Program-made: the position numbers and the translations under genes
NCBI RefSeq assembly: GCF_013201825.1
Contig: NZ_CP053836.1
Location: 1,488,001 to 1,552,000, forward strand
DNA length: 64,000 nt
Direction of reading: 5' to 3'
Origin: Halarcobacter ebronensis
GTDB lineage: Bacteria; Campylobacterota; Campylobacteria; Campylobacterales; Arcobacteraceae
The notes under the pieces: model-generated
Told to the model about the DNA's origin: nothing
Database searches by the model: none
What the model saw: only the letters and a program-made list of their open reading frames with translations
Shown: positions 1 to 64,000 of the stretch, in pieces
Position numbering within the stretch: the first letter of the stretch is position 1
Layout of the letters: each line of letters opens with the position of its first letter

Positions 1-127
1 TTTTTGTAATTGAGAAATCGTTTTTTAAAAAAGTTGAGAGATGTGCTAATACATCATCTAATTTTTTAACTCTTATAAGATACTCATTTAGAGCAATAAT
101 AGCTTGAAAATTATAACTATTTATCAT
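1..127 (-). CDS. Partial unidentified protein, N-terminal 42 residues
   Basis: An open frame reads leftward from an ATG at 125-127 and runs off the left edge of the window. The start is preceded by an AGGAATAGAG Shine-Dalgarno-like stretch, and the ATG lies 8 nt after the stop of the metallo-hydrolase gene at 136-729, so the two are probably cotranscribed. The visible N-terminus begins MINSYNFQAI and is rich in Leu, Lys and Asp, as in an alpha-helical segment. No family is recognised from this fragment. Confidence 0.5.
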   Translation of the reverse strand, partial: MINSYNFQAIIALNEYLIRVKKLDDVLAHLSTFLKNDFSITK

Positions 128-135
128 CTCTATTC

Positions 136-729
136 CTATAAGTATTTTTTCCAGTTTACCAAAGAGCTACGCTCTTGGTTTAGGGTAGTTGAAGACCCAT
201 GCCCTGGATAAATTCTAATATTTTTATCCCAACTTAATATCTTATCAATACTCTTTTTCATATCATTTGGATTTGAAAAAGGAAAATCTGTTCTTCCTAT
301 TGAGTTATTAAAGATAAAATCCCCAGAAAATAGATTATCATCTATCTCTATTGCTGAACATCCTGGTGTATGACCAGGGAAAAAATGGAATTTTACCTTA
401 ATCCCATCAAAATCTAACTCTTCATCAGGTTTAACTAAATAATCTGCACTAGAAGGGGGCATACCTAAATCGTAAGGGTCTTTCTCTAACATAAAGTTAT
501 CATCTCTTGGAGTATATATTTTTATATTAAAAAGGTTACTAACCTCTTTATTTGACCAAACATGATCAAAATGTCCATGTGTATTTAGTATTGCAACTGG
601 ATTTTTTACATTGTTTTTAACCCAAGAAGTTGCACCAACACCTGGATCAATAATAAACTCTTTCCCATCTACATCTACGATGTAACAGTTAGTTTGATAG
701 TCTCCCATTGGCTGAATTTTTATATCCAT
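136..729 (-). CDS. MBL-fold metallo-hydrolase (glyoxalase II-like)
   Basis: A 197-residue metallo-beta-lactamase-fold protein. The Zn-binding motif HGHFDH is at about residues 51-56, the second-site histidine is in FPGHTPG near 117, and a C-terminal PGHG is near 174. This is the pattern of small cytosolic hydroxyacylglutathione hydrolase-like enzymes. No signal peptide is present. A strong GAGGGG ribosome site precedes the ATG. The gene is divergent from the DUF455 gene at 803, and a partial gene follows it closely. The exact thioester or ester substrate cannot be read from sequence; persulfide dioxygenase-like or lactonase activity are alternatives. Confidence 0.85.
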   Translation of the reverse strand: MDIKIQPMGDYQTNCYIVDVDGKEFIIDPGVGATSWVKNNVKNPVAILNTHGHFDHVWSNKEVSNLFNIKIYTPRDDNFMLEKDPYDLGMPPSSADYLVKPDEELDFDGIKVKFHFFPGHTPGCSAIEIDDNLFSGDFIFNNSIGRTDFPFSNPNDMKKSIDKILSWDKNIRIYPGHGSSTTLNQERSSLVNWKKYL

Positions 730-777
730 TTCCCCTCACTATATTTAATTTGTTAATAGTTATTATAGTATAGTATA

Positions 778-783
778 TATAAT
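778..783 (+). promoter_or_regulatory. -10 box for the DUF455 gene
   Basis: A perfect TATAAT lies 19 nt before the ATG at 803, inside a TA-rich run, with a GTAAGG ribosome site at about 791-796. No convincing -35 is seen, as is usual for Campylobacterota sigma-70 promoters. Several overlapping TATAGT/TATATA alternatives exist just upstream. Confidence 0.5.
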
Positions 784-802
784 AGAAGCTGTAAGGTAGT
801 TT

Positions 803-1624
803 ATGAAAAAATATTATGTTTCATTAGAAAAAGTGATTTTAGCTGAAAAACCTTCCCAAAAAATCGAACTTTTCAATGAGTTTTATAGAGATTTTAAAAA
901 TAATAATTTTGAGTTTGAAAAAAATTATTTACCATATAAAATGGAAGAACCCTCATATATTTCCTCTTTAAAAGTTGTTCCTCCCAAAAATCTTATAGAG
1001 AGAAAATATGTAAATACAAAAGAGGGCAAAATAAATCTTTTGCATACAATTGCTCATATTGAGTACTCAGCAATTGATTTAGCATTAGATGCTGCTTTAA
1101 GATTTCAAGATATGCCAAAAGAGTATTATGAAAATTGGTTAGAAGTGGCAGAAGATGAAATTAGACACTTTTTAATGATAGAGACTCTTTTAAAAGAGTT
1201 AGGCTCTTTTTATGGAGAATTAGAAGTTCATACTAATCTTTTTGAAGCAATGAAAAAGACTCCTGATGCTCTTTCAAGAATGGCGGTAATTCCAAGATAT
1301 CTTGAGGCAAATGGATTAGAACAAAATCCAAAAATTATGGAAAAACTAATCTCAAATCCAGATGAGTTTAACAAAAAAATCTTAGGAGCTTTAGATGTGA
1401 TTTTAGAGGAAGAGATTACCCATGTCTACAAAGGAGACAAATGGTTTAAATATCTTTGTAAAAATTTAGAGCTTGAACCACAAAAAACCTATTTTGAAAT
1501 ATTAGAAAAGGTTTTTCCTGGAAGTACTAAAAGAAAATATGAACTAAATTTTAATGCAAGAAAAAAGGCTGGTTTTTCTTGTGATGAACTGAAGTTTCTA
1601 TCTAAAAAAGAGGATTGTAACTAA
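803..1624 (+). CDS. DUF455 family ferritin-like protein
   Basis: A 273-residue protein of the DUF455 family, a ferritin-like four-helix fold related to the MiaE-type diiron proteins. Candidate metal ligands are visible as H-x2-E (AHIEYSAIDLALDA, about residues 84-97), E-x2-R-H in AEDEIRHF (about 115-122) and a C-terminal E-E-x2-H (LEEEITHVYKG, about 201-211). No signal peptide. The molecular function is not established for the family. It sits just upstream of the phnF control region but has its own promoter and no shared signals, so it is probably not part of the phosphonate operon. Confidence 0.8.
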   Translation: MKKYYVSLEKVILAEKPSQKIELFNEFYRDFKNNNFEFEKNYLPYKMEEPSYISSLKVVPPKNLIERKYVNTKEGKINLLHTIAHIEYSAIDLALDAALRFQDMPKEYYENWLEVAEDEIRHFLMIETLLKELGSFYGELEVHTNLFEAMKKTPDALSRMAVIPRYLEANGLEQNPKIMEKLISNPDEFNKKILGALDVILEEEITHVYKGDKWFKYLCKNLELEPQKTYFEILEKVFPGSTKRKYELNFNARKKAGFSCDELKFLSKKEDCN

Positions 1625-1658
1625 CTTTTATTTCCCTAAAATAAACCACTTTATATTT

Positions 1659-1670
1659 GTTTCTATACAA
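1659..1670 (-). promoter_or_regulatory. Degenerate third PhnF-type operator
   Basis: Read on the minus strand this is TTGTATAGAAAC, which matches 10 of 12 positions of the two good operators at 1681-1692 and 1742-1753. Its start is 22 nt (about two helical turns) from the first good site. It may be an auxiliary weak site or chance. Confidence 0.35.
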
Positions 1671-1680
1671 GGGATTACAC

Positions 1681-1692
1681 TTGTATAGACAA
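1681..1692 (+). promoter_or_regulatory. PhnF operator 1 (TTGTATAGACAA)
   Basis: An inverted repeat fitting the GTnTAnAC core known for HutC/FadR-group GntR regulators. It resembles the TGGTATAGACCA boxes reported for mycobacterial PhnF. It lies upstream of the -10 at 1722-1727, about 52 nt before the expected transcription start. An identical 12-mer occurs at 1742-1753. Confidence 0.7.
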
Positions 1693-1721
1693 CTTGTAAC
1701 TAAGGTGTAATTTTCCTCTTT

Positions 1722-1727
1722 TATACT
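1722..1727 (+). promoter_or_regulatory. -10 box of the phn operon
   Basis: TATACT between the two identical operators. The expected start of transcription (about 1734) would place operator 2 immediately downstream of it, the usual arrangement for repression. No good -35 is found at standard spacing. Confidence 0.5.
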
Positions 1728-1741
1728 TTCGTCAGAAAAAG

Positions 1742-1753
1742 TTGTATAGACAA
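1742..1753 (+). promoter_or_regulatory. PhnF operator 2 (TTGTATAGACAA)
   Basis: Exact copy of the 12-mer at 1681-1692, 61 nt further on. It lies between the presumed transcription start and the phnF ribosome site (AAAGG at 1756-1760). A dimer bound here would block transcription or early elongation. Confidence 0.7.
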
Positions 1754-1769
1754 GTAAAGGCTTAATCTG

Positions 1770-2492
1770 GTGAAAACAATCTCAAAACCATTGTATGTAA
1801 AACTCTATAATGAGATTTTACAAAATATAAAGAGTAAAAAATATAGCTGCTGTGACAAATTACCTTCTGAAAATATTTTTGCCAAAGAGTTTGGCGTAAA
1901 TAGACATACCGTTAGACAGGCACTCTCTTTATTAAAAGATGAAGGTTTTATTTATACTGTTAAAGGAAAAGGAAATTATATTTCAAATATTCAAATTCCT
2001 TACACGATTTCAGATAAAAGTTCATTTTCACAAAAAATTATGGATTTGGGATATGAGCCAAAAACAAAATTGCTTAGTGCTGATATTATTAAACCTTCTG
2101 AATATATTGCAAAGCAACTAGGTTTGAATTGCAAAGTTAATGTTATTGAATTAAAACTTCTAAGATATGTTAATGATTTGCCAATTGCAGTATCTTTCTC
2201 TTATTTTGATGCCTTTTACTACAGAGAGATTATTGATAATCTTAATATGGAACCCTTCTCTTTATACAACATTTTAAATAAATGTTATCCAGATATGGAA
2301 ATTACAAAAATATCTACAGTTTTTGAAGCTCAAAATCCAACAAATGAGATAAGTGATTATCTAATGATGCCAACAAATACCCCTGTAATAGTTGCATCAA
2401 CTTTGTCTAAAAATCAATATGGAGAGTTTGTTGAGTATGGAAGTTCTTATTCAAGAGCTGATGCAGTGAAAATAAAAGTAGATTTAGTTTAG
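1770..2492 (+). CDS. phnF: GntR/HutC-family phosphonate operon regulator PhnF
   Basis: A 240-residue GntR-family transcription factor. An N-terminal winged helix-turn-helix spans about residues 10-75 (KEFGVNRHTVRQAL is the recognition region, followed by a KGKGNYI wing), and a UTRA effector domain fills about 85-235. The start is GTG at 1770 with AAAGG nine nt upstream. It is the first gene of a long phn operon and is preceded by GTnTAnAC operators, so it is most likely an autoregulated repressor of phosphonate use. The effector is unknown; phosphate or a phosphonate intermediate are candidates. Confidence 0.9.
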   Translation: MKTISKPLYVKLYNEILQNIKSKKYSCCDKLPSENIFAKEFGVNRHTVRQALSLLKDEGFIYTVKGKGNYISNIQIPYTISDKSSFSQKIMDLGYEPKTKLLSADIIKPSEYIAKQLGLNCKVNVIELKLLRYVNDLPIAVSFSYFDAFYYREIIDNLNMEPFSLYNILNKCYPDMEITKISTVFEAQNPTNEISDYLMMPTNTPVIVASTLSKNQYGEFVEYGSSYSRADAVKIKVDLV

Positions 2493-2501
2493 GAGAGATA
2501 A

Positions 2502-3236
2502 GTGATAAAAATGAAAAACCTAACCTTAGGTTACAAAAAAGAGAAGATTCTAAAAGATGTGGATTTAAGAGTCAAAAAAGGTGAGTTTATTGGAATTATA
2601 GGTCCAAGTGGAGCAGGGAAGTCAACACTTTTGATGTCAATTACTGGTGGAATAAAAGTATTTGATGGAAAGTTTGAGGTTTTGGATTTTGATTTGGAAA
2701 ATATTAAAAAGAAAAATCTAATCAAATTAAGAGAGCAAATTGGTGTTATTTTTCAAGGGTACAACTTGGTTGATAGATTAAGTGTACTTGATAATGTGGT
2801 TAGTGGAATGTTAAAAGATATTCCTCTTTCAAGGGCAATCATTAAACTTTATAAAGACAAGGAGCTAGAAAAAGCAAAAGAGTATATGGACATTGTTGAT
2901 ATTACAAAACACTCTTTAAAGAGATGTGATGAACTTTCGGGAGGTCAAAGGCAGCGTGTTGCTATCGCGCGTGCTTTGGCCGCTGAACCGAAGATAATCT
3001 TAGCTGATGAGCCAGTGTCGGCTTTAGATCCTAAGAGTGCAAAGAAGGTGATGGGAATATTGAAAAAGGTAAATGAAGTGTATGGTGTAACAGTAGTTGC
3101 AAACCTTCATCATTTGGAGTATGCCAAAGAGTATTGTAGCAGAATTATTGGTGTAAATAGTGGTACTGTAATCTTTGACGACAACAGTGAAAAACTAACA
3201 GATGAGTTAGTTGAAAAAATCTATGCTGCTAAGTAG
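2502..3236 (+). CDS. phnC: Phosphonate ABC transporter ATPase PhnC
   Basis: A 244-residue ABC ATPase that powers import of phosphonates through PhnE. Walker A GPSGAGKST is at residues 34-42, the signature LSGGQ near 145 and Walker B IILADEP near 165. The start is GTG at 2502 after AGGAGAGATAA, with an in-frame ATG four codons later as alternative. It is 9 nt after phnF. A 60-base stretch at 2941-3000, covering the signature-to-Walker-B region, is 33/60 G+C with codons such as GCG, CGT and CCG that are rare in the neighbouring genes. Confidence 0.93.
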   Translation: MIKMKNLTLGYKKEKILKDVDLRVKKGEFIGIIGPSGAGKSTLLMSITGGIKVFDGKFEVLDFDLENIKKKNLIKLREQIGVIFQGYNLVDRLSVLDNVVSGMLKDIPLSRAIIKLYKDKELEKAKEYMDIVDITKHSLKRCDELSGGQRQRVAIARALAAEPKIILADEPVSALDPKSAKKVMGILKKVNEVYGVTVVANLHHLEYAKEYCSRIIGVNSGTVIFDDNSEKLTDELVEKIYAAK

Positions 3237-3264
3237 TAGCATCAAATTTAATTAAGGAAACAAA

Positions 3265-4131
3265 ATGAAAATAGTTAAGAAACTAGTTGTAGGTGCTTTA
3301 GCATTAACTTTAGGTGTAACTTCAATGTTAGGACAAGAAAAATGGCCAGAAAAAATAGTTTTTGGTGTAATCCCTGTTGCTGGTTCAACTTCTATGAAAG
3401 AGAACTTTGGACCATTGGCAGATTATTTAGAAAAGTCTTTAGGTATTAAAGTTGAGCTTAAATTAGCAGGTGATTATACAGGTATTATTACTGGTATGCA
3501 ACATAAACATATAGATGTTGCTTATTTTGGACCAAAATCATATGTTGAGGCTGCAAAAAGAGCAGATGCTGAAGCGCTTGTTGTTGAAGTTGATGGTGAG
3601 TCTGGACTTCCTGGATATAATGGAATTATCATCACAAAAAAAGGAAGTGGTCTTAAAACTTTAGAAGATATCAAAGGTAAAACTTGGGCATTTACATCTT
3701 CTCAATCAACTTCAGGTACGCTAGTTCCAACTGTTATGTTTTCTAAAAAAGGTATAAACCCAACTGAATACTTCTCAAAAGTTCTTTACTCTGGTGGTCA
3801 TGAAGCTTCTATTTTAGCAGTAAAAGCTGGAAAAGTTGATGCAGCTTCAACAAATAACTTAGATTTTAACAGAGGTTTAGGAAAAAATTGGGAAAAAGAA
3901 GACTTTAATGTACTTTGGACTTCTGATTTAATTCCTGGTGCTCCAATGGCAGCAAGAAAAGATTTACCAACTTCTTTAAAAATGGCTCTAAAAGGTGCAT
4001 TTATCTCTTATGATGATCCAGAAGGATTAAAAAGACTTAAAAACAGAGGATTTATCAAAGGTGATGACTCAGTTTATAATCCAGTTAGAGATTTAATGAA
4101 ATTAAAAGAAGAGTTAAAAAATAAACAATAA
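3265..4131 (+). CDS. phnD: Phosphonate-binding periplasmic protein PhnD
   Basis: A 288-residue substrate-binding protein of the PhnD type. A Sec signal peptide covers about residues 1-23 (K-rich n-region, VVGALALTLGVTSMLG core), and the mature protein probably begins near QEKWPEK. Characteristic family segments include FGVIPVAGSTSMKENFGPL, DVAYFGPKSY and the ASTNNLD region. It captures phosphonates in the periplasm and delivers them to PhnE. A hairpin follows the stop codon and may raise its expression above that of downstream genes. Confidence 0.93.
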   Translation: MKIVKKLVVGALALTLGVTSMLGQEKWPEKIVFGVIPVAGSTSMKENFGPLADYLEKSLGIKVELKLAGDYTGIITGMQHKHIDVAYFGPKSYVEAAKRADAEALVVEVDGESGLPGYNGIIITKKGSGLKTLEDIKGKTWAFTSSQSTSGTLVPTVMFSKKGINPTEYFSKVLYSGGHEASILAVKAGKVDAASTNNLDFNRGLGKNWEKEDFNVLWTSDLIPGAPMAARKDLPTSLKMALKGAFISYDDPEGLKRLKNRGFIKGDDSVYNPVRDLMKLKEELKNKQ

Positions 4132-4135
4132 TTTA

Positions 4136-4157
4136 AAAGTAGGCTTTTGCCTACTTT
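4136..4157 (+). terminator. Hairpin between phnD and phnE (attenuator or mRNA stabiliser)
   Basis: A perfect 9-bp stem, AAAGTAGGC (4136-4144) with GCCTACTTT (4149-4157), around a TTTT loop. Only a short AT-rich tail follows, without a long U run. In binding-protein-dependent transport operons such hairpins often cause partial termination or protect the upstream message from 3' decay. Confidence 0.6.
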
Positions 4158-4173
4158 AATTTAAGGAAAGTTG

Positions 4174-5031
4174 ATGAATATAGAAGAATTAAAGCAAAAG
4201 AGTAACCCTTTTTCTCTTTCAAAATCCATTGTAATAGTGGTCTTTTTAGTGATATTTATAAAGAGTTGGCAAGATACAGAGATGAGTGTTAGCTCACTAA
4301 TTAGTGGTTGGGATTATATGATTGATTATATTTCAGGTAACCCTAATATTGCAAATAGTGGATTTTTCCCTCCAAATCTAAATAAAAATGATGTTATTAC
4401 TTATGTGTTTTCAATGATTGAAACCATTGAAATGGCTGTTATTGCTTTAGTTTTATCAGTAATTGTAGCAGTTCCATTATCATATTTAAGTTCAAGAAAT
4501 ATCTTAGATATTTTAATACCAGGGAAAACCCCTTTTCATATCTTTACAAAAAGAGTGATATATGGAAGTGCTACATTAGTGGCAAATATCTTTAGGTCAA
4601 TAAATGAGATTATTTGGGCACTTATTTTTGTAAGTGCAGTTGGTCTTGGTCCTATGGCAGGTATTTTAGCCCTTGGTGTTCATACAGCTGGAGTTTTATC
4701 AAAACTTTTAAGTGAAGGAAATGAATCAATAGATCCAGGTCCAGTGGAAGCCCTTACAACAACAGGTGCAGGGTTTATAAAAGTATTGATATATGCAGTA
4801 ATTCCTCAAACAATGCCACACTTTGTCTCAATGGCTCTATATAGATTTGAATCAGATGTTAGAAGTGCTTCAATATTAGGATTTGTTGGTGCTGGAGGTA
4901 TTGGTTTTTATCTATTTGACAAAATGAGAGGTTTTGAAAACGGTGATGTTTGTACCATTATTATTGTAATTATTACAACTGTTTGGTCACTAGATAAAGT
5001 AAGCGCAATTATAAGAAGAAGGTTTATATAA
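4174..5031 (+). CDS. phnE: Phosphonate ABC transporter permease PhnE
   Basis: A 285-residue inner-membrane permease. Hydrophobic helices appear near residues 20-35, 85-105, 130-160, 168-185 and 255-275. The cytoplasmic coupling segment (EALTTTGAGFIKVLIYAVIP, about 190-209) is the EAA motif that contacts PhnC. I choose the ATG at 4174 because AAGGAAA (4163-4169) is properly spaced from it. A TTG at 4171 is in frame but too close to the ribosome site. Only one permease gene is present, so PhnE probably acts as a homodimer. Confidence 0.92.
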   Translation: MNIEELKQKSNPFSLSKSIVIVVFLVIFIKSWQDTEMSVSSLISGWDYMIDYISGNPNIANSGFFPPNLNKNDVITYVFSMIETIEMAVIALVLSVIVAVPLSYLSSRNILDILIPGKTPFHIFTKRVIYGSATLVANIFRSINEIIWALIFVSAVGLGPMAGILALGVHTAGVLSKLLSEGNESIDPGPVEALTTTGAGFIKVLIYAVIPQTMPHFVSMALYRFESDVRSASILGFVGAGGIGFYLFDKMRGFENGDVCTIIIVIITTVWSLDKVSAIIRRRFI

Positions 5032-5445
5032 ATGAGTAGAGAGGATATTAATTTTATATCTCAGTTTATAGAAAAAAAGAGATTAGAAGAGTTATATAAA
5101 AAAATTGAAGAGAATCATACAATTAAAATCTTAACAAATCCAACAGAGCAAACACTTTTGGTTCCTGTAAAAGATCCTATTTCAGAAGGGGAGTTTTATG
5201 CAGGAGAAGTTCTTGTCACTTCAACTATTGTTGAAGTAAATGGTGTAAAGGGTTGGAGTATGGTTATGGATTTGAATGAGGAGTTATCTTTACAAACAGC
5301 TGTTTTAGATGCTTCATTTGAAGCAGAAATATATAAAGAGGAGATTATCTCTCTTCTTGAAAAAACAGCTTTTAATTTAGAGAAACAAGAAGAGATAATT
5401 AATAAAAAAGTAAACTCAACAAGAGTCTCTTTTGATTTAATGTAA
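5032..5445 (+). CDS. phnG: C-P lyase complex subunit PhnG
   Basis: A 137-residue PhnG, a subunit of the PhnGHIJ core complex that with PhnI, PhnH and PhnL couples phosphonate to the 1' position of ribose from ATP. The segment KDPISEGEFYAGEVLVT is typical of the family. The ATG directly follows the phnE stop codon with no gap, so translation is likely coupled. Length is close to that of the E. coli protein (150). Confidence 0.9.
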   Translation: MSREDINFISQFIEKKRLEELYKKIEENHTIKILTNPTEQTLLVPVKDPISEGEFYAGEVLVTSTIVEVNGVKGWSMVMDLNEELSLQTAVLDASFEAEIYKEEIISLLEKTAFNLEKQEEIINKKVNSTRVSFDLM

Positions 5446-5454
5446 AGGTAGATT

Positions 5455-5991
5455 ATGAAAAAGATTGATATAGAGAGATTAAATAGAGAGAATTTCAGAT
5501 CAATGATGAATGCATTATCAAGACCAGGGAGCATAGAGAGAATTGAACCACTTTTTGATTCACATCTTTTGGCAATAGCAAATACACTTCTTTATGCAGA
5601 GGTTTCATACTTCTATAAAGGTAATGAAGATTTTGAACTTATAAATGCAATTACAAATGCAAAAGATTCCAATGAGAAAGAGGCAGATTATCTATTTTGT
5701 GACACCATAGATGAAAACCTTTTTGAAGCAGGGAAAGTAGGTACCATGAAAGACCCTGAATTCTCCTCTACATATATATTTAAATGCAAAGATTTTTGTG
5801 GAACAAAAGTAAAAATAAGTGGTCCAGGAATTGATGGTTCTTTTAATACTTCTTTGCCTATTAGTAAAGGGTTTATTAGTAAGTTTAATGAAAAAAATTC
5901 ATATTTCCCTTTAGGAAATGAGGTCTTTTTTATAAATGAAAATGCAGAGATTTTAGGACTCTCACGTACAAGTAAATTGGAGATTTTATAA
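5455..5991 (+). CDS. phnH: C-P lyase complex subunit PhnH
   Basis: A 178-residue PhnH, part of the PhnGHIJ complex. The N-terminal NFRSMMNALSRPG motif and the central KISGPGIDG segment are family hallmarks. PhnH has a PLP-transferase-like fold without the cofactor lysine. It lies 9 nt after phnG, and its last base overlaps the phnI start (TAATG), which fixes the order and suggests coupled synthesis. Confidence 0.9.
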   Translation: MKKIDIERLNRENFRSMMNALSRPGSIERIEPLFDSHLLAIANTLLYAEVSYFYKGNEDFELINAITNAKDSNEKEADYLFCDTIDENLFEAGKVGTMKDPEFSSTYIFKCKDFCGTKVKISGPGIDGSFNTSLPISKGFISKFNEKNSYFPLGNEVFFINENAEILGLSRTSKLEIL

Positions 5992-7052
5992 TGGCATATT
6001 ATGCAGTAAAAGGTGGAGAAGAGGCTATTAATAACTCTTTGAAGTTTTATAGCGAAATAACACAAAATGCTCAAGCTTTAGATGATGAGAGTTTAATAGA
6101 GGGTTTAACTTTTTCAATAGACAAAGTGATTAGTGAAGGCTCATTATACTCAAAAAAACTAGCAAGTAAAGCAATAAAAAGAAGTGCAGGGGACTTGCTT
6201 AATGCTTCATTTTTCTTAAGAGCTCATAGAAGTTCTTGCCAAAGAGTTGGAGAGTGTAAACAACTTGATGTAAATGAGATGAGACTAAAAAGAAGAGTCT
6301 CTTCAGCTTTTAAAGATATAGAGGGTGGTCAGCTTTTAGGAGCTTCAAATGACTACGAAATAAAACTTTTAATAGATATAAAAAAAGATAATTTAGATTT
6401 TGAAAATTTTGATAAAAAAAGCAGTGTTGTTAAATCAGCTTTAACGCCGTTAAGAAATGATAACTTAATTAAAAAACTTCCAAAAGAGGAAACTGCTTGG
6501 GATATAACAAGAACTTTTCCAACTGCTCCTTATCCAAGAAGTGCAGTTTTGCAGACTATGACAAGGGGAGAGAGTGGAAGTGTTTTGGGATTTGCTTATA
6601 CCTCTATGAGAGGTTATGGGGATGTCCATCCTACTATTGGAGATTTAAGAGTAGGAGAGCTTGATATTAAGTTTACCCACCCTTTTTCAAAAAAAGAGGT
6701 AAAAATTGGAACTATTGAAGCAACAGCTGTTGAGTGTGTGGGAACATTTAACAAAGATGAGAAGGGTGATACAAAATTAACTACTGGTTTTGGTTTCTGT
6801 TTTGGTAAAAATGAGACCAAAGCAATTGCTATGTCTATTATTGATTTAACCCTTTACAATAGATCTTATAGCGTAGGTACAGAGCAAATAGTTGCAGCAG
6901 ATTTTGAGATGATTATGCACCATGTGGATGGTATTGAATCATTTGGTTTTTGTAATCACTACAAATTGCCACACTATGTTACCTTTCAAACAGATTATCA
7001 AATATTTAAGTCTGCTCAAAAATATGTGGAAAGTAAAGAGGATAATAAATAG
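5991..7052 (+). CDS. phnI: C-P lyase complex subunit PhnI
   Basis: A 353-residue PhnI, the nucleosidase-like subunit that helps displace adenine from ATP to form ribose 1-phosphonate 5-triphosphate. The opening MAYYAVKGGEEAI is nearly diagnostic, and the central RTFPTAPYPRSAVLQTMTRG and YGDVHPTIGDLRVG segments match the family. The start overlaps the phnH stop by one base, and phnJ begins one base after its stop. Confidence 0.93.
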   Translation: MAYYAVKGGEEAINNSLKFYSEITQNAQALDDESLIEGLTFSIDKVISEGSLYSKKLASKAIKRSAGDLLNASFFLRAHRSSCQRVGECKQLDVNEMRLKRRVSSAFKDIEGGQLLGASNDYEIKLLIDIKKDNLDFENFDKKSSVVKSALTPLRNDNLIKKLPKEETAWDITRTFPTAPYPRSAVLQTMTRGESGSVLGFAYTSMRGYGDVHPTIGDLRVGELDIKFTHPFSKKEVKIGTIEATAVECVGTFNKDEKGDTKLTTGFGFCFGKNETKAIAMSIIDLTLYNRSYSVGTEQIVAADFEMIMHHVDGIESFGFCNHYKLPHYVTFQTDYQIFKSAQKYVESKEDNK

Positions 7053-7053
7053 T

Positions 7054-7884
7054 ATGAGATACGCATTTTTAGATGAAGAAGCAAAAAAAGAGATAAGAAG
7101 AGCAATCTTAAAAGCAGTGGCAATTCCAGGATATATAGTCTCATTTGCAAGTAGAGAGATGCCTGTTGCTAGAGGATGGGGAACCGGAGGACTTCAAGTA
7201 ACCCTTTCAATAATTAATGAACAAGATACCCTAAAAGTAATTGATCAAGGTTGTGATGGAAGTGTAAATGCTGTAAATATTAGAAATTTTATTAAATCTG
7301 TTACAAATGTGGAGACAACAACAAGTACAAAAGAGGCAACTATTATACAAACAAGACATAGAATTCCTGAAATTGAACTAAGTGAAAAACAGACTTTAGT
7401 ATTTCAAGTTCCTATGCCAGATATTTTAGAAACAGTTGAGCCAAATACTGCAAAAGCAAAAATAATGCATGCAAATGCAGACTACTCTAAACTTTGGGTA
7501 CTTTTATATGAGGATACTTCACAATTTGGTGACTCAAGAATTTCAAATAGATATCCAGTTTTAGTTCACAACAGGTATGCAATGGATCCAAGTCCAATTC
7601 CTAAATATGATACACCAAAACTTCATAATTCAAAGGCTTTACAACTATTTGGAGCAGGAAGAGAGAAAAAGATTTATGCTATTCCTCCTTATACAAAAGT
7701 TGAACCTCTTAAATTTGAAGACAAAGAGTTTAAAGTTGAAAATTTTGAAGGAAGAGTTTGTCAAAGATGTGGATGTGAAAATAGCTTCTTGGATGAAGTT
7801 TATGATGATGAAGGAAAAGTTCACTATTACTGTAATGATACAGATTATTGTGACAAAAATCTTAATATGAAAGGACAAAAATGA
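7054..7884 (+). CDS. phnJ: Radical SAM C-P lyase PhnJ
   Basis: A 276-residue catalytic subunit that cleaves the C-P bond of ribose 1-phosphonate 5-phosphate. The cysteine cluster is at C236, C239, C260 and C266 (CQRC...YYC...YC), spaced as in E. coli PhnJ (241, 244, 266, 272). An extra C241 is present here. The glycyl-radical glycine of E. coli (Gly32) corresponds to G26 in AIPGYIV. The frame is open upstream to 6922, but the ATG at 7054, one base after the phnI stop, gives the family N-terminus (MRYAFLDEE). It overlaps phnK by 4 nt. Confidence 0.94.
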   Translation: MRYAFLDEEAKKEIRRAILKAVAIPGYIVSFASREMPVARGWGTGGLQVTLSIINEQDTLKVIDQGCDGSVNAVNIRNFIKSVTNVETTTSTKEATIIQTRHRIPEIELSEKQTLVFQVPMPDILETVEPNTAKAKIMHANADYSKLWVLLYEDTSQFGDSRISNRYPVLVHNRYAMDPSPIPKYDTPKLHNSKALQLFGAGREKKIYAIPPYTKVEPLKFEDKEFKVENFEGRVCQRCGCENSFLDEVYDDEGKVHYYCNDTDYCDKNLNMKGQK

Positions 7885-8717
7885 TACTAGATATAAAGAA
7901 TCTCTCAAAGGTATTTGGAAGCTTTTGTGAAGATTGTCTAGATAAAACAGGAGCAAAATATAATAGCTCTATTTGTCCTACTTGTAAAAGCGTGGTTGGA
8001 GTAAACAGTGTAACTTTAGCTTTAAAACAAGGTGAAGTATTAGGAATAGTTGGAGAAAGTGGCTCTGGAAAGTCAACTCTTCTTCAACTAATATACCAAG
8101 ATCAAAAAGCTTCAAGGGGTGAAATCTTTGTAAAAGAGTTTGTTGGACGGGATGGAAAAAGAAAAAATATTTTAGATGCAAACCTAAATGAGCTTTCATA
8201 TTTGAGAAATCAGCTTATGTCTATGATTTATCAAAATCCAAGATTAGGTCTAAATTACAACTTTTCTGCTGGAGGAAATATTGCTCAAAAGGTAATAATG
8301 AGTGGAAATAAAAAGTATGAAGAGATTAGAAATAAAGCTTTATATTTTTTAGATAAAACAGAGATTCCAACAAGTAGAATTGATGATTATCCAGAGTATT
8401 TTTCAGGTGGGCAACAACAAAGAATACAAATCTCTAAAGCACTCTCATCTAATCCAAAAATCTTATTATTGGATGAGCCTACAACCGGACTTGATTTATC
8501 TGTTCAAGCAAAGATTTTGGATTTGATAAAAGAGCTACAACATGAAATTGGTTTTGCAATGGTTGTTGTCTCTCATGATTTGGGTGTAATTAAACACTTA
8601 ACAGATATTACAGTTGTTATGAAAAATGGAGAGATAGTTGAAAGAGGACTTACTGATCAAATTTTAGAAGATCCCCAACATCCATATACACAACTTTTAG
8701 TATCATCAGTTTTATAG
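7881..8717 (+). CDS. phnK: C-P lyase ABC-type ATPase PhnK with N-terminal Cys4 insert
   Basis: A 278-residue ABC-fold protein that docks on the PhnGHIJ core. Walker A GESGSGKS is at 58-65, the signature FSGGQQQR near 175, and the tail DPQHPYTQLLVSSVL is typical of PhnK. Compared with the E. coli protein it carries an insert of about 20 residues before Walker A with two CxxC pairs (C16, C19, C32, C35). This would form a small zinc-ribbon-like knuckle. I believe similar inserts occur in other PhnK proteins, so it is a family variant rather than a fusion unique to this genome. The ATG overlaps the phnJ stop (ATGA). Confidence 0.92.
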   Translation: MILDIKNLSKVFGSFCEDCLDKTGAKYNSSICPTCKSVVGVNSVTLALKQGEVLGIVGESGSGKSTLLQLIYQDQKASRGEIFVKEFVGRDGKRKNILDANLNELSYLRNQLMSMIYQNPRLGLNYNFSAGGNIAQKVIMSGNKKYEEIRNKALYFLDKTEIPTSRIDDYPEYFSGGQQQRIQISKALSSNPKILLLDEPTTGLDLSVQAKILDLIKELQHEIGFAMVVVSHDLGVIKHLTDITVVMKNGEIVERGLTDQILEDPQHPYTQLLVSSVL

Positions 8718-8727
8718 GATATTTATA

Positions 8728-9417
8728 ATGGTTAGATTAAAAGTTAATAATTTACAAAAGAGATTTAAGCTCTATACTCAAGGGGGAATAGAGGTAAATG
8801 GTTTTGAAAATATAGAGTTTAGTGTAAAAAATGGAGAGTTTTTATCTCTTTTTGGACCAAGTGGCGCAGGTAAATCTTCAATATTAAAAACCCTATTTAG
8901 AACCTATACAACTACAAAAGGTGAGATACTTTTTTTTAGAGATAGTGGAGAGGTTATAGATGTAGCTAAAGCTAGTGAAAGTGAGATTTTAGAGTTAAGA
9001 CATTCAGAAATTGGTTATGTCTCACAGTTTCTACAGGTTTTGCCAAGAATAAGTGCTGTTGATGTGGTTGCGCAACAATTAATCTTTAAAGGGGAAGAAG
9101 AGAAAGCTTCAAGATTAAAAGCAAAAGAGATGTTAGATTATCTATCAATTAGAGAAGAGCTTTTTGATTTGTCACCACTTACTTTTTCAGGGGGAGAACA
9201 ACAAAGAGTAAATATAGCAAAAGGAATTATTGCTCCAAAATCTCTACTTTTACTTGATGAACCAACAGCTTCATTGGATAAAACAAATACTATGAAAGTA
9301 GTTGAAAAGTTAAAAGAGTTAAAAAAACAAGGTGTTGCAATGGTTGGTATTTTTCATGATTTAGAGGCTATGGAGATGATAAGCGACATTATATATAAGT
9401 TAAAGAGAGTTAAATAA
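8728..9417 (+). CDS. phnL: C-P lyase ABC-type ATPase PhnL
   Basis: A 229-residue ABC-fold protein required with PhnGHI for the first step of the C-P lyase pathway. Walker A GPSGAGKS is at 43-50, the signature FSGGEQQRVNIAKG near 153, and Walker B LLLLDEPTASLD near 172. It has no transmembrane partner, consistent with a role in the soluble complex. The stop overlaps the phnM start by one base (TAATG). Confidence 0.92.
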   Translation: MVRLKVNNLQKRFKLYTQGGIEVNGFENIEFSVKNGEFLSLFGPSGAGKSSILKTLFRTYTTTKGEILFFRDSGEVIDVAKASESEILELRHSEIGYVSQFLQVLPRISAVDVVAQQLIFKGEEEKASRLKAKEMLDYLSIREELFDLSPLTFSGGEQQRVNIAKGIIAPKSLLLLDEPTASLDKTNTMKVVEKLKELKKQGVAMVGIFHDLEAMEMISDIIYKLKRVK

Positions 9418-10556
9418 TGCAAACTATTTTAAGAAGTACAAATGTACTAATAGATGAAGAGTTTATAGCTGCTGATTTGGTAATTCAAGGAGAGTTTATT
9501 CAAAGAGTAGATAAGTATGGAGAAAATGAAATTGCAGTTGATTTAGGGGATAAAAAGATTGTTCCAGGAATTGTTGATTTGCACTCTGATGCAATAGAAA
9601 AAGAGATAGAACCAAGACCAAATGCTACTTTTCCTGTTGAACTTGCAATTTCAGAACTTGATAAAAAGCTCTCTATGGCAGGAGTTACAACTATGTTTCA
9701 TGCAATAGGTTTTGAAGAGAATCCAAAAAAGAGAAGATCAATTGATTTAGCAATTCATCAAATTGAAGAGATTTTTTATGCAAATGAGAAACATTTAGGG
9801 GTTGATAACTTTGTTCATGCAAGGTTTGAGTTAAGTTCAAGTGAAGCGGTTGAGCCAATAAAAGAGGTTATAAATAAAGGAATGGTAAAACTTGTATCAC
9901 TTATGGATCACTCTCCTGGACAAGGACAGTTTAAAACTTTGGAAACATTTAAAGCTTTTTATGGGAAACACTACGGTTTGGATGACGAAGATATAAAAGC
10001 TGTAATTGATAAAAAGATGAACAAAAATGAAGAGAAAATTAATGAATTAATCACTTTTGTAAATGATAAGGGTATTACCCTTTTAAGCCATGATGATGAT
10101 TGTATGCAAAAGCTTGATGGATTACTTAAACTTGGAGTTAAAATTTCAGAATTTCCACTAAGTTTAGAGGTTGCAAAATATGCTGTTGACAAAGGAATAG
10201 CTACAGGAATGGGAGCACCTAATATTGTAAGAGGTGGAAGTCAAAGTGGGAATATTGCTGCAATTGATTTGGTTAAAGAGGGTGTTTGTAAATACCTTTG
10301 CTCTGATTATCATCCAACTTCTATGTTACAAGCAGTTTATAGAATGAAAAAAGATGCAAATTTAGATATTGCAAAAGGTTTTTCAATGATTACTTCAACT
10401 CCTGCAAAATATGCACATTTGTATGATAGGGGAGAGATAAAAGAGGGGAAAAGAGCAGATATTATTGTAATAGATGATACAAATATCCCTAAAGTTATCC
10501 TAACTATTAAAGATGGAGAGTCTATTTACAATGGTATTAGAGGTTTTAGGCTTTAG
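9417..10556 (+). CDS. phnM: Ribose 1-phosphonate 5-triphosphate diphosphatase PhnM
   Basis: A 379-residue amidohydrolase-superfamily enzyme that removes pyrophosphate from alkylphosphonate ribose triphosphate, giving the 5-monophosphate used by PhnJ. The metal-binding DLHSDAIEKEIEPRP motif is near residues 54-68, MDHSPGQGQ near 163 and LSHDDDC near 222. Length matches the family (E. coli 378). It is coupled to phnL by a one-base overlap. Confidence 0.93.
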   Translation: MQTILRSTNVLIDEEFIAADLVIQGEFIQRVDKYGENEIAVDLGDKKIVPGIVDLHSDAIEKEIEPRPNATFPVELAISELDKKLSMAGVTTMFHAIGFEENPKKRRSIDLAIHQIEEIFYANEKHLGVDNFVHARFELSSSEAVEPIKEVINKGMVKLVSLMDHSPGQGQFKTLETFKAFYGKHYGLDDEDIKAVIDKKMNKNEEKINELITFVNDKGITLLSHDDDCMQKLDGLLKLGVKISEFPLSLEVAKYAVDKGIATGMGAPNIVRGGSQSGNIAAIDLVKEGVCKYLCSDYHPTSMLQAVYRMKKDANLDIAKGFSMITSTPAKYAHLYDRGEIKEGKRADIIVIDDTNIPKVILTIKDGESIYNGIRGFRL

Positions 10557-10564
10557 GAGTAAAA

Positions 10565-11203
10565 GTGGTAAAAATAGAGAGTTTAAATAAAAAAGAGCAA
10601 GTTACTCTTGGAGAAAAACCCTATATAGCTACAGGTGCAGTAATAGATAATTCATATTTTGGAAAATATACAGAAGTAGGAGAGTATGCAAATATAAGTA
10701 ATTCAACATTAGATGACTACTCTTACGTTAGTGAATATACACAAATATATTCAAGTACGATAGGAAAGTTTTCAAATATTGCTGCAAATGTTAGAATAAA
10801 TCCAGGTTTTCATCCTTATGAAATGCCTTGCCAACACCATTTCCTGTATAGAAAAGAGATGTATGGTTTTGGTGAAGATGATAGAGCCTTTTTTAATTTT
10901 AGAGAGCTTCAAAGGGTAGAAATAGGGCATGATACTTGGATAGGGCATGGTGCAATAATTATGCCTGGAATTAAAATAGGAAATGGAGCAATAGTAGGTT
11001 CAAATGCAGTTGTAACTAAAGATGTACCCTCTTATGCTATAGTTGCAGGAGTAAGTGCAAAAGTTTTAAAATATAGGTTTTCTAAGGATATAATTAAAGT
11101 ATTAGAAGAGATTGCTTGGTGGAATTGGAGCCATAAAGAGATAAAACAAAGAATTGAGGATTTAAAAGATATTAGAGAGTTTATCTATAAATACTCAAAA
11201 TAG
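10565..11203 (+). CDS. Phosphonate-operon hexapeptide-repeat transferase
   Basis: A 212-residue left-handed beta-helix protein of the trimeric LpxA/acetyltransferase superfamily, in the branch found in phn operons (the Phn_thr type). Hexapeptide repeats run through about residues 18-80 and 115-165. The conserved INPGFHPYEMPCQHHFLYRKEMYG and GHDTWIGHGAIIMPG segments mark the acetyltransferase-type active site. phnO is absent, so this could N-acetylate aminoalkylphosphonates or a pathway intermediate, but the substrate is unknown. It starts with GTG 8 nt after phnM. Confidence 0.85.
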   Translation: MVKIESLNKKEQVTLGEKPYIATGAVIDNSYFGKYTEVGEYANISNSTLDDYSYVSEYTQIYSSTIGKFSNIAANVRINPGFHPYEMPCQHHFLYRKEMYGFGEDDRAFFNFRELQRVEIGHDTWIGHGAIIMPGIKIGNGAIVGSNAVVTKDVPSYAIVAGVSAKVLKYRFSKDIIKVLEEIAWWNWSHKEIKQRIEDLKDIREFIYKYSK

Positions 11204-11212
11204 GAGCCTGTT

Positions 11213-11743
11213 ATGAAAAGTAAAATTGTATTAGTAGTAGGACCTAGTGGAGCTGGGAAAGACACACTTTTAAGATATGCAAAACAGAGATTAGGGGAAA
11301 GGGTGAATTTTGTAAAGAGATATATAACTAGAGAAGCTGATGCAAATGAAAACAACTATTATATTGATGAGTATGCTTTTGAAATATTAAAACATAATGG
11401 TTATTTTGCTTCAAGTTGGAGTGCCCATGGGAATTTTTATGGAATTCCTAAAAGATTTATTGAAAATGGTTTAAATCTAATCTCTATTTCAAGGTCAAAA
11501 ATAAAAGATTTTGAAAAGCAATATGATGATGTAATAACTCTAAATATCACTCTTCCAAAAGAGAAATTAAGACAAAGACTTATAAGTAGAGATAGAGAGT
11601 CATTAGAAGAGATTGAAAAGAGATTAAATAGAGATTATGAAAAGATTGAGTGCAAAAAACTAATTGAGTTTGATAACTCTGCTTTACTTGAAGAGTCAAA
11701 AGAGAAGTTTCTAGAACTTTTAGAAAGAATTGAGAATGAGTAA
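11213..11743 (+). CDS. phnN: Ribose 1,5-bisphosphokinase PhnN
   Basis: A 176-residue guanylate-kinase-like P-loop kinase that makes PRPP from ribose 1,5-bisphosphate, the last step of the C-P lyase salvage route. Walker A GPSGAGKD is at residues 10-17, and ITREADANEN (about 39) and SAHGNFYGIP (about 69) match family substrate-binding segments. The following gene's ATG lies inside its 3' end (8-nt overlap). Confidence 0.9.
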   Translation: MKSKIVLVVGPSGAGKDTLLRYAKQRLGERVNFVKRYITREADANENNYYIDEYAFEILKHNGYFASSWSAHGNFYGIPKRFIENGLNLISISRSKIKDFEKQYDDVITLNITLPKEKLRQRLISRDRESLEEIEKRLNRDYEKIECKKLIEFDNSALLEESKEKFLELLERIENE

Positions 11744-12422
11744 ACTAAAAATTGCTACATTAAATTTAGATAAAGATAGTGGAAAATTTCCAGATAGAAT
11801 ATTTAGTTTATCTAATATTATTTATAAAAATAGATTTGATATTTTATGTTTGCAAGAGGATTTTGATTCAAAAAAGTTCTCAGTTGGAAAATTTTTAAAT
11901 ATTGAGCTAAATTACAACTATTTGACAACAAAAACAAGACAAAAAATAAGAAATGGGATAAATAGTAGTTCTAATCTTACAATCCTTTCAAAATATCCTA
12001 TTACCTATTTGGATACTCTTTTTTTTAATAAAGGAAAAGAGGATACAGAAAGAGCAGCACTTTTTTCAAAAATAAGTTTTAAAGGGAAAGATATTTTGTT
12101 GATAAATACTCACCTTTGTCACTTAAACAGCCAAAATAGAATAGAGCAGATAAATGCAATAATAAGAAAGATAAAAGAGTATAAAAAGTTTAACACGGTG
12201 CTTTTTTGTGGTGATTTTAATGCTCTTCCAGGTTATACAGAGATTAAACTATTAAAAGAGTTTGGTTTTAGTGATAAAAATAGAGATTTTACCCATGAAG
12301 ATAAAGTTATTTTAGACTATATTTTTACTAAAACAAACAAGAAAATAGAGGTTGACTCAAAGGTTATGTTAAAAGGTTTTAGTGATCACCACTGTTTATT
12401 AAATATTATAAATTTTTTATAA
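11736..12422 (+). CDS. Endonuclease/exonuclease/phosphatase (EEP) family hydrolase
   Basis: A 228-residue EEP-fold Mg-dependent phosphoesterase. Motifs in order: LCLQE (residues 37-41, metal-binding Glu), INTHL near 126, CGDFNALPG near 157-165, LDYIF near 194 and SDHHCLL at about 216-222 (catalytic Asp-His). There is no signal peptide or membrane segment, so it should be cytosolic. I start at the ATG at 11736, which overlaps phnN by 8 nt; an in-frame TTG two codons upstream is less likely. EEP enzymes are not standard C-P lyase components. Its place between phnN and phnP suggests a phosphodiester or phosphomonoester step, perhaps on phosphonate esters or cyclic ribose phosphates. Confidence 0.85.
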   Translation: MSKLKIATLNLDKDSGKFPDRIFSLSNIIYKNRFDILCLQEDFDSKKFSVGKFLNIELNYNYLTTKTRQKIRNGINSSSNLTILSKYPITYLDTLFFNKGKEDTERAALFSKISFKGKDILLINTHLCHLNSQNRIEQINAIIRKIKEYKKFNTVLFCGDFNALPGYTEIKLLKEFGFSDKNRDFTHEDKVILDYIFTKTNKKIEVDSKVMLKGFSDHHCLLNIINFL

Positions 12423-12431
12423 AGGTTTTTT

Positions 12432-13169
12432 TTGAAATTAAAATTTATAGGTTCTTCTGATAGTGCTGGAATTCCTGTGGTAAATTGTAGTTGTAATATA
12501 TGTAAAGATTATAGAAAAAGAAATAAAAAAAATCTTTCAACTTGTGCTTTTTTAGAAGTTGATAACTCTTATATTCTATTTGATGCGGGAGATGATTCTA
12601 TTAACACTTTTTTTGACTTAAAAGAGTTAAAAGCAATATTTCTAACTCACTTTCATGCAGACCATTGTATGGGACTTTTAAGACTAAGATACTCTGCAAT
12701 TGCTTTGGAGTGTTATCATCCATCTGACCAAAATGGTTTTTCTGATTTATTTAAACATAAACACTCAATTGAATATAAAGAGCTAAAAGCTTTTGAAGAG
12801 ATAAAAATAGGAGATATTACTGTTACAGCTTTACCTCTATTACATTCAAAGAACTGTTTTGGTTATTTTATAAAGAGTAATAACACAACTATTGCATATC
12901 TAACTGATGCCTCATCTTTACCCTCTTCAACACTGGAATTTTTAAAAGAAAAAGATCTTGATTATACTTTTATTGACGCTTGTTATGATGAGAGAAAAAA
13001 TTCAGGAAATCATCTTAATTATCTTCAAGCAAGCGCTATTTTAGATGAAATAGAGACCAAAAATGGTTACTTGATGCATATATCTCATGAAACTATGCAG
13101 TATATTGAAAATAAGAGAATAAAGCTTAAATATAGATATGTAATTGATGATGAGGAGTTTAATTTTTGA
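12432..13169 (+). CDS. phnP: Phosphoribosyl cyclic phosphodiesterase PhnP
   Basis: A 245-residue beta-lactamase-fold enzyme that opens the 5-phosphoribosyl 1,2-cyclic phosphate made by PhnJ. The PhnP-specific structural zinc ligands are seen at C19, C21 and C24, and the catalytic HFHADH at 73-78. A further HISHETMQ segment sits near the C-terminus, where E. coli PhnP supplies its fourth zinc ligand. The start is TTG at 12432 with AAAGG six nt upstream; no ATG gives the conserved N-terminus. It is the last canonical gene of the operon. Confidence 0.9.
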   Translation: MKLKFIGSSDSAGIPVVNCSCNICKDYRKRNKKNLSTCAFLEVDNSYILFDAGDDSINTFFDLKELKAIFLTHFHADHCMGLLRLRYSAIALECYHPSDQNGFSDLFKHKHSIEYKELKAFEEIKIGDITVTALPLLHSKNCFGYFIKSNNTTIAYLTDASSLPSSTLEFLKEKDLDYTFIDACYDERKNSGNHLNYLQASAILDEIETKNGYLMHISHETMQYIENKRIKLKYRYVIDDEEFNF

Positions 13170-13217
13170 TTACAAATTGATTACATAAAAATCTAGTTTT
13201 TATCATATTTTATTAGC

Positions 13218-13223
13218 TATACT
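13218..13223 (+). promoter_or_regulatory. -10 box for the HAD-IIA phosphatase gene
   Basis: TATACT 28 nt before the ATG at 13252, inside the 82-nt gap after phnP, with TTTAGGAT as ribosome site. This suggests the phosphatase gene can be transcribed separately, although no terminator separates it from the phn operon. Confidence 0.4.
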
Positions 13224-13251
13224 TTCAAAAATATTTTACTTTAGGATAATA

Positions 13252-14025
13252 ATGTTTGAAAATATAGGTGGATTTATTATTGACCTTGATGGGGGCTTTT
13301 TTAAAGATTTTCATATTTTACCTGGTGGTAAAGATTTTATTGAGACTCTAAAATCAAATAATATTCCTTTTGTTTTTCTAAGTAATTTAACTACAAAAAC
13401 ACCCGATGAACTCCATGAAATACTCTTTAGAGTTGGAGTTTATATTGAAAAAGATCAAATTATAACTTCCTCAGTACTTGCAAGAGACTACTTAAAAGAG
13501 AATTTCCCAAGTTCAAGTGTAAAAGTTTATGGAAGTAAAGCTTTAAAAAGTGTTATCTATCAAGAGTATAAAATAGGTGTGGTTGATGCAGATATTATTG
13601 TAATAGGAATGGATCCAAAAATTTCCATAGATGATTTATCAAATATTAGAAGACATATTCATGAGGGCAAAAAGGTAATATTTACAAATCCTGATTATTA
13701 CACTCCAACTTTACGTGGATATGATTTTGAGTGTGGTTTAATGGTAGAACTATTTAAACCACATCTTAGGGAAGAGCCAATAATTATAGGCAAACCTTCA
13801 AAATATTCTTTTGAAACAGCAATCAAAAAATTAAATGTGCCAAGAGAATATATTGCAATGATTGGTGATACTTATGAAACTGATATTAAAGGGGCACATG
13901 ATTTTGGACTTATTCCTATTCATCTTCAAACAGCTAGTGATGATAGTTATAATACTTTAAAATTAGATGCCTATGAGTATAAAAATTTAGAGGATTTGTG
14001 TATAGCTTTTAAAAGTTATGTATAA
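13252..14025 (+). CDS. HAD-IIA family sugar-phosphatase-like hydrolase (NagD/PGP type)
   Basis: A 257-residue haloacid-dehalogenase-superfamily phosphatase with a type IIA cap. Motif I is DLDG (nucleophile D11, acid D13), motif II is FLSN near 43, motif III Lys is in IIGKPS near 184 and motif IV is GDTYETDI near 204. Family members dephosphorylate small sugar or glycerol phosphates. It follows phnP on the same strand and might act on products of phosphonate breakdown, but it also has its own promoter-like -10, so the link is inference. Confidence 0.85.
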   Translation: MFENIGGFIIDLDGGFFKDFHILPGGKDFIETLKSNNIPFVFLSNLTTKTPDELHEILFRVGVYIEKDQIITSSVLARDYLKENFPSSSVKVYGSKALKSVIYQEYKIGVVDADIIVIGMDPKISIDDLSNIRRHIHEGKKVIFTNPDYYTPTLRGYDFECGLMVELFKPHLREEPIIIGKPSKYSFETAIKKLNVPREYIAMIGDTYETDIKGAHDFGLIPIHLQTASDDSYNTLKLDAYEYKNLEDLCIAFKSYV

Positions 14026-14044
14026 AAGGTAAAACCTTTTATAC
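14020..14044. terminator. Bidirectional terminator hairpin between HAD gene and trpB
   Basis: An 11-bp perfect stem, GTATAAAAGGT (14020-14030) with its complement at 14034-14044, around a 3-nt AAA loop. It includes the stop codon of the HAD gene and sits just past the trpB stop on the other strand. Flanking T-rich stretches in both directions suit a shared convergent terminator. Confidence 0.6.
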
Positions 14045-14045
14045 A

Positions 14046-15263
14046 CTAAAATTTTGCATTTGGAATAGGGTGATTTTCAACTACAAAATCTATATCTTTG
14101 TCCCCTCTACCACTTACATTTACTAAAATAGTTTTATCTTTTGGAAGTGTTTTTGCTAACTTCATAGCAAAACCAACTGCATGAGCTGATTCTAAAGCTG
14201 GAATAATTCCTTCAAGTTGTGATAGTTTATAAAAGGCATCAACTGCCTCTTTATCATCACAAAGTCCAACTTTTGTTCTTCCTATATCTTTTAAGTAAGC
14301 ATGTTCAGGTCCAACACTTGGATAATCAATTCCTGAACCAATAGAATAAACAGGAGCTGGTTCTCCCTTCTCATCTTTTAACATAATTGAATTAAACCCA
14401 TGCATAACTCCCTCTTCACCATAAGTTAGAGTTGCAGAGTGTTCGCCTATTTTATCACCTCTTCCCATTGGTTCAACCCCATAAAGATTTACTTGTTTAT
14501 CATCTATAAATGCTGAAAAAATTCCCATTGAATTTGAACCTCCACCAACACAAGCAACAATATTATCTGGCAATGCACCATTTTCATGTTCTGCAAACTG
14601 CTCCTTTGATTCAAATCCAACTATACTTTGAAAATCTCTAACCATCATTGGAAAAGGGTGAGGTCCCACAACAGAACCAATACAATATATAGAGGTATCA
14701 GCTTGACCAATATAACTTTCAAAAGCAGAATCAACAGCCTCTTTAAGTGTTTTTAATCCATGTGTTGCGGGGATAATTTTTGCCCCTAAGATTTTCATTC
14801 TAACAACATTTGGATGCTCTTTTTTTATATCAACTTCACCCATATGTATTTCACATTCCAAGCCAAAATAAGCTGCAGCAGTTGCAAGGGCAACTCCATG
14901 TTGTCCTGCCCCTGTTTCTGCAATAACTTTTTTAAATCCCATGTGTTTAGCTAAAATAACTTCTGCCATACAGTGGTTTAATTTGTGTGCTCCTGAGTGG
15001 TTTAAATCTTCTCTTTTTAGATATATTTTAGCTCCACCACAAAAATTTGTTAGATTTTTTGCATAAGAGATAGGAGTTGGTCTTCCTTGATAATGTTTTC
15101 TAACATATTTTAACTCTTCTATAAATTGTGGATCATTTTTTAGTTTTTCATACTCTTTAGTAATCCTTGCAAAAGGTTCTTCTAAAACTGGTGGTATAAA
15201 TGAACCTCCAAATCTTCCAAAATAACCCTTTTTATCGGGATGCTTTTTTAAATAATCAGCCAT
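14046..15263 (-). CDS. trpB: Tryptophan synthase beta subunit
   Basis: A 405-residue PLP enzyme that joins indole and serine to make tryptophan. The PLP lysine is K94 in GAHKLNH, the catalytic Glu lies in AETGAGQHG (about 118), and the phosphate loop is GGGSNS (about 238). It has the full length of TrpB1 proteins. No trpA is adjacent. It is preceded by, and overlaps by 8 nt, a small HTH-protein gene. Its neighbours include indolepyruvate oxidoreductase genes, but in a separate transcription unit. It could be the sole TrpB with a distant TrpA, or a stand-alone paralogue. Confidence 0.92.
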
Positions 15264-15711
15264 TATTTTTCTCCTTCTTTAAAAACTCTTTGAAGAATTC
15301 TGCTCTGTTTTTATCCCCAAATTTTCTAATTTTGAATACTTTTTTATATAAAAGATATTTCTCAACTATGTTTAATTCTTTTATTTTGTTATAGATCTCT
15401 AAAACAAACTTATGCTTTGTTGGAAGCATTTTATAGTTTGCTTTTATAAAGTAGTCTTGAAACTCATTTACCTCTTCAATTGAGTTTAATTCAAAATCAC
15501 TTGTTATTAAAAAATCAATCTCTTTTAGTGTAAAATCCTTCTCAATAGTATTTGAAAAATAGTCTAACAAAGCATTGATTTCATTATTGATTTTTGAATT
15601 ATAATCGGCATTTTGCAAATATGCAAAAAGCTTAGGTTTGCTTTTTCTCCAATTGTATAGGGTGTTTATTTGAACTTCAAAAAGTAAGCTTATCTCTTTG
15701 GGAGTTAACAT
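15256..15711 (-). CDS. Small helix-turn-helix protein upstream of trpB
   Basis: A 151-residue protein of unrecognised family. The N-terminal segment [20 protein letters not shown] looks like a helix-turn-helix of the MerR/phage-terminase-small-subunit kind, followed by a basic R-K-S-K-P stretch. The rest is predicted helical with many Asp, Glu and Lys residues. It overlaps trpB by 8 nt and would be cotranscribed with it. A palindrome, AAGAATTCTT at 15758-15767, lies in its upstream region. A regulator of its own operon is possible, but function is unknown. Confidence 0.75.
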
Positions 15712-15796
15712 TAGAATTCCTCATATAAAAGTTATTGATTATATTCTAATAGTTGTTAAGAATTCTTTATAATTTATTGTTTTTTTAAATAATAAT

Positions 15797-15820
15797 AAAA
15801 AGAGAGGAGACTCTCTTTTT
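15797..15820 (-). terminator. Rho-independent terminator of the iorAB-paaK-ACT operon
   Basis: A 10-bp stem, AAAAAGAGAG (15797-15806) with CTCTCTTTTT (15811-15820), around a GAGA loop. On the minus strand it directly follows the ACT-protein stop codon at 15819-15821 and is followed by a T-rich stretch. Confidence 0.75.
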
Positions 15821-16241
15821 ATATTACTTTAAGAAGTTTAACTTTTGATTTTGCTAAAACTTTAGTAGCTTTTTCAAAATCATCTTTTGATACTTTAAAG
15901 ATAAAAGCACCATTTAGCGATGAGTTTATTGTGTATGTATACTCTATATTTATATCATTTTGTGATAAAAGAGTTAACACCTCATTAAATGAACCAATAT
16001 GATCCTCAATAGATACAGCAAAAACTTCACTTATTGTTGATGAAAAACCACTGTCATCCATGATTCTTTTTGCACTCTGTATATCATCAACTAAAAGTCG
16101 TAAGATACCAAAATCACTACTATCAACTAGATTTAAAGCTTTTATAGAGATTTTATTTGTTGATAATACATTTGTAATATCTGTTAATTCACCTTTTTTA
16201 TTCTCTAAAAAAATTGATAATTGTTTTATTGCATTTTTCAA
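15819..16241 (-). CDS. Tandem ACT-domain protein
   Basis: A 140-residue protein made of two ACT domains (about residues 5-68 and 73-138), the small ligand-binding fold that usually senses amino acids. Proteins of this type are commonly encoded next to phenylacetate-CoA ligase and indolepyruvate oxidoreductase genes, so it probably senses an aromatic amino acid or modulates PaaK/IorAB activity. It starts 2 nt after paaK and is the last gene of the operon. No enzymatic domain is present. Confidence 0.85.
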   Translation of the reverse strand: MKNAIKQLSIFLENKKGELTDITNVLSTNKISIKALNLVDSSDFGILRLLVDDIQSAKRIMDDSGFSSTISEVFAVSIEDHIGSFNEVLTLLSQNDINIEYTYTINSSLNGAFIFKVSKDDFEKATKVLAKSKVKLLKVI

Positions 16242-16243
16242 AT

Positions 16244-17539
16244 CTATTTCCTTTTATCTATTATTCTAACAGCTTTCCCTACGCTTCTTTCAATACTTCT
16301 TGGTTCAACAAGTTTTACATTTGTTTTGATATATAGGTTTGTTAAGAGATTGTGTTGAATATCTTTTTTGATTTTTTCCATTTCTCCCACTGAGTCTATC
16401 ATAATTTCATCACTTACTTCAATTAAAATATCAAGCTGATCCAGATGACCTTTTTTATCAACAACAATTTGATAATTTAAACTTAACCCTTCTGTTTGAG
16501 ATATAACATGTTCAACTTGTGATGGATATACATTAACACCATTTATAATTATCATATCATCAACTCTTCCTACTACACTCTCCATTCTAACCATTGTTCT
16601 TCCACATTTACAAGGAGTTCTAATAAGCGAAGTTATATCTCCAGTTCTATATCTAATAATTGGAAGAGCCTGTTTAGTTAAAGAGGTTATTACAAGCTCA
16701 CCTCTTTTGCCATCTGGAAGTTGTTCTCCTGTTTTTGGATCAATAATTTCAGGATAAAAATGATCTTCAAAAATATGAAGGTGCTCAGAGTTTTTACATG
16801 AACAACTAACTCCTGGGCCAATTATTTCAGATAATCCATATACTTCATGATAATCAATTCCCCAAACTTTAGCTACCTCTTCTTTAAGTCCTTTAGAGGT
16901 TGGTTCTGCACCAAATATTCCAGCTTTTAGTTTAAATTCCTCTTTAAAATTTGCACCTGTTTTAGAAGCAACTTCAGCTATATGAAGAGCAAAAGAGGGC
17001 GTTGAAGCTAAAATAGTAACACCAAAATCTTTCATAAGCATTACTTGTCTATCTGTAAATCCACCAGAACTTGGAATAATAGTTGCTCCAATTTTTTCAG
17101 CTCCACTATGAAAACCAAGACCTCCTGTAAAAAGTCCATATCCATAAGCATTATGAACAATATCCTCTTGGGTAGCTCCAGCCATAGTAAAAACTCTTGC
17201 CATAACCTCATCCCATACATCCATATCTCTTTTTGTATATCCAACAACTGTTGGTTTTCCTGTTGTCCCAGATGATGAGTGAACTCTAACTACTTGGCTC
17301 ATAGGTACAGTAAAAAGACCAAAAGGATAATGATCTCTTAAATCTTGTTTTTTTGTAAAGGGCAATTTTTTTATATCATCCAATGATTTAATATCAGATG
17401 GTTTTATTTTTAGTTCGTCAAATTTCTCTTTATAAAAAGGAGTTAAAGTATAGACTCTTTCAACAGTCTCCGTTAATCTACTTATTTGAAGTGCTTTTAA
17501 CTCCTCTTTTTTAGCACATTCAATATCATTCCAAATCAT
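16244..17539 (-). CDS. paaK: Phenylacetate-CoA ligase
   Basis: A 431-residue adenylate-forming ligase that activates aryl acetates with CoA and ATP. The P-loop is SSSGTTGKPT (about 90-99), the YGLSE motif is near 237, RYRTGD near 298 and VGRVDDMI near 329. A CxCG-containing loop (CKCGRT) is also present, as in other PaaK proteins. Its ATG overlaps the iorB stop by one base. With IorAB it would oxidise and activate products of Phe, Tyr and Trp degradation; running in the ligase direction or as an aryl-CoA to acid ATP-forming step are both possible. Confidence 0.92.
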   Translation of the reverse strand: MIWNDIECAKKEELKALQISRLTETVERVYTLTPFYKEKFDELKIKPSDIKSLDDIKKLPFTKKQDLRDHYPFGLFTVPMSQVVRVHSSSGTTGKPTVVGYTKRDMDVWDEVMARVFTMAGATQEDIVHNAYGYGLFTGGLGFHSGAEKIGATIIPSSGGFTDRQVMLMKDFGVTILASTPSFALHIAEVASKTGANFKEEFKLKAGIFGAEPTSKGLKEEVAKVWGIDYHEVYGLSEIIGPGVSCSCKNSEHLHIFEDHFYPEIIDPKTGEQLPDGKRGELVITSLTKQALPIIRYRTGDITSLIRTPCKCGRTMVRMESVVGRVDDMIIINGVNVYPSQVEHVISQTEGLSLNYQIVVDKKGHLDQLDILIEVSDEIMIDSVGEMEKIKKDIQHNLLTNLYIKTNVKLVEPRSIERSVGKAVRIIDKRK

Positions 17540-18075
17540 TATTTTCCTTTTATATCTTCAATCGCTTTTTCTAGTACTTCAATATTCTCTTGGGCAACTT
17601 TTGGATTAAACTGTACAAGTGCCTCTTTTACATCTTCTAAAGTAAAAGGAAAATCTTCACATTTTGCCAAAACCACACCTAACATATATACATTTAATCC
17701 TTGAATAGGAAACTCTCTATTTTTTGCTTTAGTAAAAGCATCTATTTGAATCACTTTTGCACTTACATCATCTTTTGGAAAACTATCTTCTGCATTAACT
17801 GCAAGTGTTCCAGATGGTTTTAAATAGTTTATATTTCTTAATGCCTCATTCTTTTCTAAACCAATTAGAAGGTCAGCTTGTGATGGATCAATTATAGGAT
17901 TAGAGTAGTCTCCAAGTTTAATAGTACATGAAACAGCACCACCTCTTTGAGACATACCATGATTTTCTGTTCCTAAACAAGCTACATTTTTATTACCTGC
18001 ACAAAGAGCTAATATTTTTACTAAAAATACAGAACCTTGCCCACCAAATCCTGCAATTACAACTTGATATCTCAT
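17539..18075 (-). CDS. iorB: Indolepyruvate:ferredoxin oxidoreductase beta subunit
   Basis: A 178-residue gamma-type domain subunit of the 2-oxoacid:ferredoxin oxidoreductase family. The N-terminal IAGFGGQGS (residues 7-15) is the conserved glycine-rich loop. Overlaps of one base with both iorA and paaK (TAATG junctions) show strict translational coupling. It partners with IorA to decarboxylate aryl pyruvates oxidatively to aryl-acetyl-CoA while reducing ferredoxin. Confidence 0.93.
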   Translation of the reverse strand: MRYQVVIAGFGGQGSVFLVKILALCAGNKNVACLGTENHGMSQRGGAVSCTIKLGDYSNPIIDPSQADLLIGLEKNEALRNINYLKPSGTLAVNAEDSFPKDDVSAKVIQIDAFTKAKNREFPIQGLNVYMLGVVLAKCEDFPFTLEDVKEALVQFNPKVAQENIEVLEKAIEDIKGK

Positions 18076-19889
18076 TATTTGCTCCTTTCTTCATCTACAG
18101 TAAAGGCTTCTGTTGGACATACTACATTTAAACATGAACCACAACCAATACACAAAAATGGGTCAATTTCAACTTTTCCCTCTTCGTTATATCCCATAGG
18201 AGGACATTTATATATCGTAGTACAGTGATCACAGGCAACACACTCTTCAGCAATAACTTTTGCAAATTCACCATGAATATGTTGTCCTACTACTTCTTTA
18301 TCAAGTACACAAAACTCTCTAACAACTGCAACTATTGGTCCTGTTGCATTTTCATACTTCTCTTTCATTTTCTTAAAAAAAGAGATAGTATCGTTTAGGT
18401 CATTTGAGTATACATACTCATAAGTTTCAGCTCCACAACCTTCAGCAATTTTTACAATATCTACTTCACCATTTTGTCTTTGTGGTGGTTTTTGTCTTCC
18501 TGTCATAGCAACAACTGAGTTATCTAAAATCACAAGTAAAAATTTGTGTTTTTGATATACTGCATTTATTAGAGGAGGAATTCCTCCATGGAAAAAGGTA
18601 CTATCTCCAATTGTTGCAACAGTATATTTTTCTGGGTCAGCAATTGAAAAACCACTTGCCATAGATACAGAAGCTCCCATACATAAAACAGTATCAATAG
18701 CTTCTTGGTTTATTGCTAGGGTATAACATCCAATATCTGATGGATAGATAGATTTTTTCTTTTTAAATACTTTCATGATAGAGTAATATACATCTCTGTG
18801 TGGACATCCAGGACATAAATTTGGTGGACGTGCAGGAATCTCATCTTTAAAAGGAATTGATGGATATAGATTTTCACCCTTATATAGTCCTAATTTTGTT
18901 AGGGCATCTTGAATATATATCTTCTGTAATTCATCAATTACATTCATTGTATTATCAAGTCTACCATGTACATTTGAAGCCATAATTTGCTCTTCTATAC
19001 ATGCCATTGGTTCTTCTACAACTAATATATGCTCATAGTTTGCAAACTGTTCTCTGATTTTGTTTTCAGGTAGAGGATAAGGCATTTTAAATTTAACAAT
19101 ATCAGCTTTAATTCCTAAATCCTCTAAAGCCTCTTTTGCAAAACCATATCCAGTTCCAGAAGTAAGAACTAAAAGTTTCCCACCTTTACAGGCTTCAAAT
19201 TCAGGTTTGATTAACTCTTCCCAGTTATACTCTTTGATAGCGTTTATTCTATCAATCATCTCATAACCTTGTCTTAATCTTCCTGCTCTAGGAACTGCTG
19301 CCCATCTTGAGATTTCCCTTTGGAATTTTCCTTTTTTAGGATTAAACTCATGATTCTCTTTTACTTCAACAATTTGTCTTGCATGACAAACTCTCATTAC
19401 AGGTCTTAACATTGTTGGAGTTTGAAACTTCTCTGAAATATCAACAGCTAAAGAGACAAAATCATAAGCATCTTGAGGAGTTGCTGGGTCCAATACTGGT
19501 ATTTTTGCAAACTTTGCAAATACTCTACTATCTTGTTCTGTTTGTGATGAGTGAAACCCAGGATCATCTGCAACAATAAGTACAAAGGCACCAAGATTTC
19601 CAATGTAAGCTGCACTCATTAAAGGATCACTTGCAACATTTAATCCTACTTGTTTCATGGTAGCTGCCGCTCTTCTTCCTGCAATAGCTCCAGCATAAGC
19701 AACTTCAAAACCAACTTTTTCATTGGTTGCCCATTGTGCATAAAGGTCTAATTTTAATTGAGCTTTTAGTTTTTGAACATTAGTTAGAATTTCACTAGAT
19801 GGAGTACCTGGATATCCAGAAACCATATCTATATTAGAGTGAATCATACCTAATGCAATAGCATCATTACCCATTAATGTTTGTTTCAT
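18075..19889 (-). CDS. iorA: Indolepyruvate:ferredoxin oxidoreductase alpha subunit
   Basis: A 604-residue catalytic subunit. The N-terminal pyruvate-ferredoxin-oxidoreductase domain covers about residues 5-180 (GYPGTPSSE near 25). The thiamine-diphosphate domain lies at about 370-520 (CPGCPHRD, DIGCYT, GDSTFFHGG). The C-terminus has two ferredoxin-like clusters (ECVACDHC and CIGCGSC, about 560-590). It converts aryl pyruvates from aromatic amino acid transamination. It is the first gene of the iorA-iorB-paaK-ACT operon, with a promoter in the AT-rich gap to its right. Confidence 0.94.
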   Translation of the reverse strand: MKQTLMGNDAIALGMIHSNIDMVSGYPGTPSSEILTNVQKLKAQLKLDLYAQWATNEKVGFEVAYAGAIAGRRAAATMKQVGLNVASDPLMSAAYIGNLGAFVLIVADDPGFHSSQTEQDSRVFAKFAKIPVLDPATPQDAYDFVSLAVDISEKFQTPTMLRPVMRVCHARQIVEVKENHEFNPKKGKFQREISRWAAVPRAGRLRQGYEMIDRINAIKEYNWEELIKPEFEACKGGKLLVLTSGTGYGFAKEALEDLGIKADIVKFKMPYPLPENKIREQFANYEHILVVEEPMACIEEQIMASNVHGRLDNTMNVIDELQKIYIQDALTKLGLYKGENLYPSIPFKDEIPARPPNLCPGCPHRDVYYSIMKVFKKKKSIYPSDIGCYTLAINQEAIDTVLCMGASVSMASGFSIADPEKYTVATIGDSTFFHGGIPPLINAVYQKHKFLLVILDNSVVAMTGRQKPPQRQNGEVDIVKIAEGCGAETYEYVYSNDLNDTISFFKKMKEKYENATGPIVAVVREFCVLDKEVVGQHIHGEFAKVIAEECVACDHCTTIYKCPPMGYNEEGKVEIDPFLCIGCGSCLNVVCPTEAFTVDEERSK

Positions 19890-19919
19890 ATTCTTCCCAT
19901 ATATTTAAAATTTTCAAAT

Positions 19920-19925
19920 ATTATA
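19920..19925 (-). promoter_or_regulatory. -10 box for the ior operon
   Basis: On the minus strand this is TATAAT preceded by TATATG, an extended -10. It lies about 30 nt upstream of the iorA ATG, which has a GGGAAGAAT ribosome site. Confidence 0.5.
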
Positions 19926-20289
19926 CATATAATTATATTTATTAAGGTTTAAGTAATATATTTATACAAATATTTGGAAATATTTTAATTATTATGATAA
20001 ATATACAATTATTTATATATATATTTCTGTTAATTTAAAAATACTATTTTATATTTTAAAATTATTATGTTAAAAGATTAAGATTTAAAGAAAATTTAAA
20101 CTTATTATGTATAAAAAATTTCAAAATTTATGAAAACTACACTTTATTTTAAAGTTTTATTTAAAATAAGATTAAAATATTTAGAATTATTAAACTATTT
20201 AAAATATTGTAGATTAGAAATCCAATAATTAATATAAAAATTTATAAATAAAACAATATATACAAATAATTTAAATAACTTTATTATTT

Positions 20290-20313
20290 TATAATTCTAA
20301 ATCATATAGAATT
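20290..20313 (+). promoter_or_regulatory. Symporter operon -10 box overlapped by an inverted repeat
   Basis: TATAAT at 20290-20295 gives an expected transcription start near 20302. An inverted repeat, AATTCTA (20293-20299) and TAGAATT (20307-20313) with a 7-nt spacer, overlaps the -10 and the start site, as an operator would. The regulator is unknown; a 49-nt leader would remain before the small accessory gene. Confidence 0.4.
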
Positions 20314-20350
20314 TTCTTAAGTTTTATTTTATAAATAGGGAGAAGAGTAA

Positions 20351-20521
20351 ATGTATGGAGCAGATTTGGGAGTTAGCTTAGCTTTTTTGTTAACTATTGC
20401 TTCAGCACTATTATGTGTATGGTATGGTGCAATTAATTGGAATAAAGATGCTAATAATGAAGTTGATATCAACTTAAAAACTTGGGCTAATGACGAAGAT
20501 AAAATAGATGAGGCACTATAA
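20351..20521 (+). CDS. Symporter small accessory protein
   Basis: A 56-residue protein starting MYGADLGVSLAFLLTIASAL. One hydrophobic helix (about residues 7-28) is followed by an acidic hydrophilic tail. It has a strong ribosome site (GGGAGAAGAG), and its stop codon overlaps the symporter ATG by one base (TAATG). Small one-helix proteins encoded directly before Na+/solute symporters are known in this phylum and are thought to assist the transporter. The function here is inferred from position. Confidence 0.8.
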   Translation: MYGADLGVSLAFLLTIASALLCVWYGAINWNKDANNEVDINLKTWANDEDKIDEAL

Positions 20522-22152
20522 TGGGAATAGTTGAAAACATTATAATTATTCTCTATTTAGCTTTTGTTGGTTATTTAGGCTTTTTAGGGTACAAACAGAC
20601 TAAAAATACTACTGATTATTTAGTCGCTGGAAGGGATACTCACCCTTTTATTATGGCATTGTCATATGGAGCAACATTTATTTCAACTGCGGCAATTGTA
20701 GGTTTTGGTGGAGTTGCTGCTTGGCTTGGTAATTCACTTCTTTGGCTTACTTTTTTTAATATTTTTGTTGGTATTTTTATAGCTTTTGTTTTTTTGGGAA
20801 ATCCAACTAGAAAAATGGGTTATAGATTAAATGCTCACACTTTTCCAGAGCTTTTGGCAAAAAGGTTTGATTCTAAATTTATACAACTATTTGCAGCTAT
20901 AATTATCCTTCTGTTTATGCCTTTGTATGCGACAGCTGTTTTGATTGGAGGAACTCATTTTTTAACACTTTACTTTAATGTGGATTATCATTTGGCTCTT
21001 TTAGTTTTCTCTATAATTATTACAGCTTATGTAATTGCTGGAGGTTTAAAAGGTGTTATGTTAACAGACGCTTTGCAAGGAACTATTATGTTTGTTGCAA
21101 TGGTTATTTTGCTCTATTTTACTTTTGACTCATTAGGTGGAATAAAAAGTGCTTTTGAAAAACTAGATATTGTATGGGAAACTACAGTTTCTCCTATTCT
21201 TTCACAAGAGTTGAGTAGTTTTAAACCAGGAAGTGCTGATTTTATGATGAAGCTTTCAACTCTTTGGGGTTTTAGTGGCTGGAATAAAATGCCAACTTTT
21301 TTAAGTCCTGGTTGGCTCTTTGTAATTACTACAATTACTTTAGGTGTTGGAATAGGAGTGTTAGCTCAACCTCAATTAGTTGTTAGATTTATGACTGTTA
21401 AATCAAAACAGGAGTTAAATAGAGCTGTTTTAATTGGTGGAGTATTTATTGTTGCAATGACAGGAATTGTTTTTATTGTAGGCTCTTTAACAAACGCATG
21501 GTATTATGAGTTTAATGAAGGAAAAAATGCCCTACAAAGTGCAGGAACTATTGGAAAAGTAATACCCCATTTTATCAATACTGCAATGCCAAAATGGTTC
21601 TCTTTTATTTTTTTATTTGCTCTTATTAGTGCAGCAATGTCAACTCTATCTTCTCAATTTCATACTATGGGAACTGCTGTTGGAAGAGATTTAATTGAGC
21701 AGATAAAAGGTGGAGGTAACTCTGTTATGATTACAAGAGTTGGAATAATTCTGATGATAGTTCTCTCTGTAGCCTTAGCTTATGTTTTTGATAATCAACC
21801 AGCAATTATTGCAAGAAGTACAGCAATCTTTTTTGCTTTGTGTGCAGCTATTTTTCTACCCTCATTTATTGGTGGACTTTTTTGGAAAAGAATGACAAAA
21901 GCAGGTGCAATTTCATCAATGCTAGTTGGTTTTTTTGTTTCATCTTTTTGGCTTCTTTTTGTTCACTTTAAAGAGGCAAAAGAGTTGGGAATCTCTAAAG
22001 CTATTTTTGGAGTAGATTCTTTACTTGGTGGCAAAATAATCTTTGTAGATGCTTTAGTTATCTCTTTGCCTCTATCAATTTTAACAGCAATAATCGTTTC
22101 ATTGCTAACAAAACCAATGTCACAAGAGCACCTAAAAAAGTGTTTTGATTAA
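20521..22152 (+). CDS. Sodium:solute symporter (SSS family)
   Basis: A 543-residue inner-membrane Na+-coupled transporter of the SSS family with about 13 transmembrane helices. Diagnostic segments are the DYLVAGRDTHPFIMALSYGATFIST region near 31-55, YVIAGGLKGVMLTDALQG near 170-187, and SAAMSTLSSQFHTMGTAVGRDL near 370-391. It resembles the acetate/pyruvate or unspecified-solute branch; the substrate cannot be decided from sequence. It is translationally coupled to the small accessory protein. A strong hairpin follows the stop. Confidence 0.9.
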   Translation: MGIVENIIIILYLAFVGYLGFLGYKQTKNTTDYLVAGRDTHPFIMALSYGATFISTAAIVGFGGVAAWLGNSLLWLTFFNIFVGIFIAFVFLGNPTRKMGYRLNAHTFPELLAKRFDSKFIQLFAAIIILLFMPLYATAVLIGGTHFLTLYFNVDYHLALLVFSIIITAYVIAGGLKGVMLTDALQGTIMFVAMVILLYFTFDSLGGIKSAFEKLDIVWETTVSPILSQELSSFKPGSADFMMKLSTLWGFSGWNKMPTFLSPGWLFVITTITLGVGIGVLAQPQLVVRFMTVKSKQELNRAVLIGGVFIVAMTGIVFIVGSLTNAWYYEFNEGKNALQSAGTIGKVIPHFINTAMPKWFSFIFLFALISAAMSTLSSQFHTMGTAVGRDLIEQIKGGGNSVMITRVGIILMIVLSVALAYVFDNQPAIIARSTAIFFALCAAIFLPSFIGGLFWKRMTKAGAISSMLVGFFVSSFWLLFVHFKEAKELGISKAIFGVDSLLGGKIIFVDALVISLPLSILTAIIVSLLTKPMSQEHLKKCFD

Positions 22153-22154
22153 TT

Positions 22155-22185
22155 TAAGATTTAAGGAGAATCTCCTTAAGTCTTA
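22155..22185. terminator. Bidirectional terminator hairpin after symporter and thioesterase genes
   Basis: A 15-bp stem with one G-U wobble, between 22155-22169 and 22171-22185 (core AAGGAGA/TCTCCTT). It contains the stop codon of the minus-strand thioesterase gene. It lies between convergent genes and can serve both. Confidence 0.65.
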
Positions 22186-22559
22186 GGAAATATTTTATCT
22201 CTATTTGCAAGTATATGTTTTGTTGGTCTTTTATTAAAATCAAGTGCAACAACAACTATTTCATCAACAGAGACAATTATTTTATCGGTTGTTTTATTTT
22301 TGATTTCACATCTAACTGTGATTGAAGTTTGACCTGTTTTTATTAGTTCTGTACCAATAACAACAATATCTCCAATATTTGCAGGATTTTTAAAGTAAAC
22401 TTCACTCATTTTTACAGTTGCTAATCTTTGAGTATCTAAAAGTTGTGCTGCAAAAATAATTACCTCTTCATCAATCCAAGAGATTGCTTGCCCACCAAAA
22501 AGTATCCCAGCAGCATTTAGATGTGGATACATTACCATTCTTTGTGAATTATATAGCAA
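22176..22559 (-). CDS. Acyl-CoA thioesterase (hotdog fold, YciA-like)
   Basis: A 127-residue single-hotdog protein. The HLNAAGILFGGQAISWIDE segment (about residues 13-31) is the catalytic/CoA motif of the YciA/BACH-type acyl-CoA thioesterases, with Asn and Asp positions preserved. It hydrolyses acyl-CoAs in the cytosol. It stands alone, with terminators on both sides. Confidence 0.88.
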   Translation of the reverse strand: MLYNSQRMVMYPHLNAAGILFGGQAISWIDEEVIIFAAQLLDTQRLATVKMSEVYFKNPANIGDIVVIGTELIKTGQTSITVRCEIKNKTTDKIIVSVDEIVVVALDFNKRPTKHILANRDKIFPKT

Positions 22560-22655
22560 GGTAAACCTTTTTTATTATAGTTATACAATAATGAGTTTAA
22601 TAAGAAAATTAAAAAAATAGTTAAGTTGAGTAAATTAAATATTATAAAGAAGGGA

Positions 22656-22682
22656 AAAAGACTCTGTTTTTCAGAGTCTTTT
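22656..22682 (-). terminator. Rho-independent terminator of dnaJ
   Basis: An 11-bp stem, AAAAGACTCTG (22656-22666) with CAGAGTCTTTT (22672-22682), around a TTTTT loop. It lies immediately downstream of the dnaJ stop on the minus strand and has A/T runs on both sides, as in a classical intrinsic terminator. Confidence 0.8.
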
Positions 22683-22685
22683 TAG

Positions 22686-23807
22686 TTATTTAAACCAGCC
22701 TTTAACTTTGTCAAACATATTTTCAAAGTTTGATTCATGGGGTTTGCTTTCCAAACCAAAACTCTCTTGTAGTTTTTCTAAAAGCTCTTTTTGTTCATTG
22801 TTTATCTTTTTAGGATAAGTTATTTTTATCTGTACAATTAGATCACCTTTTCCAAAACCTTGTACAGATTTTACACCTTCTCCCTCAAATTTGAACTGCT
22901 CTTTATCTTTTGTCCCAGATGGAATTTTAAGTTGAAGTTCACCTTTTAAACCAGGAATTTTAATATTTGCTCCAAGGGCTACTTGAGTAAAGAAGATAGG
23001 AACTTCCAAATAGATATCATCCCCATGTCTTATAAAATGACTATCCTCTTTAACTTTGATTTGAAGATATAAATCACCTCTTTGTCCATTTGGTGCAATA
23101 TTCCCTCTATTTGAAACTCTGATTCTATTTCCATCATTTACACCTTCAGGAATATTAACTTCAAACTTCTCTTTTTTCTCTTTATATCCTAAACCACTAC
23201 AAGTGTTACATTTATCTGCAACTGCTTGACCTGAACCATTACAGTGTGGACAAGTTTGAGCAAAAGTCATAAAACCTTGTCTCATATGGATTTGTCCTTG
23301 CCCTTTACAATAAGAACAAGTACTTAGTTTACCATCTTTCGCACCTGTTCCTTTACAATCAGAACAAGCATCTTTAAAAGTATAGTTTATCTCTTTTTTT
23401 GAACCAAATACAGCTTCATTAAACTCAACTGTTAATTCAACAGCAATATCTAAGTTGTAGTTATATGTTTTTCTCTCTCTTTTACTTTGACCAAAGCCTC
23501 CAAAGCCTCCCCCAAACATCTCTTCAAAAATTGAACCTAAGTCATCAAAACCACCAGAAAAACCTCCACCTTGACCATGTCCTTCAAGTCCAGCTTTTCC
23601 ATATCTGTCATAAAGCGCTCTTTTTTCATCGTCACTTAACACTTGATAAGCTTCATTTATGGCTTTAAACTTCTCTTCAGCCTCTCTATCTCCTGGATTT
23701 TTATCAGGGTGAAACTTCATAGCCATTTTTCTGTAAGCTTTTTTTATTTCACTTTTATCACAACTTTTAGTAACTTCCAATAATTCATAATAATCTATCT
23801 CAGTCAA
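22686..23807 (-). CDS. dnaJ: Chaperone DnaJ
   Basis: A 373-residue type I Hsp40 co-chaperone of DnaK. The J domain has HPD at residues 33-35, followed by a Gly/Phe-rich linker (about 75-105). Four CxxCxGxG zinc repeats ([32 protein letters not shown]; about 148-212) and the C-terminal substrate-binding domains follow. All hallmarks are intact. It is divergent from recR. No heat-shock operator (CIRCE or HAIR) is evident in the 135-nt gap. Confidence 0.96.
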
Positions 23808-23929
23808 TTACTAGCTCCTAAACATTATTTTTTGGGATTATATCTAAAAGTTGCATATAATAAGATAAACTTTTTAGATAAATTTAGCACTTTTTATTTT
23901 TAATTGCTAATTTATTATTAACTATTTGG

Positions 23930-23935
23930 TATAAT
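23930..23935 (+). promoter_or_regulatory. Extended -10 box of recR, placed for a leaderless transcript
   Basis: TTTGGTATAAT ends 7 nt before the recR ATG at 23943. Transcription would therefore start at or within a base or two of the A of the ATG. No Shine-Dalgarno sequence precedes the ATG (the intervening bases are TCCCTCC). Confidence 0.65.
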
Positions 23936-23942
23936 TCCCTCC

Positions 23943-24515
23943 ATGAAAAAAGGATTAGAAAAATTTTATGATTTAGTTGATGCATTTGAAAGCCTGCCTA
24001 CAATTGGTAGAAAATCTGCATTAAGACTTGCTTATCATATTATTATGAATGATAACTATACTGGAATAAAAATATCACATAGCATTGAAAATGCACTTAA
24101 ACATATTAAAAGATGCACAAAATGTGGCTCAATGAGTGAACATGAAATCTGTGAAGTCTGTTTGGATGAGAGAAGACAAAGGGACAAAATGTGTATAGTT
24201 CAAAGTGCAAAAGATATTTTTATAATAGAGGAGTCTAAGCAGTTTGAAGGTCTATATTTTGTTATTGAAGAGCTTGAAGGTGATTCAATAAATAGACTTT
24301 TATCTTTTGTAAATGAATATAAAGTAAAAGAGGTTCTTTTTGCTATAACTCCATCTTTATCAAATGAGGCTTTTATACTCTATATTGAGGACAAACTAAA
24401 AGACAAAGAGATAACTTTTACAAAAATTGCTCAAGGTGTTCCAACAGGCGTTAGTTTGGAAAATGTAGATATTTTATCATTAGCAAAAGCTATACAAAGT
24501 AAAGTAAATATATAG
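23943..24515 (+). CDS. recR: Recombination mediator RecR
   Basis: A 190-residue RecR that loads RecA with RecO at gaps. It has an N-terminal helix-hairpin-helix (LPTIGRKSALRLA, about 17-29), a zinc finger (CTKCGSMSEHEICEVC, residues 59-74), and a Toprim domain (about 80-165) ending in a TGVSLE motif. The gene lacks a Shine-Dalgarno sequence and has a -10 box 7 nt before its ATG, suggesting leaderless translation. A small Cys-containing protein gene follows 7 nt after the stop. Confidence 0.95.
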   Translation: MKKGLEKFYDLVDAFESLPTIGRKSALRLAYHIIMNDNYTGIKISHSIENALKHIKRCTKCGSMSEHEICEVCLDERRQRDKMCIVQSAKDIFIIEESKQFEGLYFVIEELEGDSINRLLSFVNEYKVKEVLFAITPSLSNEAFILYIEDKLKDKEITFTKIAQGVPTGVSLENVDILSLAKAIQSKVNI

Positions 24516-24522
24516 GATAGAT

Positions 24523-24696
24523 ATGGAACAAAGGATTGTTTGTCAAAAGTGTAAACACTATTTTGTTACTTGGGAGCCATCAAGACCTCATGGCTGTAGA
24601 GCATATGGGTTTAAATCAAAACAGATACCTTCTGCAGTTGTTAAAAAGAGTAGTGGTGCAGATTGCTCTTTTTTTGAGATAAAGAGTGGCAGTTAA
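24523..24696 (+). CDS. Small conserved Cys protein (57 aa)
   Basis: A 57-residue ORF beginning MEQRIVCQKCKHYFVTWEPS. It has a CxxC pair (C7, C10) and further cysteines at C25 and C48, which could bind one zinc ion. The HYFVTWEPSRPHGCRAYGFK segment looks conserved-family-like and unlike random coding. It lies 7 nt after recR in what looks like the same transcript. I do not know its function; related small proteins are sometimes labelled as uracil-DNA glycosylase, which this short ORF cannot be in full. Confidence 0.7.
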   Translation: MEQRIVCQKCKHYFVTWEPSRPHGCRAYGFKSKQIPSAVVKKSSGADCSFFEIKSGS

Positions 24697-24770
24697 TTTA
24701 TTATTTAATAATTAAAGTGATTTTTCAGTAAAATAAAAACCTTACTTGCACAATATTTAGGAGTGATAAT

Positions 24771-25688
24771 TTGTTATATAAAGAGTTAAAAGAGAGTATT
24801 AAATCATTAGGGTTTTTATCTATTGAAGATTTTGTTCACTATATTGGAGTAACCCCGTCTGATATTTTAGAGTGGGAAGAGAAAGATGAAATTCCGTATA
24901 CAATCTCGTTAATTATACATCTATTAAAAGGTGATAAAAAATTACCAACAAGTAGAGCTTTGGATGAGTTAGTTGAAGAGTGTTTGCCTTTGGCACAACT
25001 ATTAGAAGAGGCTTCATCTTTTCCCCACAAATTAGAAGAGATGTTTTTATTACAAAAAGAGTTAAATGATTCTACAAATGGTAAAAACTGGGAACTTGGA
25101 GTAAATAAACACGGAAAAGAGATTAACTGGTTAAGATGTATTCATATGGAAGTTGCAGAGCTTATTGATTCAACACCATGGAAACACTGGAAAAGTATTC
25201 ACTCAGAGCCAGATATGAATAATATTCATGTTGAACTTGTTGATATTTGGCACTTTTTAATGTCATATATTTTACAAGAGACAAATGTTCCAAAAGCAGT
25301 TTCTTTAGTAAATACACATTGTATTTATGAAGCGCTAGAAGATATTGATGTTAAACTTATGGTTAAAGAGGCTGAAAAACTTTCATATATCTCTTTAGCA
25401 ATTGAAACTGGAAATATGCCAACATTTAGTGGAGTTGAGAGATTTATTGATCAATTCTTTAGATGTTGTAAAATTTCAGGTTTATCATTTAACTGGCTTC
25501 AAAAACTTTATATAGGAAAAAACTGTTTAAATAAATTTAGACAAGATCATGGATATAAAGAGGGAACTTATATAAAAGTTTGGAATGGAGATGAAGATAA
25601 CGTTGTAATGGTCTCTATTTTAGAAAAAATGGAAAATGTAAGTTTTGAAGAGTTATATAGAAAACTTGAAATGAGTTATCCTGCATAA
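24771..25688 (+). CDS. All-alpha dimeric dUTPase with N-terminal HTH-like extension
   Basis: A 305-residue protein. About residues 85-300 form an all-alpha dUTP/dCTP pyrophosphatase of the MazG-related type. Metal-binding motifs are EVAELIDSTPWKHWK (about 127-141) and VELVDIWHF (about 154-162). It removes dUTP to protect DNA and supplies dUMP. The first 75 residues (SIEDFVHYIGVTPSDILEW...) resemble a helix-turn-helix and are not part of the Campylobacter jejuni enzyme as I recall it (about 229 residues). The start is TTG at 24771 with an AGGAG site eight nt upstream. A regulatory or dimer role for the extension is possible. Confidence 0.88.
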   Translation: MLYKELKESIKSLGFLSIEDFVHYIGVTPSDILEWEEKDEIPYTISLIIHLLKGDKKLPTSRALDELVEECLPLAQLLEEASSFPHKLEEMFLLQKELNDSTNGKNWELGVNKHGKEINWLRCIHMEVAELIDSTPWKHWKSIHSEPDMNNIHVELVDIWHFLMSYILQETNVPKAVSLVNTHCIYEALEDIDVKLMVKEAEKLSYISLAIETGNMPTFSGVERFIDQFFRCCKISGLSFNWLQKLYIGKNCLNKFRQDHGYKEGTYIKVWNGDEDNVVMVSILEKMENVSFEELYRKLEMSYPA

Positions 25689-25708
25689 GAAGTTAAAACT
25701 TCTTGCAG
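25681..25708. terminator. Hairpin between dUTPase and TsoY-like genes
   Basis: Stem AAGAAGT (25687-25693) with ACTTCTT (25698-25704), loop TAAA, extended by CTGC/GCAG at the base with a 2-nt bulge. It overlaps the end of the dUTPase gene and lies between convergent genes. The U tract is weak on both strands. Confidence 0.45.
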
Positions 25709-25727
25709 GAAAAACTAAAACAAGATA

Positions 25728-26891
25728 TTAAAGAGAAAATTTATTTTTCAATTTAAAGAAGTAAATTACAGTTTTAAATTGAATAAATACAAATGGTATC
25801 ATAAGTATAAAATATACTAACGAATACTTATCAACTACACTGTTAAATACCAATCCAAAATTGATAAAAAACATTCCAAACACCATAAAAGCAACTCCAG
25901 GACAAATTAGAGCAAAAGATACTGTTGAGTTTGTTTTTGAATCTTCAATATATTTTTCAAAATATCCATTTAATTTCATAACTTTGTAACCTAAAAGTCC
26001 AAAAATTATTTGAAGTGAAACAATTACTGAAGTTAGGGTAAATAGTGACGATTTGCTCATATTTGAGTTAAAATTGTGATCAAGTCCAAAAGAGATTCTA
26101 ATCATCATAATACCTAAAAGAGTTAAAATAGGAATAATAATCCAAAGTGAAGGTGATGCTTCAACTGAAATACCTTTTTCAAACATATTTTTAAAACCCA
26201 TTGTAATTTTTATAATCAACAGCAGCGCTGCAAATGATGAGAAGAATAGGGCACCAAAAATTCCAATTGTATTTATTGTTAGATTGTGACTCATTGCTCC
26301 TGGTGCTGCAAAACCAACCGCAACCATAGATAATGAGAAAATAGAGATCATTTGAGATAAGTTATTGTTTTTTGTAAAATCAAAATCTCCACTTATTAAT
26401 AGTCTTGAAAAATAGTTAAAGATAATTTTAAGAGCATAATATCCTGTTAGTGCAAAACCAATTAATGCAAAAGGAAACATATACTCTACAACACTCCAAA
26501 GATTTGGCACAAATACTGCTCCTAAAACAAAACAAACATTAATTGTCATTGCAAAAGTAAGAGGAATAGTCATCAAAGTAATCTCTGAATTTGTTCCTAT
26601 AAGCTTATTATATACAGCACTCTTTTTGTACACATTAAACTGTTTTGTCATTAATATTAACAGTTTAAAATGCAAATATGCAAAGGCAATAATAAAAACC
26701 AATGCAAAGGCAATTACAAATGATAACCAACCTCCTTTTATAAGCTCAGGAAATATATGATTAAATGTTGCCATTGGTACATCTGCATGTGGTACAAGAA
26801 ACATTAAATACATAAAAAATGACACAGAAAGCCCTCCTGCTCCTAGTGGTGCAAGAAAACACATGGGGTTGAATTTCTCTCTTAATTCCAT
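25728..26891 (-). CDS. Multi-pass membrane protein, TsoY-like
   Basis: A 387-residue integral membrane protein with about ten hydrophobic helices. The N-terminal segment MCFLAPLGAGGLSVSFFMYL and the overall layout recall the TsoY family, first noted as a selenoprotein family in sulfur-oxidising Campylobacterota, and more distantly the SLAC1/TehA tellurite-resistance fold. The residue at the family's variable Sec/Cys position is not certain from memory, and no in-frame TGA is present. A role in anion or sulfur-compound movement is a guess. It is monocistronic between convergent and divergent neighbours. Confidence 0.55.
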   Translation of the reverse strand: MELREKFNPMCFLAPLGAGGLSVSFFMYLMFLVPHADVPMATFNHIFPELIKGGWLSFVIAFALVFIIAFAYLHFKLLILMTKQFNVYKKSAVYNKLIGTNSEITLMTIPLTFAMTINVCFVLGAVFVPNLWSVVEYMFPFALIGFALTGYYALKIIFNYFSRLLISGDFDFTKNNNLSQMISIFSLSMVAVGFAAPGAMSHNLTINTIGIFGALFFSSFAALLLIIKITMGFKNMFEKGISVEASPSLWIIIPILTLLGIMMIRISFGLDHNFNSNMSKSSLFTLTSVIVSLQIIFGLLGYKVMKLNGYFEKYIEDSKTNSTVSFALICPGVAFMVFGMFFINFGLVFNSVVDKYSLVYFILMIPFVFIQFKTVIYFFKLKNKFSL

Positions 26892-27042
26892 AATAGTCCT
26901 TCATATTTATAATTTTTTTGTGAATCTTACATAAGTTTTAATTAAAATAAGATTATATTTTAATATAAATTTAACTTATAATAATATGATATATAAGATT
27001 CATATTTAACTCTTTTATAGTAATTTGTTGATAATATTTCGT

Positions 27043-27885
27043 ATGTATAAAATTTCCGTAAATAAAGAGACTTTTAAAGATATCTTATCAAAAAAAATAA
27101 CAATGTTAGAAAAAGAGACCTCTTTGTATTGGAAAAAAGAGTTACTTCAACCAATAATAGAGAAAGATAGAATTAAATACACAATTAAACAGTTAGAAAA
27201 AATTGCAATTACAAATGGTTTGGGTGATGATAAACCTCAGATTATTATTGAGTGTAAAAAAATCGATTACTCTTTCAAAAGTGATATTTTTGAGTTTCAT
27301 CTTGGAAAAATATATGAACAAAAAAATACTGATATGGAAGAGGATTTCAAAGATGATCTGATAATTCAACTTATGCGAGAAAAAGCTCAACTTGAAGATA
27401 AGATGAATCGAGACCATTTAACAGACGTTTATAATAGAAGAAAAATGGAAGCTGATTTAAGTATGTTTATTAATCAAAACAATGCAAATAGTTTGTGTGC
27501 AATTTTTATTGATGCAGATAGATTTAAAGGGATTAATGATAACTTTGGGCATGATGCGGGAGATAAAGTCTTAGTTCTACTTGGAAATAAACTTAAAAAA
27601 CATGCAAAACTTCTAAATGGAGAAGTTTACAGATATGGTGGAGAAGAGTTTATTATTCTTTGTTTTATCAAAAAAGATGAGCTTTTAGAAAAGTTAAATG
27701 CTTTAAGAGAAGATATCAAATCACAAAGAATTTATCATCCTAAAAGAGATATTGCTGTTACTGTTAGTATGGGGATCTCTTTTTACAATGAGTGCAATTA
27801 TAATAAAGAAGAGATGATAAGACGGGCTGATAAAGGAGTTTATAAAGCCAAAGATAATGGCCGAGATAGAATAGAGTTTGGATAA
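27043..27885 (+). CDS. Diguanylate cyclase (GGDEF)
   Basis: A 280-residue protein with a C-terminal GGDEF domain (about 118-278), active-site motif RYGGEEF (about 195-201), and the DHLTDVYNRR entry motif near 126. It should make cyclic di-GMP. The N-terminal 110 residues have no recognised sensor domain. No RxxD inhibitory site was identified with certainty. I prefer the ATG at 27043; an in-frame TTG at 27025 would add six residues. Neither has a good ribosome site, and GATAAT at 27030-27035 lies 7 nt before the ATG. Confidence 0.88.
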   Translation: MYKISVNKETFKDILSKKITMLEKETSLYWKKELLQPIIEKDRIKYTIKQLEKIAITNGLGDDKPQIIIECKKIDYSFKSDIFEFHLGKIYEQKNTDMEEDFKDDLIIQLMREKAQLEDKMNRDHLTDVYNRRKMEADLSMFINQNNANSLCAIFIDADRFKGINDNFGHDAGDKVLVLLGNKLKKHAKLLNGEVYRYGGEEFIILCFIKKDELLEKLNALREDIKSQRIYHPKRDIAVTVSMGISFYNECNYNKEEMIRRADKGVYKAKDNGRDRIEFG

Positions 27886-27886
27886 A

Positions 27887-27908
27887 AAGTAGGGAATAAC
27901 CCTAACTT
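27887..27908. terminator. Hairpin between the diguanylate cyclase and cytochrome c genes
   Basis: AAGTAGGG (27887-27894) pairs with CCCTAACTT (27900-27908) with one bulged A, around an AATAA loop. It lies between convergent stop codons and is likely a shared weak terminator. Confidence 0.45.
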
Positions 27909-27909
27909 C

Positions 27910-28197
27910 TTATTTAATTATATAGTCAGCTATTGCTTGAATATCTGCTTCAGATAGACCTTTTGCTTGTGGAGCCATTACTGCTTTCATTGGTCCACCA
28001 AAACTTCCATCTTGATAACCTTTCATTGCTGCAATAAAATCTGCTTTAGATAAATCTTTGATTATTTTTGATTTTCCTAAAGCTACTTTTTCTCCATTTA
28101 CTCCATGACATGCAATACATTTTGTGTATAATGGATTTGCATTTGCAAAACTAAAAACTGATGCTATAAGCGTAGCTGTTAATACTATTTTTTTCAT
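27910..28197 (-). CDS. Periplasmic class I cytochrome c
   Basis: A 95-residue monoheme cytochrome c of the c553 type. A Sec signal peptide spans residues 1-20 (cut after FANA), the heme site CIACH is at 27-31, and methionines near M59 and M64 (GGPMKAVMAPQ) can serve as axial ligand. It is a small soluble electron carrier of the periplasm, typically feeding terminal oxidases or peroxidases. It has its own transcription unit. Confidence 0.92.
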   Translation of the reverse strand: MKKIVLTATLIASVFSFANANPLYTKCIACHGVNGEKVALGKSKIIKDLSKADFIAAMKGYQDGSFGGPMKAVMAPQAKGLSEADIQAIADYIIK

Positions 28198-28364
28198 TCT
28201 AATTCCTTTTCCCTCTTTATATTAAAATTATTTTAATATATTTTATCTATATAATTATTTAATTTTTGATTAAATTAACAAAAATATAAAAAAAATATAA
28301 AGATTCATAATTTGAATAGATTATAATAGAAAAATTGTGAAAAAAAATAGATTTAGGTCAATAT

Positions 28365-28394
28365 TTTTATGTGACACTTTTGTGTCACATAAAA
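28365..28394 (-). terminator. Terminator of the glutamate mutase operon
   Basis: A 13-bp perfect stem (28365-28377 with 28382-28394, core GTGACAC/GTGTCAC) and a TTTT/AAAA loop. It is located a few bases after the adenylate-forming ligase stop on the minus strand and is followed by an AT-rich tail. It closes the four-gene operon. Confidence 0.75.
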
Positions 28395-28399
28395 GCTTA

Positions 28400-29977
28400 T
28401 TAGTTTATAGAGTCAAGAAGTTCGTTTTTTAGTTCTTCTTTGTTAATTTTATTTCTGTCACTTGGAACTAGAGGAAGTGATTTTTTATATACGATTCTTG
28501 ATGGGATCATATATGAAGCTAAATGTTTTTTAAGTTCAAAAGTTATCTCTTTTGGTGGAATTTCACTTCTTGAGCTATAAACCATTACAATCTCTTCTTC
28601 AATCTCTGCATTTGGAATAGAAAAGATTGCACATTGATCAACTGTTGGTAACGATTTTTTTACAACTGATTCTATCTCATAAGGACTTACTCTAAATCCT
28701 CTTGTTTTTATCATATCATCTCGTCTTGATACAAAATAGAAATAACCCTCTTCATCTTTATATACATAATCACCCGTTGCAACAACAATCTCATCCCTTA
28801 GTTGTCCCTCAATATTAATTACATCTTTTAGAATTTGAATTGATTTATATCTTTGTGCTGTCTCAATTGGAGCATTCCAAAAACCTTTGTAGATATATCC
28901 ACCTCTGTGAATTAGTTCTCCAACTTCTCTTGGTTTACACTCTTTCCCTTCTTGATTTATTACATATAGTTCCACATCTGGAATAGCTTTACCAATAGAC
29001 TCTGGTCTTATATTTATTTGACTTGGGTCTAAATATGTTGATCTAAAAGCTTCAGTTAAACCATGCATTGAATAGAAATTTACATTTGGAAAATATTTTT
29101 GAACATTTTTTACCATTTTAGGTGTTACATTTCCCCCTGAAGAGGTAATTGTTTTTACATTTGCAAGAAGTTCTGCACTTGGAAGTTTATGTTCTGCTTC
29201 ATCAAACATTGATGTTATAGTTACTGGCATTAATGCAATTACAGTTACATTGTCATTTATTAGATGATTAAAAAAATCTCCAGCAAGAATAAATCTATGA
29301 AGAGCTAAAGTTGCTCTTTTATATAAAGAACAAAAAATTTGATTTAATCCATAATCAAGATTAAAGATAAGTACTCCTGAAAGAACATCACTCTCTTCAA
29401 GGTTTAGATATTGTGATACAACCCTTGCGCTATCAATTAGATTTCTATGTGAAATAACAATACCTTTTGGTTTTCCTGTTAATCCAAATGAGTATGTAAT
29501 TACTGCATTATCATGTCCGTTTACCTGGCAAGAGTAAGGTTTGTTATAATATTTAAAAATCTCTTCAAAAGAGGGAATATCTTTATGTGTTGTTTCATAA
29601 GAGATAATATGACCATCAAAGCTAATCTCTTCAATTGATTCAAGTTTTAATCTATCAGTGATAATACATCTTATATTACAATCTTCTATAATATATTCAA
29701 CTTGTTCTGCTTTAAGAAGTCTTGTTAGTGGAACAAGAACATAATCTGTTGAAAGAATAGCTAAAATTGCAATTACTTGGTCAATTCCTTTTTTAGAGTA
29801 GATTCCAATTCTACTCCCTTTTGGCAAATCTAACTCTTTTAAATAATAGGCTACTTGGTTTACTTTTTTAAGTAGGTCGCCATATGTAATAGTTTTATCA
29901 TCATGTTTTATTGCAATTTTATCTGCATGGGTAACATTTGCTTCTTCAATTAGTGTTCTAATACAGTTAATAGACAT
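28400..29977 (-). CDS. Adenylate-forming (acyl-CoA ligase/AMP-binding) enzyme of the glutamate mutase operon
   Basis: A 525-residue ANL-superfamily enzyme. The P-loop is SFGLTGKPKG (163-172), altered from the usual T-S-G-S/T-T-G-x-P-K-G. Other motifs are SMHGLTEA near 310, GDYVY near 418, SRRDDMIKTRGFRVSPYEIE near 432 and a C-terminal SDRNKINKEEL containing the catalytic lysine region. It should activate a carboxylate as an acyl-AMP and pass it to CoA or another acceptor; no carrier-protein domain is fused and none is encoded nearby. It lies 10 nt after mutL and is the last gene of the operon. The substrate could be the mutase product, 3-methylaspartate, but this is inference. Confidence 0.8.
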   Translation of the reverse strand: MSINCIRTLIEEANVTHADKIAIKHDDKTITYGDLLKKVNQVAYYLKELDLPKGSRIGIYSKKGIDQVIAILAILSTDYVLVPLTRLLKAEQVEYIIEDCNIRCIITDRLKLESIEEISFDGHIISYETTHKDIPSFEEIFKYYNKPYSCQVNGHDNAVITYSFGLTGKPKGIVISHRNLIDSARVVSQYLNLEESDVLSGVLIFNLDYGLNQIFCSLYKRATLALHRFILAGDFFNHLINDNVTVIALMPVTITSMFDEAEHKLPSAELLANVKTITSSGGNVTPKMVKNVQKYFPNVNFYSMHGLTEAFRSTYLDPSQINIRPESIGKAIPDVELYVINQEGKECKPREVGELIHRGGYIYKGFWNAPIETAQRYKSIQILKDVINIEGQLRDEIVVATGDYVYKDEEGYFYFVSRRDDMIKTRGFRVSPYEIESVVKKSLPTVDQCAIFSIPNAEIEEEIVMVYSSRSEIPPKEITFELKKHLASYMIPSRIVYKKSLPLVPSDRNKINKEELKNELLDSIN

Positions 29978-29987
29978 AATATATCCT

Positions 29988-31175
29988 TTATTTATTCATT
30001 CCCAAAGTCCAAATGTCATAGTTTAAATCCATAACAACACTCGGATTGTGTTTAGAGTTTAGTATTTTTTTATAGAAGAATGAAACAATTGCCTCTATCT
30101 CCTCTTTTTTTAGTACTTTTGTAATACCACCAGTTAATACAATAGAGTTTAAAGCTAATAGTTTTAGATTTATATAGGCTTTTCTAAAATGAGAAACTTT
30201 ACAAAGTACAAGAAAAATTGCAAGTTGCATTAAAATTCTTGTAGCCTTTTCGTTTTTCTCTTCAAAAATATGTTCAGTTACTTTTAAATATGCTAAAAGT
30301 TCATATACAAACTCATTGTTTTTTGCTGTAAAAATCAAAGATTCCCTTGATTTAAAAACACCAAGTTTTTTAAATACAAGTCTGTCATACTCATTTTCGG
30401 TTACAATATTTTCATCAACTAAATCTTTTGAGTAGTGAATATCAGTAGTTGCTCCACCAATATCTATCAAAATATATGGGTTTGCAACAGCAAATTTAGT
30501 TCCAACCATAGGAAGTGTTTTATTTACAATATATGGAGTAGAGTAGATTTGATTATCTGTAATCTCATAAAGATGTTTAATATCCTCTTTACCCATAATA
30601 TCTGCTTGATAAAGATTAGTTAAATACTCTTTTAAATCCTCTTCATTTACATGAAGTCTATCATCAATAATATTTGGTAAAACAACTAGGTTTTCAATAT
30701 TCTTTTTCAAATAATCAGAACTATTTTGGCTTCCCACATAAACAATATTTGAATATTTTATCTTTTTTAGATATTCAAATAGTTTTTCATCAAAAATATT
30801 TTCTACACTATTTATTCCACCAACAACTATAATTACATCTATTAAATCACTAGGAATAGAGCTATTTTCTATATCTTTATATAAAACAGTATCAATAATA
30901 TTAATTCCTGAGTTAAAAGCTATATTTGTTGCATATTTTATTGAAAAAGAGTTTGTAAGCCCAATTATTAATGTGCTTAGTCCACCATTTGCAGATGAGC
31001 AAATAAAAATATCCTCTTTTTTATAGTTATGAATTGTATCTCCACACTTATAAGTTAAGTCATCAAAAATATCTTTATTAAAATCTCTAAAGTGTTGTTC
31101 AACACCATGGGCACTACAAACTTTAAAGTATGTACTTCCCACATCAATTAATAGTTTTTCATTTATTTCGCTCAT
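29988..31175 (-). CDS. Glutamate mutase reactivase-like protein (MutL/GlmL)
   Basis: A 395-residue ASKHA-fold ATPase of the MutL/GlmL family, which keeps the B12 mutase active. N-terminal phosphate loop LIDVGSTYFKV (about residues 9-19), SSANGGLSTLIIGLT near 60-74 and ILIDIGGATTDIH near 239-251. It is shorter than clostridial MutL (about 460). It overlaps the mutase E gene by 4 nt (ATGA). The name is by family and context. Confidence 0.85.
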   Translation of the reverse strand: MSEINEKLLIDVGSTYFKVCSAHGVEQHFRDFNKDIFDDLTYKCGDTIHNYKKEDIFICSSANGGLSTLIIGLTNSFSIKYATNIAFNSGINIIDTVLYKDIENSSIPSDLIDVIIVVGGINSVENIFDEKLFEYLKKIKYSNIVYVGSQNSSDYLKKNIENLVVLPNIIDDRLHVNEEDLKEYLTNLYQADIMGKEDIKHLYEITDNQIYSTPYIVNKTLPMVGTKFAVANPYILIDIGGATTDIHYSKDLVDENIVTENEYDRLVFKKLGVFKSRESLIFTAKNNEFVYELLAYLKVTEHIFEEKNEKATRILMQLAIFLVLCKVSHFRKAYINLKLLALNSIVLTGGITKVLKKEEIEAIVSFFYKKILNSKHNPSVVMDLNYDIWTLGMNK

Positions 31176-32536
31176 TGCATAATTCCTATATCATGAATAA
31201 TATCATTTACAATAGATGTAGTATCTTTTGTTAAATCGCATTTTGATTTTTCATATTCAAAACATCTATCAGGAATTGGAACTTTTCCTCTGTCTATTAT
31301 TCTAATATTTTTATTTCTATCTCTAATTGTTATCATATTGTTATGATTTATAATGTGTGGAGAGAAAGGTACATCAATAATTCCACTTTTGATTGAGTTA
31401 AATGCTTTTCTCCATAAAGTATCTGCACTGTCGTTAAATACTGCTTCCATAATTGCCATAACTTCAGCTGTTAATATCTCTTCCTCTTCTTTATCTGTAA
31501 AAGATGGAAGTCCATTTAGAATTCTTAAAAGATATTGTGTATTTGCAACAGTTTCTGCATTTGCCTCTTTTGTTGGAATACCAGAAGCCTCTTGTTTTGT
31601 TTTTGTAATTATTTTATCAGCTCCAACCATAGAAGCTACAACTGTACTCATACTAATTAGTTGTGTTGCATAGTTTTGATCTTCAGGAAAAGCTCCCATC
31701 CATTGGTGATAAACCAAATGAATATCAGCATCCCCACAACCAATCTCATTTGCATAGTATTTTGCTAATCTTTTTATTACATTTCCTGTAACAATATCTT
31801 GCATTACTGAACCACTTTGTGAGAATGATACGGAGAAAGATTTTACTCCCTCTTCAAGAGATAATAACATCTCAATTATTTGAATAACAATTGTTATACA
31901 AGGAGGAACAAGTGTTGCTGTTAGTGGACCAAATGATTCTCTATTTATAGGTTCATTAAGTTTTGAGTAGTTTGCACAGATTTTTTCAACATATTTCCAA
32001 TATAAAAATGCTTTATCTAATGGAAAGTTTTTAGAGTAGGGTAGAAGGTATGTTATTGGACCACCTTCTATTTCAAAAATCCCAGAAGCAATTGCAGTTT
32101 CAATTAGAAGTCTTGCATCAGGAGTTCCATGTCTTAGTGAAATTGGTTTATTAAAATGTGTCATCATTTTTCTTGAAGTTCTATATCCATGATTTATTAA
32201 TGGATAACCATTTAACATATCAACTTCACTCTCTTCAGACAATCTTAGCATCTTTTGAGATGTTGCATAATCATTTAATCTTGTATTTGAATCAATTGTA
32301 CAAGGGAGTACATCAACATTTGCATCAACAAAATACTCATAAAGTGCAAACATTTTATTATATGTAGGAAACCCACCTCTTGGTTGTACAAGCATTTTAT
32401 TTTTGGTTTTAAAGTTGTATGAGATAAAAAGATCTTTTGAAGCATTTTTTACAAACTCTTCCACTTCAGCAAAATCAAAATTATCTACAAACTCGTTGCT
32501 TAATATTATATTTCTCTCTTCTTGAAGTAAACTCAT
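31172..32536 (-). CDS. glmE: Glutamate mutase (methylaspartate mutase) E subunit
   Basis: A 454-residue TIM-barrel catalytic subunit that with GlmS isomerises glutamate and 3-methylaspartate by B12 radical chemistry. Substrate-binding residues known from the clostridial enzyme are present at a constant offset of 14: R86, R135, E157, Y163 and Y167 correspond to R100, R149, E171, Y177 and Y181 (from memory). A QPRGG motif near 51-55 supplies another arginine. All key residues are kept, so it is likely active. It overlaps glmS and mutL by 4 nt on each side. Confidence 0.9.
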   Translation of the reverse strand: MSLLQEERNIILSNEFVDNFDFAEVEEFVKNASKDLFISYNFKTKNKMLVQPRGGFPTYNKMFALYEYFVDANVDVLPCTIDSNTRLNDYATSQKMLRLSEESEVDMLNGYPLINHGYRTSRKMMTHFNKPISLRHGTPDARLLIETAIASGIFEIEGGPITYLLPYSKNFPLDKAFLYWKYVEKICANYSKLNEPINRESFGPLTATLVPPCITIVIQIIEMLLSLEEGVKSFSVSFSQSGSVMQDIVTGNVIKRLAKYYANEIGCGDADIHLVYHQWMGAFPEDQNYATQLISMSTVVASMVGADKIITKTKQEASGIPTKEANAETVANTQYLLRILNGLPSFTDKEEEEILTAEVMAIMEAVFNDSADTLWRKAFNSIKSGIIDVPFSPHIINHNNMITIRDRNKNIRIIDRGKVPIPDRCFEYEKSKCDLTKDTTSIVNDIIHDIGIMQ

Positions 32537-32949
32537 CTTTTTCTCTCTTCTAAAAACTTCTCTAATTCGTCAAGACCTGTATTTAAGTCAACTTGATGAA
32601 AAACTAAATCAAAACCATAGTTTTTAAATCTAGGAACAATATCTTTTGCATTTCCTGTACCTACAACTAAGTTTCCACCAATCATAAATACAACATTATC
32701 AAGCATTGATCCATATTTTGCTTTTAAAAGTTTTACTTCTCTACACCAACCCTCTGCTTCACCATTTAGTGATGAAATTAGCAGTATATCAGCATCTGTT
32801 TCTATTACTGCATCAATAAACTCTTCAAGATATGTATTAACTCCAAGATTAAATACTTGAAAACCTCTTGCTTGCAGTGAAAGTTCAATTAATCTATTTG
32901 CAACAACATGTATGTCATTACCAACTACTCCCGTAATTACTTTCATCAT
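32533..32949 (-). CDS. glmS: Glutamate mutase S subunit (cobalamin-binding)
   Basis: A 138-residue B12-binding Rossmann-fold subunit. The cobalt-coordinating motif is DIHVVA (D12, H14), where the family norm is DxHxxG, so the last glycine is alanine. SSLNGEAE and IGGNLVVG, matching the downstream SxL and GG elements, are present. It is the first gene of the operon. The symbol follows the clostridial mutase nomenclature; it is not glucosamine-6-phosphate synthase. No cobalamin riboswitch is seen in the short upstream gap. Confidence 0.9.
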   Translation of the reverse strand: MMKVITGVVGNDIHVVANRLIELSLQARGFQVFNLGVNTYLEEFIDAVIETDADILLISSLNGEAEGWCREVKLLKAKYGSMLDNVVFMIGGNLVVGTGNAKDIVPRFKNYGFDLVFHQVDLNTGLDELEKFLEERKR

Positions 32950-33030
32950 TTGTATTACCTATTATGTTCATTTAAAAGGGTATTAGGATATCTAAACTAA
33001 TGTTATAAACTGTTTAGATAAATAATAAAT

Positions 33031-34068
33031 TTACTTTTTAACTCTTATTTTAAAACAGACACCATTTGGGATATTTTTAGCTGTAATATTACCTTCACAA
33101 TGCTTTTCTAAAATAGTCTTACACATATATAAACCAATACCTGTTCCATTTTTATTCTCTTTTGTAGAGAAATAAGGGTCAAAAATTTTATCAATAATCT
33201 TTTCTGGAACTCCTCCTGCATTGTCACAAACTTCAATTATTTGGTAATCTTTTGTATCTTTGTAGTTTATTGTTACAGTTGGCTTTTCATTATGTTTTTG
33301 TTCTGCAAAGGCATCTTTAGAGTTATTAAATATATTTAAAATCACTTGGATTAATTCATTTCTAAACAAATAAAGCTTTTTCATCTCTTTTTTATTGTTT
33401 ACAATTTTTATGTTACTATTTTTAAAGGCTTTTTCTACCATTTTTAAACTATCTTCAATAACACTATCTAAGCTAATATACTCTTTCTCTTTTTTTGTTT
33501 TAAAAAAGTTTCTAAAATCATCAATAGTAGTTGACATGTAGTTTAAATATTTATCAATATCTGATAGTTTTTGAATAAAGGTCTCTTTTTCATATTTATC
33601 TAAATTTGCTCTAAACTTTAGATTTGAAACAGCTGCTGCAATAGAAGTTAGGGGTTGTCTCCATTGATGGGCAATCATTGAAATCATCTCTCCCATCGCT
33701 GCCATTCTTGATTGCTCTAAAAGTAACATCTCTTTTTTCTTTAATTCTGTTAAGTTTTGTATAAAAACCATCTTATATTTTCTATCATCCATTATAAAAT
33801 CTGTAATTTTTATTATTGCTGGAATCATATTAATATTTTTAGATATTAAAGTGATCTCTTCATAAGTTTCATTGTTATACTCAAGATACTTTTTTTTTAC
33901 ATTTGGAATTAAAATACCAGTTGCAAGTTTTCCTATTAGCTCATTTTTTGAGTCATAATTTAAAATATTTAACATAGTATTGTTTATATCTTTTATAAAA
34001 CCATTTTCAATTATTAGAATGCCTTCTATTGTATTATTAAAAAGTGAATCAGAAAAATTGTTTTTCAT
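33031..34068 (-). CDS. PAS-domain sensor histidine kinase
   Basis: A 345-residue cytosolic histidine kinase with no membrane segments. A PAS sensor covers about residues 8-108. The dimerisation/phosphoacceptor helix has AHQWRQPL with H134, and the ATPase domain ends in GTGIGLYMCKTILEKH near 310. It is divergent from an OmpR-type regulator gene starting at 34131, the probable partner. It ends about 80 nt from glmS, which is on the same strand. Confidence 0.9.
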   Translation of the reverse strand: MKNNFSDSLFNNTIEGILIIENGFIKDINNTMLNILNYDSKNELIGKLATGILIPNVKKKYLEYNNETYEEITLISKNINMIPAIIKITDFIMDDRKYKMVFIQNLTELKKKEMLLLEQSRMAAMGEMISMIAHQWRQPLTSIAAAVSNLKFRANLDKYEKETFIQKLSDIDKYLNYMSTTIDDFRNFFKTKKEKEYISLDSVIEDSLKMVEKAFKNSNIKIVNNKKEMKKLYLFRNELIQVILNIFNNSKDAFAEQKHNEKPTVTINYKDTKDYQIIEVCDNAGGVPEKIIDKIFDPYFSTKENKNGTGIGLYMCKTILEKHCEGNITAKNIPNGVCFKIRVKK

Positions 34069-34099
34069 AGTAAAACCTACAAATAAAATATCTTTATAG

Positions 34100-34105
34100 T
34101 ATAAT
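34100..34105 (+). promoter_or_regulatory. -10 box for the response regulator gene at 34131
   Basis: TATAAT 25 nt upstream of the ATG, with TTGGAGC as the ribosome site. It lies in the 62-nt gap between the divergent kinase and regulator genes. Confidence 0.5.
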
Positions 34106-34130
34106 TTATTAATTCTTTTTTGGAGCTAAA

Positions 34131-34874
34131 ATGATTGATTATGTGATGTTAGAAGAGTATGCAAAAGGATTAAGTGTACTTTTTGTTGAAGATGATGAAA
34201 ATATTATAAAAGAGACAAGTGAACTTTTAGAGTTAATTTTTTCAAATGTAGAGATTGCAAGAGATGGAAAAGAAGGAATTGATAAGTTTTTAAATTTCAA
34301 AAAAGAGAATGATAAATTTTTTGATTTGGTTATTACAGATATTAAAATGCCAAATATGGATGGTATTGAGCTTACTAAACTTATATACAAAGAGAATAAA
34401 GAACAACTATTAATAGTATTATCAGCACACAGTGAAACAAAATATTTAGTAGAGTTGATAAATATCGGAATTTCACATTTTATTACAAAACCAATAAATT
34501 ATGATAGTTTTGTAAATACTATATATATTAAGATAAAAGAGTATAATGAAAACAATAAAGATATAAAGAGTATCTCTCCAATTGTAATAATTGATGAAGA
34601 ACTAAAGTGGGATAAGAGTTTAAAAGAGTTATATAAGAATAATCAACAAATAAAATTAACAAGAAAAGAGGTACTTCTTCTTGATATTCTTCTTAAATTT
34701 AGAGAAAAAACACATACTGTTGAAGAGATATTAAACTTTATTTGGGCGGATGATATAAATAATTTTCCAGATATTTCAAATCTAAAAAATATCATCTCAA
34801 GACTTAGAAAAAAGATACCAACATTAGATATTGAAAATGTTTACGGTTTTGGATATAGAATTAATATTAAATAA
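34131..34874 (+). CDS. OmpR/PhoB-type response regulator
   Basis: A 247-residue regulator. The receiver domain spans about residues 14-130, with acidic pocket EDD near 21-23, phosphoacceptor Asp in VITDIKMP near 65 and the conserved Lys in ITKP near 117. A C-terminal winged-helix DNA-binding domain covers about 160-245, with YGFGYRIN typical of the OmpR/PhoB tail. It is paired head-to-head with the kinase gene at 33031-34068. Confidence 0.9.
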   Translation: MIDYVMLEEYAKGLSVLFVEDDENIIKETSELLELIFSNVEIARDGKEGIDKFLNFKKENDKFFDLVITDIKMPNMDGIELTKLIYKENKEQLLIVLSAHSETKYLVELINIGISHFITKPINYDSFVNTIYIKIKEYNENNKDIKSISPIVIIDEELKWDKSLKELYKNNQQIKLTRKEVLLLDILLKFREKTHTVEEILNFIWADDINNFPDISNLKNIISRLRKKIPTLDIENVYGFGYRINIK

Positions 34875-34959
34875 AAAAATAATACTATTTAAAGCCTATT
34901 TTAGATACTTTTACAAATTAATAATTTAATTTTAATACTATTTTGATACTATTACTGAA

Positions 34960-34965
34960 TATACT
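34960..34965 (+). promoter_or_regulatory. -10 box for the CheY-like gene at 34989
   Basis: TATACT 23 nt before the ATG, followed by TTAAGGAG as ribosome site. The region upstream repeats ATACTATT three times (near 34878, 34935 and 34946), which could be regulator half-sites. Confidence 0.4.
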
Positions 34966-34988
34966 ACTTATATGTTAAGGAGTGTGTT

Positions 34989-35357
34989 ATGAATTTTAAA
35001 GACTTTACAATACTTTATGTTGAGGATGAAGGGGTAATTCGTTCAAATGTTGAAAAGTGTTTGAATTATATTTTTGATGTAAAGGTAGCGAAAGATGGGA
35101 AAGAGGGCCTTGACATCTTTCACAATAATAAAATTGATTTAATAATTACAGATATCTATATGCCTCAAAAAGATGGTATATCAATGATGCAAGATATTAA
35201 AATGGTAAATCCAAATATCCCTTGTATCATAACATCGGCATATGATCCAAAATTAGCAGAAAGGGCTGATTCTTGTGACTTATGTAATTATTTAAGTAAA
35301 CCTTTTGATATAAGAGAGTTACTTAATAATTGTTTAAAGGCCTTAGATTTATTATAG
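34989..35357 (+). CDS. Single-domain response regulator (CheY-like)
   Basis: A 122-residue receiver domain without output domain. Acidic pocket VEDEG near 11-15, phosphoacceptor in IITDIYMPQ near 55, Thr/Ser in ITSA near 82 and Lys in LSKPF near 103. It could act as a phosphate relay or sink for nearby kinases or bind the flagellar motor. A small lipoprotein gene follows 8 nt later. Confidence 0.9.
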   Translation: MNFKDFTILYVEDEGVIRSNVEKCLNYIFDVKVAKDGKEGLDIFHNNKIDLIITDIYMPQKDGISMMQDIKMVNPNIPCIITSAYDPKLAERADSCDLCNYLSKPFDIRELLNNCLKALDLL

Positions 35358-35365
35358 GAAAAAAG

Positions 35366-35542
35366 ATGAAATATCTAATGTCATTGTTGTTAGTTTTACC
35401 ACTATTTATGATTGGTTGTTCTGGCAATAAAAGTGTAACAGAGAGTGAATGTAGAGCACAAGGGTTAGTGCTTAAAAAAGAGATGAGATTAAATTTTAGA
35501 AGTGGAAAATACGAAGAAAAATATTTTTGTGCTGAGAGATAA
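35366..35542 (+). CDS. Small lipoprotein (58 aa)
   Basis: A 58-residue predicted lipoprotein. The signal peptide has a lipobox LFMIGC with the lipidated cysteine at C18. The mature part of 41 residues has two further cysteines and a basic character (SECRAQGLVLKKEMRLNFRSGKYEEKYFCAER). The ATG at 35366 is preceded by AGGAAAAAAG; an in-frame upstream ATG at 35330 lies inside the CheY-like gene and would destroy the signal peptide. Function unknown. Confidence 0.8.
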   Translation: MKYLMSLLLVLPLFMIGCSGNKSVTESECRAQGLVLKKEMRLNFRSGKYEEKYFCAER

Positions 35543-35568
35543 GAACAAAGAGTAAACTCTTTATTCTC

Positions 35569-36069
35569 TTAGATATACTGATTTTTATACTCTACATAAT
35601 GAGCTGCATGTTTAATCAACTTATCAACATCTTCTTGTGTTAATTCTTTAACTACTTTTGCAGGACTTCCCATTATTAAACTTCTTGGAGGAAATTTTTT
35701 ACCTGAGGTTACTAATGAATTAGCCCCAACAATTGAGCCCTCAGAGATAACTGCATTATCCAAAATTGTTGCACTCATACCAATTAGACAGTTATCTTCA
35801 ATAATACAACCATGAAGCATAACTTTATGTCCTATTGTTACGTTATCTCCAATAATTGTTTGAGAATCAACATCTGTGTGAATCATTGAAAGATCTTGTA
35901 TATTTGTATTTTTTCCAATTTTAATTTTATTTATATCTGAACGGATTACACATTGAAACCATATTGATGAATTTTCACCAAGTTCTACATCACCTATTAC
36001 ATCTGCACTATGTGCAACCCAAGCTGTTGGATTGATTTTTGGATAATTATCTTTAAATTTTATTAGCAT
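35569..36069 (-). CDS. Gamma-class carbonic anhydrase-like protein
   Basis: A 166-residue left-handed beta-helix protein of the gamma-carbonic-anhydrase/PaaY/YrdA group. Hexapeptide repeats run through about residues 10-140. Zinc ligands are visible as MIHTD near 68 and GHKVMLHGC near 84-92. It could hydrate CO2 or be an acyl-group hydrolase like PaaY. It is monocistronic and convergent with the lipoprotein gene; a weak hairpin (35547-35562) lies between them. Confidence 0.85.
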   Translation of the reverse strand: MLIKFKDNYPKINPTAWVAHSADVIGDVELGENSSIWFQCVIRSDINKIKIGKNTNIQDLSMIHTDVDSQTIIGDNVTIGHKVMLHGCIIEDNCLIGMSATILDNAVISEGSIVGANSLVTSGKKFPPRSLIMGSPAKVVKELTQEDVDKLIKHAAHYVEYKNQYI

Positions 36070-36132
36070 ATTTACTCCTTAAAAAAGGTATTTTATCTTT
36101 TAAAAGTAGCATTAGTGTAGTAAAAATAAGAA

Positions 36133-36163
36133 ATAGGGTCTAAATTTAATATTTAAACCCTAT
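36133..36163 (-). terminator. Terminator of argG
   Basis: A stem of 13 positions with one mismatch: ATAGGGT/ACCCTAT outside, TAAAT/ATTTA inside, loop TTAAT. On the minus strand it follows argG and leads into a T-rich tail. Confidence 0.65.
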
Positions 36164-36173
36164 ATGAATATTG

Positions 36174-37409
36174 TTAGTTTCTGCTTTTACCAGCAATAAT
36201 AAATCTTAGTGCATTAAGTTTAATAAACCCTTCTGCATCTTTTTGGTTATAAACTTCATCCTCTTCAAATGTTGAGTAAGCATCATTATATAAAGATTTA
36301 GAAGAGTCTCTTCCCACAACTGTTACATTTCCTTTATATAGTTTAAGTTTAACTGTTCCTTCAACAAACTCTTGAGTTTTGTCAATTGCTGCTTGAAGCA
36401 TCTCTCTTTCAGGTGAGAACCAATACCCTTGGTAGATAAGTTTTGCATATCTTGGCATTAATTCATCTTTTAAGTGTGCAGCTTCTCTATCTAGGCAGAT
36501 TGATTCAATTGCTCTATGAGCTTTAAGCATAATTGTTCCACCTGGAGTTTCATAACAACCTCTTGCTTTCATTCCAACATATCTGTTTTCAACAATATCA
36601 ACTCTTCCAATACCATGTTTGTTTCCATAGTCATTTAATTTTTTTAGAAGAGTAGCTGGAGACATAGCTTCACCATTTACTGCAGTTGGATCACCATTTT
36701 TATATTCAATTGTAATATATTCTGCTTCATCTGGTGCTTCTTCAGGAGAGTTTGTCCATAGCCACATTGATTTTTCTGGTTCATTATTTGGATTTTCTAA
36801 ATGTAATCCTTCATAAGAGATATGAAGTAGATTTGCATCCATTGAATATGGGCTAATTTTTGGATTACCATTTTCATCCACATGTTTTTGTGAAATTTCA
36901 ATACCATTCTCTTTTGCATAAGCTAAAAGTTTTTCTCTTGAGTTTAAATCCCACTCTCTCCATGGTGCAATTACTTTAATATCTGGTCTTAAAGCTAAAC
37001 ATCCAAGTTCAAATCTAACTTGGTCATTCCCTTTTCCAGTAGCTCCATGAGCAACTGCATCTGCACCCATTTTATTTGCAATTTCAATCTGTTTTTTTGC
37101 AATTAAAGGTCTAGCAATTGAAGTACCTAAAAGATATTCCCCTTCATATATTGCATTTGCTCTAAACATAGGGAATACGTAATCTTTTACAAACTCTTCT
37201 TTAATATCTAAAATAAAGATATTTTCAGGTTTGATTCCACAAGCAAGGGCTTTTTTTCTAGCAGGTTCTACCTCTTCCCCTTGTCCTAAATCAGCAGTAA
37301 ATGTAATAACTTCAGCATTATATTCATCTTGAAGCCATTTTAAAATAATTGAAGTATCTAGCCCACCACTATAAGCTAATACAACTTTTTTAACATCTTT
37401 TTTACTCAT
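36174..37409 (-). CDS. argG: Argininosuccinate synthase
   Basis: A 411-residue ATP-dependent ligase joining citrulline and aspartate. The ATP-binding [13 protein letters not shown] loop is at residues 12-24, and [16 protein letters not shown] lies near 119-134. Length is normal. It serves arginine biosynthesis with argF elsewhere in the window. It has its own promoter and a terminator, and an AGGAAATTATAA ribosome site. Confidence 0.96.
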
Positions 37410-37463
37410 TTATAATTTCCTATTACAATCGATTTTTAGGTAGATATTTTATCTAATCTTAGC

Positions 37464-37469
37464 TATAAT
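37464..37469 (+). promoter_or_regulatory. -10 box of the S4-domain gene, placed for a leaderless transcript
   Basis: TATAAT ends 7 nt before the ATG at 37477, the same geometry as at recR. No Shine-Dalgarno sequence lies between (CTTCTTT). Confidence 0.6.
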
Positions 37470-37476
37470 CTTCTTT

Positions 37477-37722
37477 ATGAGAATAGATAAATTTTTAAAT
37501 GCAGTAAATATTACAAAGAGAAGGGCAGTTGCTGAAGATATGCTTGAACATAAAGTTGTCTTTATAAATAACCAAGCAGTAAAAAAAGCAAAAGAGGTTA
37601 AAGTTGGTGATATAATCGAGATTAAATATCTTGAAAAGAGTGATAAATTCAAGGTTCTTCAAATACCTGTGACAAAGTCGACACCAAAATCTAAAATGTC
37701 AGAGTATGTAGAGATTATATAA
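37477..37722 (+). CDS. S4-domain RNA-binding protein (RqcP/Hsp15-like)
   Basis: An 81-residue protein that is almost entirely an S4 domain (MRIDKFLNAVNITKRR...AVKKAKEVKVGDIIEI). Small proteins of this kind bind ribosomal RNA or tRNA on stalled large subunits (Hsp15/RqcP). It begins with an ATG 7 nt after a TATAAT box and lacks a Shine-Dalgarno site, so it may be leaderless. trpD follows 10 nt later, and tsaE and lptB continue the same strand. Confidence 0.88.
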   Translation: MRIDKFLNAVNITKRRAVAEDMLEHKVVFINNQAVKKAKEVKVGDIIEIKYLEKSDKFKVLQIPVTKSTPKSKMSEYVEII

Positions 37723-37732
37723 GGGAAAATAG

Positions 37733-38716
37733 ATGTTTAATTTAACAAAGCTAAAATTTGATGATATACTTGAGAATAAATTACCAGAAGAAGAGGTTAG
37801 AGAGTATCTAATTGAGTTATATGAAAGAGGTGAAACTGCAGCAGAGATTGCTGGTGCAGCAAGTGCAATGAGAGATCATTGTATACCTCTTCCCCTACAT
37901 TATGAACTAAAAGAAAAAGCTATAGATATAGTTGGAACAGGTGGAGACAAAAGTTTTAGTTTTAATATATCAAGTACCTCTTCAATTGTTTTAGCAGCAT
38001 GTGGATGTTATGTGGCAAAACATGGGAATAGAAGTATTACAAGCAAATCTGGAAGTGCAGATGTATTGGAAGCTTTAGGAATAAATTTAAATCTAAGTAT
38101 CGATAATACTGCAAAAATGTTGGAAGAGGGTGGTTTTTGTTTTATGTTTGCACAAAATCACCATCCTGCAATGAAATATGTTATGCCAATTAGAAAATCA
38201 ATCCCTCACAGAACAATTTTTAATATTTTAGGTCCATTAACAAACCCTGCTACTGTTTCAAAACAATTGATTGGGGTATTTAGTGATTCATACCTTAATA
38301 AAATTACAACTGCACTTACTTTGTTAGATACACAAAGTGCTATGGTTGTTAGTTCTAAAGATGGAATGGATGAAATATCAATTAGTGATATTACTTATGC
38401 TACAAGCCTTGTAAATCAAAGAACAAATGACTTTATTATTGATCCCAGAACATATGGATTAAAACTCTATCCTAAAGAGGAAATTTTAGGTGGTGATGCA
38501 AATACAAATGCCCAAATTACAAGAGATATATTTGCAAATAAAATTACAGGTGCAAAACTTGATATTATTCTTTTAAATACTGCTGCTGCTTTAGTTGTAG
38601 ATAGTAAAGTAAAAGATATTGAAGAGGGAATAGAATTAGCTAGAGAGACCATCCAAAGTGGTAAAGCTCTAAAAAAATTAAATCAATTAGTAGAAATCTC
38701 TTCTAAATTAAGTTAG
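37733..38716 (+). CDS. trpD: Anthranilate phosphoribosyltransferase
   Basis: A 327-residue enzyme of tryptophan biosynthesis. The PRPP loop GTGGDKSFSFN (about residues 66-76), KHGNRSITSKSGSADVLE (about 94-111) and the anthranilate-binding HHPAMKYV region (about 143) are present. It stands apart from trpB in the window and is cotranscribed with the S4-domain gene and tsaE, so trp genes are scattered. Confidence 0.93.
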   Translation: MFNLTKLKFDDILENKLPEEEVREYLIELYERGETAAEIAGAASAMRDHCIPLPLHYELKEKAIDIVGTGGDKSFSFNISSTSSIVLAACGCYVAKHGNRSITSKSGSADVLEALGINLNLSIDNTAKMLEEGGFCFMFAQNHHPAMKYVMPIRKSIPHRTIFNILGPLTNPATVSKQLIGVFSDSYLNKITTALTLLDTQSAMVVSSKDGMDEISISDITYATSLVNQRTNDFIIDPRTYGLKLYPKEEILGGDANTNAQITRDIFANKITGAKLDIILLNTAAALVVDSKVKDIEEGIELARETIQSGKALKKLNQLVEISSKLS

Positions 38717-38724
38717 GCATTTTT

Positions 38725-39135
38725 TTGGAAATATTAGCTAAGATAGATGAGATTGACAAGGTTGTTGCTGTTATTAAAGAGTTAATTGCCTCAGAAGATA
38801 CTATTGTTATTTTAAGAGGTGATTTAGCAAGTGGTAAAACAACTTTTGTAAAGAGTTTTGTAAAAAATTTAGACATAGATGAACTTGTGACATCACCAAC
38901 ATTTTCAATACAATCAATATATGCAAACACTATTTATCATTATGATGTCTATAATAAAACTTTGGAAGAGTTTATCTCTTTAGGTCTGCTTGAAGAGTTT
39001 GATAAAAAAGGTGTTCATTTCATAGAGTGGGGTGATGAAAAACTAGAAGAGTTACTAAAATCTTATGGTTTTAAAGTTTTAGTTTTAAAAATTGAAAAAA
39101 GAGAAGATAAAAGGTTATATATAATAAATGAGTAA
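38725..39135 (+). CDS. tsaE: tRNA threonylcarbamoyladenosine biosynthesis ATPase TsaE
   Basis: A 136-residue P-loop ATPase that works with TsaB and TsaD to make t6A37 in tRNA. Walker [10 protein letters not shown] is at residues 32-40, and the family TSPTF motif is near 54-58. The start is TTG at 38725 with an AGG site upstream; no better ATG exists. It overlaps lptB by 8 nt. Confidence 0.92.
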
Positions 39136-39850
39136 ATTAACAGTAGATAATATTAGAAAAAGTATAAAAAAGACTCAAATTTTGTATGGTATCTCTTTAG
39201 AAGTAAGTTCTGGAGAGATAGTAGGACTTTTAGGACCAAATGGAGCAGGAAAGACAACTACTTTTTATACAGTATGTGGTCTTGTAAAACCAACAAGTGG
39301 TAAAATATTTTTTGATGAAGAAGATATAACAAAATTACCACTTCACAAAAGAGCTTTAAAAGGTATTGGATATTTGCCTCAAGAGTCATCAATCTTTAAA
39401 GATTTGTCTGTTGAAGACAACTTAATGTTAGCTGCACAAATTGTTACAAAAAATAAAAAAGAGCAACATAAAAGAGTAGAAGATTTGCTGGAAGTTTTTA
39501 ATATTGAACCTATTAGACAAAGAAAAGGTGTATCTCTTTCGGGTGGAGAGAGAAGAAGAACAGAGATAGCAAGAGCACTTGTATCAAAGCCAAAATTCTT
39601 ATTACTTGATGAACCTTTTGCCGGTGTTGACCCAATTGCAGTAAAAGATATTCAAGAGATTATTGCTGAAGTTGCAAAAATAGGAATAGGGGTTTTAATT
39701 ACAGACCATAATGTTAGAGAAACTCTTCAAATCTGTGATAGGGCATATGTTATGAAAAATGGCTCTTTATTAGCTTCTGGTAACGCAGATGAAATAAGAA
39801 GTGATGGAAGTGTAAGGGAACACTATTTAGGAGAGAGTTTTAGTTTCTAA
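39128..39850 (+). CDS. lptB: LPS export ABC transporter ATPase LptB
   Basis: A 240-residue ABC ATPase that drives lipopolysaccharide extraction through LptFG. Walker [10 protein letters not shown] is at residues 36-44, signature [16 protein letters not shown] near 138, Walker [13 protein letters not shown] near 160. The [15 protein letters not shown] tail is characteristic of LptB. Its stop codon overlaps that of the convergent gene by 4 nt inside a perfect palindrome. Confidence 0.95.
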
Positions 39851-39860
39851 TTAGAAACTA
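39841..39860. terminator. Perfect 20-bp palindrome over both convergent stop codons
   Basis: A perfect inverted repeat centred between 39850 and 39851 (arms TAGTTTCTAA/TTAGAAACTA). It contains the stop codons of lptB and of the REC-PAS-GGDEF gene. It may act as a compact bidirectional terminator or 3'-end stabiliser; the tail lacks long T runs. Confidence 0.5.
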
Positions 39861-41163
39861 TCTTACTCTCACTACTATTTTTAGCCGTTTTTAAAGCCTC
39901 TTCAACTCTTTTTATAATTGAATCCTCTTTATCATTTTCAAGCAGTTTTGTTACTCCAAAACTAGCACTAATTTTTTTAGAAAAATCTTTTATTTCACAA
40001 TCATCAAAACAACTTTTGATTTTTTGAACAACGTGTAATGCTCCTTCTATATTTGTTTGAGGAAGAAGGATAAAAATCTCACTTTGTGTCCATCTTGCAA
40101 CAATATCATGTTCTCTAACACTATTTATTACAATATCTGCAACTTCTTTTAATACATCATTTGTGATTGTTTCTTTATACTCTTTAAGATATAAATCAAA
40201 ATTATCAATTTCAAAAAGTATAATAGAGAGTTCATTTTCATATCTTTTGTCTCTTTTTAACTCTTTATGAAAAATCTCATTTAGCTTTTGTCTATTAAAT
40301 AATCCTGTTAATTGGTCATGTGAGGCTTGATATTCAAGAAGATTTGCTTTCTCCTTTAAAGTTGTAATATCTGTAAGACATACAACAAAATGTTCTCCTT
40401 TATTCTCATAATCATCAATAGTTACTGTAAAGATTCTATCTTCACCTTTACTATTTTCCATCTTTACAACTCTATCAGATTCGCTTAGTTTTTTTATTTG
40501 TAAAATCCAGTGGCTATCAGAGTCTACTGCTGTTTTGTTAAAAAATCTTTTATCTTCTTTAAACTGACTAACAACTGTTCCTTTTTTTTCTAAAAACTCT
40601 TTATAGCTATCTACATTAAAAAAGTCTAGGAATTTTTTATTTACATGTACAATCTGAGATAAATCTGTAAGAAAAACAATATTATCTTGAGCATCTAAAA
40701 TCTGCTTTGTTTGTGTAATAGCCTCTTCAACTCTATTTTCTAAATCTTTTGTCACTTTGATTAATTTATTTTTTAAAAAAATTGGTTCAACAGCTTTAAC
40801 CATACTCTCAAGTAAGTGATATAAATCAATGGGTTTTAGTGCATAAGAACTTACTCCCACATCAATTGCTTGTTTTAAGAATGTTGGATCACTATGTGCA
40901 CTTGTAATTACTATAGGTATCTCTAAGTCAGTTTTTCTAACTTGGGCACACATCTCTAATCCACCCATTTTTGGCATATTTATATCTGTAACTATTAGAT
41001 TAATATCTGGATTTTCTTCTAATTTTTTAAGTGCTTCAAGCCCATTTTCAGCAACGATTAATTTATTAACTATTGTTGAGATTGTTTTGCTTGTGAATTC
41101 TCTCACTTCAACTTCATCCTCAACATATAGAATATTTATACTCTTTAATATCTCTTTATTCAT
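39847..41163 (-). CDS. Response regulator with PAS and degenerate GGDEF domain
   Basis: A 438-residue protein: receiver domain (about 8-125; Asp in IVTDINMPK near 59, Lys in ALKP near 109), a PAS-like region (about 155-270), then a GGDEF-fold domain (about 275-435). The normal R-[YF]-G-G-[DE]-E-F signature is replaced by RWTQSEIF near 383, so it is probably inactive as a cyclase. It may instead bind GTP or c-di-GMP, or act as a scaffold. It ends tail-to-tail with lptB. kdsB and a kinase gene lie upstream on the same strand. Confidence 0.85.
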
Positions 41164-41228
41164 GACTAATAAAATAACCTTTTCTTATTGTTAGGCTGAT
41201 TATATCATAAAAAAAGTAGATTAATTAT

Positions 41229-41954
41229 TTATTTTAAAAAAATTTTCAAAGCATTTTTTAAATCAACTTCAGTATCTATACCGAAAGATTTTGAATCAAC
41301 TTTTACCATTGCAATATTATATCCATTGTCAAGTGCTCTTAATTGTTCTAGTTTTTCAATATTTTCAAGTTTTGACAAAGATAGTTGACAAAATTTATTT
41401 AAGCTCTTTTTGGTAAAACCATAAATTCCCAAATGACCTAAATATGAAGCACTTTTAAAGTGATCTCTATGATAAGGGATTTTTGCTCTTGAAAAGTATA
41501 TTGCATTTGAGTTTTCATCTATTACAACTTTAACAAGATTGGGATCATCCGCATGTTCAGAACTAATCTCTTTGTAACAGCTAACAATCATAACATCTTC
41601 ATTGTTTTCTTTTACTTGTTTAACCCTGTTTATTACCGCTTGAACTACTTCTTCTTCAATAAAAGGTTCATCAGCTTGAACATTTACTATCACTTCATCT
41701 TCACTTAGTCCTAATAGATTTACAGCTTCATTTATTCTATCTGTACCACTTTGATGCTTACTTGAAGTTATAATTGCATCAAAGCCATAACTTTTTACAA
41801 TATCCACTACCTCTTGTGAATCAGTTGCTATTACAACTCTGTCTAGTTTACTAACTTGCTTTGCAGTTCTTACAACCATTGGTAAACCCATAATATCAAC
41901 TAATATTTTATTTTCAAATCTACTAGAATTTAATCTTGCAGGTATAATTATCAT
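41229..41954 (-). CDS. kdsB: CMP-KDO synthetase (3-deoxy-manno-octulosonate cytidylyltransferase)
   Basis: A 241-residue nucleotidyltransferase that activates KDO for lipid A glycosylation. The signature IIPARLNSSRFENKIL (residues 3-18) and the VNVQADEPFIE segment (about 93-103) are present. It overlaps the upstream histidine kinase gene by 4 nt (ATGA), so the two are cotranscribed even though their functions are not obviously linked. Confidence 0.93.
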   Translation of the reverse strand: MIIIPARLNSSRFENKILVDIMGLPMVVRTAKQVSKLDRVVIATDSQEVVDIVKSYGFDAIITSSKHQSGTDRINEAVNLLGLSEDEVIVNVQADEPFIEEEVVQAVINRVKQVKENNEDVMIVSCYKEISSEHADDPNLVKVVIDENSNAIYFSRAKIPYHRDHFKSASYLGHLGIYGFTKKSLNKFCQLSLSKLENIEKLEQLRALDNGYNIAMVKVDSKSFGIDTEVDLKNALKIFLK

Positions 41955-43456
41955 CTATTTATCTCCTCTTCAATTGGTATTGATAACTTAATTGTTGCGC
42001 CAAATTCGCTATTTGATGCAGTTATAACACCACCTAATTTTATATTTGTAATCAATTTACTTGTATACAATCCTAATCCAACACCATGTTTTTTCTCTTT
42101 TGTAGAAAAATATGGTTCAAATATTTTGTGTAAAATTTCATCTTTAATCCCACCACCATTATCACTAATCTCTATAATCAAACTATTATCTAAGTGGTAC
42201 TGTTTTATTTCTATAAGAGCATTTGCAATTTTATTTCTTATTATCTGCTCTTTTGCATTTGTTAAGATATTTACTAATACAACAACAAGATATTTTTCTA
42301 ATATAAAAAAGCTAAAATTATCTTCATATATCTTCTCAATTTTTAACTCTTCTTTACTATTTGTTTTGAAAATATCTATTGCTTTATCTATTAAAGCTTT
42401 TGGTGTTGTTAAACTTTTTTTAGTATCTGGTTTTAAGTAACTTTGAAAACTTTCAATTGTTTTAGAGAGTTCATTTGCTTCATTTTTTATTCTATCTAAA
42501 ACCTCAATTGTTTTATCTGTATCAGGAGTAACACCCATACTATATTCAAACTCTAATTTTTGGGCTTGAAGAGATATTATATTTAAAGGTTGTCTCCATT
42601 CATGGGATAATTTTTGCAAGGTTTCTGTCATAATTGAGAGTTTTGATTGTTGAATTAGAAGTTGATCTTTTTGTTTAATTTGATTTTTTGCTTCTTCTAT
42701 TTGTTTTTGTAATAGTGAGGATTCATCATTGAGATTTATCTCTTTTGTAGCATCAAATACCAATGAAGTATATCCTATTACATCACCATATTTATTATAC
42801 ATTGGTTTGATTTTTATATTAAACCACAATGATGTTCCATCATTTTTTACTGCTTTTAATAAACCACTCCACTCTTGCAGAGTTTCAAGGGTTTTATTAA
42901 TATTTTCAAATATAAGTTCATCCGTATCTTTGTGCACAATTTGTTTTAGTGGTTTTCCCACAATATCACTTTTTTTATACTCTGTAAGTTTTAAAAAAGC
43001 TGTACTTATTTTAGTAATATGCAGATGTAAATCAAAATGCATAGACAAAACATAGTCATCTAAAATTTCATCAGTAGAAATTTGACTAGTAATATCTTTA
43101 ATATTTATTACAAAAAGTGGTTTATTTAACATAGAAGAGATTGTTGTTTTTAGATATACATTAACATTATCTTTTCTTATACAAACAATATCTATTTCGG
43201 CTTTATATTTTTTATCTTTTCCATCAACTTCTAAAAGCTTTGAAAATTGAGTTTTATATCTATCTTGCATAAAAAGAGTAAACTCTTTATTTAGTAGTTC
43301 ATTTTTAGAAAATCCAAGTATTGGCATAAAGGCATTATTGACATAAATCAGCCTTGTTTTTTTGTCAATTATTCCTATACCATCCCAAGAGTTATTGATT
43401 ATCTCTTGTAGCTCTTGATTATTTTTTTTTAATATCTCTATCTCTTCTAAAGACAA
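41951..43456 (-). CDS. Double-PAS soluble histidine kinase
   Basis: A 501-residue kinase with no transmembrane helix. PAS 1 is at about residues 12-125, PAS 2 about 133-245, and a coiled coil at about 245-275. The phosphoacceptor motif is LSHEWRQPL with H285, and the ATPase domain ends in GVGLGLYTSKLI near 465. The start is TTG at 43456 with AGAAGG seven nt upstream. It shares a short control region with divergent polA. Its partner is not adjacent; the REC-PAS-GGDEF gene beyond kdsB is a candidate. Confidence 0.88.
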   Translation of the reverse strand: MSLEEIEILKKNNQELQEIINNSWDGIGIIDKKTRLIYVNNAFMPILGFSKNELLNKEFTLFMQDRYKTQFSKLLEVDGKDKKYKAEIDIVCIRKDNVNVYLKTTISSMLNKPLFVINIKDITSQISTDEILDDYVLSMHFDLHLHITKISTAFLKLTEYKKSDIVGKPLKQIVHKDTDELIFENINKTLETLQEWSGLLKAVKNDGTSLWFNIKIKPMYNKYGDVIGYTSLVFDATKEINLNDESSLLQKQIEEAKNQIKQKDQLLIQQSKLSIMTETLQKLSHEWRQPLNIISLQAQKLEFEYSMGVTPDTDKTIEVLDRIKNEANELSKTIESFQSYLKPDTKKSLTTPKALIDKAIDIFKTNSKEELKIEKIYEDNFSFFILEKYLVVVLVNILTNAKEQIIRNKIANALIEIKQYHLDNSLIIEISDNGGGIKDEILHKIFEPYFSTKEKKHGVGLGLYTSKLITNIKLGGVITASNSEFGATIKLSIPIEEEINR

Positions 43457-43528
43457 TCTAAAACCTTCTTTTTAAGTCTTATTATTATATTATAAAATCT
43501 TTAAATAAGCGTATGAAAGAAGAGATTA

Positions 43529-46216
43529 ATGAAAAAAACTATAACTATAATTGATACATTTGGGTTTTTATTTAGAAGCTATTTTGCATTACCTCCTTTA
43601 AAATCGAAAGATGGATTTCCAACAGGCTTATTAACTGGTTTTATGAATTTTATTTCAAATATTGGAAAAGATTTTCAAACAGATTATTTAGTATTTGCCC
43701 TTGATGCAAAGGGAGATACTTTTAGAAATGAGATTTATAACCAATATAAGGCACACAGACCTGATGTTCCTGAAGATTTGTTAAAACAACTTCCTATTGC
43801 AATTGAGTGGATAGAAAAAATGGGATTTAAAACTGCAATGCAAAGTGGTTTTGAGGCCGATGATATTATTGCTTCAATTGTTCATGATGCAAAAATAAAA
43901 GATTTGGAAGTAAGAATTGTTTCCCATGACAAGGATTTATATCAGTTAATTGATGATGACAGAGTATATCTGTTTGATCCAATCAAAAAAAGCGTAATAA
44001 ATGAAGATAAATGCTTTGAAAAGTATGGTGTTAGACCTAAGCAATTTATTGATTACCAATCTTTATTAGGAGATAGTGCAGATAATGTTCCAGGAGTAAA
44101 AGGTGTTGGAGCAAAAACAGCAGAGGCTTTAATTAAAGAGTATGGCTCATTAGATGCAATTTATGAGAATATTGAGAGTATTGAAAAAGCAAGATGGAAA
44201 ACCCTTCTTGAAGAGGGTAAAGAGATGGCATATATCTCAAAACAACTTGTAACTTTACATACTGAATGTCACAATATTGAAGAGATTGATAACTATACCT
44301 TACCAATAGAAAACCCTATCCTTAAAATCGCAGATATCCTTCAGGAGTATGATTTAAGTAGAGTTCTTGATAGAGTAAATAAAGAGGGACTAAATTATAA
44401 AACAAAAATTCCTGAAAAAACTGTAAAAGAGGATGAAAAAATCGAATATATCACTTTAGATGAAGAGAGGAAACTCTTTAATGTAATTGATAATATTCCA
44501 AATGATACAATAGTTTCTTTTGATACTGAAACAACAGATTTAGATACAAAAAACGCAACATTGGTTGGTTTTTCTTTCTGTTTTGAAAAAAATAGAGCTT
44601 ACTATATTCCAATAAATCATAACTATTTAGGAGTTACAAAACAAGTAGATATAGATGTAGCTAAAAAAGCAATAGAGAAATTAAATGATAAAAAACTTGT
44701 ATTGCAAAATTTTAAATATGATTATGCCGTTATAAAAAATCAATTGGAAATTGAGCTGAAACTTTATGCTGATACAATGATACTTGCTTGGCTTTTAAAT
44801 AGCAGTGAAAAGATTGGTCTTGATGCTTTAGCTGAGAAATTTTTTGATCATGAAATGATTGCTTTTAAAGATGTGGTTAAAAAAGGAGAAGATTTCTCAA
44901 ATGTAGATATTATTGAAGCAACAAAATATGCTGCTGAAGATGCTCTTTACACTTATAAACTATATTTTAAACTATTAGAAGAGTTTGATAAAATTGATGC
45001 AAAAAAGTTAGTTGATATTGCTTTTAAATATGAGTTTGATTTTATATATGTATTGGAATATATGGAAAATAACGGAATAAAAGTTGACACTAATAAATTT
45101 AAACTTCTAAAAGAGTCAAATGGTAAATTTATTCAAAATTTAACCTCTAAAATATATGAGAGTGCTGGAAGTGAGTTTAATATTAATTCACCTAAACAAT
45201 TAGGCGAAATTCTTTTTGATCTATTAAAACTTCCACCATCTAAAAAGAGTAAAAGTGGTTATAGTACAAATGAAGTTGTTCTTCAAAAGTTAAAAGAGGA
45301 GCATAGTATTATTCCTCTTTTATTGGAGTATAGAGAGGCATCAAAACTACAATCGACTTATATAAAACCTCTTCTAGAACTTGGATTAAAAAACAAAGAG
45401 AATAGAGTTTATACATCTTTTTTACAAACAGGAACTGCAACGGGAAGATTAAGTTCAAAAAATCCAAATCTTCAAAATATTCCAGTTAGAAGTGATGCAG
45501 GTGGTGAGATTAGAAGTGCTTTTATTCCAAAAGATGGATATAAGTTAGTTGGAATTGACTACTCACAAATAGAGTTAAGACTTTTGGCACATTTTTCTCA
45601 AGATGAAGCATTAGTTGAAGCTTTTAGACAAGATAAAGATATTCATAGGCAAACAGCAGTTAAGATTTTTGGTGAAGAACTAGCTGATTCAAAAAGAGCA
45701 ATTGCAAAATCAATTAACTTTGGACTTTTATATGGAATGGGTAGCAGAAAACTTGGTGATACTTTAGGGATTCCTGCAAAAGAGGCAAAAGTTTATATTG
45801 ATGCATATTTTGAAAACTTCGTAAGTGTAAAAGAGTATTTGAAATCTATTGAAAATAGGGCAATGACTGATGGTTATGTAGAAACTCTATTGGGAAGAAG
45901 AAGAGTTTTTGATTTTGATTCTGCTAATGAAATGATGAAAGCTGCTTTTTTAAGAGAATCTGTAAATACACTTTTTCAAGGAAGTGCAGCAGATTTAATT
46001 AAATTATCAATGTTAGAAATTTACAAAAAATACAAAAATGATGCTGATGTCAAGATGCTTTTACAGATTCACGATGAACTAATTTTTGAAGTAAAAGAAG
46101 AAAATGTTGATAAAATAACAAAAAATATTGTAGAGATAATGGAAAATATATATAAGTTAATTATACCTTTAAAAGTTTCTAAAAGTATTGGTAACTCTTG
46201 GCAGGAGTTAAAGTAA
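43529..46216 (+). CDS. polA: DNA polymerase I
   Basis: An 895-residue polymerase with all three domains. The 5' nuclease is at about 1-290 (FALDAKGDTFR, DADDII-like EADDIIAS). The 3'-5' proofreading domain is at about 310-490, with the acidic residues seen in FDTETTD, LQNFKYDYA and YAAEDALYTY, so it looks active. The polymerase domain is at about 500-895 (DYSQIELR, KSINFGLLYGMG, QIHDELIFEV). It acts in repair and Okazaki fragment processing. Monocistronic, divergent from a kinase gene. Confidence 0.96.
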   Translation: MKKTITIIDTFGFLFRSYFALPPLKSKDGFPTGLLTGFMNFISNIGKDFQTDYLVFALDAKGDTFRNEIYNQYKAHRPDVPEDLLKQLPIAIEWIEKMGFKTAMQSGFEADDIIASIVHDAKIKDLEVRIVSHDKDLYQLIDDDRVYLFDPIKKSVINEDKCFEKYGVRPKQFIDYQSLLGDSADNVPGVKGVGAKTAEALIKEYGSLDAIYENIESIEKARWKTLLEEGKEMAYISKQLVTLHTECHNIEEIDNYTLPIENPILKIADILQEYDLSRVLDRVNKEGLNYKTKIPEKTVKEDEKIEYITLDEERKLFNVIDNIPNDTIVSFDTETTDLDTKNATLVGFSFCFEKNRAYYIPINHNYLGVTKQVDIDVAKKAIEKLNDKKLVLQNFKYDYAVIKNQLEIELKLYADTMILAWLLNSSEKIGLDALAEKFFDHEMIAFKDVVKKGEDFSNVDIIEATKYAAEDALYTYKLYFKLLEEFDKIDAKKLVDIAFKYEFDFIYVLEYMENNGIKVDTNKFKLLKESNGKFIQNLTSKIYESAGSEFNINSPKQLGEILFDLLKLPPSKKSKSGYSTNEVVLQKLKEEHSIIPLLLEYREASKLQSTYIKPLLELGLKNKENRVYTSFLQTGTATGRLSSKNPNLQNIPVRSDAGGEIRSAFIPKDGYKLVGIDYSQIELRLLAHFSQDEALVEAFRQDKDIHRQTAVKIFGEELADSKRAIAKSINFGLLYGMGSRKLGDTLGIPAKEAKVYIDAYFENFVSVKEYLKSIENRAMTDGYVETLLGRRRVFDFDSANEMMKAAFLRESVNTLFQGSAADLIKLSMLEIYKKYKNDADVKMLLQIHDELIFEVKEENVDKITKNIVEIMENIYKLIIPLKVSKSIGNSWQELK

Positions 46217-46260
46217 AAATGATTTTATGTACTTTTTATTTATTTTTTAATAATTTTCTT

Positions 46261-46289
46261 TTGACATTTCCCTACAATTTTGATAGAAT
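46261..46289 (+). promoter_or_regulatory. Sigma-70 promoter for the regulator operon at 46324
   Basis: A perfect -35 TTGACA (46261-46266), 17-bp spacer, and -10 TAGAAT (46284-46289). The expected start is near 46296, about 28 nt before the ATG. A consensus -35 is unusual in this window. Confidence 0.65.
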
Positions 46290-46323
46290 AAAAAACTAAA
46301 ATATATTTACAAAAGAGTCTATT

Positions 46324-47025
46324 ATGATTAAAACATTAAAAAATATCAGAAAACTATACAATGCTAAGCTACTTTTTGTTAGCAATGATGATAGTTTGAG
46401 AACGACAATAGAAAAAGAGTTTGATGAGTACTTTAAAGAACTCTCTTTAGTAAAGAGTGTTAGTCAAGCTATAGACAAAGTTGAAGAAAATAACTTTGAT
46501 ATGATTATAATTGATACGGATGTTGATGCAATTAATTTTGATGAAGCTTGTACAAGTTTGACAAATGCTGCACCATCTTTACCAAAAATTATTATCTCAA
46601 ATGATGATAATAATGAAAATATTGTTACAGCAATAAATAATAGTGCATATACATTCTTAACAAAACCATTAAGATCAAAAGACATTAAACTTGCTGTTAT
46701 TATGTGTCTAAATCAGACAAAAAGAGGGGATAAAATTGAATTCCAAAATGGAATTTATTTTGATGAGTATAGAGATCAATTCTTTAAATCAGGTGGAATA
46801 TTGATTGATTTTACAAGACTTGAAAAAGGTTTTATGAAATTATTAATTGCTAAAAGAGGGGAGATCATAGATTATGATACAATTAAGAGTGTGGTTTGGA
46901 AAGGCAAAAATATGTCAATATATACAATGAGAAATATTGTAAATAAAATCAGACAAAAAACGTATTATGAGATAATAAAAAATCATTCAAACAAAGGTTA
47001 TGTTATTGATGAACCTAAAAAATAG
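46324..47025 (+). CDS. Response regulator with C-terminal winged-helix domain
   Basis: A 233-residue protein. A receiver-like domain spans about residues 14-130, with the phosphoacceptor candidate in MIIIDTDVD near 63-65 and Lys in FLTKPL near 118. A DNA-binding winged helix of OmpR/PhoB type is at about 150-230 (RNIVNKIRQKTYYEIIKN, GYVIDEP). The N-terminal acidic pair (SNDDS) is retained. It heads a four-gene set with two small proteins and a REC-PAS coiled-coil protein. No kinase is adjacent. Confidence 0.85.
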   Translation: MIKTLKNIRKLYNAKLLFVSNDDSLRTTIEKEFDEYFKELSLVKSVSQAIDKVEENNFDMIIIDTDVDAINFDEACTSLTNAAPSLPKIIISNDDNNENIVTAINNSAYTFLTKPLRSKDIKLAVIMCLNQTKRGDKIEFQNGIYFDEYRDQFFKSGGILIDFTRLEKGFMKLLIAKRGEIIDYDTIKSVVWKGKNMSIYTMRNIVNKIRQKTYYEIIKNHSNKGYVIDEPKK

Positions 47026-47049
47026 AGCAATTTTTAATTTTGAGTCTTA

Positions 47050-47250
47050 ATGAAAGAAGAAAAAATTTTATCAAAAGAAGAACTTATCCAACTTTTTGAG
47101 GAAGAAAAACTATTAGACACTGGAAAAGGTTGGATGATGGGGGAAAATGAAGTTGAGATAATTGCATTGCATGAAGTAGATCCAAAATTTTTGCAAGACG
47201 TAACCAATGCCAAATTTTATAAAATTATAGAAAAAAAGAGGAAGATATAA
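47050..47250 (+). CDS. Small conserved hypothetical protein (66 aa)
   Basis: A 66-residue acidic protein starting MKEEKILSKEELIQLFEEEK, with a GKGWMMGENEVEIIALHEVDPKF middle. No known domain is recognised. It lies 24 nt after the regulator gene and overlaps the next ORF by one base (TAATG), which supports that it is a real, coupled gene. Confidence 0.65.
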   Translation: MKEEKILSKEELIQLFEEEKLLDTGKGWMMGENEVEIIALHEVDPKFLQDVTNAKFYKIIEKKRKI

Positions 47251-47510
47251 TGTCACACTGTCCGTACTGTGGGAAAAAGATAGCTATGAGTAAAGCTTTT
47301 TGTTCGCGAAGCTGCAAAGAGAATTACTTTCAACTTATAGCAATTCAAGTTCCTAAACCATTTTTAAAAAGAATTTTTGTATTCAGTACCCCTGATGAAA
47401 GAGAACAAGAGATTGAGAGTTTTGCAAATAGACATGGTTGGAGAATTGATTTACTGCAAAAGAAAATTGATGAATTAGCAGTAGAGTATGGATTTATCGA
47501 ATCAAAATAA
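47250..47510 (+). CDS. Small zinc-knuckle protein (86 aa)
   Basis: An 86-residue protein with an N-terminal Cys4 zinc site, C4-x2-C7 and C18-x3-C22 (CPYCGKKI...FCSRSC), reminiscent of DUF2116/MYM-type small zinc ribbons. The rest is predicted helical (DEREQEIESFANRHGWRIDLLQKKID). It starts on the stop of the 66-residue gene, and its 3' end overlaps the next gene's start by 23 nt. Function unknown. Confidence 0.75.
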   Translation: MSHCPYCGKKIAMSKAFCSRSCKENYFQLIAIQVPKPFLKRIFVFSTPDEREQEIESFANRHGWRIDLLQKKIDELAVEYGFIESK

Positions 47511-48783
47511 CCTTAATCTTAATATTGACATATTAAATCAATCAAATATTTTATATGCTGAATATGATGCAGCAACTAAAGAGGAGCTTCTTCCTGTATT
47601 AGAACACTATTTTAATAAAGTATTCATTGCACTTGATGGTAATGAAGCATTGAAGTTATATAGTGCAAATAAAAATGAAATTGATATTATATTAACTGAT
47701 GTTAATATGCCAAATGTAAGTGGAATTGATTTTATTAAAGAGGTTAGAAAAGAAGATTTTGAATTACCTATTTTAATAATAACTACATTTAATGACTCAG
47801 ATTTTTTACTTAAAATAATAAAACTTAATATTTCTGACTATATTGCAAAACCAATTTTAGTTAATACAACTATTAAAGTAATGAATAGAATTCTCACAAA
47901 TAGATATAATAAAAAGCTTGTATTTAAACAAAAAAAAGAACTGCAGCTTTATAGAGATGTTTTAGATCAAGAAAATTTAATTAGTGAAACTGATTTGAAT
48001 GGTACAATAATTTATGTAAATGATATATTTTGTGAAGTCTCAGGATACAGTAAAGAAGAGCTTATTGGTAGTAATCACAATATAATAAGACATCCTGATA
48101 CTTCTCCAAAAATTTTTGAATCTCTATGGGGCACAATACAAAATAAAGAAGTATGGAGAGGAAAGTTAAAAAATAGAGCAAAAAATGGTAATGATTATTA
48201 TGTAAAAGCAACTATTTTCCCACTATTAGATGAAGATGGAAATATTGAAAAATATGTTTCTAGTAGATATTTAATAACAGAAGATGAAGAGGAAAAACAT
48301 AAACTAAAAAAATATATTTTGCAACAAAAAACCCATCAAATAAAACATCAAAAAAGACTTCAAGAGGAGTTTGATGATGCACTGCATTATGCAAAAATGG
48401 AAAAAGACAAACAAGTTGCAAAATTTTTTACAGGATTAAATGATCAAATAAAGACTCTAAAGACTAAAAATGCAGATGACAGAGGAAGAATTCTTTCTTT
48501 AGAAAAACATCTTAGAACTTCTATGGATAAAAATGATGATATGCAAAAAAACTATCAAGAGAGGATAGAAAAACTTTATTCAACTGCAACTTCAGCAACA
48601 AATGAATATCAAAAAATAAAAAAGAAATATGAAGTTATAAATGAAAAGTTTGAAAAATCACAAGAAGGAATAAAAGTTCTTCAAGGTTATATTGATGAAT
48701 ACAGAGAAAAGATTAAAAGCTTAGAAGAGGTTATTGAAGAGTATGAAAAAGGAAAAGCTCAATTAACTACTACGACAAAGTAG
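47488..48783 (+). CDS. Receiver-PAS-coiled-coil signalling protein
   Basis: A 431-residue protein: receiver domain at about residues 12-130 (IILTDVNMPNVSG near 67, IAKP near 118), then a PAS domain at about 150-262 with NHNIIRHPD, the motif of Aer-type FAD-binding redox PAS domains. A long coiled coil fills about 265-425 (KHQKRLQEEFDDALHYAKMEKD onward). No histidine kinase or output domain. It could integrate phosphorylation and redox state and act through protein contacts. It ends in a 14-nt tail-to-tail overlap with lgt. Confidence 0.85.
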   Translation: MDLSNQNNLNLNIDILNQSNILYAEYDAATKEELLPVLEHYFNKVFIALDGNEALKLYSANKNEIDIILTDVNMPNVSGIDFIKEVRKEDFELPILIITTFNDSDFLLKIIKLNISDYIAKPILVNTTIKVMNRILTNRYNKKLVFKQKKELQLYRDVLDQENLISETDLNGTIIYVNDIFCEVSGYSKEELIGSNHNIIRHPDTSPKIFESLWGTIQNKEVWRGKLKNRAKNGNDYYVKATIFPLLDEDGNIEKYVSSRYLITEDEEEKHKLKKYILQQKTHQIKHQKRLQEEFDDALHYAKMEKDKQVAKFFTGLNDQIKTLKTKNADDRGRILSLEKHLRTSMDKNDDMQKNYQERIEKLYSTATSATNEYQKIKKKYEVINEKFEKSQEGIKVLQGYIDEYREKIKSLEEVIEEYEKGKAQLTTTTK

Positions 48784-49591
48784 CTTTTCTCTTCTTCATA
48801 AATATAAGTATTACAATACAAATTAGAACAAATATTCCAGAAATAAGCATCCCCATTGTTAACCATCCACCATATAAAAAGCCAAGTTGAATATCTGGTT
48901 GTCTGAAAAATTCGGCAACTATCCTAGCAATAGAGTAAAGAATCCCATACATTATTGCCAATTGCCCATCAAAAACCTTTTTCTTTCTATAGATAAAAAG
49001 GATTATAAATACTAAAATACCCTCTAAGAATGCTTCATAAAGCTGTGAGGGGTGCCTTAAAACGCCATTTACATATATTCCCCAAGGAACATCTGTTGCC
49101 CTTCCAAACAGTTCTTGATTGAAAAAATTTCCAATTCTTCCAAAAACATAAGCTGCTGAGATTCCTAAAACAGATATATCTGCTAAAAACCAAAAAGATA
49201 CTTTGTTTTTTTTACAAAAAAGAAGCGATGCAATTAAAAAACCTATAAAAGCACCATGGTAACTCATACCCGAAATTCCTGCATAAACCCCATCTATAAA
49301 AGGATTGAATATTTGCCAAGGATGAGTTAAATAATATATAGTATGTGTATCGTAAAAAAGAACATAACCTAGTCTTGCCCCTAAGATTACACCAATCTCT
49401 GCCCACCAAATATATGAATCAAAAAGATCATTTGTAATTGGTAGTTTGTCATGTTTAATAAACCATTTAGCAACAAAAATAGCAGAGAGTAGGGCTAGAG
49501 CATACATAATCCCATACCAATGAACAGATACTGAGCCTATATTAAAAGCTACAGGATTAAAATATGAGTATATGTTTTGCCAAACTTCCAT
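48770..49591 (-). CDS. lgt: Prolipoprotein diacylglyceryl transferase
   Basis: A 273-residue inner-membrane enzyme with about seven helices that adds the diacylglyceryl group to lipobox cysteines. Signature segments are GMSYHGAFIGFLIA (about 111-124), FGRIGNFFNQELFGR (about 150-164, containing the Lgt signature) and HPSQLYEA (about 180). It overlaps the stop of the convergent REC-PAS gene. An Fe-S protein gene lies 7 nt upstream on the same strand. Confidence 0.95.
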   Translation of the reverse strand: MEVWQNIYSYFNPVAFNIGSVSVHWYGIMYALALLSAIFVAKWFIKHDKLPITNDLFDSYIWWAEIGVILGARLGYVLFYDTHTIYYLTHPWQIFNPFIDGVYAGISGMSYHGAFIGFLIASLLFCKKNKVSFWFLADISVLGISAAYVFGRIGNFFNQELFGRATDVPWGIYVNGVLRHPSQLYEAFLEGILVFIILFIYRKKKVFDGQLAIMYGILYSIARIVAEFFRQPDIQLGFLYGGWLTMGMLISGIFVLICIVILIFMKKRKATLS

Positions 49592-49598
49592 AAAAGAC

Positions 49599-50894
49599 CT
49601 AATCTTCTAGTGCATCCGCAATTAGTTCAATAGGATTTTTAAATATCACATCAACATTTGATACATGAAGTGAATTTGATACTTGAATTCTACAGGCACT
49701 ACATTCGGCACTTACAATTTGAGCATTTGTCTCTTTTATCATAGCAGCTTTTGGAAGTCCTGCTGCTCTTGCTAAATGATATTTTTCTGATTGCATAGTT
49801 ACTCCACCAAATCCACAACATCTATTTGGATCACTCATCTCTGTCATTACATAGTTTTGTTTTAAAAGTTCTCTTGGTTCTTTCCAAACCCCTTGCACTT
49901 TTCTTGCATGACAAGCATCATGATAAGTAACTGTTGTGTCAAATTTCTTATTTGATTTTGCAAGTAATTCTTTTAAATTTGTATTATCTTCAAGCCATTT
50001 TGTAGCCATAAATACTTTTTTAGAGATTTTAGAAGCTCTCTCTTTCCATTGGGGTTGGTCATGTAAAAAGTGCTCCCAATCTTGATTAATCATAGCACTA
50101 CATGTAGCTTCAGGAATTATAATAGCATCAACCTCTTCTAACCAAGTCTCAAAATATTCAATATTATGTTTTATTAAATAATCAACAGTATCAAAATCTC
50201 CTGTAAAGTATGCAGGAGCTCCACAACATAACTGTTTTTTAGGAATAAAAATATCAACATTAAGTTTTTTTAGAATTTTTACTAATCCATCTCCAGTTTT
50301 TGTGTAAGCATAGTTGCTCATACATCCAATAAATATTGCAACTCTTTGTTGTTTCCCCTCTACTTTTTCATTTGAAGGGATATTCTCTGGATACTTATTT
50401 AAAAAACTTGTTTTATCTGCATAAGTTAATGCTCTCTCTTTTTTAATTAAAGGAACAGGAAATCTAAGAAATGAGGTTTTCTTCTGCGTATCTTTTTTTA
50501 AAGCACAAGTTTGAAAAACCCAACCTAAAGATGCCAAAATATCCATTAATTTTCTATGTCTTAATAGAAAAAAGAAAGCTCTTTTATACCAAGCTATTCC
50601 ATATTTTTTTGCAATATCAAATCTTACTTGTTCAATAATCATATCAGTTGGTAAATCATTAGGACAAACATCTACGCAGTTTGTACATAAAAAGCATGAT
50701 TCAAAAATATCTTTTGCATTTTTATCAAGTTCTAATTCATCCCTTTTATATGCTCCTAAAAGATCAATAAATCCTCTTGGACTTGTAGTTTCATCTTGAT
50801 TTACATTAAAAATAGTACATACAGGTTTACATTTACCACACTTTACACAGTCATCGCTAATTGCTGTATAATTAAATTTTTCGTTTTTTTCCAT
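49599..50894 (-). CDS. CCG-domain Fe-S oxidoreductase subunit (GlcF/LutA/GlpC-like)
   Basis: A 431-residue protein. Two 4Fe-4S sites lie in the N-terminus (CVKCGKCKPVC, residues 15-25, and CFLCTNCVDVCP, about 66-77), followed by two CCG domains (CCGAPAYFTGD near 218 and CCGFGG near 364). This is the architecture of electron-transfer subunits of glycolate, lactate or glycerol-3-phosphate dehydrogenases. No flavin subunit is adjacent. It is coupled by a one-base overlap to hemN. Its partner and substrate are unknown. Confidence 0.88.
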   Translation of the reverse strand: MEKNEKFNYTAISDDCVKCGKCKPVCTIFNVNQDETTSPRGFIDLLGAYKRDELELDKNAKDIFESCFLCTNCVDVCPNDLPTDMIIEQVRFDIAKKYGIAWYKRAFFFLLRHRKLMDILASLGWVFQTCALKKDTQKKTSFLRFPVPLIKKERALTYADKTSFLNKYPENIPSNEKVEGKQQRVAIFIGCMSNYAYTKTGDGLVKILKKLNVDIFIPKKQLCCGAPAYFTGDFDTVDYLIKHNIEYFETWLEEVDAIIIPEATCSAMINQDWEHFLHDQPQWKERASKISKKVFMATKWLEDNTNLKELLAKSNKKFDTTVTYHDACHARKVQGVWKEPRELLKQNYVMTEMSDPNRCCGFGGVTMQSEKYHLARAAGLPKAAMIKETNAQIVSAECSACRIQVSNSLHVSNVDVIFKNPIELIADALED

Positions 50895-52261
50895 TATATT
50901 GTCTTACTAAATCTTCTTTTATTTTCAGGAACTTTTTTCAAATAAGCATCAAATGGCATACAAATATTTCTAATCAACATTGTTCCAGTTGCTGATACTT
51001 CAATCTTATCATCTTTAATTGATACTAAATCTGCTTCAATAAACTCATTTAACATCTCTAAATCTTCTTTAAAATAGTCATAAAAATTGATATTAAATTT
51101 CTCTTCTACTCTTTTTATGTTTAGACTAAAATTACTCATAAGTTCCATAATAACATATTGTCTTAGTATATCATCTTGGCTTAATCTATACCCTTTAAAA
51201 GTAGGAAGTTTCCCACTATCTAATGCATTTTCATACTCTTTTAAATCTTTATAATTTTGTGCATAATAGTCAACACCATTTCCAATAGATGTTACACCAA
51301 TACCTATTAAATCAGCTCCACCTTTTGTAGTATATCCTTGGAAGTTTCTATGAAGTTCACCTTTTTCTATAGCTTTAAATAGCTCATCTTCAGGTTTAGC
51401 AAAGTGGTCCATTCCAACCATTTTATAACCATTTGAAGTAAAAAAATCAATAGTATCTTTTAATATTTCCAATTTTTCTGTTGGAGGAGCAAAAGTTGAT
51501 TCATCAAATTTTCTCATTGTTTTCATAAGCCAAGGAACATGCGCATAGTTAAATACAGCTAATCTATCTGGATTTAGCTTTATTATTTGCTCTATTGTTT
51601 CATGAAATGTTTTTCTATTTTGGTGAGGCAAACCATAAATTAAATCAATGTTAATTGAGTGAATTCCAGCATCTCTTGCTATATTCATTACATTTTGAGT
51701 TGTCTCATAGGGTTGAATTCTATGAATTGTTTTCTGAACCTCTTCATTTAAATCTTGTACACCAAAGCTAAGTCTATTACATCCACCCCATTTAAGTGCA
51801 TCCATATGCTCTTTTGTAAAATATCTTGGATCTACTTCACAAGAGATTTCAGCATCACTACTAAAATTAGGGAAGGTCTCTTTTAATAAAGAGATTACCT
51901 CTTTTAATTGCTCTGGAGAGAAATAAGTTGGAGTTCCTCCTCCAAAGTGCATTTGAGTTACTACTCTTTTTGTATTTAATACATTTTTTAAAAGTGATAA
52001 TTCTTTTTTTAGATACTCAATATATCTAACTTTTTTATCCTCTTTTGATGTAAAGATAACATTACATCCACAAAAATAACAGGCGCTTCTACAGAAAGGT
52101 AGATGAATATATAAAGATAAATTCCTGTCATCACTTTGATTTTTGTAATACTCTTTTAAATCTTCTTGAGTAAACTCTTCACTAAACTCAGGTGCTGTTG
52201 GATATGAAGTATATCTAGGCCCTGGTTTTGAATATTTTTCAAACTTTTTAAAATCAATCAT
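50894..52261 (-). CDS. hemN: Oxygen-independent coproporphyrinogen III oxidase
   Basis: A 455-residue radical SAM enzyme of heme synthesis that decarboxylates coproporphyrinogen without oxygen. The CxxxCxxC cluster with the HemN-type extra cysteine is at C57, C61, C64 and C66. PGPRYTSYPTAPEF (about 13-26) and HFGGGTPTY near 105 are diagnostic, and the HemN C-terminal domain is present. Coupled to the Fe-S oxidoreductase gene downstream; argF lies 12 nt upstream. Confidence 0.95.
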   Translation of the reverse strand: MIDFKKFEKYSKPGPRYTSYPTAPEFSEEFTQEDLKEYYKNQSDDRNLSLYIHLPFCRSACYFCGCNVIFTSKEDKKVRYIEYLKKELSLLKNVLNTKRVVTQMHFGGGTPTYFSPEQLKEVISLLKETFPNFSSDAEISCEVDPRYFTKEHMDALKWGGCNRLSFGVQDLNEEVQKTIHRIQPYETTQNVMNIARDAGIHSINIDLIYGLPHQNRKTFHETIEQIIKLNPDRLAVFNYAHVPWLMKTMRKFDESTFAPPTEKLEILKDTIDFFTSNGYKMVGMDHFAKPEDELFKAIEKGELHRNFQGYTTKGGADLIGIGVTSIGNGVDYYAQNYKDLKEYENALDSGKLPTFKGYRLSQDDILRQYVIMELMSNFSLNIKRVEEKFNINFYDYFKEDLEMLNEFIEADLVSIKDDKIEVSATGTMLIRNICMPFDAYLKKVPENKRRFSKTI

Positions 52262-52273
52262 AATAAAAAACTC

Positions 52274-53200
52274 TTACTTTTTGTTTTGTCTATCTAACCA
52301 AACCATTACACCTTTTTGTGCATGTAGTCTATTCTCAGCCTCTTCAAAAATAAGGCTTTGAGGGCTTTCAATTACACCTTCACTAACTTCATAACCTCTA
52401 TAAGCAGGAAGGCAGTGTAAGAATATTGCATTTGGTGCACCAAGTTTCATCATTGCTTCATCTACAATATAGCCATCAAAATCTTTAATTCTCTTCTCTT
52501 TCTCATTCTCTTGTCCCATTGATACCCAAGTGTCGGTTGTAATAACTGTTGCACCTTTAACAGCCTCTTTAGGATCATTTGTAATAATAATTTTAGCTCC
52601 TGATTCTTTTGAAAACTCTTGTGCATCTTTTAGAATTTGTGCATCAACTTCATAACCTTTTGGTGTTGCAACTCTAAGTTCAAAACCAAGCTTTGAAGCT
52701 AACATTAACCATGAATGAGTCATATTATTACCATCTCCAACATAAGCAACAACAAGATTTTTATCTAAACCAGCCTCTTGAATTGTAAGATAATCAGCCA
52801 TTAGTTGTACAGGGTGATACTCATTTGTTAAACCATTTATAACTGGAACTTTAGAGTATTTTGCAAACTCTTCAATTTTTGATTGTTCAAATGTTCTAAT
52901 CATAACCATATCTACCATTCTAGATATAACTCTAGCTGTGTCACTCATTGGTTCACCACGACCTAATTGAATATCATTTGATGATAGAAATAGTCCAATA
53001 CCACCAAGTTGATAGATACCTGTTTCAAAACTAACTCTTGTTCTTGTACTACTTTTTTCAAATATCATACCTAAGGTATATCTTGGTAAATAGTCTTTAT
53101 AAACTCTATTTTTAGTCTCTGTTTTAATTTTTGCTGCAAGTTCTAAAATTTCTAAGATTTCACTTTTTGTATAGTCTCTTAATGTTAAAAAATGTCTCAT
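52274..53200 (-). CDS. argF: Ornithine carbamoyltransferase
   Basis: A 308-residue enzyme making citrulline from ornithine and carbamoyl phosphate. The carbamoyl-phosphate loop SSTRTR is at residues 50-55, [11 protein letters not shown] near 127, and the catalytic HCLPAYRG near 265. It feeds ArgG. It begins a run with hemN, the Fe-S gene and lgt on the minus strand and has an AAAGG ribosome site. Confidence 0.95.
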
Positions 53201-53321
53201 GATTTAACCTTTCATTTAAAAAAAGAATCAATTTTAACCAAAAATGATTTACTCTTAACTTAAATTCAAAAATCCAAACAAAATAAAAGATAAAAAATTA
53301 TTAATTTTTTTCTAGAGCCCA

Positions 53322-53327
53322 TATAAT
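53322..53327 (+). promoter_or_regulatory. -10 box for nrdD
   Basis: TATAAT about 76 nt before the nrdD ATG in the 202-nt gap shared with argF. No clear FNR box or NrdR box could be identified by eye in this gap. Confidence 0.4.
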
Positions 53328-53402
53328 GACATTAGTGTGACAGATTATATTATTATTTTTTAAGAGAAATATCCCTATGATTGCCTTGACAAAGGATAAA
53401 AA

Positions 53403-55517
53403 ATGATTGAAAATATACTCAAGCGTGACGGTAAATATGAGAAATTTCAGGACTTTAAAATAAAAGATGCCATAAAAAAGGCTTTTAGCAGTGTTCATGT
53501 AACATATGATGCTGTTATTTATTTAAATGTCCTCGAAGAGTTAAGTAAAAAGAGAGTAGTTGCAGTTGAAGATATTCAAGATTCTATTGAACAAGAGCTT
53601 TTTAAAGCAAGATATTATGATGTAATGAAATCTTTTATGCTATACAGGCACATGCATAAAATGCAAAGGGAACATCTTTTAGGTTTAAATGAAGATACAA
53701 CTTATGTAAATTCAACTCAAACTATAGAAGAGTATATAAATGGTACAGATTGGAGAATAAATGCAAACTCAAATACAGGTTATTCTCATGCTGGACTTAT
53801 AAATAACAGTGCTGGAAAAATTATTGCAAATTATTGGTTAGATAAAATTTATTCAAAAGAGGAAGGTTATGCCCATAGAAATGCAGATTATCACATTCAT
53901 GATTTAGATTGTTTAAGTGGTTATTGTGCAGGATGGAGTTTAAGAGTTTTACTTGATGAAGGGTTTAACGGAGTGAGAGGAAGAGTTGAGAGTAGAGCTC
54001 CAAATCACTTTAGAGAAGCTTTAGGTCAAATGGCAAATTTTTTAGGTATTTTACAAAGTGAATGGGCTGGAGCTCAAGCTTTTTCATCATTTGACACCTA
54101 TTTGGCTCCTTATGTTTTTAAAGACAAACTATCATTTAAAGAGATTAAAAAAGCTATTAGAAGTTTTGTCTATAACTTAAATGTTCCTGCACGTTGGGGA
54201 CAAAGTCCTTTTACAAATATTACTATAGATTGGACAGTTCCAGAGGATTTAAAAGGACAAATACCAACAAGAAATCAAGAACACATTTTTAAAAATATTG
54301 AAGACAAACAATTATTAGAAAAAGCCGTAGAGAGAGGGTATAGCTCTTTAGTTGATATGACATATAAAGCTTTTCAAAAAGAGATGAATTTAATCAACAA
54401 AGCCTATTATGAAGTAATGACAGAAGGAGATCAAACAGGACAACCTTTTACTTTTCCTATCCCAACGGTTAATATAACTGAAGATTTTGATTGGTATGGA
54501 GAAAATACAGATTTACTTTTTGAAAATACAGCAAAGATTGGTTCTTCATATTTTCAAAACTTTATTGGAAGTCAATATGTAAAAGATGAAAATGGAAAAC
54601 TTATACCAAATGAACGTGCATATAAACCAGGTCATGTAAGATCAATGTGTTGTAGATTGCAACTTGACTTAAGAGAACTTCTCAAAAGAGGAGGGGGACT
54701 TTTTGGTAGTGCTGAGATGACAGGAAGTGTTGGTGTTGTTACAATAAATATGGCAAGATTAGGATATTTGTACAAAGGTAATAAAGAGGCTCTTTTTAAT
54801 AGACTTGAAGAGTTGATGGATTTAGCAAAATCAACTTTAGAGAAAAAAAGAGTTTTTATAAATGATTTATATGAAAGAGGACTATTCCCATACACAAAAA
54901 GATACCTTCCAAGTTTCAATAATCACTTTTCAACAATTGGTGTAAATGGAATAAATGAGATGCTTATTAATTTTAGTGAAAAAGAATACAATATTTCTAA
55001 ACCAATTGGTATTTCATTTGCAAATGAGATATTAGATTTTATGAAACAAAAAATGGTTTCTTATCAAGAAGAGACAGGAAATTTATATAATCTTGAAGCA
55101 ACGCCAGCAGAGGGAACCACATATAGATTTGCGAAGGAGGATAAAAAAAGATACAACGATATTTACCAAGCAGGTTTTGGAGAAAATATATTCTATACAA
55201 ACTCTACCCAACTACCAGTTGATTTTACAGATGATATTTTTGAAGCATTAGATTTACAAGATGGTTTACAAGGTAAATATACAGGTGGTACAGTACTTCA
55301 CTTATATATGAGAGAGAGAATAAGCTCAACAGAAGCTTGTAGAAAGCTAATTAGAAATGTTATTTCAAATTATACTCTACCATATATAACAATTTCACCA
55401 GTTTTTTCTGTGTGTCCAAAACATGGATATATTAGCGGTGAATATGAATATTGTCCAATATGTGATGAAGAAATTTTAGAAGAGGAGTTAAAAAACAATG
55501 AAAAGCTTAGAGCCTAA
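53403..55517 (+). CDS. nrdD: Anaerobic ribonucleoside-triphosphate reductase, large part lacking the glycyl-radical tail
   Basis: A 704-residue class III reductase. An ATP-cone regulatory domain covers about residues 3-92, followed by the ten-stranded barrel with active-site regions DCLSGYCAGWSL near 178 and SMCCRLQLD near 413. The zinc-finger region (CPKHGYISGEYEYCPIC) is near 670-686. In other NrdD proteins the finger is followed by the R-x2-G-Y radical site; here the ORF ends about 18 residues after the last cysteine with no such motif. The motif lies on the overlapping 52-residue ORF that follows. The encoded enzyme therefore appears to be split. Confidence 0.93.
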   Translation: MIENILKRDGKYEKFQDFKIKDAIKKAFSSVHVTYDAVIYLNVLEELSKKRVVAVEDIQDSIEQELFKARYYDVMKSFMLYRHMHKMQREHLLGLNEDTTYVNSTQTIEEYINGTDWRINANSNTGYSHAGLINNSAGKIIANYWLDKIYSKEEGYAHRNADYHIHDLDCLSGYCAGWSLRVLLDEGFNGVRGRVESRAPNHFREALGQMANFLGILQSEWAGAQAFSSFDTYLAPYVFKDKLSFKEIKKAIRSFVYNLNVPARWGQSPFTNITIDWTVPEDLKGQIPTRNQEHIFKNIEDKQLLEKAVERGYSSLVDMTYKAFQKEMNLINKAYYEVMTEGDQTGQPFTFPIPTVNITEDFDWYGENTDLLFENTAKIGSSYFQNFIGSQYVKDENGKLIPNERAYKPGHVRSMCCRLQLDLRELLKRGGGLFGSAEMTGSVGVVTINMARLGYLYKGNKEALFNRLEELMDLAKSTLEKKRVFINDLYERGLFPYTKRYLPSFNNHFSTIGVNGINEMLINFSEKEYNISKPIGISFANEILDFMKQKMVSYQEETGNLYNLEATPAEGTTYRFAKEDKKRYNDIYQAGFGENIFYTNSTQLPVDFTDDIFEALDLQDGLQGKYTGGTVLHLYMRERISSTEACRKLIRNVISNYTLPYITISPVFSVCPKHGYISGEYEYCPICDEEILEEELKNNEKLRA

Positions 55518-55656
55518 TAAATTGAAAGATAAGAGAACAAAGTGTATAGTTTACACTAGAGTTATGGGATACCACAGACCAGTTGAGAGTTTCAACATAG
55601 GTAAGAAGGGTGAGCATAGACAAAGGGTAAAATTTATTGAAAAAGATTATCTATAA
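55498..55656 (+). CDS. Separate glycyl-radical segment of NrdD (52 aa)
   Basis: A 52-residue ORF whose YTRVMGYHRPVESFNIGKK segment (residues 19-37) matches the C-terminal radical-bearing tail of class III reductases; G24 in RVMGY is the expected radical glycine. It overlaps the nrdD end by 20 nt in the +1 frame. It has its own AGAGGAG ribosome site (55481-55487) 10 nt before the ATG. It overlaps the nrdG start by 20 nt. An in-frame stop at 55489-55491 blocks any longer upstream reading. It could act as a detachable radical subunit, by analogy with the PFL spare part YfiD/GrcA, or reflect a frameshift. Confidence 0.85.
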   Translation: MKSLEPNKLKDKRTKCIVYTRVMGYHRPVESFNIGKKGEHRQRVKFIEKDYL

Positions 55657-56314
55657 TATTACGCCTTTTACAACTGTTGATTATAAAGATCATCTATCTT
55701 GTATTGCATGGTTTGTATCATGCAATATGAGATGTAAATACTGTTATAACTCTCAAATTGTCAACGCAAAAAGTGGAAACTACACACCTTTGGATTTAAT
55801 TGCCTTTTTAAAAAAGAGAATAGGGCTTTTAGATGCGGTTGTATTAAGTGGAGGTGAAGCAACAAATCACAATCTTCTTAATTTATGCAGAGTAGTTAAA
55901 AAACTTGGATATAAAATAAAACTAGATACAAATGGTCTTAAACCAGATGTTATTAATGAGCTTATACAAAATCAACTAATAGATTTTATTGCCTTAGATT
56001 ACAAAGCTCCACAAAATAAATTTACAAATATAACTAAAATCAATTCAAATAAAAAATTTACAGAGACTTTGGATATGTTAATAAAAGATGATTTCCCTTT
56101 TGAAGTTAGAACAACAGTACATCCAAACCTAATTGATGAAGAGGATATAAACTCTATTATTTTAGATTTGGAACAAAGAGAGTATAAAGGTACTTACTAT
56201 TTACAAAACTACCTTCATACCCAAGAGAATCTTGGAAATATGCAAGAGCCAAACAAAATATTAAATAAAACTCTTTTGAATAGCTCTTTAAAAATAGAGT
56301 ATAGAAATTACTAA
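55637..56314 (+). CDS. nrdG: Anaerobic ribonucleotide reductase activase (radical SAM)
   Basis: A 225-residue radical SAM activating enzyme that generates the glycyl radical on NrdD. The CxxxCxxC cluster is at C29, C33 and C36, and the SAM-binding GGE motif is in VVLSGGEAT near 73. Start is TTG at 55637 with AAAGGG nine nt upstream, inside the end of the 52-residue radical-segment gene. It is longer than E. coli NrdG (154) and resembles the NrdG2-type activases of about 230 residues. It ends 5 nt from the convergent NapC-like gene. Confidence 0.9.
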   Translation: MKKIIYNITPFTTVDYKDHLSCIAWFVSCNMRCKYCYNSQIVNAKSGNYTPLDLIAFLKKRIGLLDAVVLSGGEATNHNLLNLCRVVKKLGYKIKLDTNGLKPDVINELIQNQLIDFIALDYKAPQNKFTNITKINSNKKFTETLDMLIKDDFPFEVRTTVHPNLIDEEDINSIILDLEQREYKGTYYLQNYLHTQENLGNMQEPNKILNKTLLNSSLKIEYRNY

Positions 56315-56331
56315 AACTACTATTTAGTTTT
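56313..56331. terminator. Hairpin between nrdG and the fcc operon
   Basis: A 7-bp stem, AAAACTA (56313-56319) with TAGTTTT (56325-56331), loop CTATT, flanked by T-rich sequence on the plus strand. It spans the nrdG stop and the stop of the convergent cytochrome gene, so it probably serves both. Confidence 0.5.
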
Positions 56332-56949
56332 TATTCCATACTCTTTATACTCATTTAACAACTCCTCTTTTTTGTTTTCCATTTTTTCTTTATAAATAGA
56401 GTGCTCAGGATTGTAATAATTTAAATAGTTTCTTAACCCAGTATGTCCAACCTCAAAATGACAGAAGGCACATTTAACTTCTTGTTCAGTTCCTTTTAAT
56501 TTATTATAGTGATTATGCATTTTTTGAGCTTTAGTAGATAAAGTTGCCAATTTTTTATCAAAAATATTACCATGACAATTTAAACATCCTTCATCATAAA
56601 CAAAAGATTCTCTACTCTCTCTCATTTTTTGCCAATCAATTCCATCTACATTTCCAAAAAAATGTATTCCAAGCTCTTTTACTCCTGTAGTTGCTTTTGT
56701 ATAAATATAGTTTACCAAACTATCATGGGGAAGGTGACAGTCAACACATCTTGCACTTGCACCAATTTTACTTTTACCTCCATGGGGATCATTTTTATAT
56801 GCAATAACCATTGGATCCATTTCATGACACAAAACACAAAAGTTTTCGCTACTTGTTTTGTGTATACCATAATATACTCCATATGAGAAAAAAATACCTA
56901 TAAAGAGACCTACAACTAAAAGTATTAATATAAAAAATATTTGTTTCAT
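56320..56949 (-). CDS. NapC/NirT-type tetraheme quinol dehydrogenase (FccC-like)
   Basis: A 209-residue membrane-anchored c-type cytochrome. One N-terminal helix (about 4-27) anchors it. Heme sites are CVLCH (38-42), CVDCH (68-72), CLNCH (122-126) and CAFCH (160-164). It should oxidise menaquinol and pass electrons to the periplasmic tetraheme protein encoded upstream. I choose the ATG at 56949 (AAGGA six nt upstream, ATGA overlap with the preceding gene) over an in-frame ATG 18 nt earlier. The gene set resembles Wolinella fccABC. Confidence 0.9.
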   Translation of the reverse strand: MKQIFFILILLVVGLFIGIFFSYGVYYGIHKTSSENFCVLCHEMDPMVIAYKNDPHGGKSKIGASARCVDCHLPHDSLVNYIYTKATTGVKELGIHFFGNVDGIDWQKMRESRESFVYDEGCLNCHGNIFDKKLATLSTKAQKMHNHYNKLKGTEQEVKCAFCHFEVGHTGLRNYLNYYNPEHSIYKEKMENKKEELLNEYKEYGIKTK

Positions 56950-57386
56950 GGTGTATCCTTCATCCAAATATTATTTTTAATCTCTTTTAAATGACACTCT
57001 GAACACATGTTAACAGAAGGTTTATGTTCCCTATGACACTCATCACAATATAAATTTGGACCATCATGAACTGAATTATGTGGATTTGCTTTTAATGTAT
57101 CCATAAATTCTAATCTTTTTGCTAAATAAATTTTTGATTTATGACAAAAAAGACATTTATCTTCATCAACAGCTTCAAAATTTTCAGGATTGACTCCTTG
57201 CCCTACATGACAAAAAATACAGTCTAAAGATAACTTATTATGAGAGTGTTTTAGAGGATATTTTTTCTTTATTTCAGGTGTAATTTTTATGGAAGAGGAG
57301 AGAGCATTGCTCTCCTCTTTTTGTGAATTTGCATAGATTAATGATATAAGAGAGATAAAGTATATAAGGATTAATACTTTTTTCAT
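56946..57386 (-). CDS. Periplasmic tetraheme cytochrome c (FccB-like)
   Basis: A 146-residue exported cytochrome. Signal peptide covers about residues 1-20. Four heme motifs are seen: CIFCH (56-60), CLFCH (78-82), CDECH (114-118) and CSECH (128-132). Size and spacing match the separate cytochrome subunit of Shewanella-type flavocytochrome c. It connects the quinol dehydrogenase to the flavoprotein. It lies 3 nt after the flavoprotein gene and overlaps the next by 4 nt. Confidence 0.9.
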   Translation of the reverse strand: MKKVLILIYFISLISLIYANSQKEESNALSSSIKITPEIKKKYPLKHSHNKLSLDCIFCHVGQGVNPENFEAVDEDKCLFCHKSKIYLAKRLEFMDTLKANPHNSVHDGPNLYCDECHREHKPSVNMCSECHLKEIKNNIWMKDTP

Positions 57387-57389
57387 AAT

Positions 57390-58922
57390 TTATATATTTT
57401 CTCCTGCAACCATACCAAATACAAGACAATCAGGAATTGAACAACTTCCTAATCTACTTGCACCGTGTGTTCCACCTGTTATCTCTCCTGCTGCATATAG
57501 ACCTGGAATAGGTGCTTTTGTATAAGATGAGATAACTTGTGCTTTAGTATTGATTTTCAAACCACCCATTGTATGGTGAAGTTTTGGAACTCCTTTTGTT
57601 CCATAAAATGGAGCTTTAGCAATCAAAACACCATCTGTTTTATCAACTGGTTTACCAAAATCTGGATCTTGACCAGCTTTTACGTAGTCATTATATTTAC
57701 CAATTGTTTGTTTTAATTCTGCTACTGGAATACCATAAGCAGCTGCTAATTCATCAATTGAATTATATTTTTTGACAACTCCAGCTTTTAAAGCTTTTTC
57801 TGCAATATCTGGAATAATTTTATCTACTGCAACTTGGTCACAAATATTAATTGGATAGTTTTTGTTGTCATTTACAAGTTTAAACATTGCTGTTGCTCTT
57901 GTTCTTCTATCTGCTAATTCATTCATATATCTTTTTCCAGTTTTTGCATTTACTGAAATACCATATCTAAATGAAGCATTAATATTAAAGTTTGAAGCAG
58001 CTCCAAAACCTTTCTCATCTGGACAAGCCCAAGGTCCAAACTGAATCCAAGATACATGAACAGGAACAGCTCCAAGTTCAAATGCTTTTAAAAGAACACC
58101 TGCTGTTGCTCCTGGTTGATTTGTTGAGTCAGCATCTGCAGGAATTTTTGGATCTTGTTGAGTTCTGTAAAAAGTGTCACAACTAAATCCCCCACTAGCT
58201 AGGATAACCCCTTTTTTAGCTTTGAAATATTTTTTAGTACCACTTTTGTTTTCAAAGTCATCATCTTTCAATTTTGAATCAAATTTGTATTTTTCTCTAG
58301 CAGTTATACCAATAACTCTATCACCTTCTAGAATAAAATCGTCAAATTTTGTTCTTCTTTTTACTGTAACATTAGGTAGTTTTTCAATATAGTCAAACAT
58401 TGGTAAAACAATTCCTGACCCACTACCATTTGCTGCTAAATAAGTTCTTGGTACAGAGTGCCCACCAAGGTGTGATAATTTGTCATAAAATTTTGCACCA
58501 CATTCTTCTACAAGTTTTAAGGCATCATTTCCTCTTTTACCTATTACTTTTAATAGATCTGGATGATTAATATATCTTCCAGCTTTCATACTATCTTCCA
58601 TATACAAATCAATTGAATCTTGAACTCCTTCAACTTTTTGTTTTGGACTATTTACTACAGCTAAAAGACCTCCATTTATAACAGAGTTTCCTCCAATTCT
58701 TCCCATTTTTTCAACGAGAAGAACCTTGTCTCCTTTTTTGGCAGCTGTAATTCCTGCAGAGAGAGCAGCATACCCTGAACCAATTATAACTACATCATAT
58801 TCTTCATCATATTTGACTTTTTTAGAGTCAATTGCTGAAGCATTTACATTATTTCCAAGAGCCAACATTCCAGCTCCAACTGCGCCTAATTTAAAAAAAT
58901 TACGTCTTGTTATTTTTGCCAT
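57390..58922 (-). CDS. Tat-exported flavocytochrome c flavoprotein subunit (FccA-like reductase)
   Basis: A 510-residue FAD protein of the fumarate/urocanate/methacrylate reductase family. The Tat signal TRRNFFKLG is at residues 5-13, and the FAD loop VIIGSGYAA at about 45-53. Active-site segments seen: NELADRR near 333 (catalytic Arg), HHTMGG near 448, and HGASRLG near 485. The region aligned with the fumarate-binding IQxHPT of FccA reads WIQFGPW near 293, so that histidine is missing. The substrate is probably an unsaturated acid other than fumarate. Start is the ATG at 58922 (AAGGAGA upstream); an in-frame ATG ten codons earlier would spoil the Tat signal. Confidence 0.88.
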   Translation of the reverse strand: MAKITRRNFFKLGAVGAGMLALGNNVNASAIDSKKVKYDEEYDVVIIGSGYAALSAGITAAKKGDKVLLVEKMGRIGGNSVINGGLLAVVNSPKQKVEGVQDSIDLYMEDSMKAGRYINHPDLLKVIGKRGNDALKLVEECGAKFYDKLSHLGGHSVPRTYLAANGSGSGIVLPMFDYIEKLPNVTVKRRTKFDDFILEGDRVIGITAREKYKFDSKLKDDDFENKSGTKKYFKAKKGVILASGGFSCDTFYRTQQDPKIPADADSTNQPGATAGVLLKAFELGAVPVHVSWIQFGPWACPDEKGFGAASNFNINASFRYGISVNAKTGKRYMNELADRRTRATAMFKLVNDNKNYPINICDQVAVDKIIPDIAEKALKAGVVKKYNSIDELAAAYGIPVAELKQTIGKYNDYVKAGQDPDFGKPVDKTDGVLIAKAPFYGTKGVPKLHHTMGGLKINTKAQVISSYTKAPIPGLYAAGEITGGTHGASRLGSCSIPDCLVFGMVAGENI

Positions 58923-59047
58923 AATAATTCTCTCCTTAAAATTAAATTTCAAATTAATATTAATATAAAAAAATAACTAAAAAGTAATCTTTGGATAGAC
59001 TAAAAGATAAATAGGAATTTTTTGATAAATAAGGAGGATGAAATATC

Positions 59048-59740
59048 TTAGTTAGAAGATTTTATTCTATATCCACAACCTGAGATATTTTCAATAATGT
59101 CGCAATATGTTTTATGCCTAATCTCTTTAATTCTCATTCTTAATGCTTCAATACTCATACTTTTTTCTTGCCATACATAACACTCAATTGATGAGTATGA
59201 AACAATATTATTAAGGTTTGAAATTAATAGATGTAAGATATCTTTTTCTGTTTTTGTAAGTAAAATCTCTTTGTTTTTTGAATTAGTTAAGACTCTTTTG
59301 TATTTGTCATAAGTAAACCCATTTTTTAAAGCTACTTGTGAGTTATTAACATCTTTTGTTGCCATTAATATCTCAATTTGAAGCTCTTCAATATTTATTG
59401 GTTTTCGTAAATAAGTATAAACTCTTTGGTTTAGACTTCCTAAAATATTTCTACTATTATCATATGAAGTAATTGTTATAACAGGTGTGTGTGGAGAGAT
59501 TTCATGTATTAATTGAATCATCTCCAAACCATCTAATTCAGGAAGATTTATATCAGTAACTACAATATCATAAGAGTTCTTTTTAAAGTATTCAAATCCT
59601 GATAATCCATCATATACCGTGTCAACTCTTTTACAATACATTTCCAAAGATTGTTTTAATGCATATGCAGTAATATCATCGTCTTCAACAATAAGTACAC
59701 GAATCTTTGAAAGTTTTTTTAGTACACTTTTATCAATCAT
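59048..59740 (-). CDS. OmpR-type response regulator upstream of the fcc genes
   Basis: About 230 residues. Receiver domain at about 10-125 (EDDDI, VVTDINLPE, LRKP), then a winged helix at about 140-228 ending in CGYRIK. The start chosen is the ATG at 59740, which overlaps the stop of the kinase gene; an in-frame ATG at 59767 is possible. It lies directly upstream of the flavoprotein gene on the same strand, so it is the likely activator of the reductase operon. Confidence 0.88.
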   Translation of the reverse strand: MIDKSVLKKLSKIRVLIVEDDDITAYALKQSLEMYCKRVDTVYDGLSGFEYFKKNSYDIVVTDINLPELDGLEMIQLIHEISPHTPVITITSYDNSRNILGSLNQRVYTYLRKPINIEELQIEILMATKDVNNSQVALKNGFTYDKYKRVLTNSKNKEILLTKTEKDILHLLISNLNNIVSYSSIECYVWQEKSMSIEALRMRIKEIRHKTYCDIIENISGCGYRIKSSN

Positions 59741-60863
59741 TTTTGTCAATTTTTTTTGGAATTTCAAGTGAAAATATAGTGGGATTACTAAAAGAATCTA
59801 TATATAAATCTCCACATAATTTTCTTTTTGCAATTGTTTTTGCAATATAAAGACCTACACCACTGCCTCTATTAGCACTACTCTTTTTTGTTGAACAAAA
59901 AGCAGAGAAAATTGTATCTCTGATTGAAAGAGGAATACCTTCTGCGTTATCTTCAACACTAATTACAAAATTTTTCTTTATGTTTTTTATATAAATTTTT
60001 ATTGAAGAGGGAGTTTCTTTATAGATATTTTTTAAAGCATCAATTGAGTTTAATAAAAGTATCTCTATTATTTGTTGAAACTCATTTTTATAATTTTTGC
60101 ATTTAAGAGTTTTATCTCCTAAAATTTTAATCTCAATATTACTATTTTTTATGTAGGGATTAATTATACTAATAATCTGTTCAAGGGCTTCATGCAATAA
60201 AAACTCTTCAATTTTAATATTTGGTATATAAAAGGTTTTGAAAGTATTAATGGTATTTGTTAAATACTCTATATTATTCATGGCATAGCTTATATTTTTT
60301 TCAAATATTTGATCTGTTAATAAACCATCATGTTTAAATTGTATTAAATTCCCAAGAAGTATTGAAATTGCATTTAAGGGAACTCTCCATTGATGAGATA
60401 TAGCACCGGAAATTTTTCCTAAGTTCGCCATTTTAGACTCTTGTATTAATACATTTTCTTGTCTTTTTATCTCTTCTTTTTCAAAAATTGATTTTGTAAT
60501 ATCATTAATTGTTAAAACTATTCCTTCACAAGTATCTTTTTTCAATATTGCAGAAGAGGTAAAAAGATAAAAGTATTCTTGTTTTTTAAAAGAGAAATTA
60601 AAAATTTTTTTATTAGTTTTTAAACTCTTCATTGTTGAGTCTAAAAGTTCAAAAAATTGTATTGATTTCTGTTTAGAAAAGAGTTTAATTAAAAAAATAT
60701 CATCAGTAAGTTTTGTTTTAGTTGATAAAACACTTTTTGATTGTTTAAAAAAATTTGCAAAACTTTTATTATAGTATTTTACATAATATTCATTATCAAG
60801 AATTAGTATAGCTTTTTCATCATATTCTATTATATTTTTAAATATAGTATTAATAGACTTCAA
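59733..60863 (-). CDS. Soluble PAS histidine kinase
   Basis: A 376-residue kinase. PAS-like sensor region at about residues 10-125, phosphoacceptor SHQWRVPL with H157, ATPase domain ending in GSGVGLYIAKTIAKRK near 345. No membrane segments, so it senses a cytosolic signal. Overlaps the regulator gene downstream and is its evident partner. The RVPL in place of RQPL distinguishes it from the other kinases here. Confidence 0.9.
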   Translation of the reverse strand: MKSINTIFKNIIEYDEKAILILDNEYYVKYYNKSFANFFKQSKSVLSTKTKLTDDIFLIKLFSKQKSIQFFELLDSTMKSLKTNKKIFNFSFKKQEYFYLFTSSAILKKDTCEGIVLTINDITKSIFEKEEIKRQENVLIQESKMANLGKISGAISHQWRVPLNAISILLGNLIQFKHDGLLTDQIFEKNISYAMNNIEYLTNTINTFKTFYIPNIKIEEFLLHEALEQIISIINPYIKNSNIEIKILGDKTLKCKNYKNEFQQIIEILLLNSIDALKNIYKETPSSIKIYIKNIKKNFVISVEDNAEGIPLSIRDTIFSAFCSTKKSSANRGSGVGLYIAKTIAKRKLCGDLYIDSFSNPTIFSLEIPKKIDKND

Positions 60864-61031
60864 ATCATTTTCTCTTATTTAAATTATTATTTGTAATTAT
60901 ATCTATATTTATATTAAAAAATTATTTTTCTATAGTATTTCTAGATTATTTCTTATATTTATGTAGTTAAATTAATATTATTGTTATAAATATATTATTA
61001 TTAATAAGGAAAGAAGAAAAATAAAAAAAGA

Positions 61032-61062
61032 GAATAGTTATAAATAATTCTTATAACTATTC
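61032..61062 (-). terminator. Terminator of the second two-component operon
   Basis: A perfect 12-bp stem (GAATAGTTATAA, 61032-61043, with its complement at 61051-61062) and a 7-nt loop. On the minus strand it follows the regulator stop codon and runs into a T-rich tail. Confidence 0.75.
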
Positions 61063-61743
61063 ATTATTAACAGAAATTATATAGCCTTGACCTGTAATAT
61101 TTCTTACTAATTCTCTAGATGTTTTAATTCTGAATCTTTTAATAAATGTTCTTAATCTTTCATCACTTACATCTTCATTCCAGAGTTCATCTTTAATTTT
61201 TTGTGGAGCTAATATCTCTTTCTCATTTTGTAGAAGTAGGGTGAGGAACTGTTTCTCTCTTTTTGTTATATTTACTAATTTATCATTTTCAAATAGATTT
61301 TTGGTATTAGTATCAAAGGTGAAATTTTCATTTATCTTTAAAACTCTATTTTTATCTATTTTTTTTGCTAAATCACTTAAATAGTTTAAAACCTCTTCTG
61401 GATCAAAAGGTTTGATAAAATATTTACTAATACCAATATCTATTGCTTTTAAAAGCTTCTCTTTATCAGAAAAAGCACTTAAAATTATAATTGGTACATT
61501 TTCATCAAGTTGACGTATTTTTTTAGTCATCTCCAAACCATCTAATTTTGGCATCATAATATCAGTAATAACAATATCTGGTTTTATTTTTTCAAATTTT
61601 GATAAACCCTCTTCCCCATTGTTTGCCATGGTAAAAGAGTAAAAGTATTCACCCAAAGCATCTTTTAATAGTTTTGAAATATTTACCTCATCTTCAACAA
61701 AGAGGATTTTTAAATCTTTTAGTAAATCTTCATTCTCTCTCAA
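61057..61743 (-). CDS. OmpR-type response regulator
   Basis: A 228-residue regulator with receiver domain (about 8-125; VEDEVN near 15, IVITDIMMPK near 57, FIKPF near 109) and winged-helix domain (about 140-226, ending GQGYIISVN). The ATG follows the kinase stop after one base. It pairs with the Aer-PAS kinase gene upstream. Target genes unknown. Confidence 0.9.
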   Translation of the reverse strand: MRENEDLLKDLKILFVEDEVNISKLLKDALGEYFYSFTMANNGEEGLSKFEKIKPDIVITDIMMPKLDGLEMTKKIRQLDENVPIIILSAFSDKEKLLKAIDIGISKYFIKPFDPEEVLNYLSDLAKKIDKNRVLKINENFTFDTNTKNLFENDKLVNITKREKQFLTLLLQNEKEILAPQKIKDELWNEDVSDERLRTFIKRFRIKTSRELVRNITGQGYIISVNNE

Positions 61744-61744
61744 A

Positions 61745-62947
61745 TTATTCTCCTAAAGGAATTTGTATTGTAAACTCTAAGCCATCGTCACAATTTTTTG
61801 CTTTAATAAGACCATCTAGACTCTTTTCAATAATCATTCTAGACATAAAAAGACCTAAACCTGTCCCATTACTTTGATATTTTGTAGTAAAATATGGTTC
61901 AAATATTCTATCTAAAGTTTTATCATCAACTCCACCTGCATTATCTTTATATACTAAAGTAATTGAGTTTAAATCAATATAACTTTTAATATTAATAGTT
62001 TTCTCTTCTATTTTTTTACTTTTAAAGGCTTCACTACTATTTTGAATAAGATTAATCATAACTTGCGAAAGCTCATTTAATACTCCAAAAACCTCGACTT
62101 TATCAAGCTCTTTTTTAACTTTAATATTCTCTTTTTGTATTAACTTTTTAGTTATTAGAAAAGCTTCATCAATTGAGGTACTTAAAAGAAATTTTTCTTT
62201 TGCTTTATTTGGATTGAAGAAATTAGAAAAATCATCTATGGTTTGGGACATATTTTCTATAATCTCTAAAGAGTCTTTGTAATACTCCTCTAACTTCTCC
62301 ATCTTTGAAGCTTTTGCACTTTTCTTTATGTTAAATAGAGTAAGACTAAGCTCAGTTAATGGTTGTCTCCATTGATGGGCAATATTTGCAAGCATTTGAC
62401 CTAAACTTGCCATTCTTGATTGCCAAAAGAGCATTTTTTGTTTCTCTTTGTTTTTTACAATCTCTTCTTGTACTCTTTGCTCTAGTGTTTGATTAAGCTC
62501 AATTAGCTGTGCAGTCTGCTCTAAAACTCTTTGTTCTAAAGTTTTATTTAAGTATTCTAACTCTTCCTCTTTTTTTTGCAAGACTTTCTTTAACTCAACC
62601 TCTTTTGTAACATCATATCTAATAGCAATAAACTCTTTTATCTCATTATTTTTGTCTAAAATAGGGGTTATTGTAGTATTTAAATATACAGTGGAACCAT
62701 CTTTGCACATATTTTTAACAGTTGCTTTATATGGTTTTTTACTTAATATTGTCTCCCAAAGAATAGTAAAATTTTCTTTGGGAACATCTGGATGTCTAAC
62801 TATATTATGGTCACTACCAATTAGCTCATCTTTTGAATAGCCTGAAATTTTGCAAAATTCATCATTTACAAAAGTAATGATCCCATCAAGGTTTGTCTTT
62901 GAGACTATATTTGAGTTTTCAATTGCCTCTTGGTAGGTTTGTCCCAT
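61745..62947 (-). CDS. Aer-type PAS histidine kinase
   Basis: A 400-residue soluble kinase. The PAS domain (about 8-118) has DHNIVRHPD, the FAD-PAS motif of Aer, so it may sense redox state. A coiled coil with a repeated TLEQRV motif spans about 120-175. Phosphoacceptor is AHQWRQPL with H191, and the ATPase domain ends in GTGLGLFMSRMIIEKS near 370. It is 7 nt after hemB and coupled to the regulator gene. Confidence 0.9.
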   Translation of the reverse strand: MGQTYQEAIENSNIVSKTNLDGIITFVNDEFCKISGYSKDELIGSDHNIVRHPDVPKENFTILWETILSKKPYKATVKNMCKDGSTVYLNTTITPILDKNNEIKEFIAIRYDVTKEVELKKVLQKKEEELEYLNKTLEQRVLEQTAQLIELNQTLEQRVQEEIVKNKEKQKMLFWQSRMASLGQMLANIAHQWRQPLTELSLTLFNIKKSAKASKMEKLEEYYKDSLEIIENMSQTIDDFSNFFNPNKAKEKFLLSTSIDEAFLITKKLIQKENIKVKKELDKVEVFGVLNELSQVMINLIQNSSEAFKSKKIEEKTINIKSYIDLNSITLVYKDNAGGVDDKTLDRIFEPYFTTKYQSNGTGLGLFMSRMIIEKSLDGLIKAKNCDDGLEFTIQIPLGE

Positions 62948-62954
62948 AATTTAT

Positions 62955-63929
62955 CTATTTTCTATTTAATATTTCACAAGCCTCTTTTGCATGATATGTA
63001 ATAATAATATCAGCTCCAGCTCTTTTAAAACCTACTAATGTCTCTAACATCACCCTTTCATAATCGATTACACCAGCAGCTCCAGCATGTTTTAATAATG
63101 CATATTCACCACTTACATTATATGCACATACAGGAAGATTTGTATTGTTTCTTAGATCTCTAATAACATCCATAAAAGCAAGTGCTGGTTTAACCATTAA
63201 AATATCAGCCCCTTGTCTCTCATCTTCTAGTGACTCTTCTAAAGCTTCTAATCTATTTGCTGGATTCATCTGATATGTTCTTCTATCTCCAAAACTAGGA
63301 GTTGACTCTGCAACATCTCTAAATGGACCATAATATGCACTTGCAAATTTTGTAGAATATGCCATAATAGGAAGATTTTCAAAACCATTTTTATCTAAAG
63401 CACTTCTTAAAGTCTCAATAATACCATCCATCATTCCAGAAGGAGCAATCATATCTGCACCAGCTCTTGCATGTACAAGTGCTTGTTGAGCAGAAATCTC
63501 AAGTGTTTTATCGTTATCAACAGTTTGAGTTTTTGGATCAAGAATACCACAATGTCCATGGTCTGTATATTCACAAAAACATAAATCTGTAACAATAAAC
63601 ATATCAGGAAATTTTGCTTTTATTGCTCTTATTGTTCTAGCTATTATACTTTCATCACATAAACACTCACTTCCAACAGAGTCTTTAACATCTGGAATAC
63701 CAAATAAAATAATAGATTTTAATCCAATAGTTCTAATATATTCACACTCTTTTAATATCTCATCAATACTCATTTGAAAAACACCAGGCATTGATTTAAT
63801 CTCTATTTTTACTCCCTTTCCCTCTTTTACAAATAGGGGATAAATGAAATCATCTTTAGTTAAAACACTCTCTTGAACTAGATTTCTTAGAGTCTCATTA
63901 ATTCTTAATCTTCTAAATCTTTTAAACAT
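62955..63929 (-). CDS. hemB: Porphobilinogen synthase (delta-aminolevulinate dehydratase)
   Basis: A 324-residue enzyme that condenses two 5-aminolevulinates in heme synthesis. Catalytic lysines lie in MAYSTKFASAYYGPFRD (near 194) and LMVKPALAF (near 247). A metal-site cysteine loop, CFCEYTDHGHCG, is near 117-128, as in zinc-using enzymes. Cotranscription with the downstream kinase gene is likely because only 7 nt separate them. Confidence 0.95.
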   Translation of the reverse strand: MFKRFRRLRINETLRNLVQESVLTKDDFIYPLFVKEGKGVKIEIKSMPGVFQMSIDEILKECEYIRTIGLKSIILFGIPDVKDSVGSECLCDESIIARTIRAIKAKFPDMFIVTDLCFCEYTDHGHCGILDPKTQTVDNDKTLEISAQQALVHARAGADMIAPSGMMDGIIETLRSALDKNGFENLPIMAYSTKFASAYYGPFRDVAESTPSFGDRRTYQMNPANRLEALEESLEDERQGADILMVKPALAFMDVIRDLRNNTNLPVCAYNVSGEYALLKHAGAAGVIDYERVMLETLVGFKRAGADIIITYHAKEACEILNRK

Positions 63930-63948
63930 AATATTTACCTTTGTACGC

Positions 63949-63954
63949 TATAAT
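63949..63954 (+). promoter_or_regulatory. -10 box for the gene starting at 63989
   Basis: TATAAT 34 nt upstream of the ATG, in the 59-nt gap divergent from hemB. A TTAAGG/AAAAGG ribosome site precedes the ATG. Confidence 0.5.
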
Positions 63955-63988
63955 CTCGACATTTTAACAATTTAAGGTTTAAAAGGAT

Positions 63989-64000
63989 ATGAATATAGAG
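63989..64000 (+). CDS. Partial gene, first four codons
   Basis: ATG at 63989 preceded by AAAAGG, starting MNIE and running off the window. Too short to identify. Confidence 0.5.

Follow-up and report, generated by a model that had tools for sequence, protein, structure and literature searches.

A probable two-part class III ribonucleotide reductase with its radical glycine on a separate 52-residue protein

Introduction

In the class III (anaerobic) ribonucleotide reductases (RNRs) described in PMC3019208, the radical glycine lies within the NrdD chain and is the site of oxygen cleavage. A locus of Halarcobacter ebronensis raises the question of whether this glycine can also be carried by a protein of its own. 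The window, a stretch of 64,000 nucleotides (contig NZ_CP053836.1, positions 1,488,001 to 1,552,000), contains nrdD, a short open reading frame (ORF) and nrdG on the plus strand. It is very probable that they encode a class III RNR whose catalytic polypeptide comes in two pieces, NrdD and an exchangeable 52-residue protein bearing the radical glycine. What can be read directly from the sequences comprises the separate ORFs, their conservation, the selection on the small ORF, its independence of frame and gene order, and its stand-alone copies.

The divided nrdD locus

The nrdD gene (53403..55517) encodes a catalytic subunit of 704 aa, to which profile and pattern searches assign an ATP-cone, a barrel and a zinc site. 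The protein scores 529.8 bits against PF13597 (Pfam NRDD), 402 against TIGR02487 (cut-off 326.35) and, for the ATP-cone, 60.6 bits against PF03477. A pattern search of the 704-aa protein found no R-x2-G-Y; the motif was found on the separate 52-aa ORF (55498..55656), which rests on the ORF call, a PF13597 match and the selection acting on it. This ORF bears YTRVMGYHRPVESFNIGKK, and Gly24 of its RVMGY motif (codon 55567-55569) is the expected radical glycine.

The initial annotation had claimed that NrdD ends after its zinc region, that the glycine lies on a +1-frame ORF overlapping nrdD by 20 nt and also overlapping nrdG, and that this ORF has its own ribosome site; all of this was borne out. 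The last putative zinc ligand stands 17 residues before the C-terminus of NrdD, the overlap with the small ORF occupies 55498..55517, and the likely ribosome-binding site AGAGGAG (55481..55487) lies 10 nt ahead of the ATG. A second 20-nt overlap joins the small ORF to nrdG (55637..56314), which starts with TTG and encodes a radical-SAM activase of 225 aa (TIGR02495, NrdG2, 180.5 bits versus a cut-off of 131.15).

Both family profiles are divided between the two ORFs. TIGR02487 is divided at profile position 549, with positions 2-549 on NrdD and 549-580 of 581 on the small ORF, and PF13597 at position 531, with 2-531 on NrdD and 531-562 of 562 on the small ORF. Because both profiles part at one point into complementary pieces, the split goes beyond chance.

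The NRDD/NrdD scores, the ATP-cone with an NrdD-type barrel, the C-terminal zinc residues and the dedicated NrdG are features of a class III RNR; the radical glycine is found as Gly24 on a separate ORF and not within the same polypeptide. Residues C671, H674, C684 and C687, in the segment 55413..55463 at the end of NrdD, are invariant in 34 of 34 sequences and would provide a zinc site of the form C-x2-H...C-x2-C, not one of four cysteines. The Cys416-Cys417 pair of the SMCCR motif (54648..54653) is likewise invariant in all 34, and its second cysteine is probably the thiyl-radical cysteine, as judged from an alignment to the P. copri NrdD via a fused relative (L155). A predicted model of NrdD alone had class III RNRs as its best 21 structural rows (Z 23 to 27). 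This model, of moderate quality (mean pLDDT 73) and weak around the active site (residues 407-419, 428-432 and 434-440 below 50), served fold assignment only.

The small ORF occurs once in the source genome (one contig, 3.17 Mb), where PF02867 identifies one more RNR large subunit (class I or II). The pyruvate formate-lyase (PFL)-type glycyl domain PF01228 has no match in the whole genome, and the same profile matches 3 of 14 control genomes; between the NrdD and PFL-type families, NrdD is therefore the sole candidate partner of the small protein.

Distribution of split and fused forms

A +1 frame difference combined with an overlap is also the pattern that an indel gives, so that a read error at 55492-55517 might have broken a single gene. 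The recurrence of the split in relatives speaks against such an error. The small protein occurs in 84 of 104 same-family genomes and in all 16 same-genus genomes, the source included. In the same-genus loci that were read (14 of the other 15), the small ORF is separate in 14/14, overlapping nrdD by 20 nt in 13 and by 4 nt in one.

The initial annotation had also suggested comparing nrdD-nrdG loci across Campylobacterota, and there the split recurs, with the +1 overlap as one among several frames. NrdD was found in 75 of the 150 genomes searched; 59 are split, 15 are fused in one frame and one is partial. The 59 split genomes comprise 42 with a separate second match, one (G015) found in the same-family search only, and 16 in which the two parts share a frame and were reported as one match despite intervening stops. 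When read, all of these 16 had a stop between the zinc site and the glycyl ORF, a single one in 15 and two in the remaining genome. In Bacteroidota, 28 of 395 genomes matched, 27 of them above the cut-off; 10 are split and 17 fused, which makes the fused form the commoner one in this phylum. As the relatives differ, in addition, in their frames, gaps and intervening genes, a sequencing indel is exceedingly improbable.

Pseudomonadota and the phyla beyond Campylobacterota and Bacteroidota were sampled via plasmid records. Such records matched in 28 cases, of which 15 were read: 11 are split (one of them, from Thiothrix, with a broken nrdD frame), two are fused, and two carry the glycyl part alone. 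The small gene is already annotated as 'nrdD' in 10 of these 15 records, meaning that annotation pipelines recognise the small ORF as a gene.

Arrangement of the two parts

The arrangement of the parts was followed in a set of 110 loci (L001-L110, the window being L001; some genomes were fetched twice), 104 of which contain both. The two ORFs overlap in 89 loci and have 9 to 852 nt between them in the other 15 (9-25 nt, 82-110 nt and 390-852 nt in five loci each); the values for L025, L049 and L050, where a broken nrdD frame gives a false gap, have been corrected. The relative frame is +1 in 67 loci, +2 in 32 and 0 in five, and nrdD ends with TGA in 55, TAA in 35 and TAG in 14, counting in the three broken frames. 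A Shine-Dalgarno-like site, with the best-scoring start chosen, precedes 90 of the 104 small ORFs. Of 3663 control ATGs that lie within the nrdD genes of the Campylobacterota loci, 6.5% have such a site, or 17.6% when the best of three is taken. Bacteroidota loci account for 11 of the 14 small ORFs that lack one.

Whole genes can stand between the two parts. Two ORFs occupy the gap in L064, L072, L074 and L076, identified by Pfam as PAC_bac and NifU_N in L072, with NifU_N as the second ORF in L064 and L076; the remaining gap ORFs of L064, L074 and L076 were assigned by position and look. In L156, a NAMPT gene sits between nrdD and the small ORF, and L157 has the same spacing. The order in L158 is nrdD, nrdG, a cytochrome-c-like ORF (named by eye) and then the small ORF. 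In genome G250, the small ORF is 5.3 kb away from nrdD and follows four other ORFs, of which the first encodes a sensor kinase. Genome G179 has nrdD at 104 kb without a small ORF, and a small ORF adjoining nrdG at 9 kb, 95 kb apart. The nrdD gene and the small ORF are on separate contigs in G399 and G400.

These arrangements bear on the possibility that programmed +1 frameshifting or stop read-through fuses both ORFs into one product. The 20 nt shared in the +1 frame in the window would fit the former, and the latter would fit the single stop between the parts in 15 of the 16 same-frame Campylobacterota genomes, as well as in L152 and L153. Against both stand the three relative frames without a stop codon used throughout, the gaps of up to 852 nt with whole genes inside, the reversible order, the distance of up to 95 kb, and the ribosome-site-like sequences ahead of most small ORFs. 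Since frames vary, genes intervene, order is swapped and parts lie 95 kb apart, there is no general frameshift, and a fused product made in either way is very unlikely.

Selection and evolution

Purifying selection acts on the small ORF: among 15 sequences of the genus, the window's included, pN is 0.045 versus a pS of 0.592 (105 pairs; 39 codons not shared with a neighbouring gene). Of 161 distinct loops collected, 125 filled the whole frame used for the alignment and 36 were set aside; the glycine is present in every one of the 125. The pattern that collected the loops partly fixed other motif residues and left the glycine position free. On the grounds of recurrence, varied arrangement and purifying selection, read error, frameshifting and decay were rejected as explanations of the break.

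In a tree of 69 NrdD bodies, the split Campylobacterota, Bacteroidota and plasmid rows form one group together with four fused rows (SH-aLRT 94). The tree is of a quick kind, with the C-terminal trait columns removed, and includes four rows with long end branches and nine with odd letter make-up; fused relatives are under-represented in it because the sample was baited with the split peptide. One fused row, L154, lies among the Campylobacter rows as sister to the split L163 (96). This nesting among split rows ties both parts to one function, and the placement suggests either re-fusion or repeated splitting. The trait requires at least five changes on the tree, three of them forced by starred branches. 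A topology with one clade of split rows, as a single unbroken origin would produce, was rejected with a p-AU of 1.4e-41. The occurrence of fused forms in the same subfamily indicates that the split is not required.

The initial annotation had held that continuous NrdD proteins in related genomes would speak against the split. Such proteins do exist (15/75 in Campylobacterota and 17/27 in Bacteroidota), but at least one is nested among the split ones, so the fused relatives are no sign of a read error here. One further ORF, of 94 aa and next to an nrdG-like ORF in locus L191, combines a zinc-type motif with a glycyl loop; it may be a decayed NrdD and was excluded.

Stand-alone copies on phages, prophages and plasmids

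The small ORF also occurs apart from NrdD. All 29 viral contigs found carry a glycyl ORF, and 28 of them, which may be fragments, have no NrdD body above the cut-off on the whole contig. One of these 28 (G271) has an extra partial match of 15 bits, and the glycyl ORF of G253 was missed by the profile and shown by tblastn. When one large protein was taken from each of ten viral loci, the neighbours were a terminase (L113), tape-measure proteins (L126, L136), a DNA polymerase (L116) and a member of a head-and-packaging family named endolysin (L132); three proteins had no family and two matched unknown families only. Among 140 ORFs from 24 of the 29 viral loci, integrase, terminase, tape-measure, portal and endolysin were found among the matches listed (25 of 243).

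All ten glycyl ORFs tested, including those of the window and of a plasmid, match phrog_4132, a phage family whose function is not assigned. Searches of named phages, for which three glycyl peptides served as queries, returned either no match (E up to 0.01) or 4 and 3 weak partial ones (E up to 1), and the annotated ones lie within genes named as the NrdD enzyme; the stand-alone form was thus seen in no named phage record.

Extra chromosomal copies lie near a terminase and an endolysin (L151), a tail-chaperone (L150) and a weak spanin match (L149), and the copies of L097/L160 adjoin XhlA and a reverse transcriptase. Three copies are present in genome G179, one by nrdG and two in phage-like regions. 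A plasmid of Allochromatium tepidum carries the glycyl ORF with no NrdD body anywhere in its record, and one of A. vinosum has the glycyl ORF and no annotated NrdD within 4 kb.

Judging from these sequences, the split is a real and widespread variant of class III RNR, whose radical subunit also appears alone on phage contigs and plasmids. The stand-alone copies would be the strongest support for the exchangeability of this subunit. More speculatively, the phage and plasmid copies may serve a host NrdD. Whether they form a mobile, interchangeable radical subunit, which the host NrdD uses to restore or raise dNTP synthesis following exposure to oxygen or while a phage replicates, is a question on which the chances seem evenly balanced; if so, there would be a spare-part system outside PFL and a role for phrog_4132.

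Proposed mechanism

Docking, activation and radical transfer are proposed for the split pair by analogy with known class III RNRs. NrdD would contribute the ATP-cone and barrel together with the active-site cysteines and the zinc site; the Gly24 loop and the C-terminal tail would come from the separately translated 52-residue protein. The small protein would dock on NrdD at the place taken by the C-terminal glycyl loop in an ordinary NrdD, NrdG would install the radical on Gly24 of the docked protein, and Gly24 would hand the radical to the active-site cysteine at each turnover. Oxygen would cut the small protein only, and a fresh copy could replace the cut one; this rescue is speculative. The sacrificial piece would here be a 52-residue gene product that can be replaced cheaply.

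The C-terminal domain of the P. copri NrdD, as described in PMC11226230, is highly mobile and comprises a zinc site, a loop that carries Gly711 and is buried, and a tail at the surface. The break between zinc site and loop would therefore free the mobile element and leave the zinc half on NrdD. With the zinc half kept on an NrdD that lacks a radical glycine, the peptide would be indispensable in this genome instead of serving as a spare.

It is conceivable, though somewhat doubtful, that it is nothing but an ordinary obligatory subunit, the result of a neutral gene fission that became fixed in these lineages and has no role in oxygen repair. The overlap in 89 of 104 loci, which suggests coupled synthesis, the single copy in the source genome and the existence of fused forms would agree with this. 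The stand-alone phage, prophage and plasmid copies are hard to reconcile with it if free glycyl subunits give no benefit.

The opposite emphasis would have the small protein chiefly take the place of glycyl loops cut by oxygen, as the spare parts YfiD and Y06I of phage T4 do for PFL. Spare parts for other glycyl radical enzymes are the subject of speculation in PMC8683613, and G179, with two of its three copies in phage-like regions, would be in line with such a role. An NrdD without its own glycine needs the peptide for any activity and not just after damage, which makes this a rather doubtful reading as it stands.

Comparison with known systems and significance

Ordinary class III NrdD proteins (PF13597, TIGR02487; PDB 8p23, 4coi, 1h78) share with the split pair the ATP-cone, barrel, active-site cysteine, zinc site, R-x2-G-Y loop and adjacent NrdG. 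They differ in that the glycyl loop and tail form a separate polypeptide here, whereas the zinc site and the Gly711 loop of P. copri form one domain (PMC11226230).

YfiD and T4 Y06I are autonomous glycyl-radical proteins according to PMC8683613, and robust activation of YfiD needs the cut partner enzyme. A similar safeguard, in which activation depends on the partner, would be expected for the small protein and would keep a free radical peptide from roaming. The likeness to YfiD/GrcA and Y06I consists in a small separate protein carrying the radical glycine in R-x2-G-Y and in a phage encoding one too (PMC8683613). Those proteins are of about 14 kDa as against 52 aa here, and the partner here is an NrdD without its own glycyl loop, served by one copy, not an enzyme with its own glycine that needs a spare only after damage. 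Against PFL-type glycyl families, the small ORF had no match at E up to 1, all its matches being to NrdD families apart from one unrelated row at chance level. The initial comparison with YfiD/GrcA may thus hold for the working mode but not for descent, given the lack of a PFL-type match and of PF01228 in the genome.

NrdJa/NrdJb of Pseudomonas aeruginosa is likewise an RNR with its catalytic chain spread over two consecutive ORFs (PMC4009431, PMC9669993), but of class II and dependent on cobalamin. Fragmented nrdD reading frames are known from phages (PMC3653736), where insertions of inteins or introns or an unexplained fragmentation are described; here, there are two conserved genes with nothing inserted at the break in the window.

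Only the spare parts of PFL have been validated so far, with others considered possible (PMC8683613), and the small protein is a concrete candidate beyond PFL. The split further accounts for the short genes that databases call 'nrdD', suggests a function for a phage family lacking one, and provides a natural two-part system for studying glycyl-radical transfer. No description of a split class III NrdD was found in searches of open-licence PMC literature, though Siedow et al. 1999, a study of nrdDG in C. necator that lies outside it, may mention the split.

The proposal is testable in C. necator H16, whose plasmid pHG1 carries the split pair and nrdG. In this species, nrdDG is essential for complete denitrification, as reported in PMC2864759 with reference to Siedow et al. 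1999. The same paper gives NrdDG of C. metallidurans as Rmet_5137 and Rmet_5139, and the number skipped between them would correspond to the small ORF.

Glycyl-loop ORFs on mobile elements

The small ORF with the radical glycine of class III RNR also occurs in the absence of the catalytic NrdD body, namely on all but one (L128) of the 29 viral contigs (L111-L139) and in three prophage-like regions of bacterial chromosomes (L149-L151). The tested glycyl-loop ORFs of this viral and prophage-like set match phrog_4132, a family of unknown function. Another stand-alone copy lies in a MAG that additionally contains a normal split locus. Directly before this copy stand two genes, one for a reverse transcriptase (PF00078) and one for XhlA (L160:1179-3106, a stretch also covered by L097).

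An Azospira plasmid carries the ribonucleoside-diphosphate reductase alpha subunit, nrdD, the glycyl ORF, nrdG and the beta subunit in a single block (L189:1-8111), which is adjoined by an integrase and a Tn3 transposase.

Variant gene arrangements

In four Campylobacterota loci, two ORFs, PAC_bac-like (PF21758) and NifU_N/IscU-like (PF01592), separate nrdD from the glycyl ORF (L064:3212-3980, L072:3170-3947, L074:3139-3964 and L076:3132-3942). Their association with the split locus may be meaningful, since an IscU-like domain has been reported in class II RNR tails, according to passages of PMC9669993.

A Bacteroidota genome whose NrdD is fused harbours a 94-aa ORF that combines a zinc-type motif with the glycyl loop and adjoins an nrdG-like ORF (L191:2367-3096, minus strand). 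This ORF is either an NrdD that has decayed or a whole domain serving as a spare.
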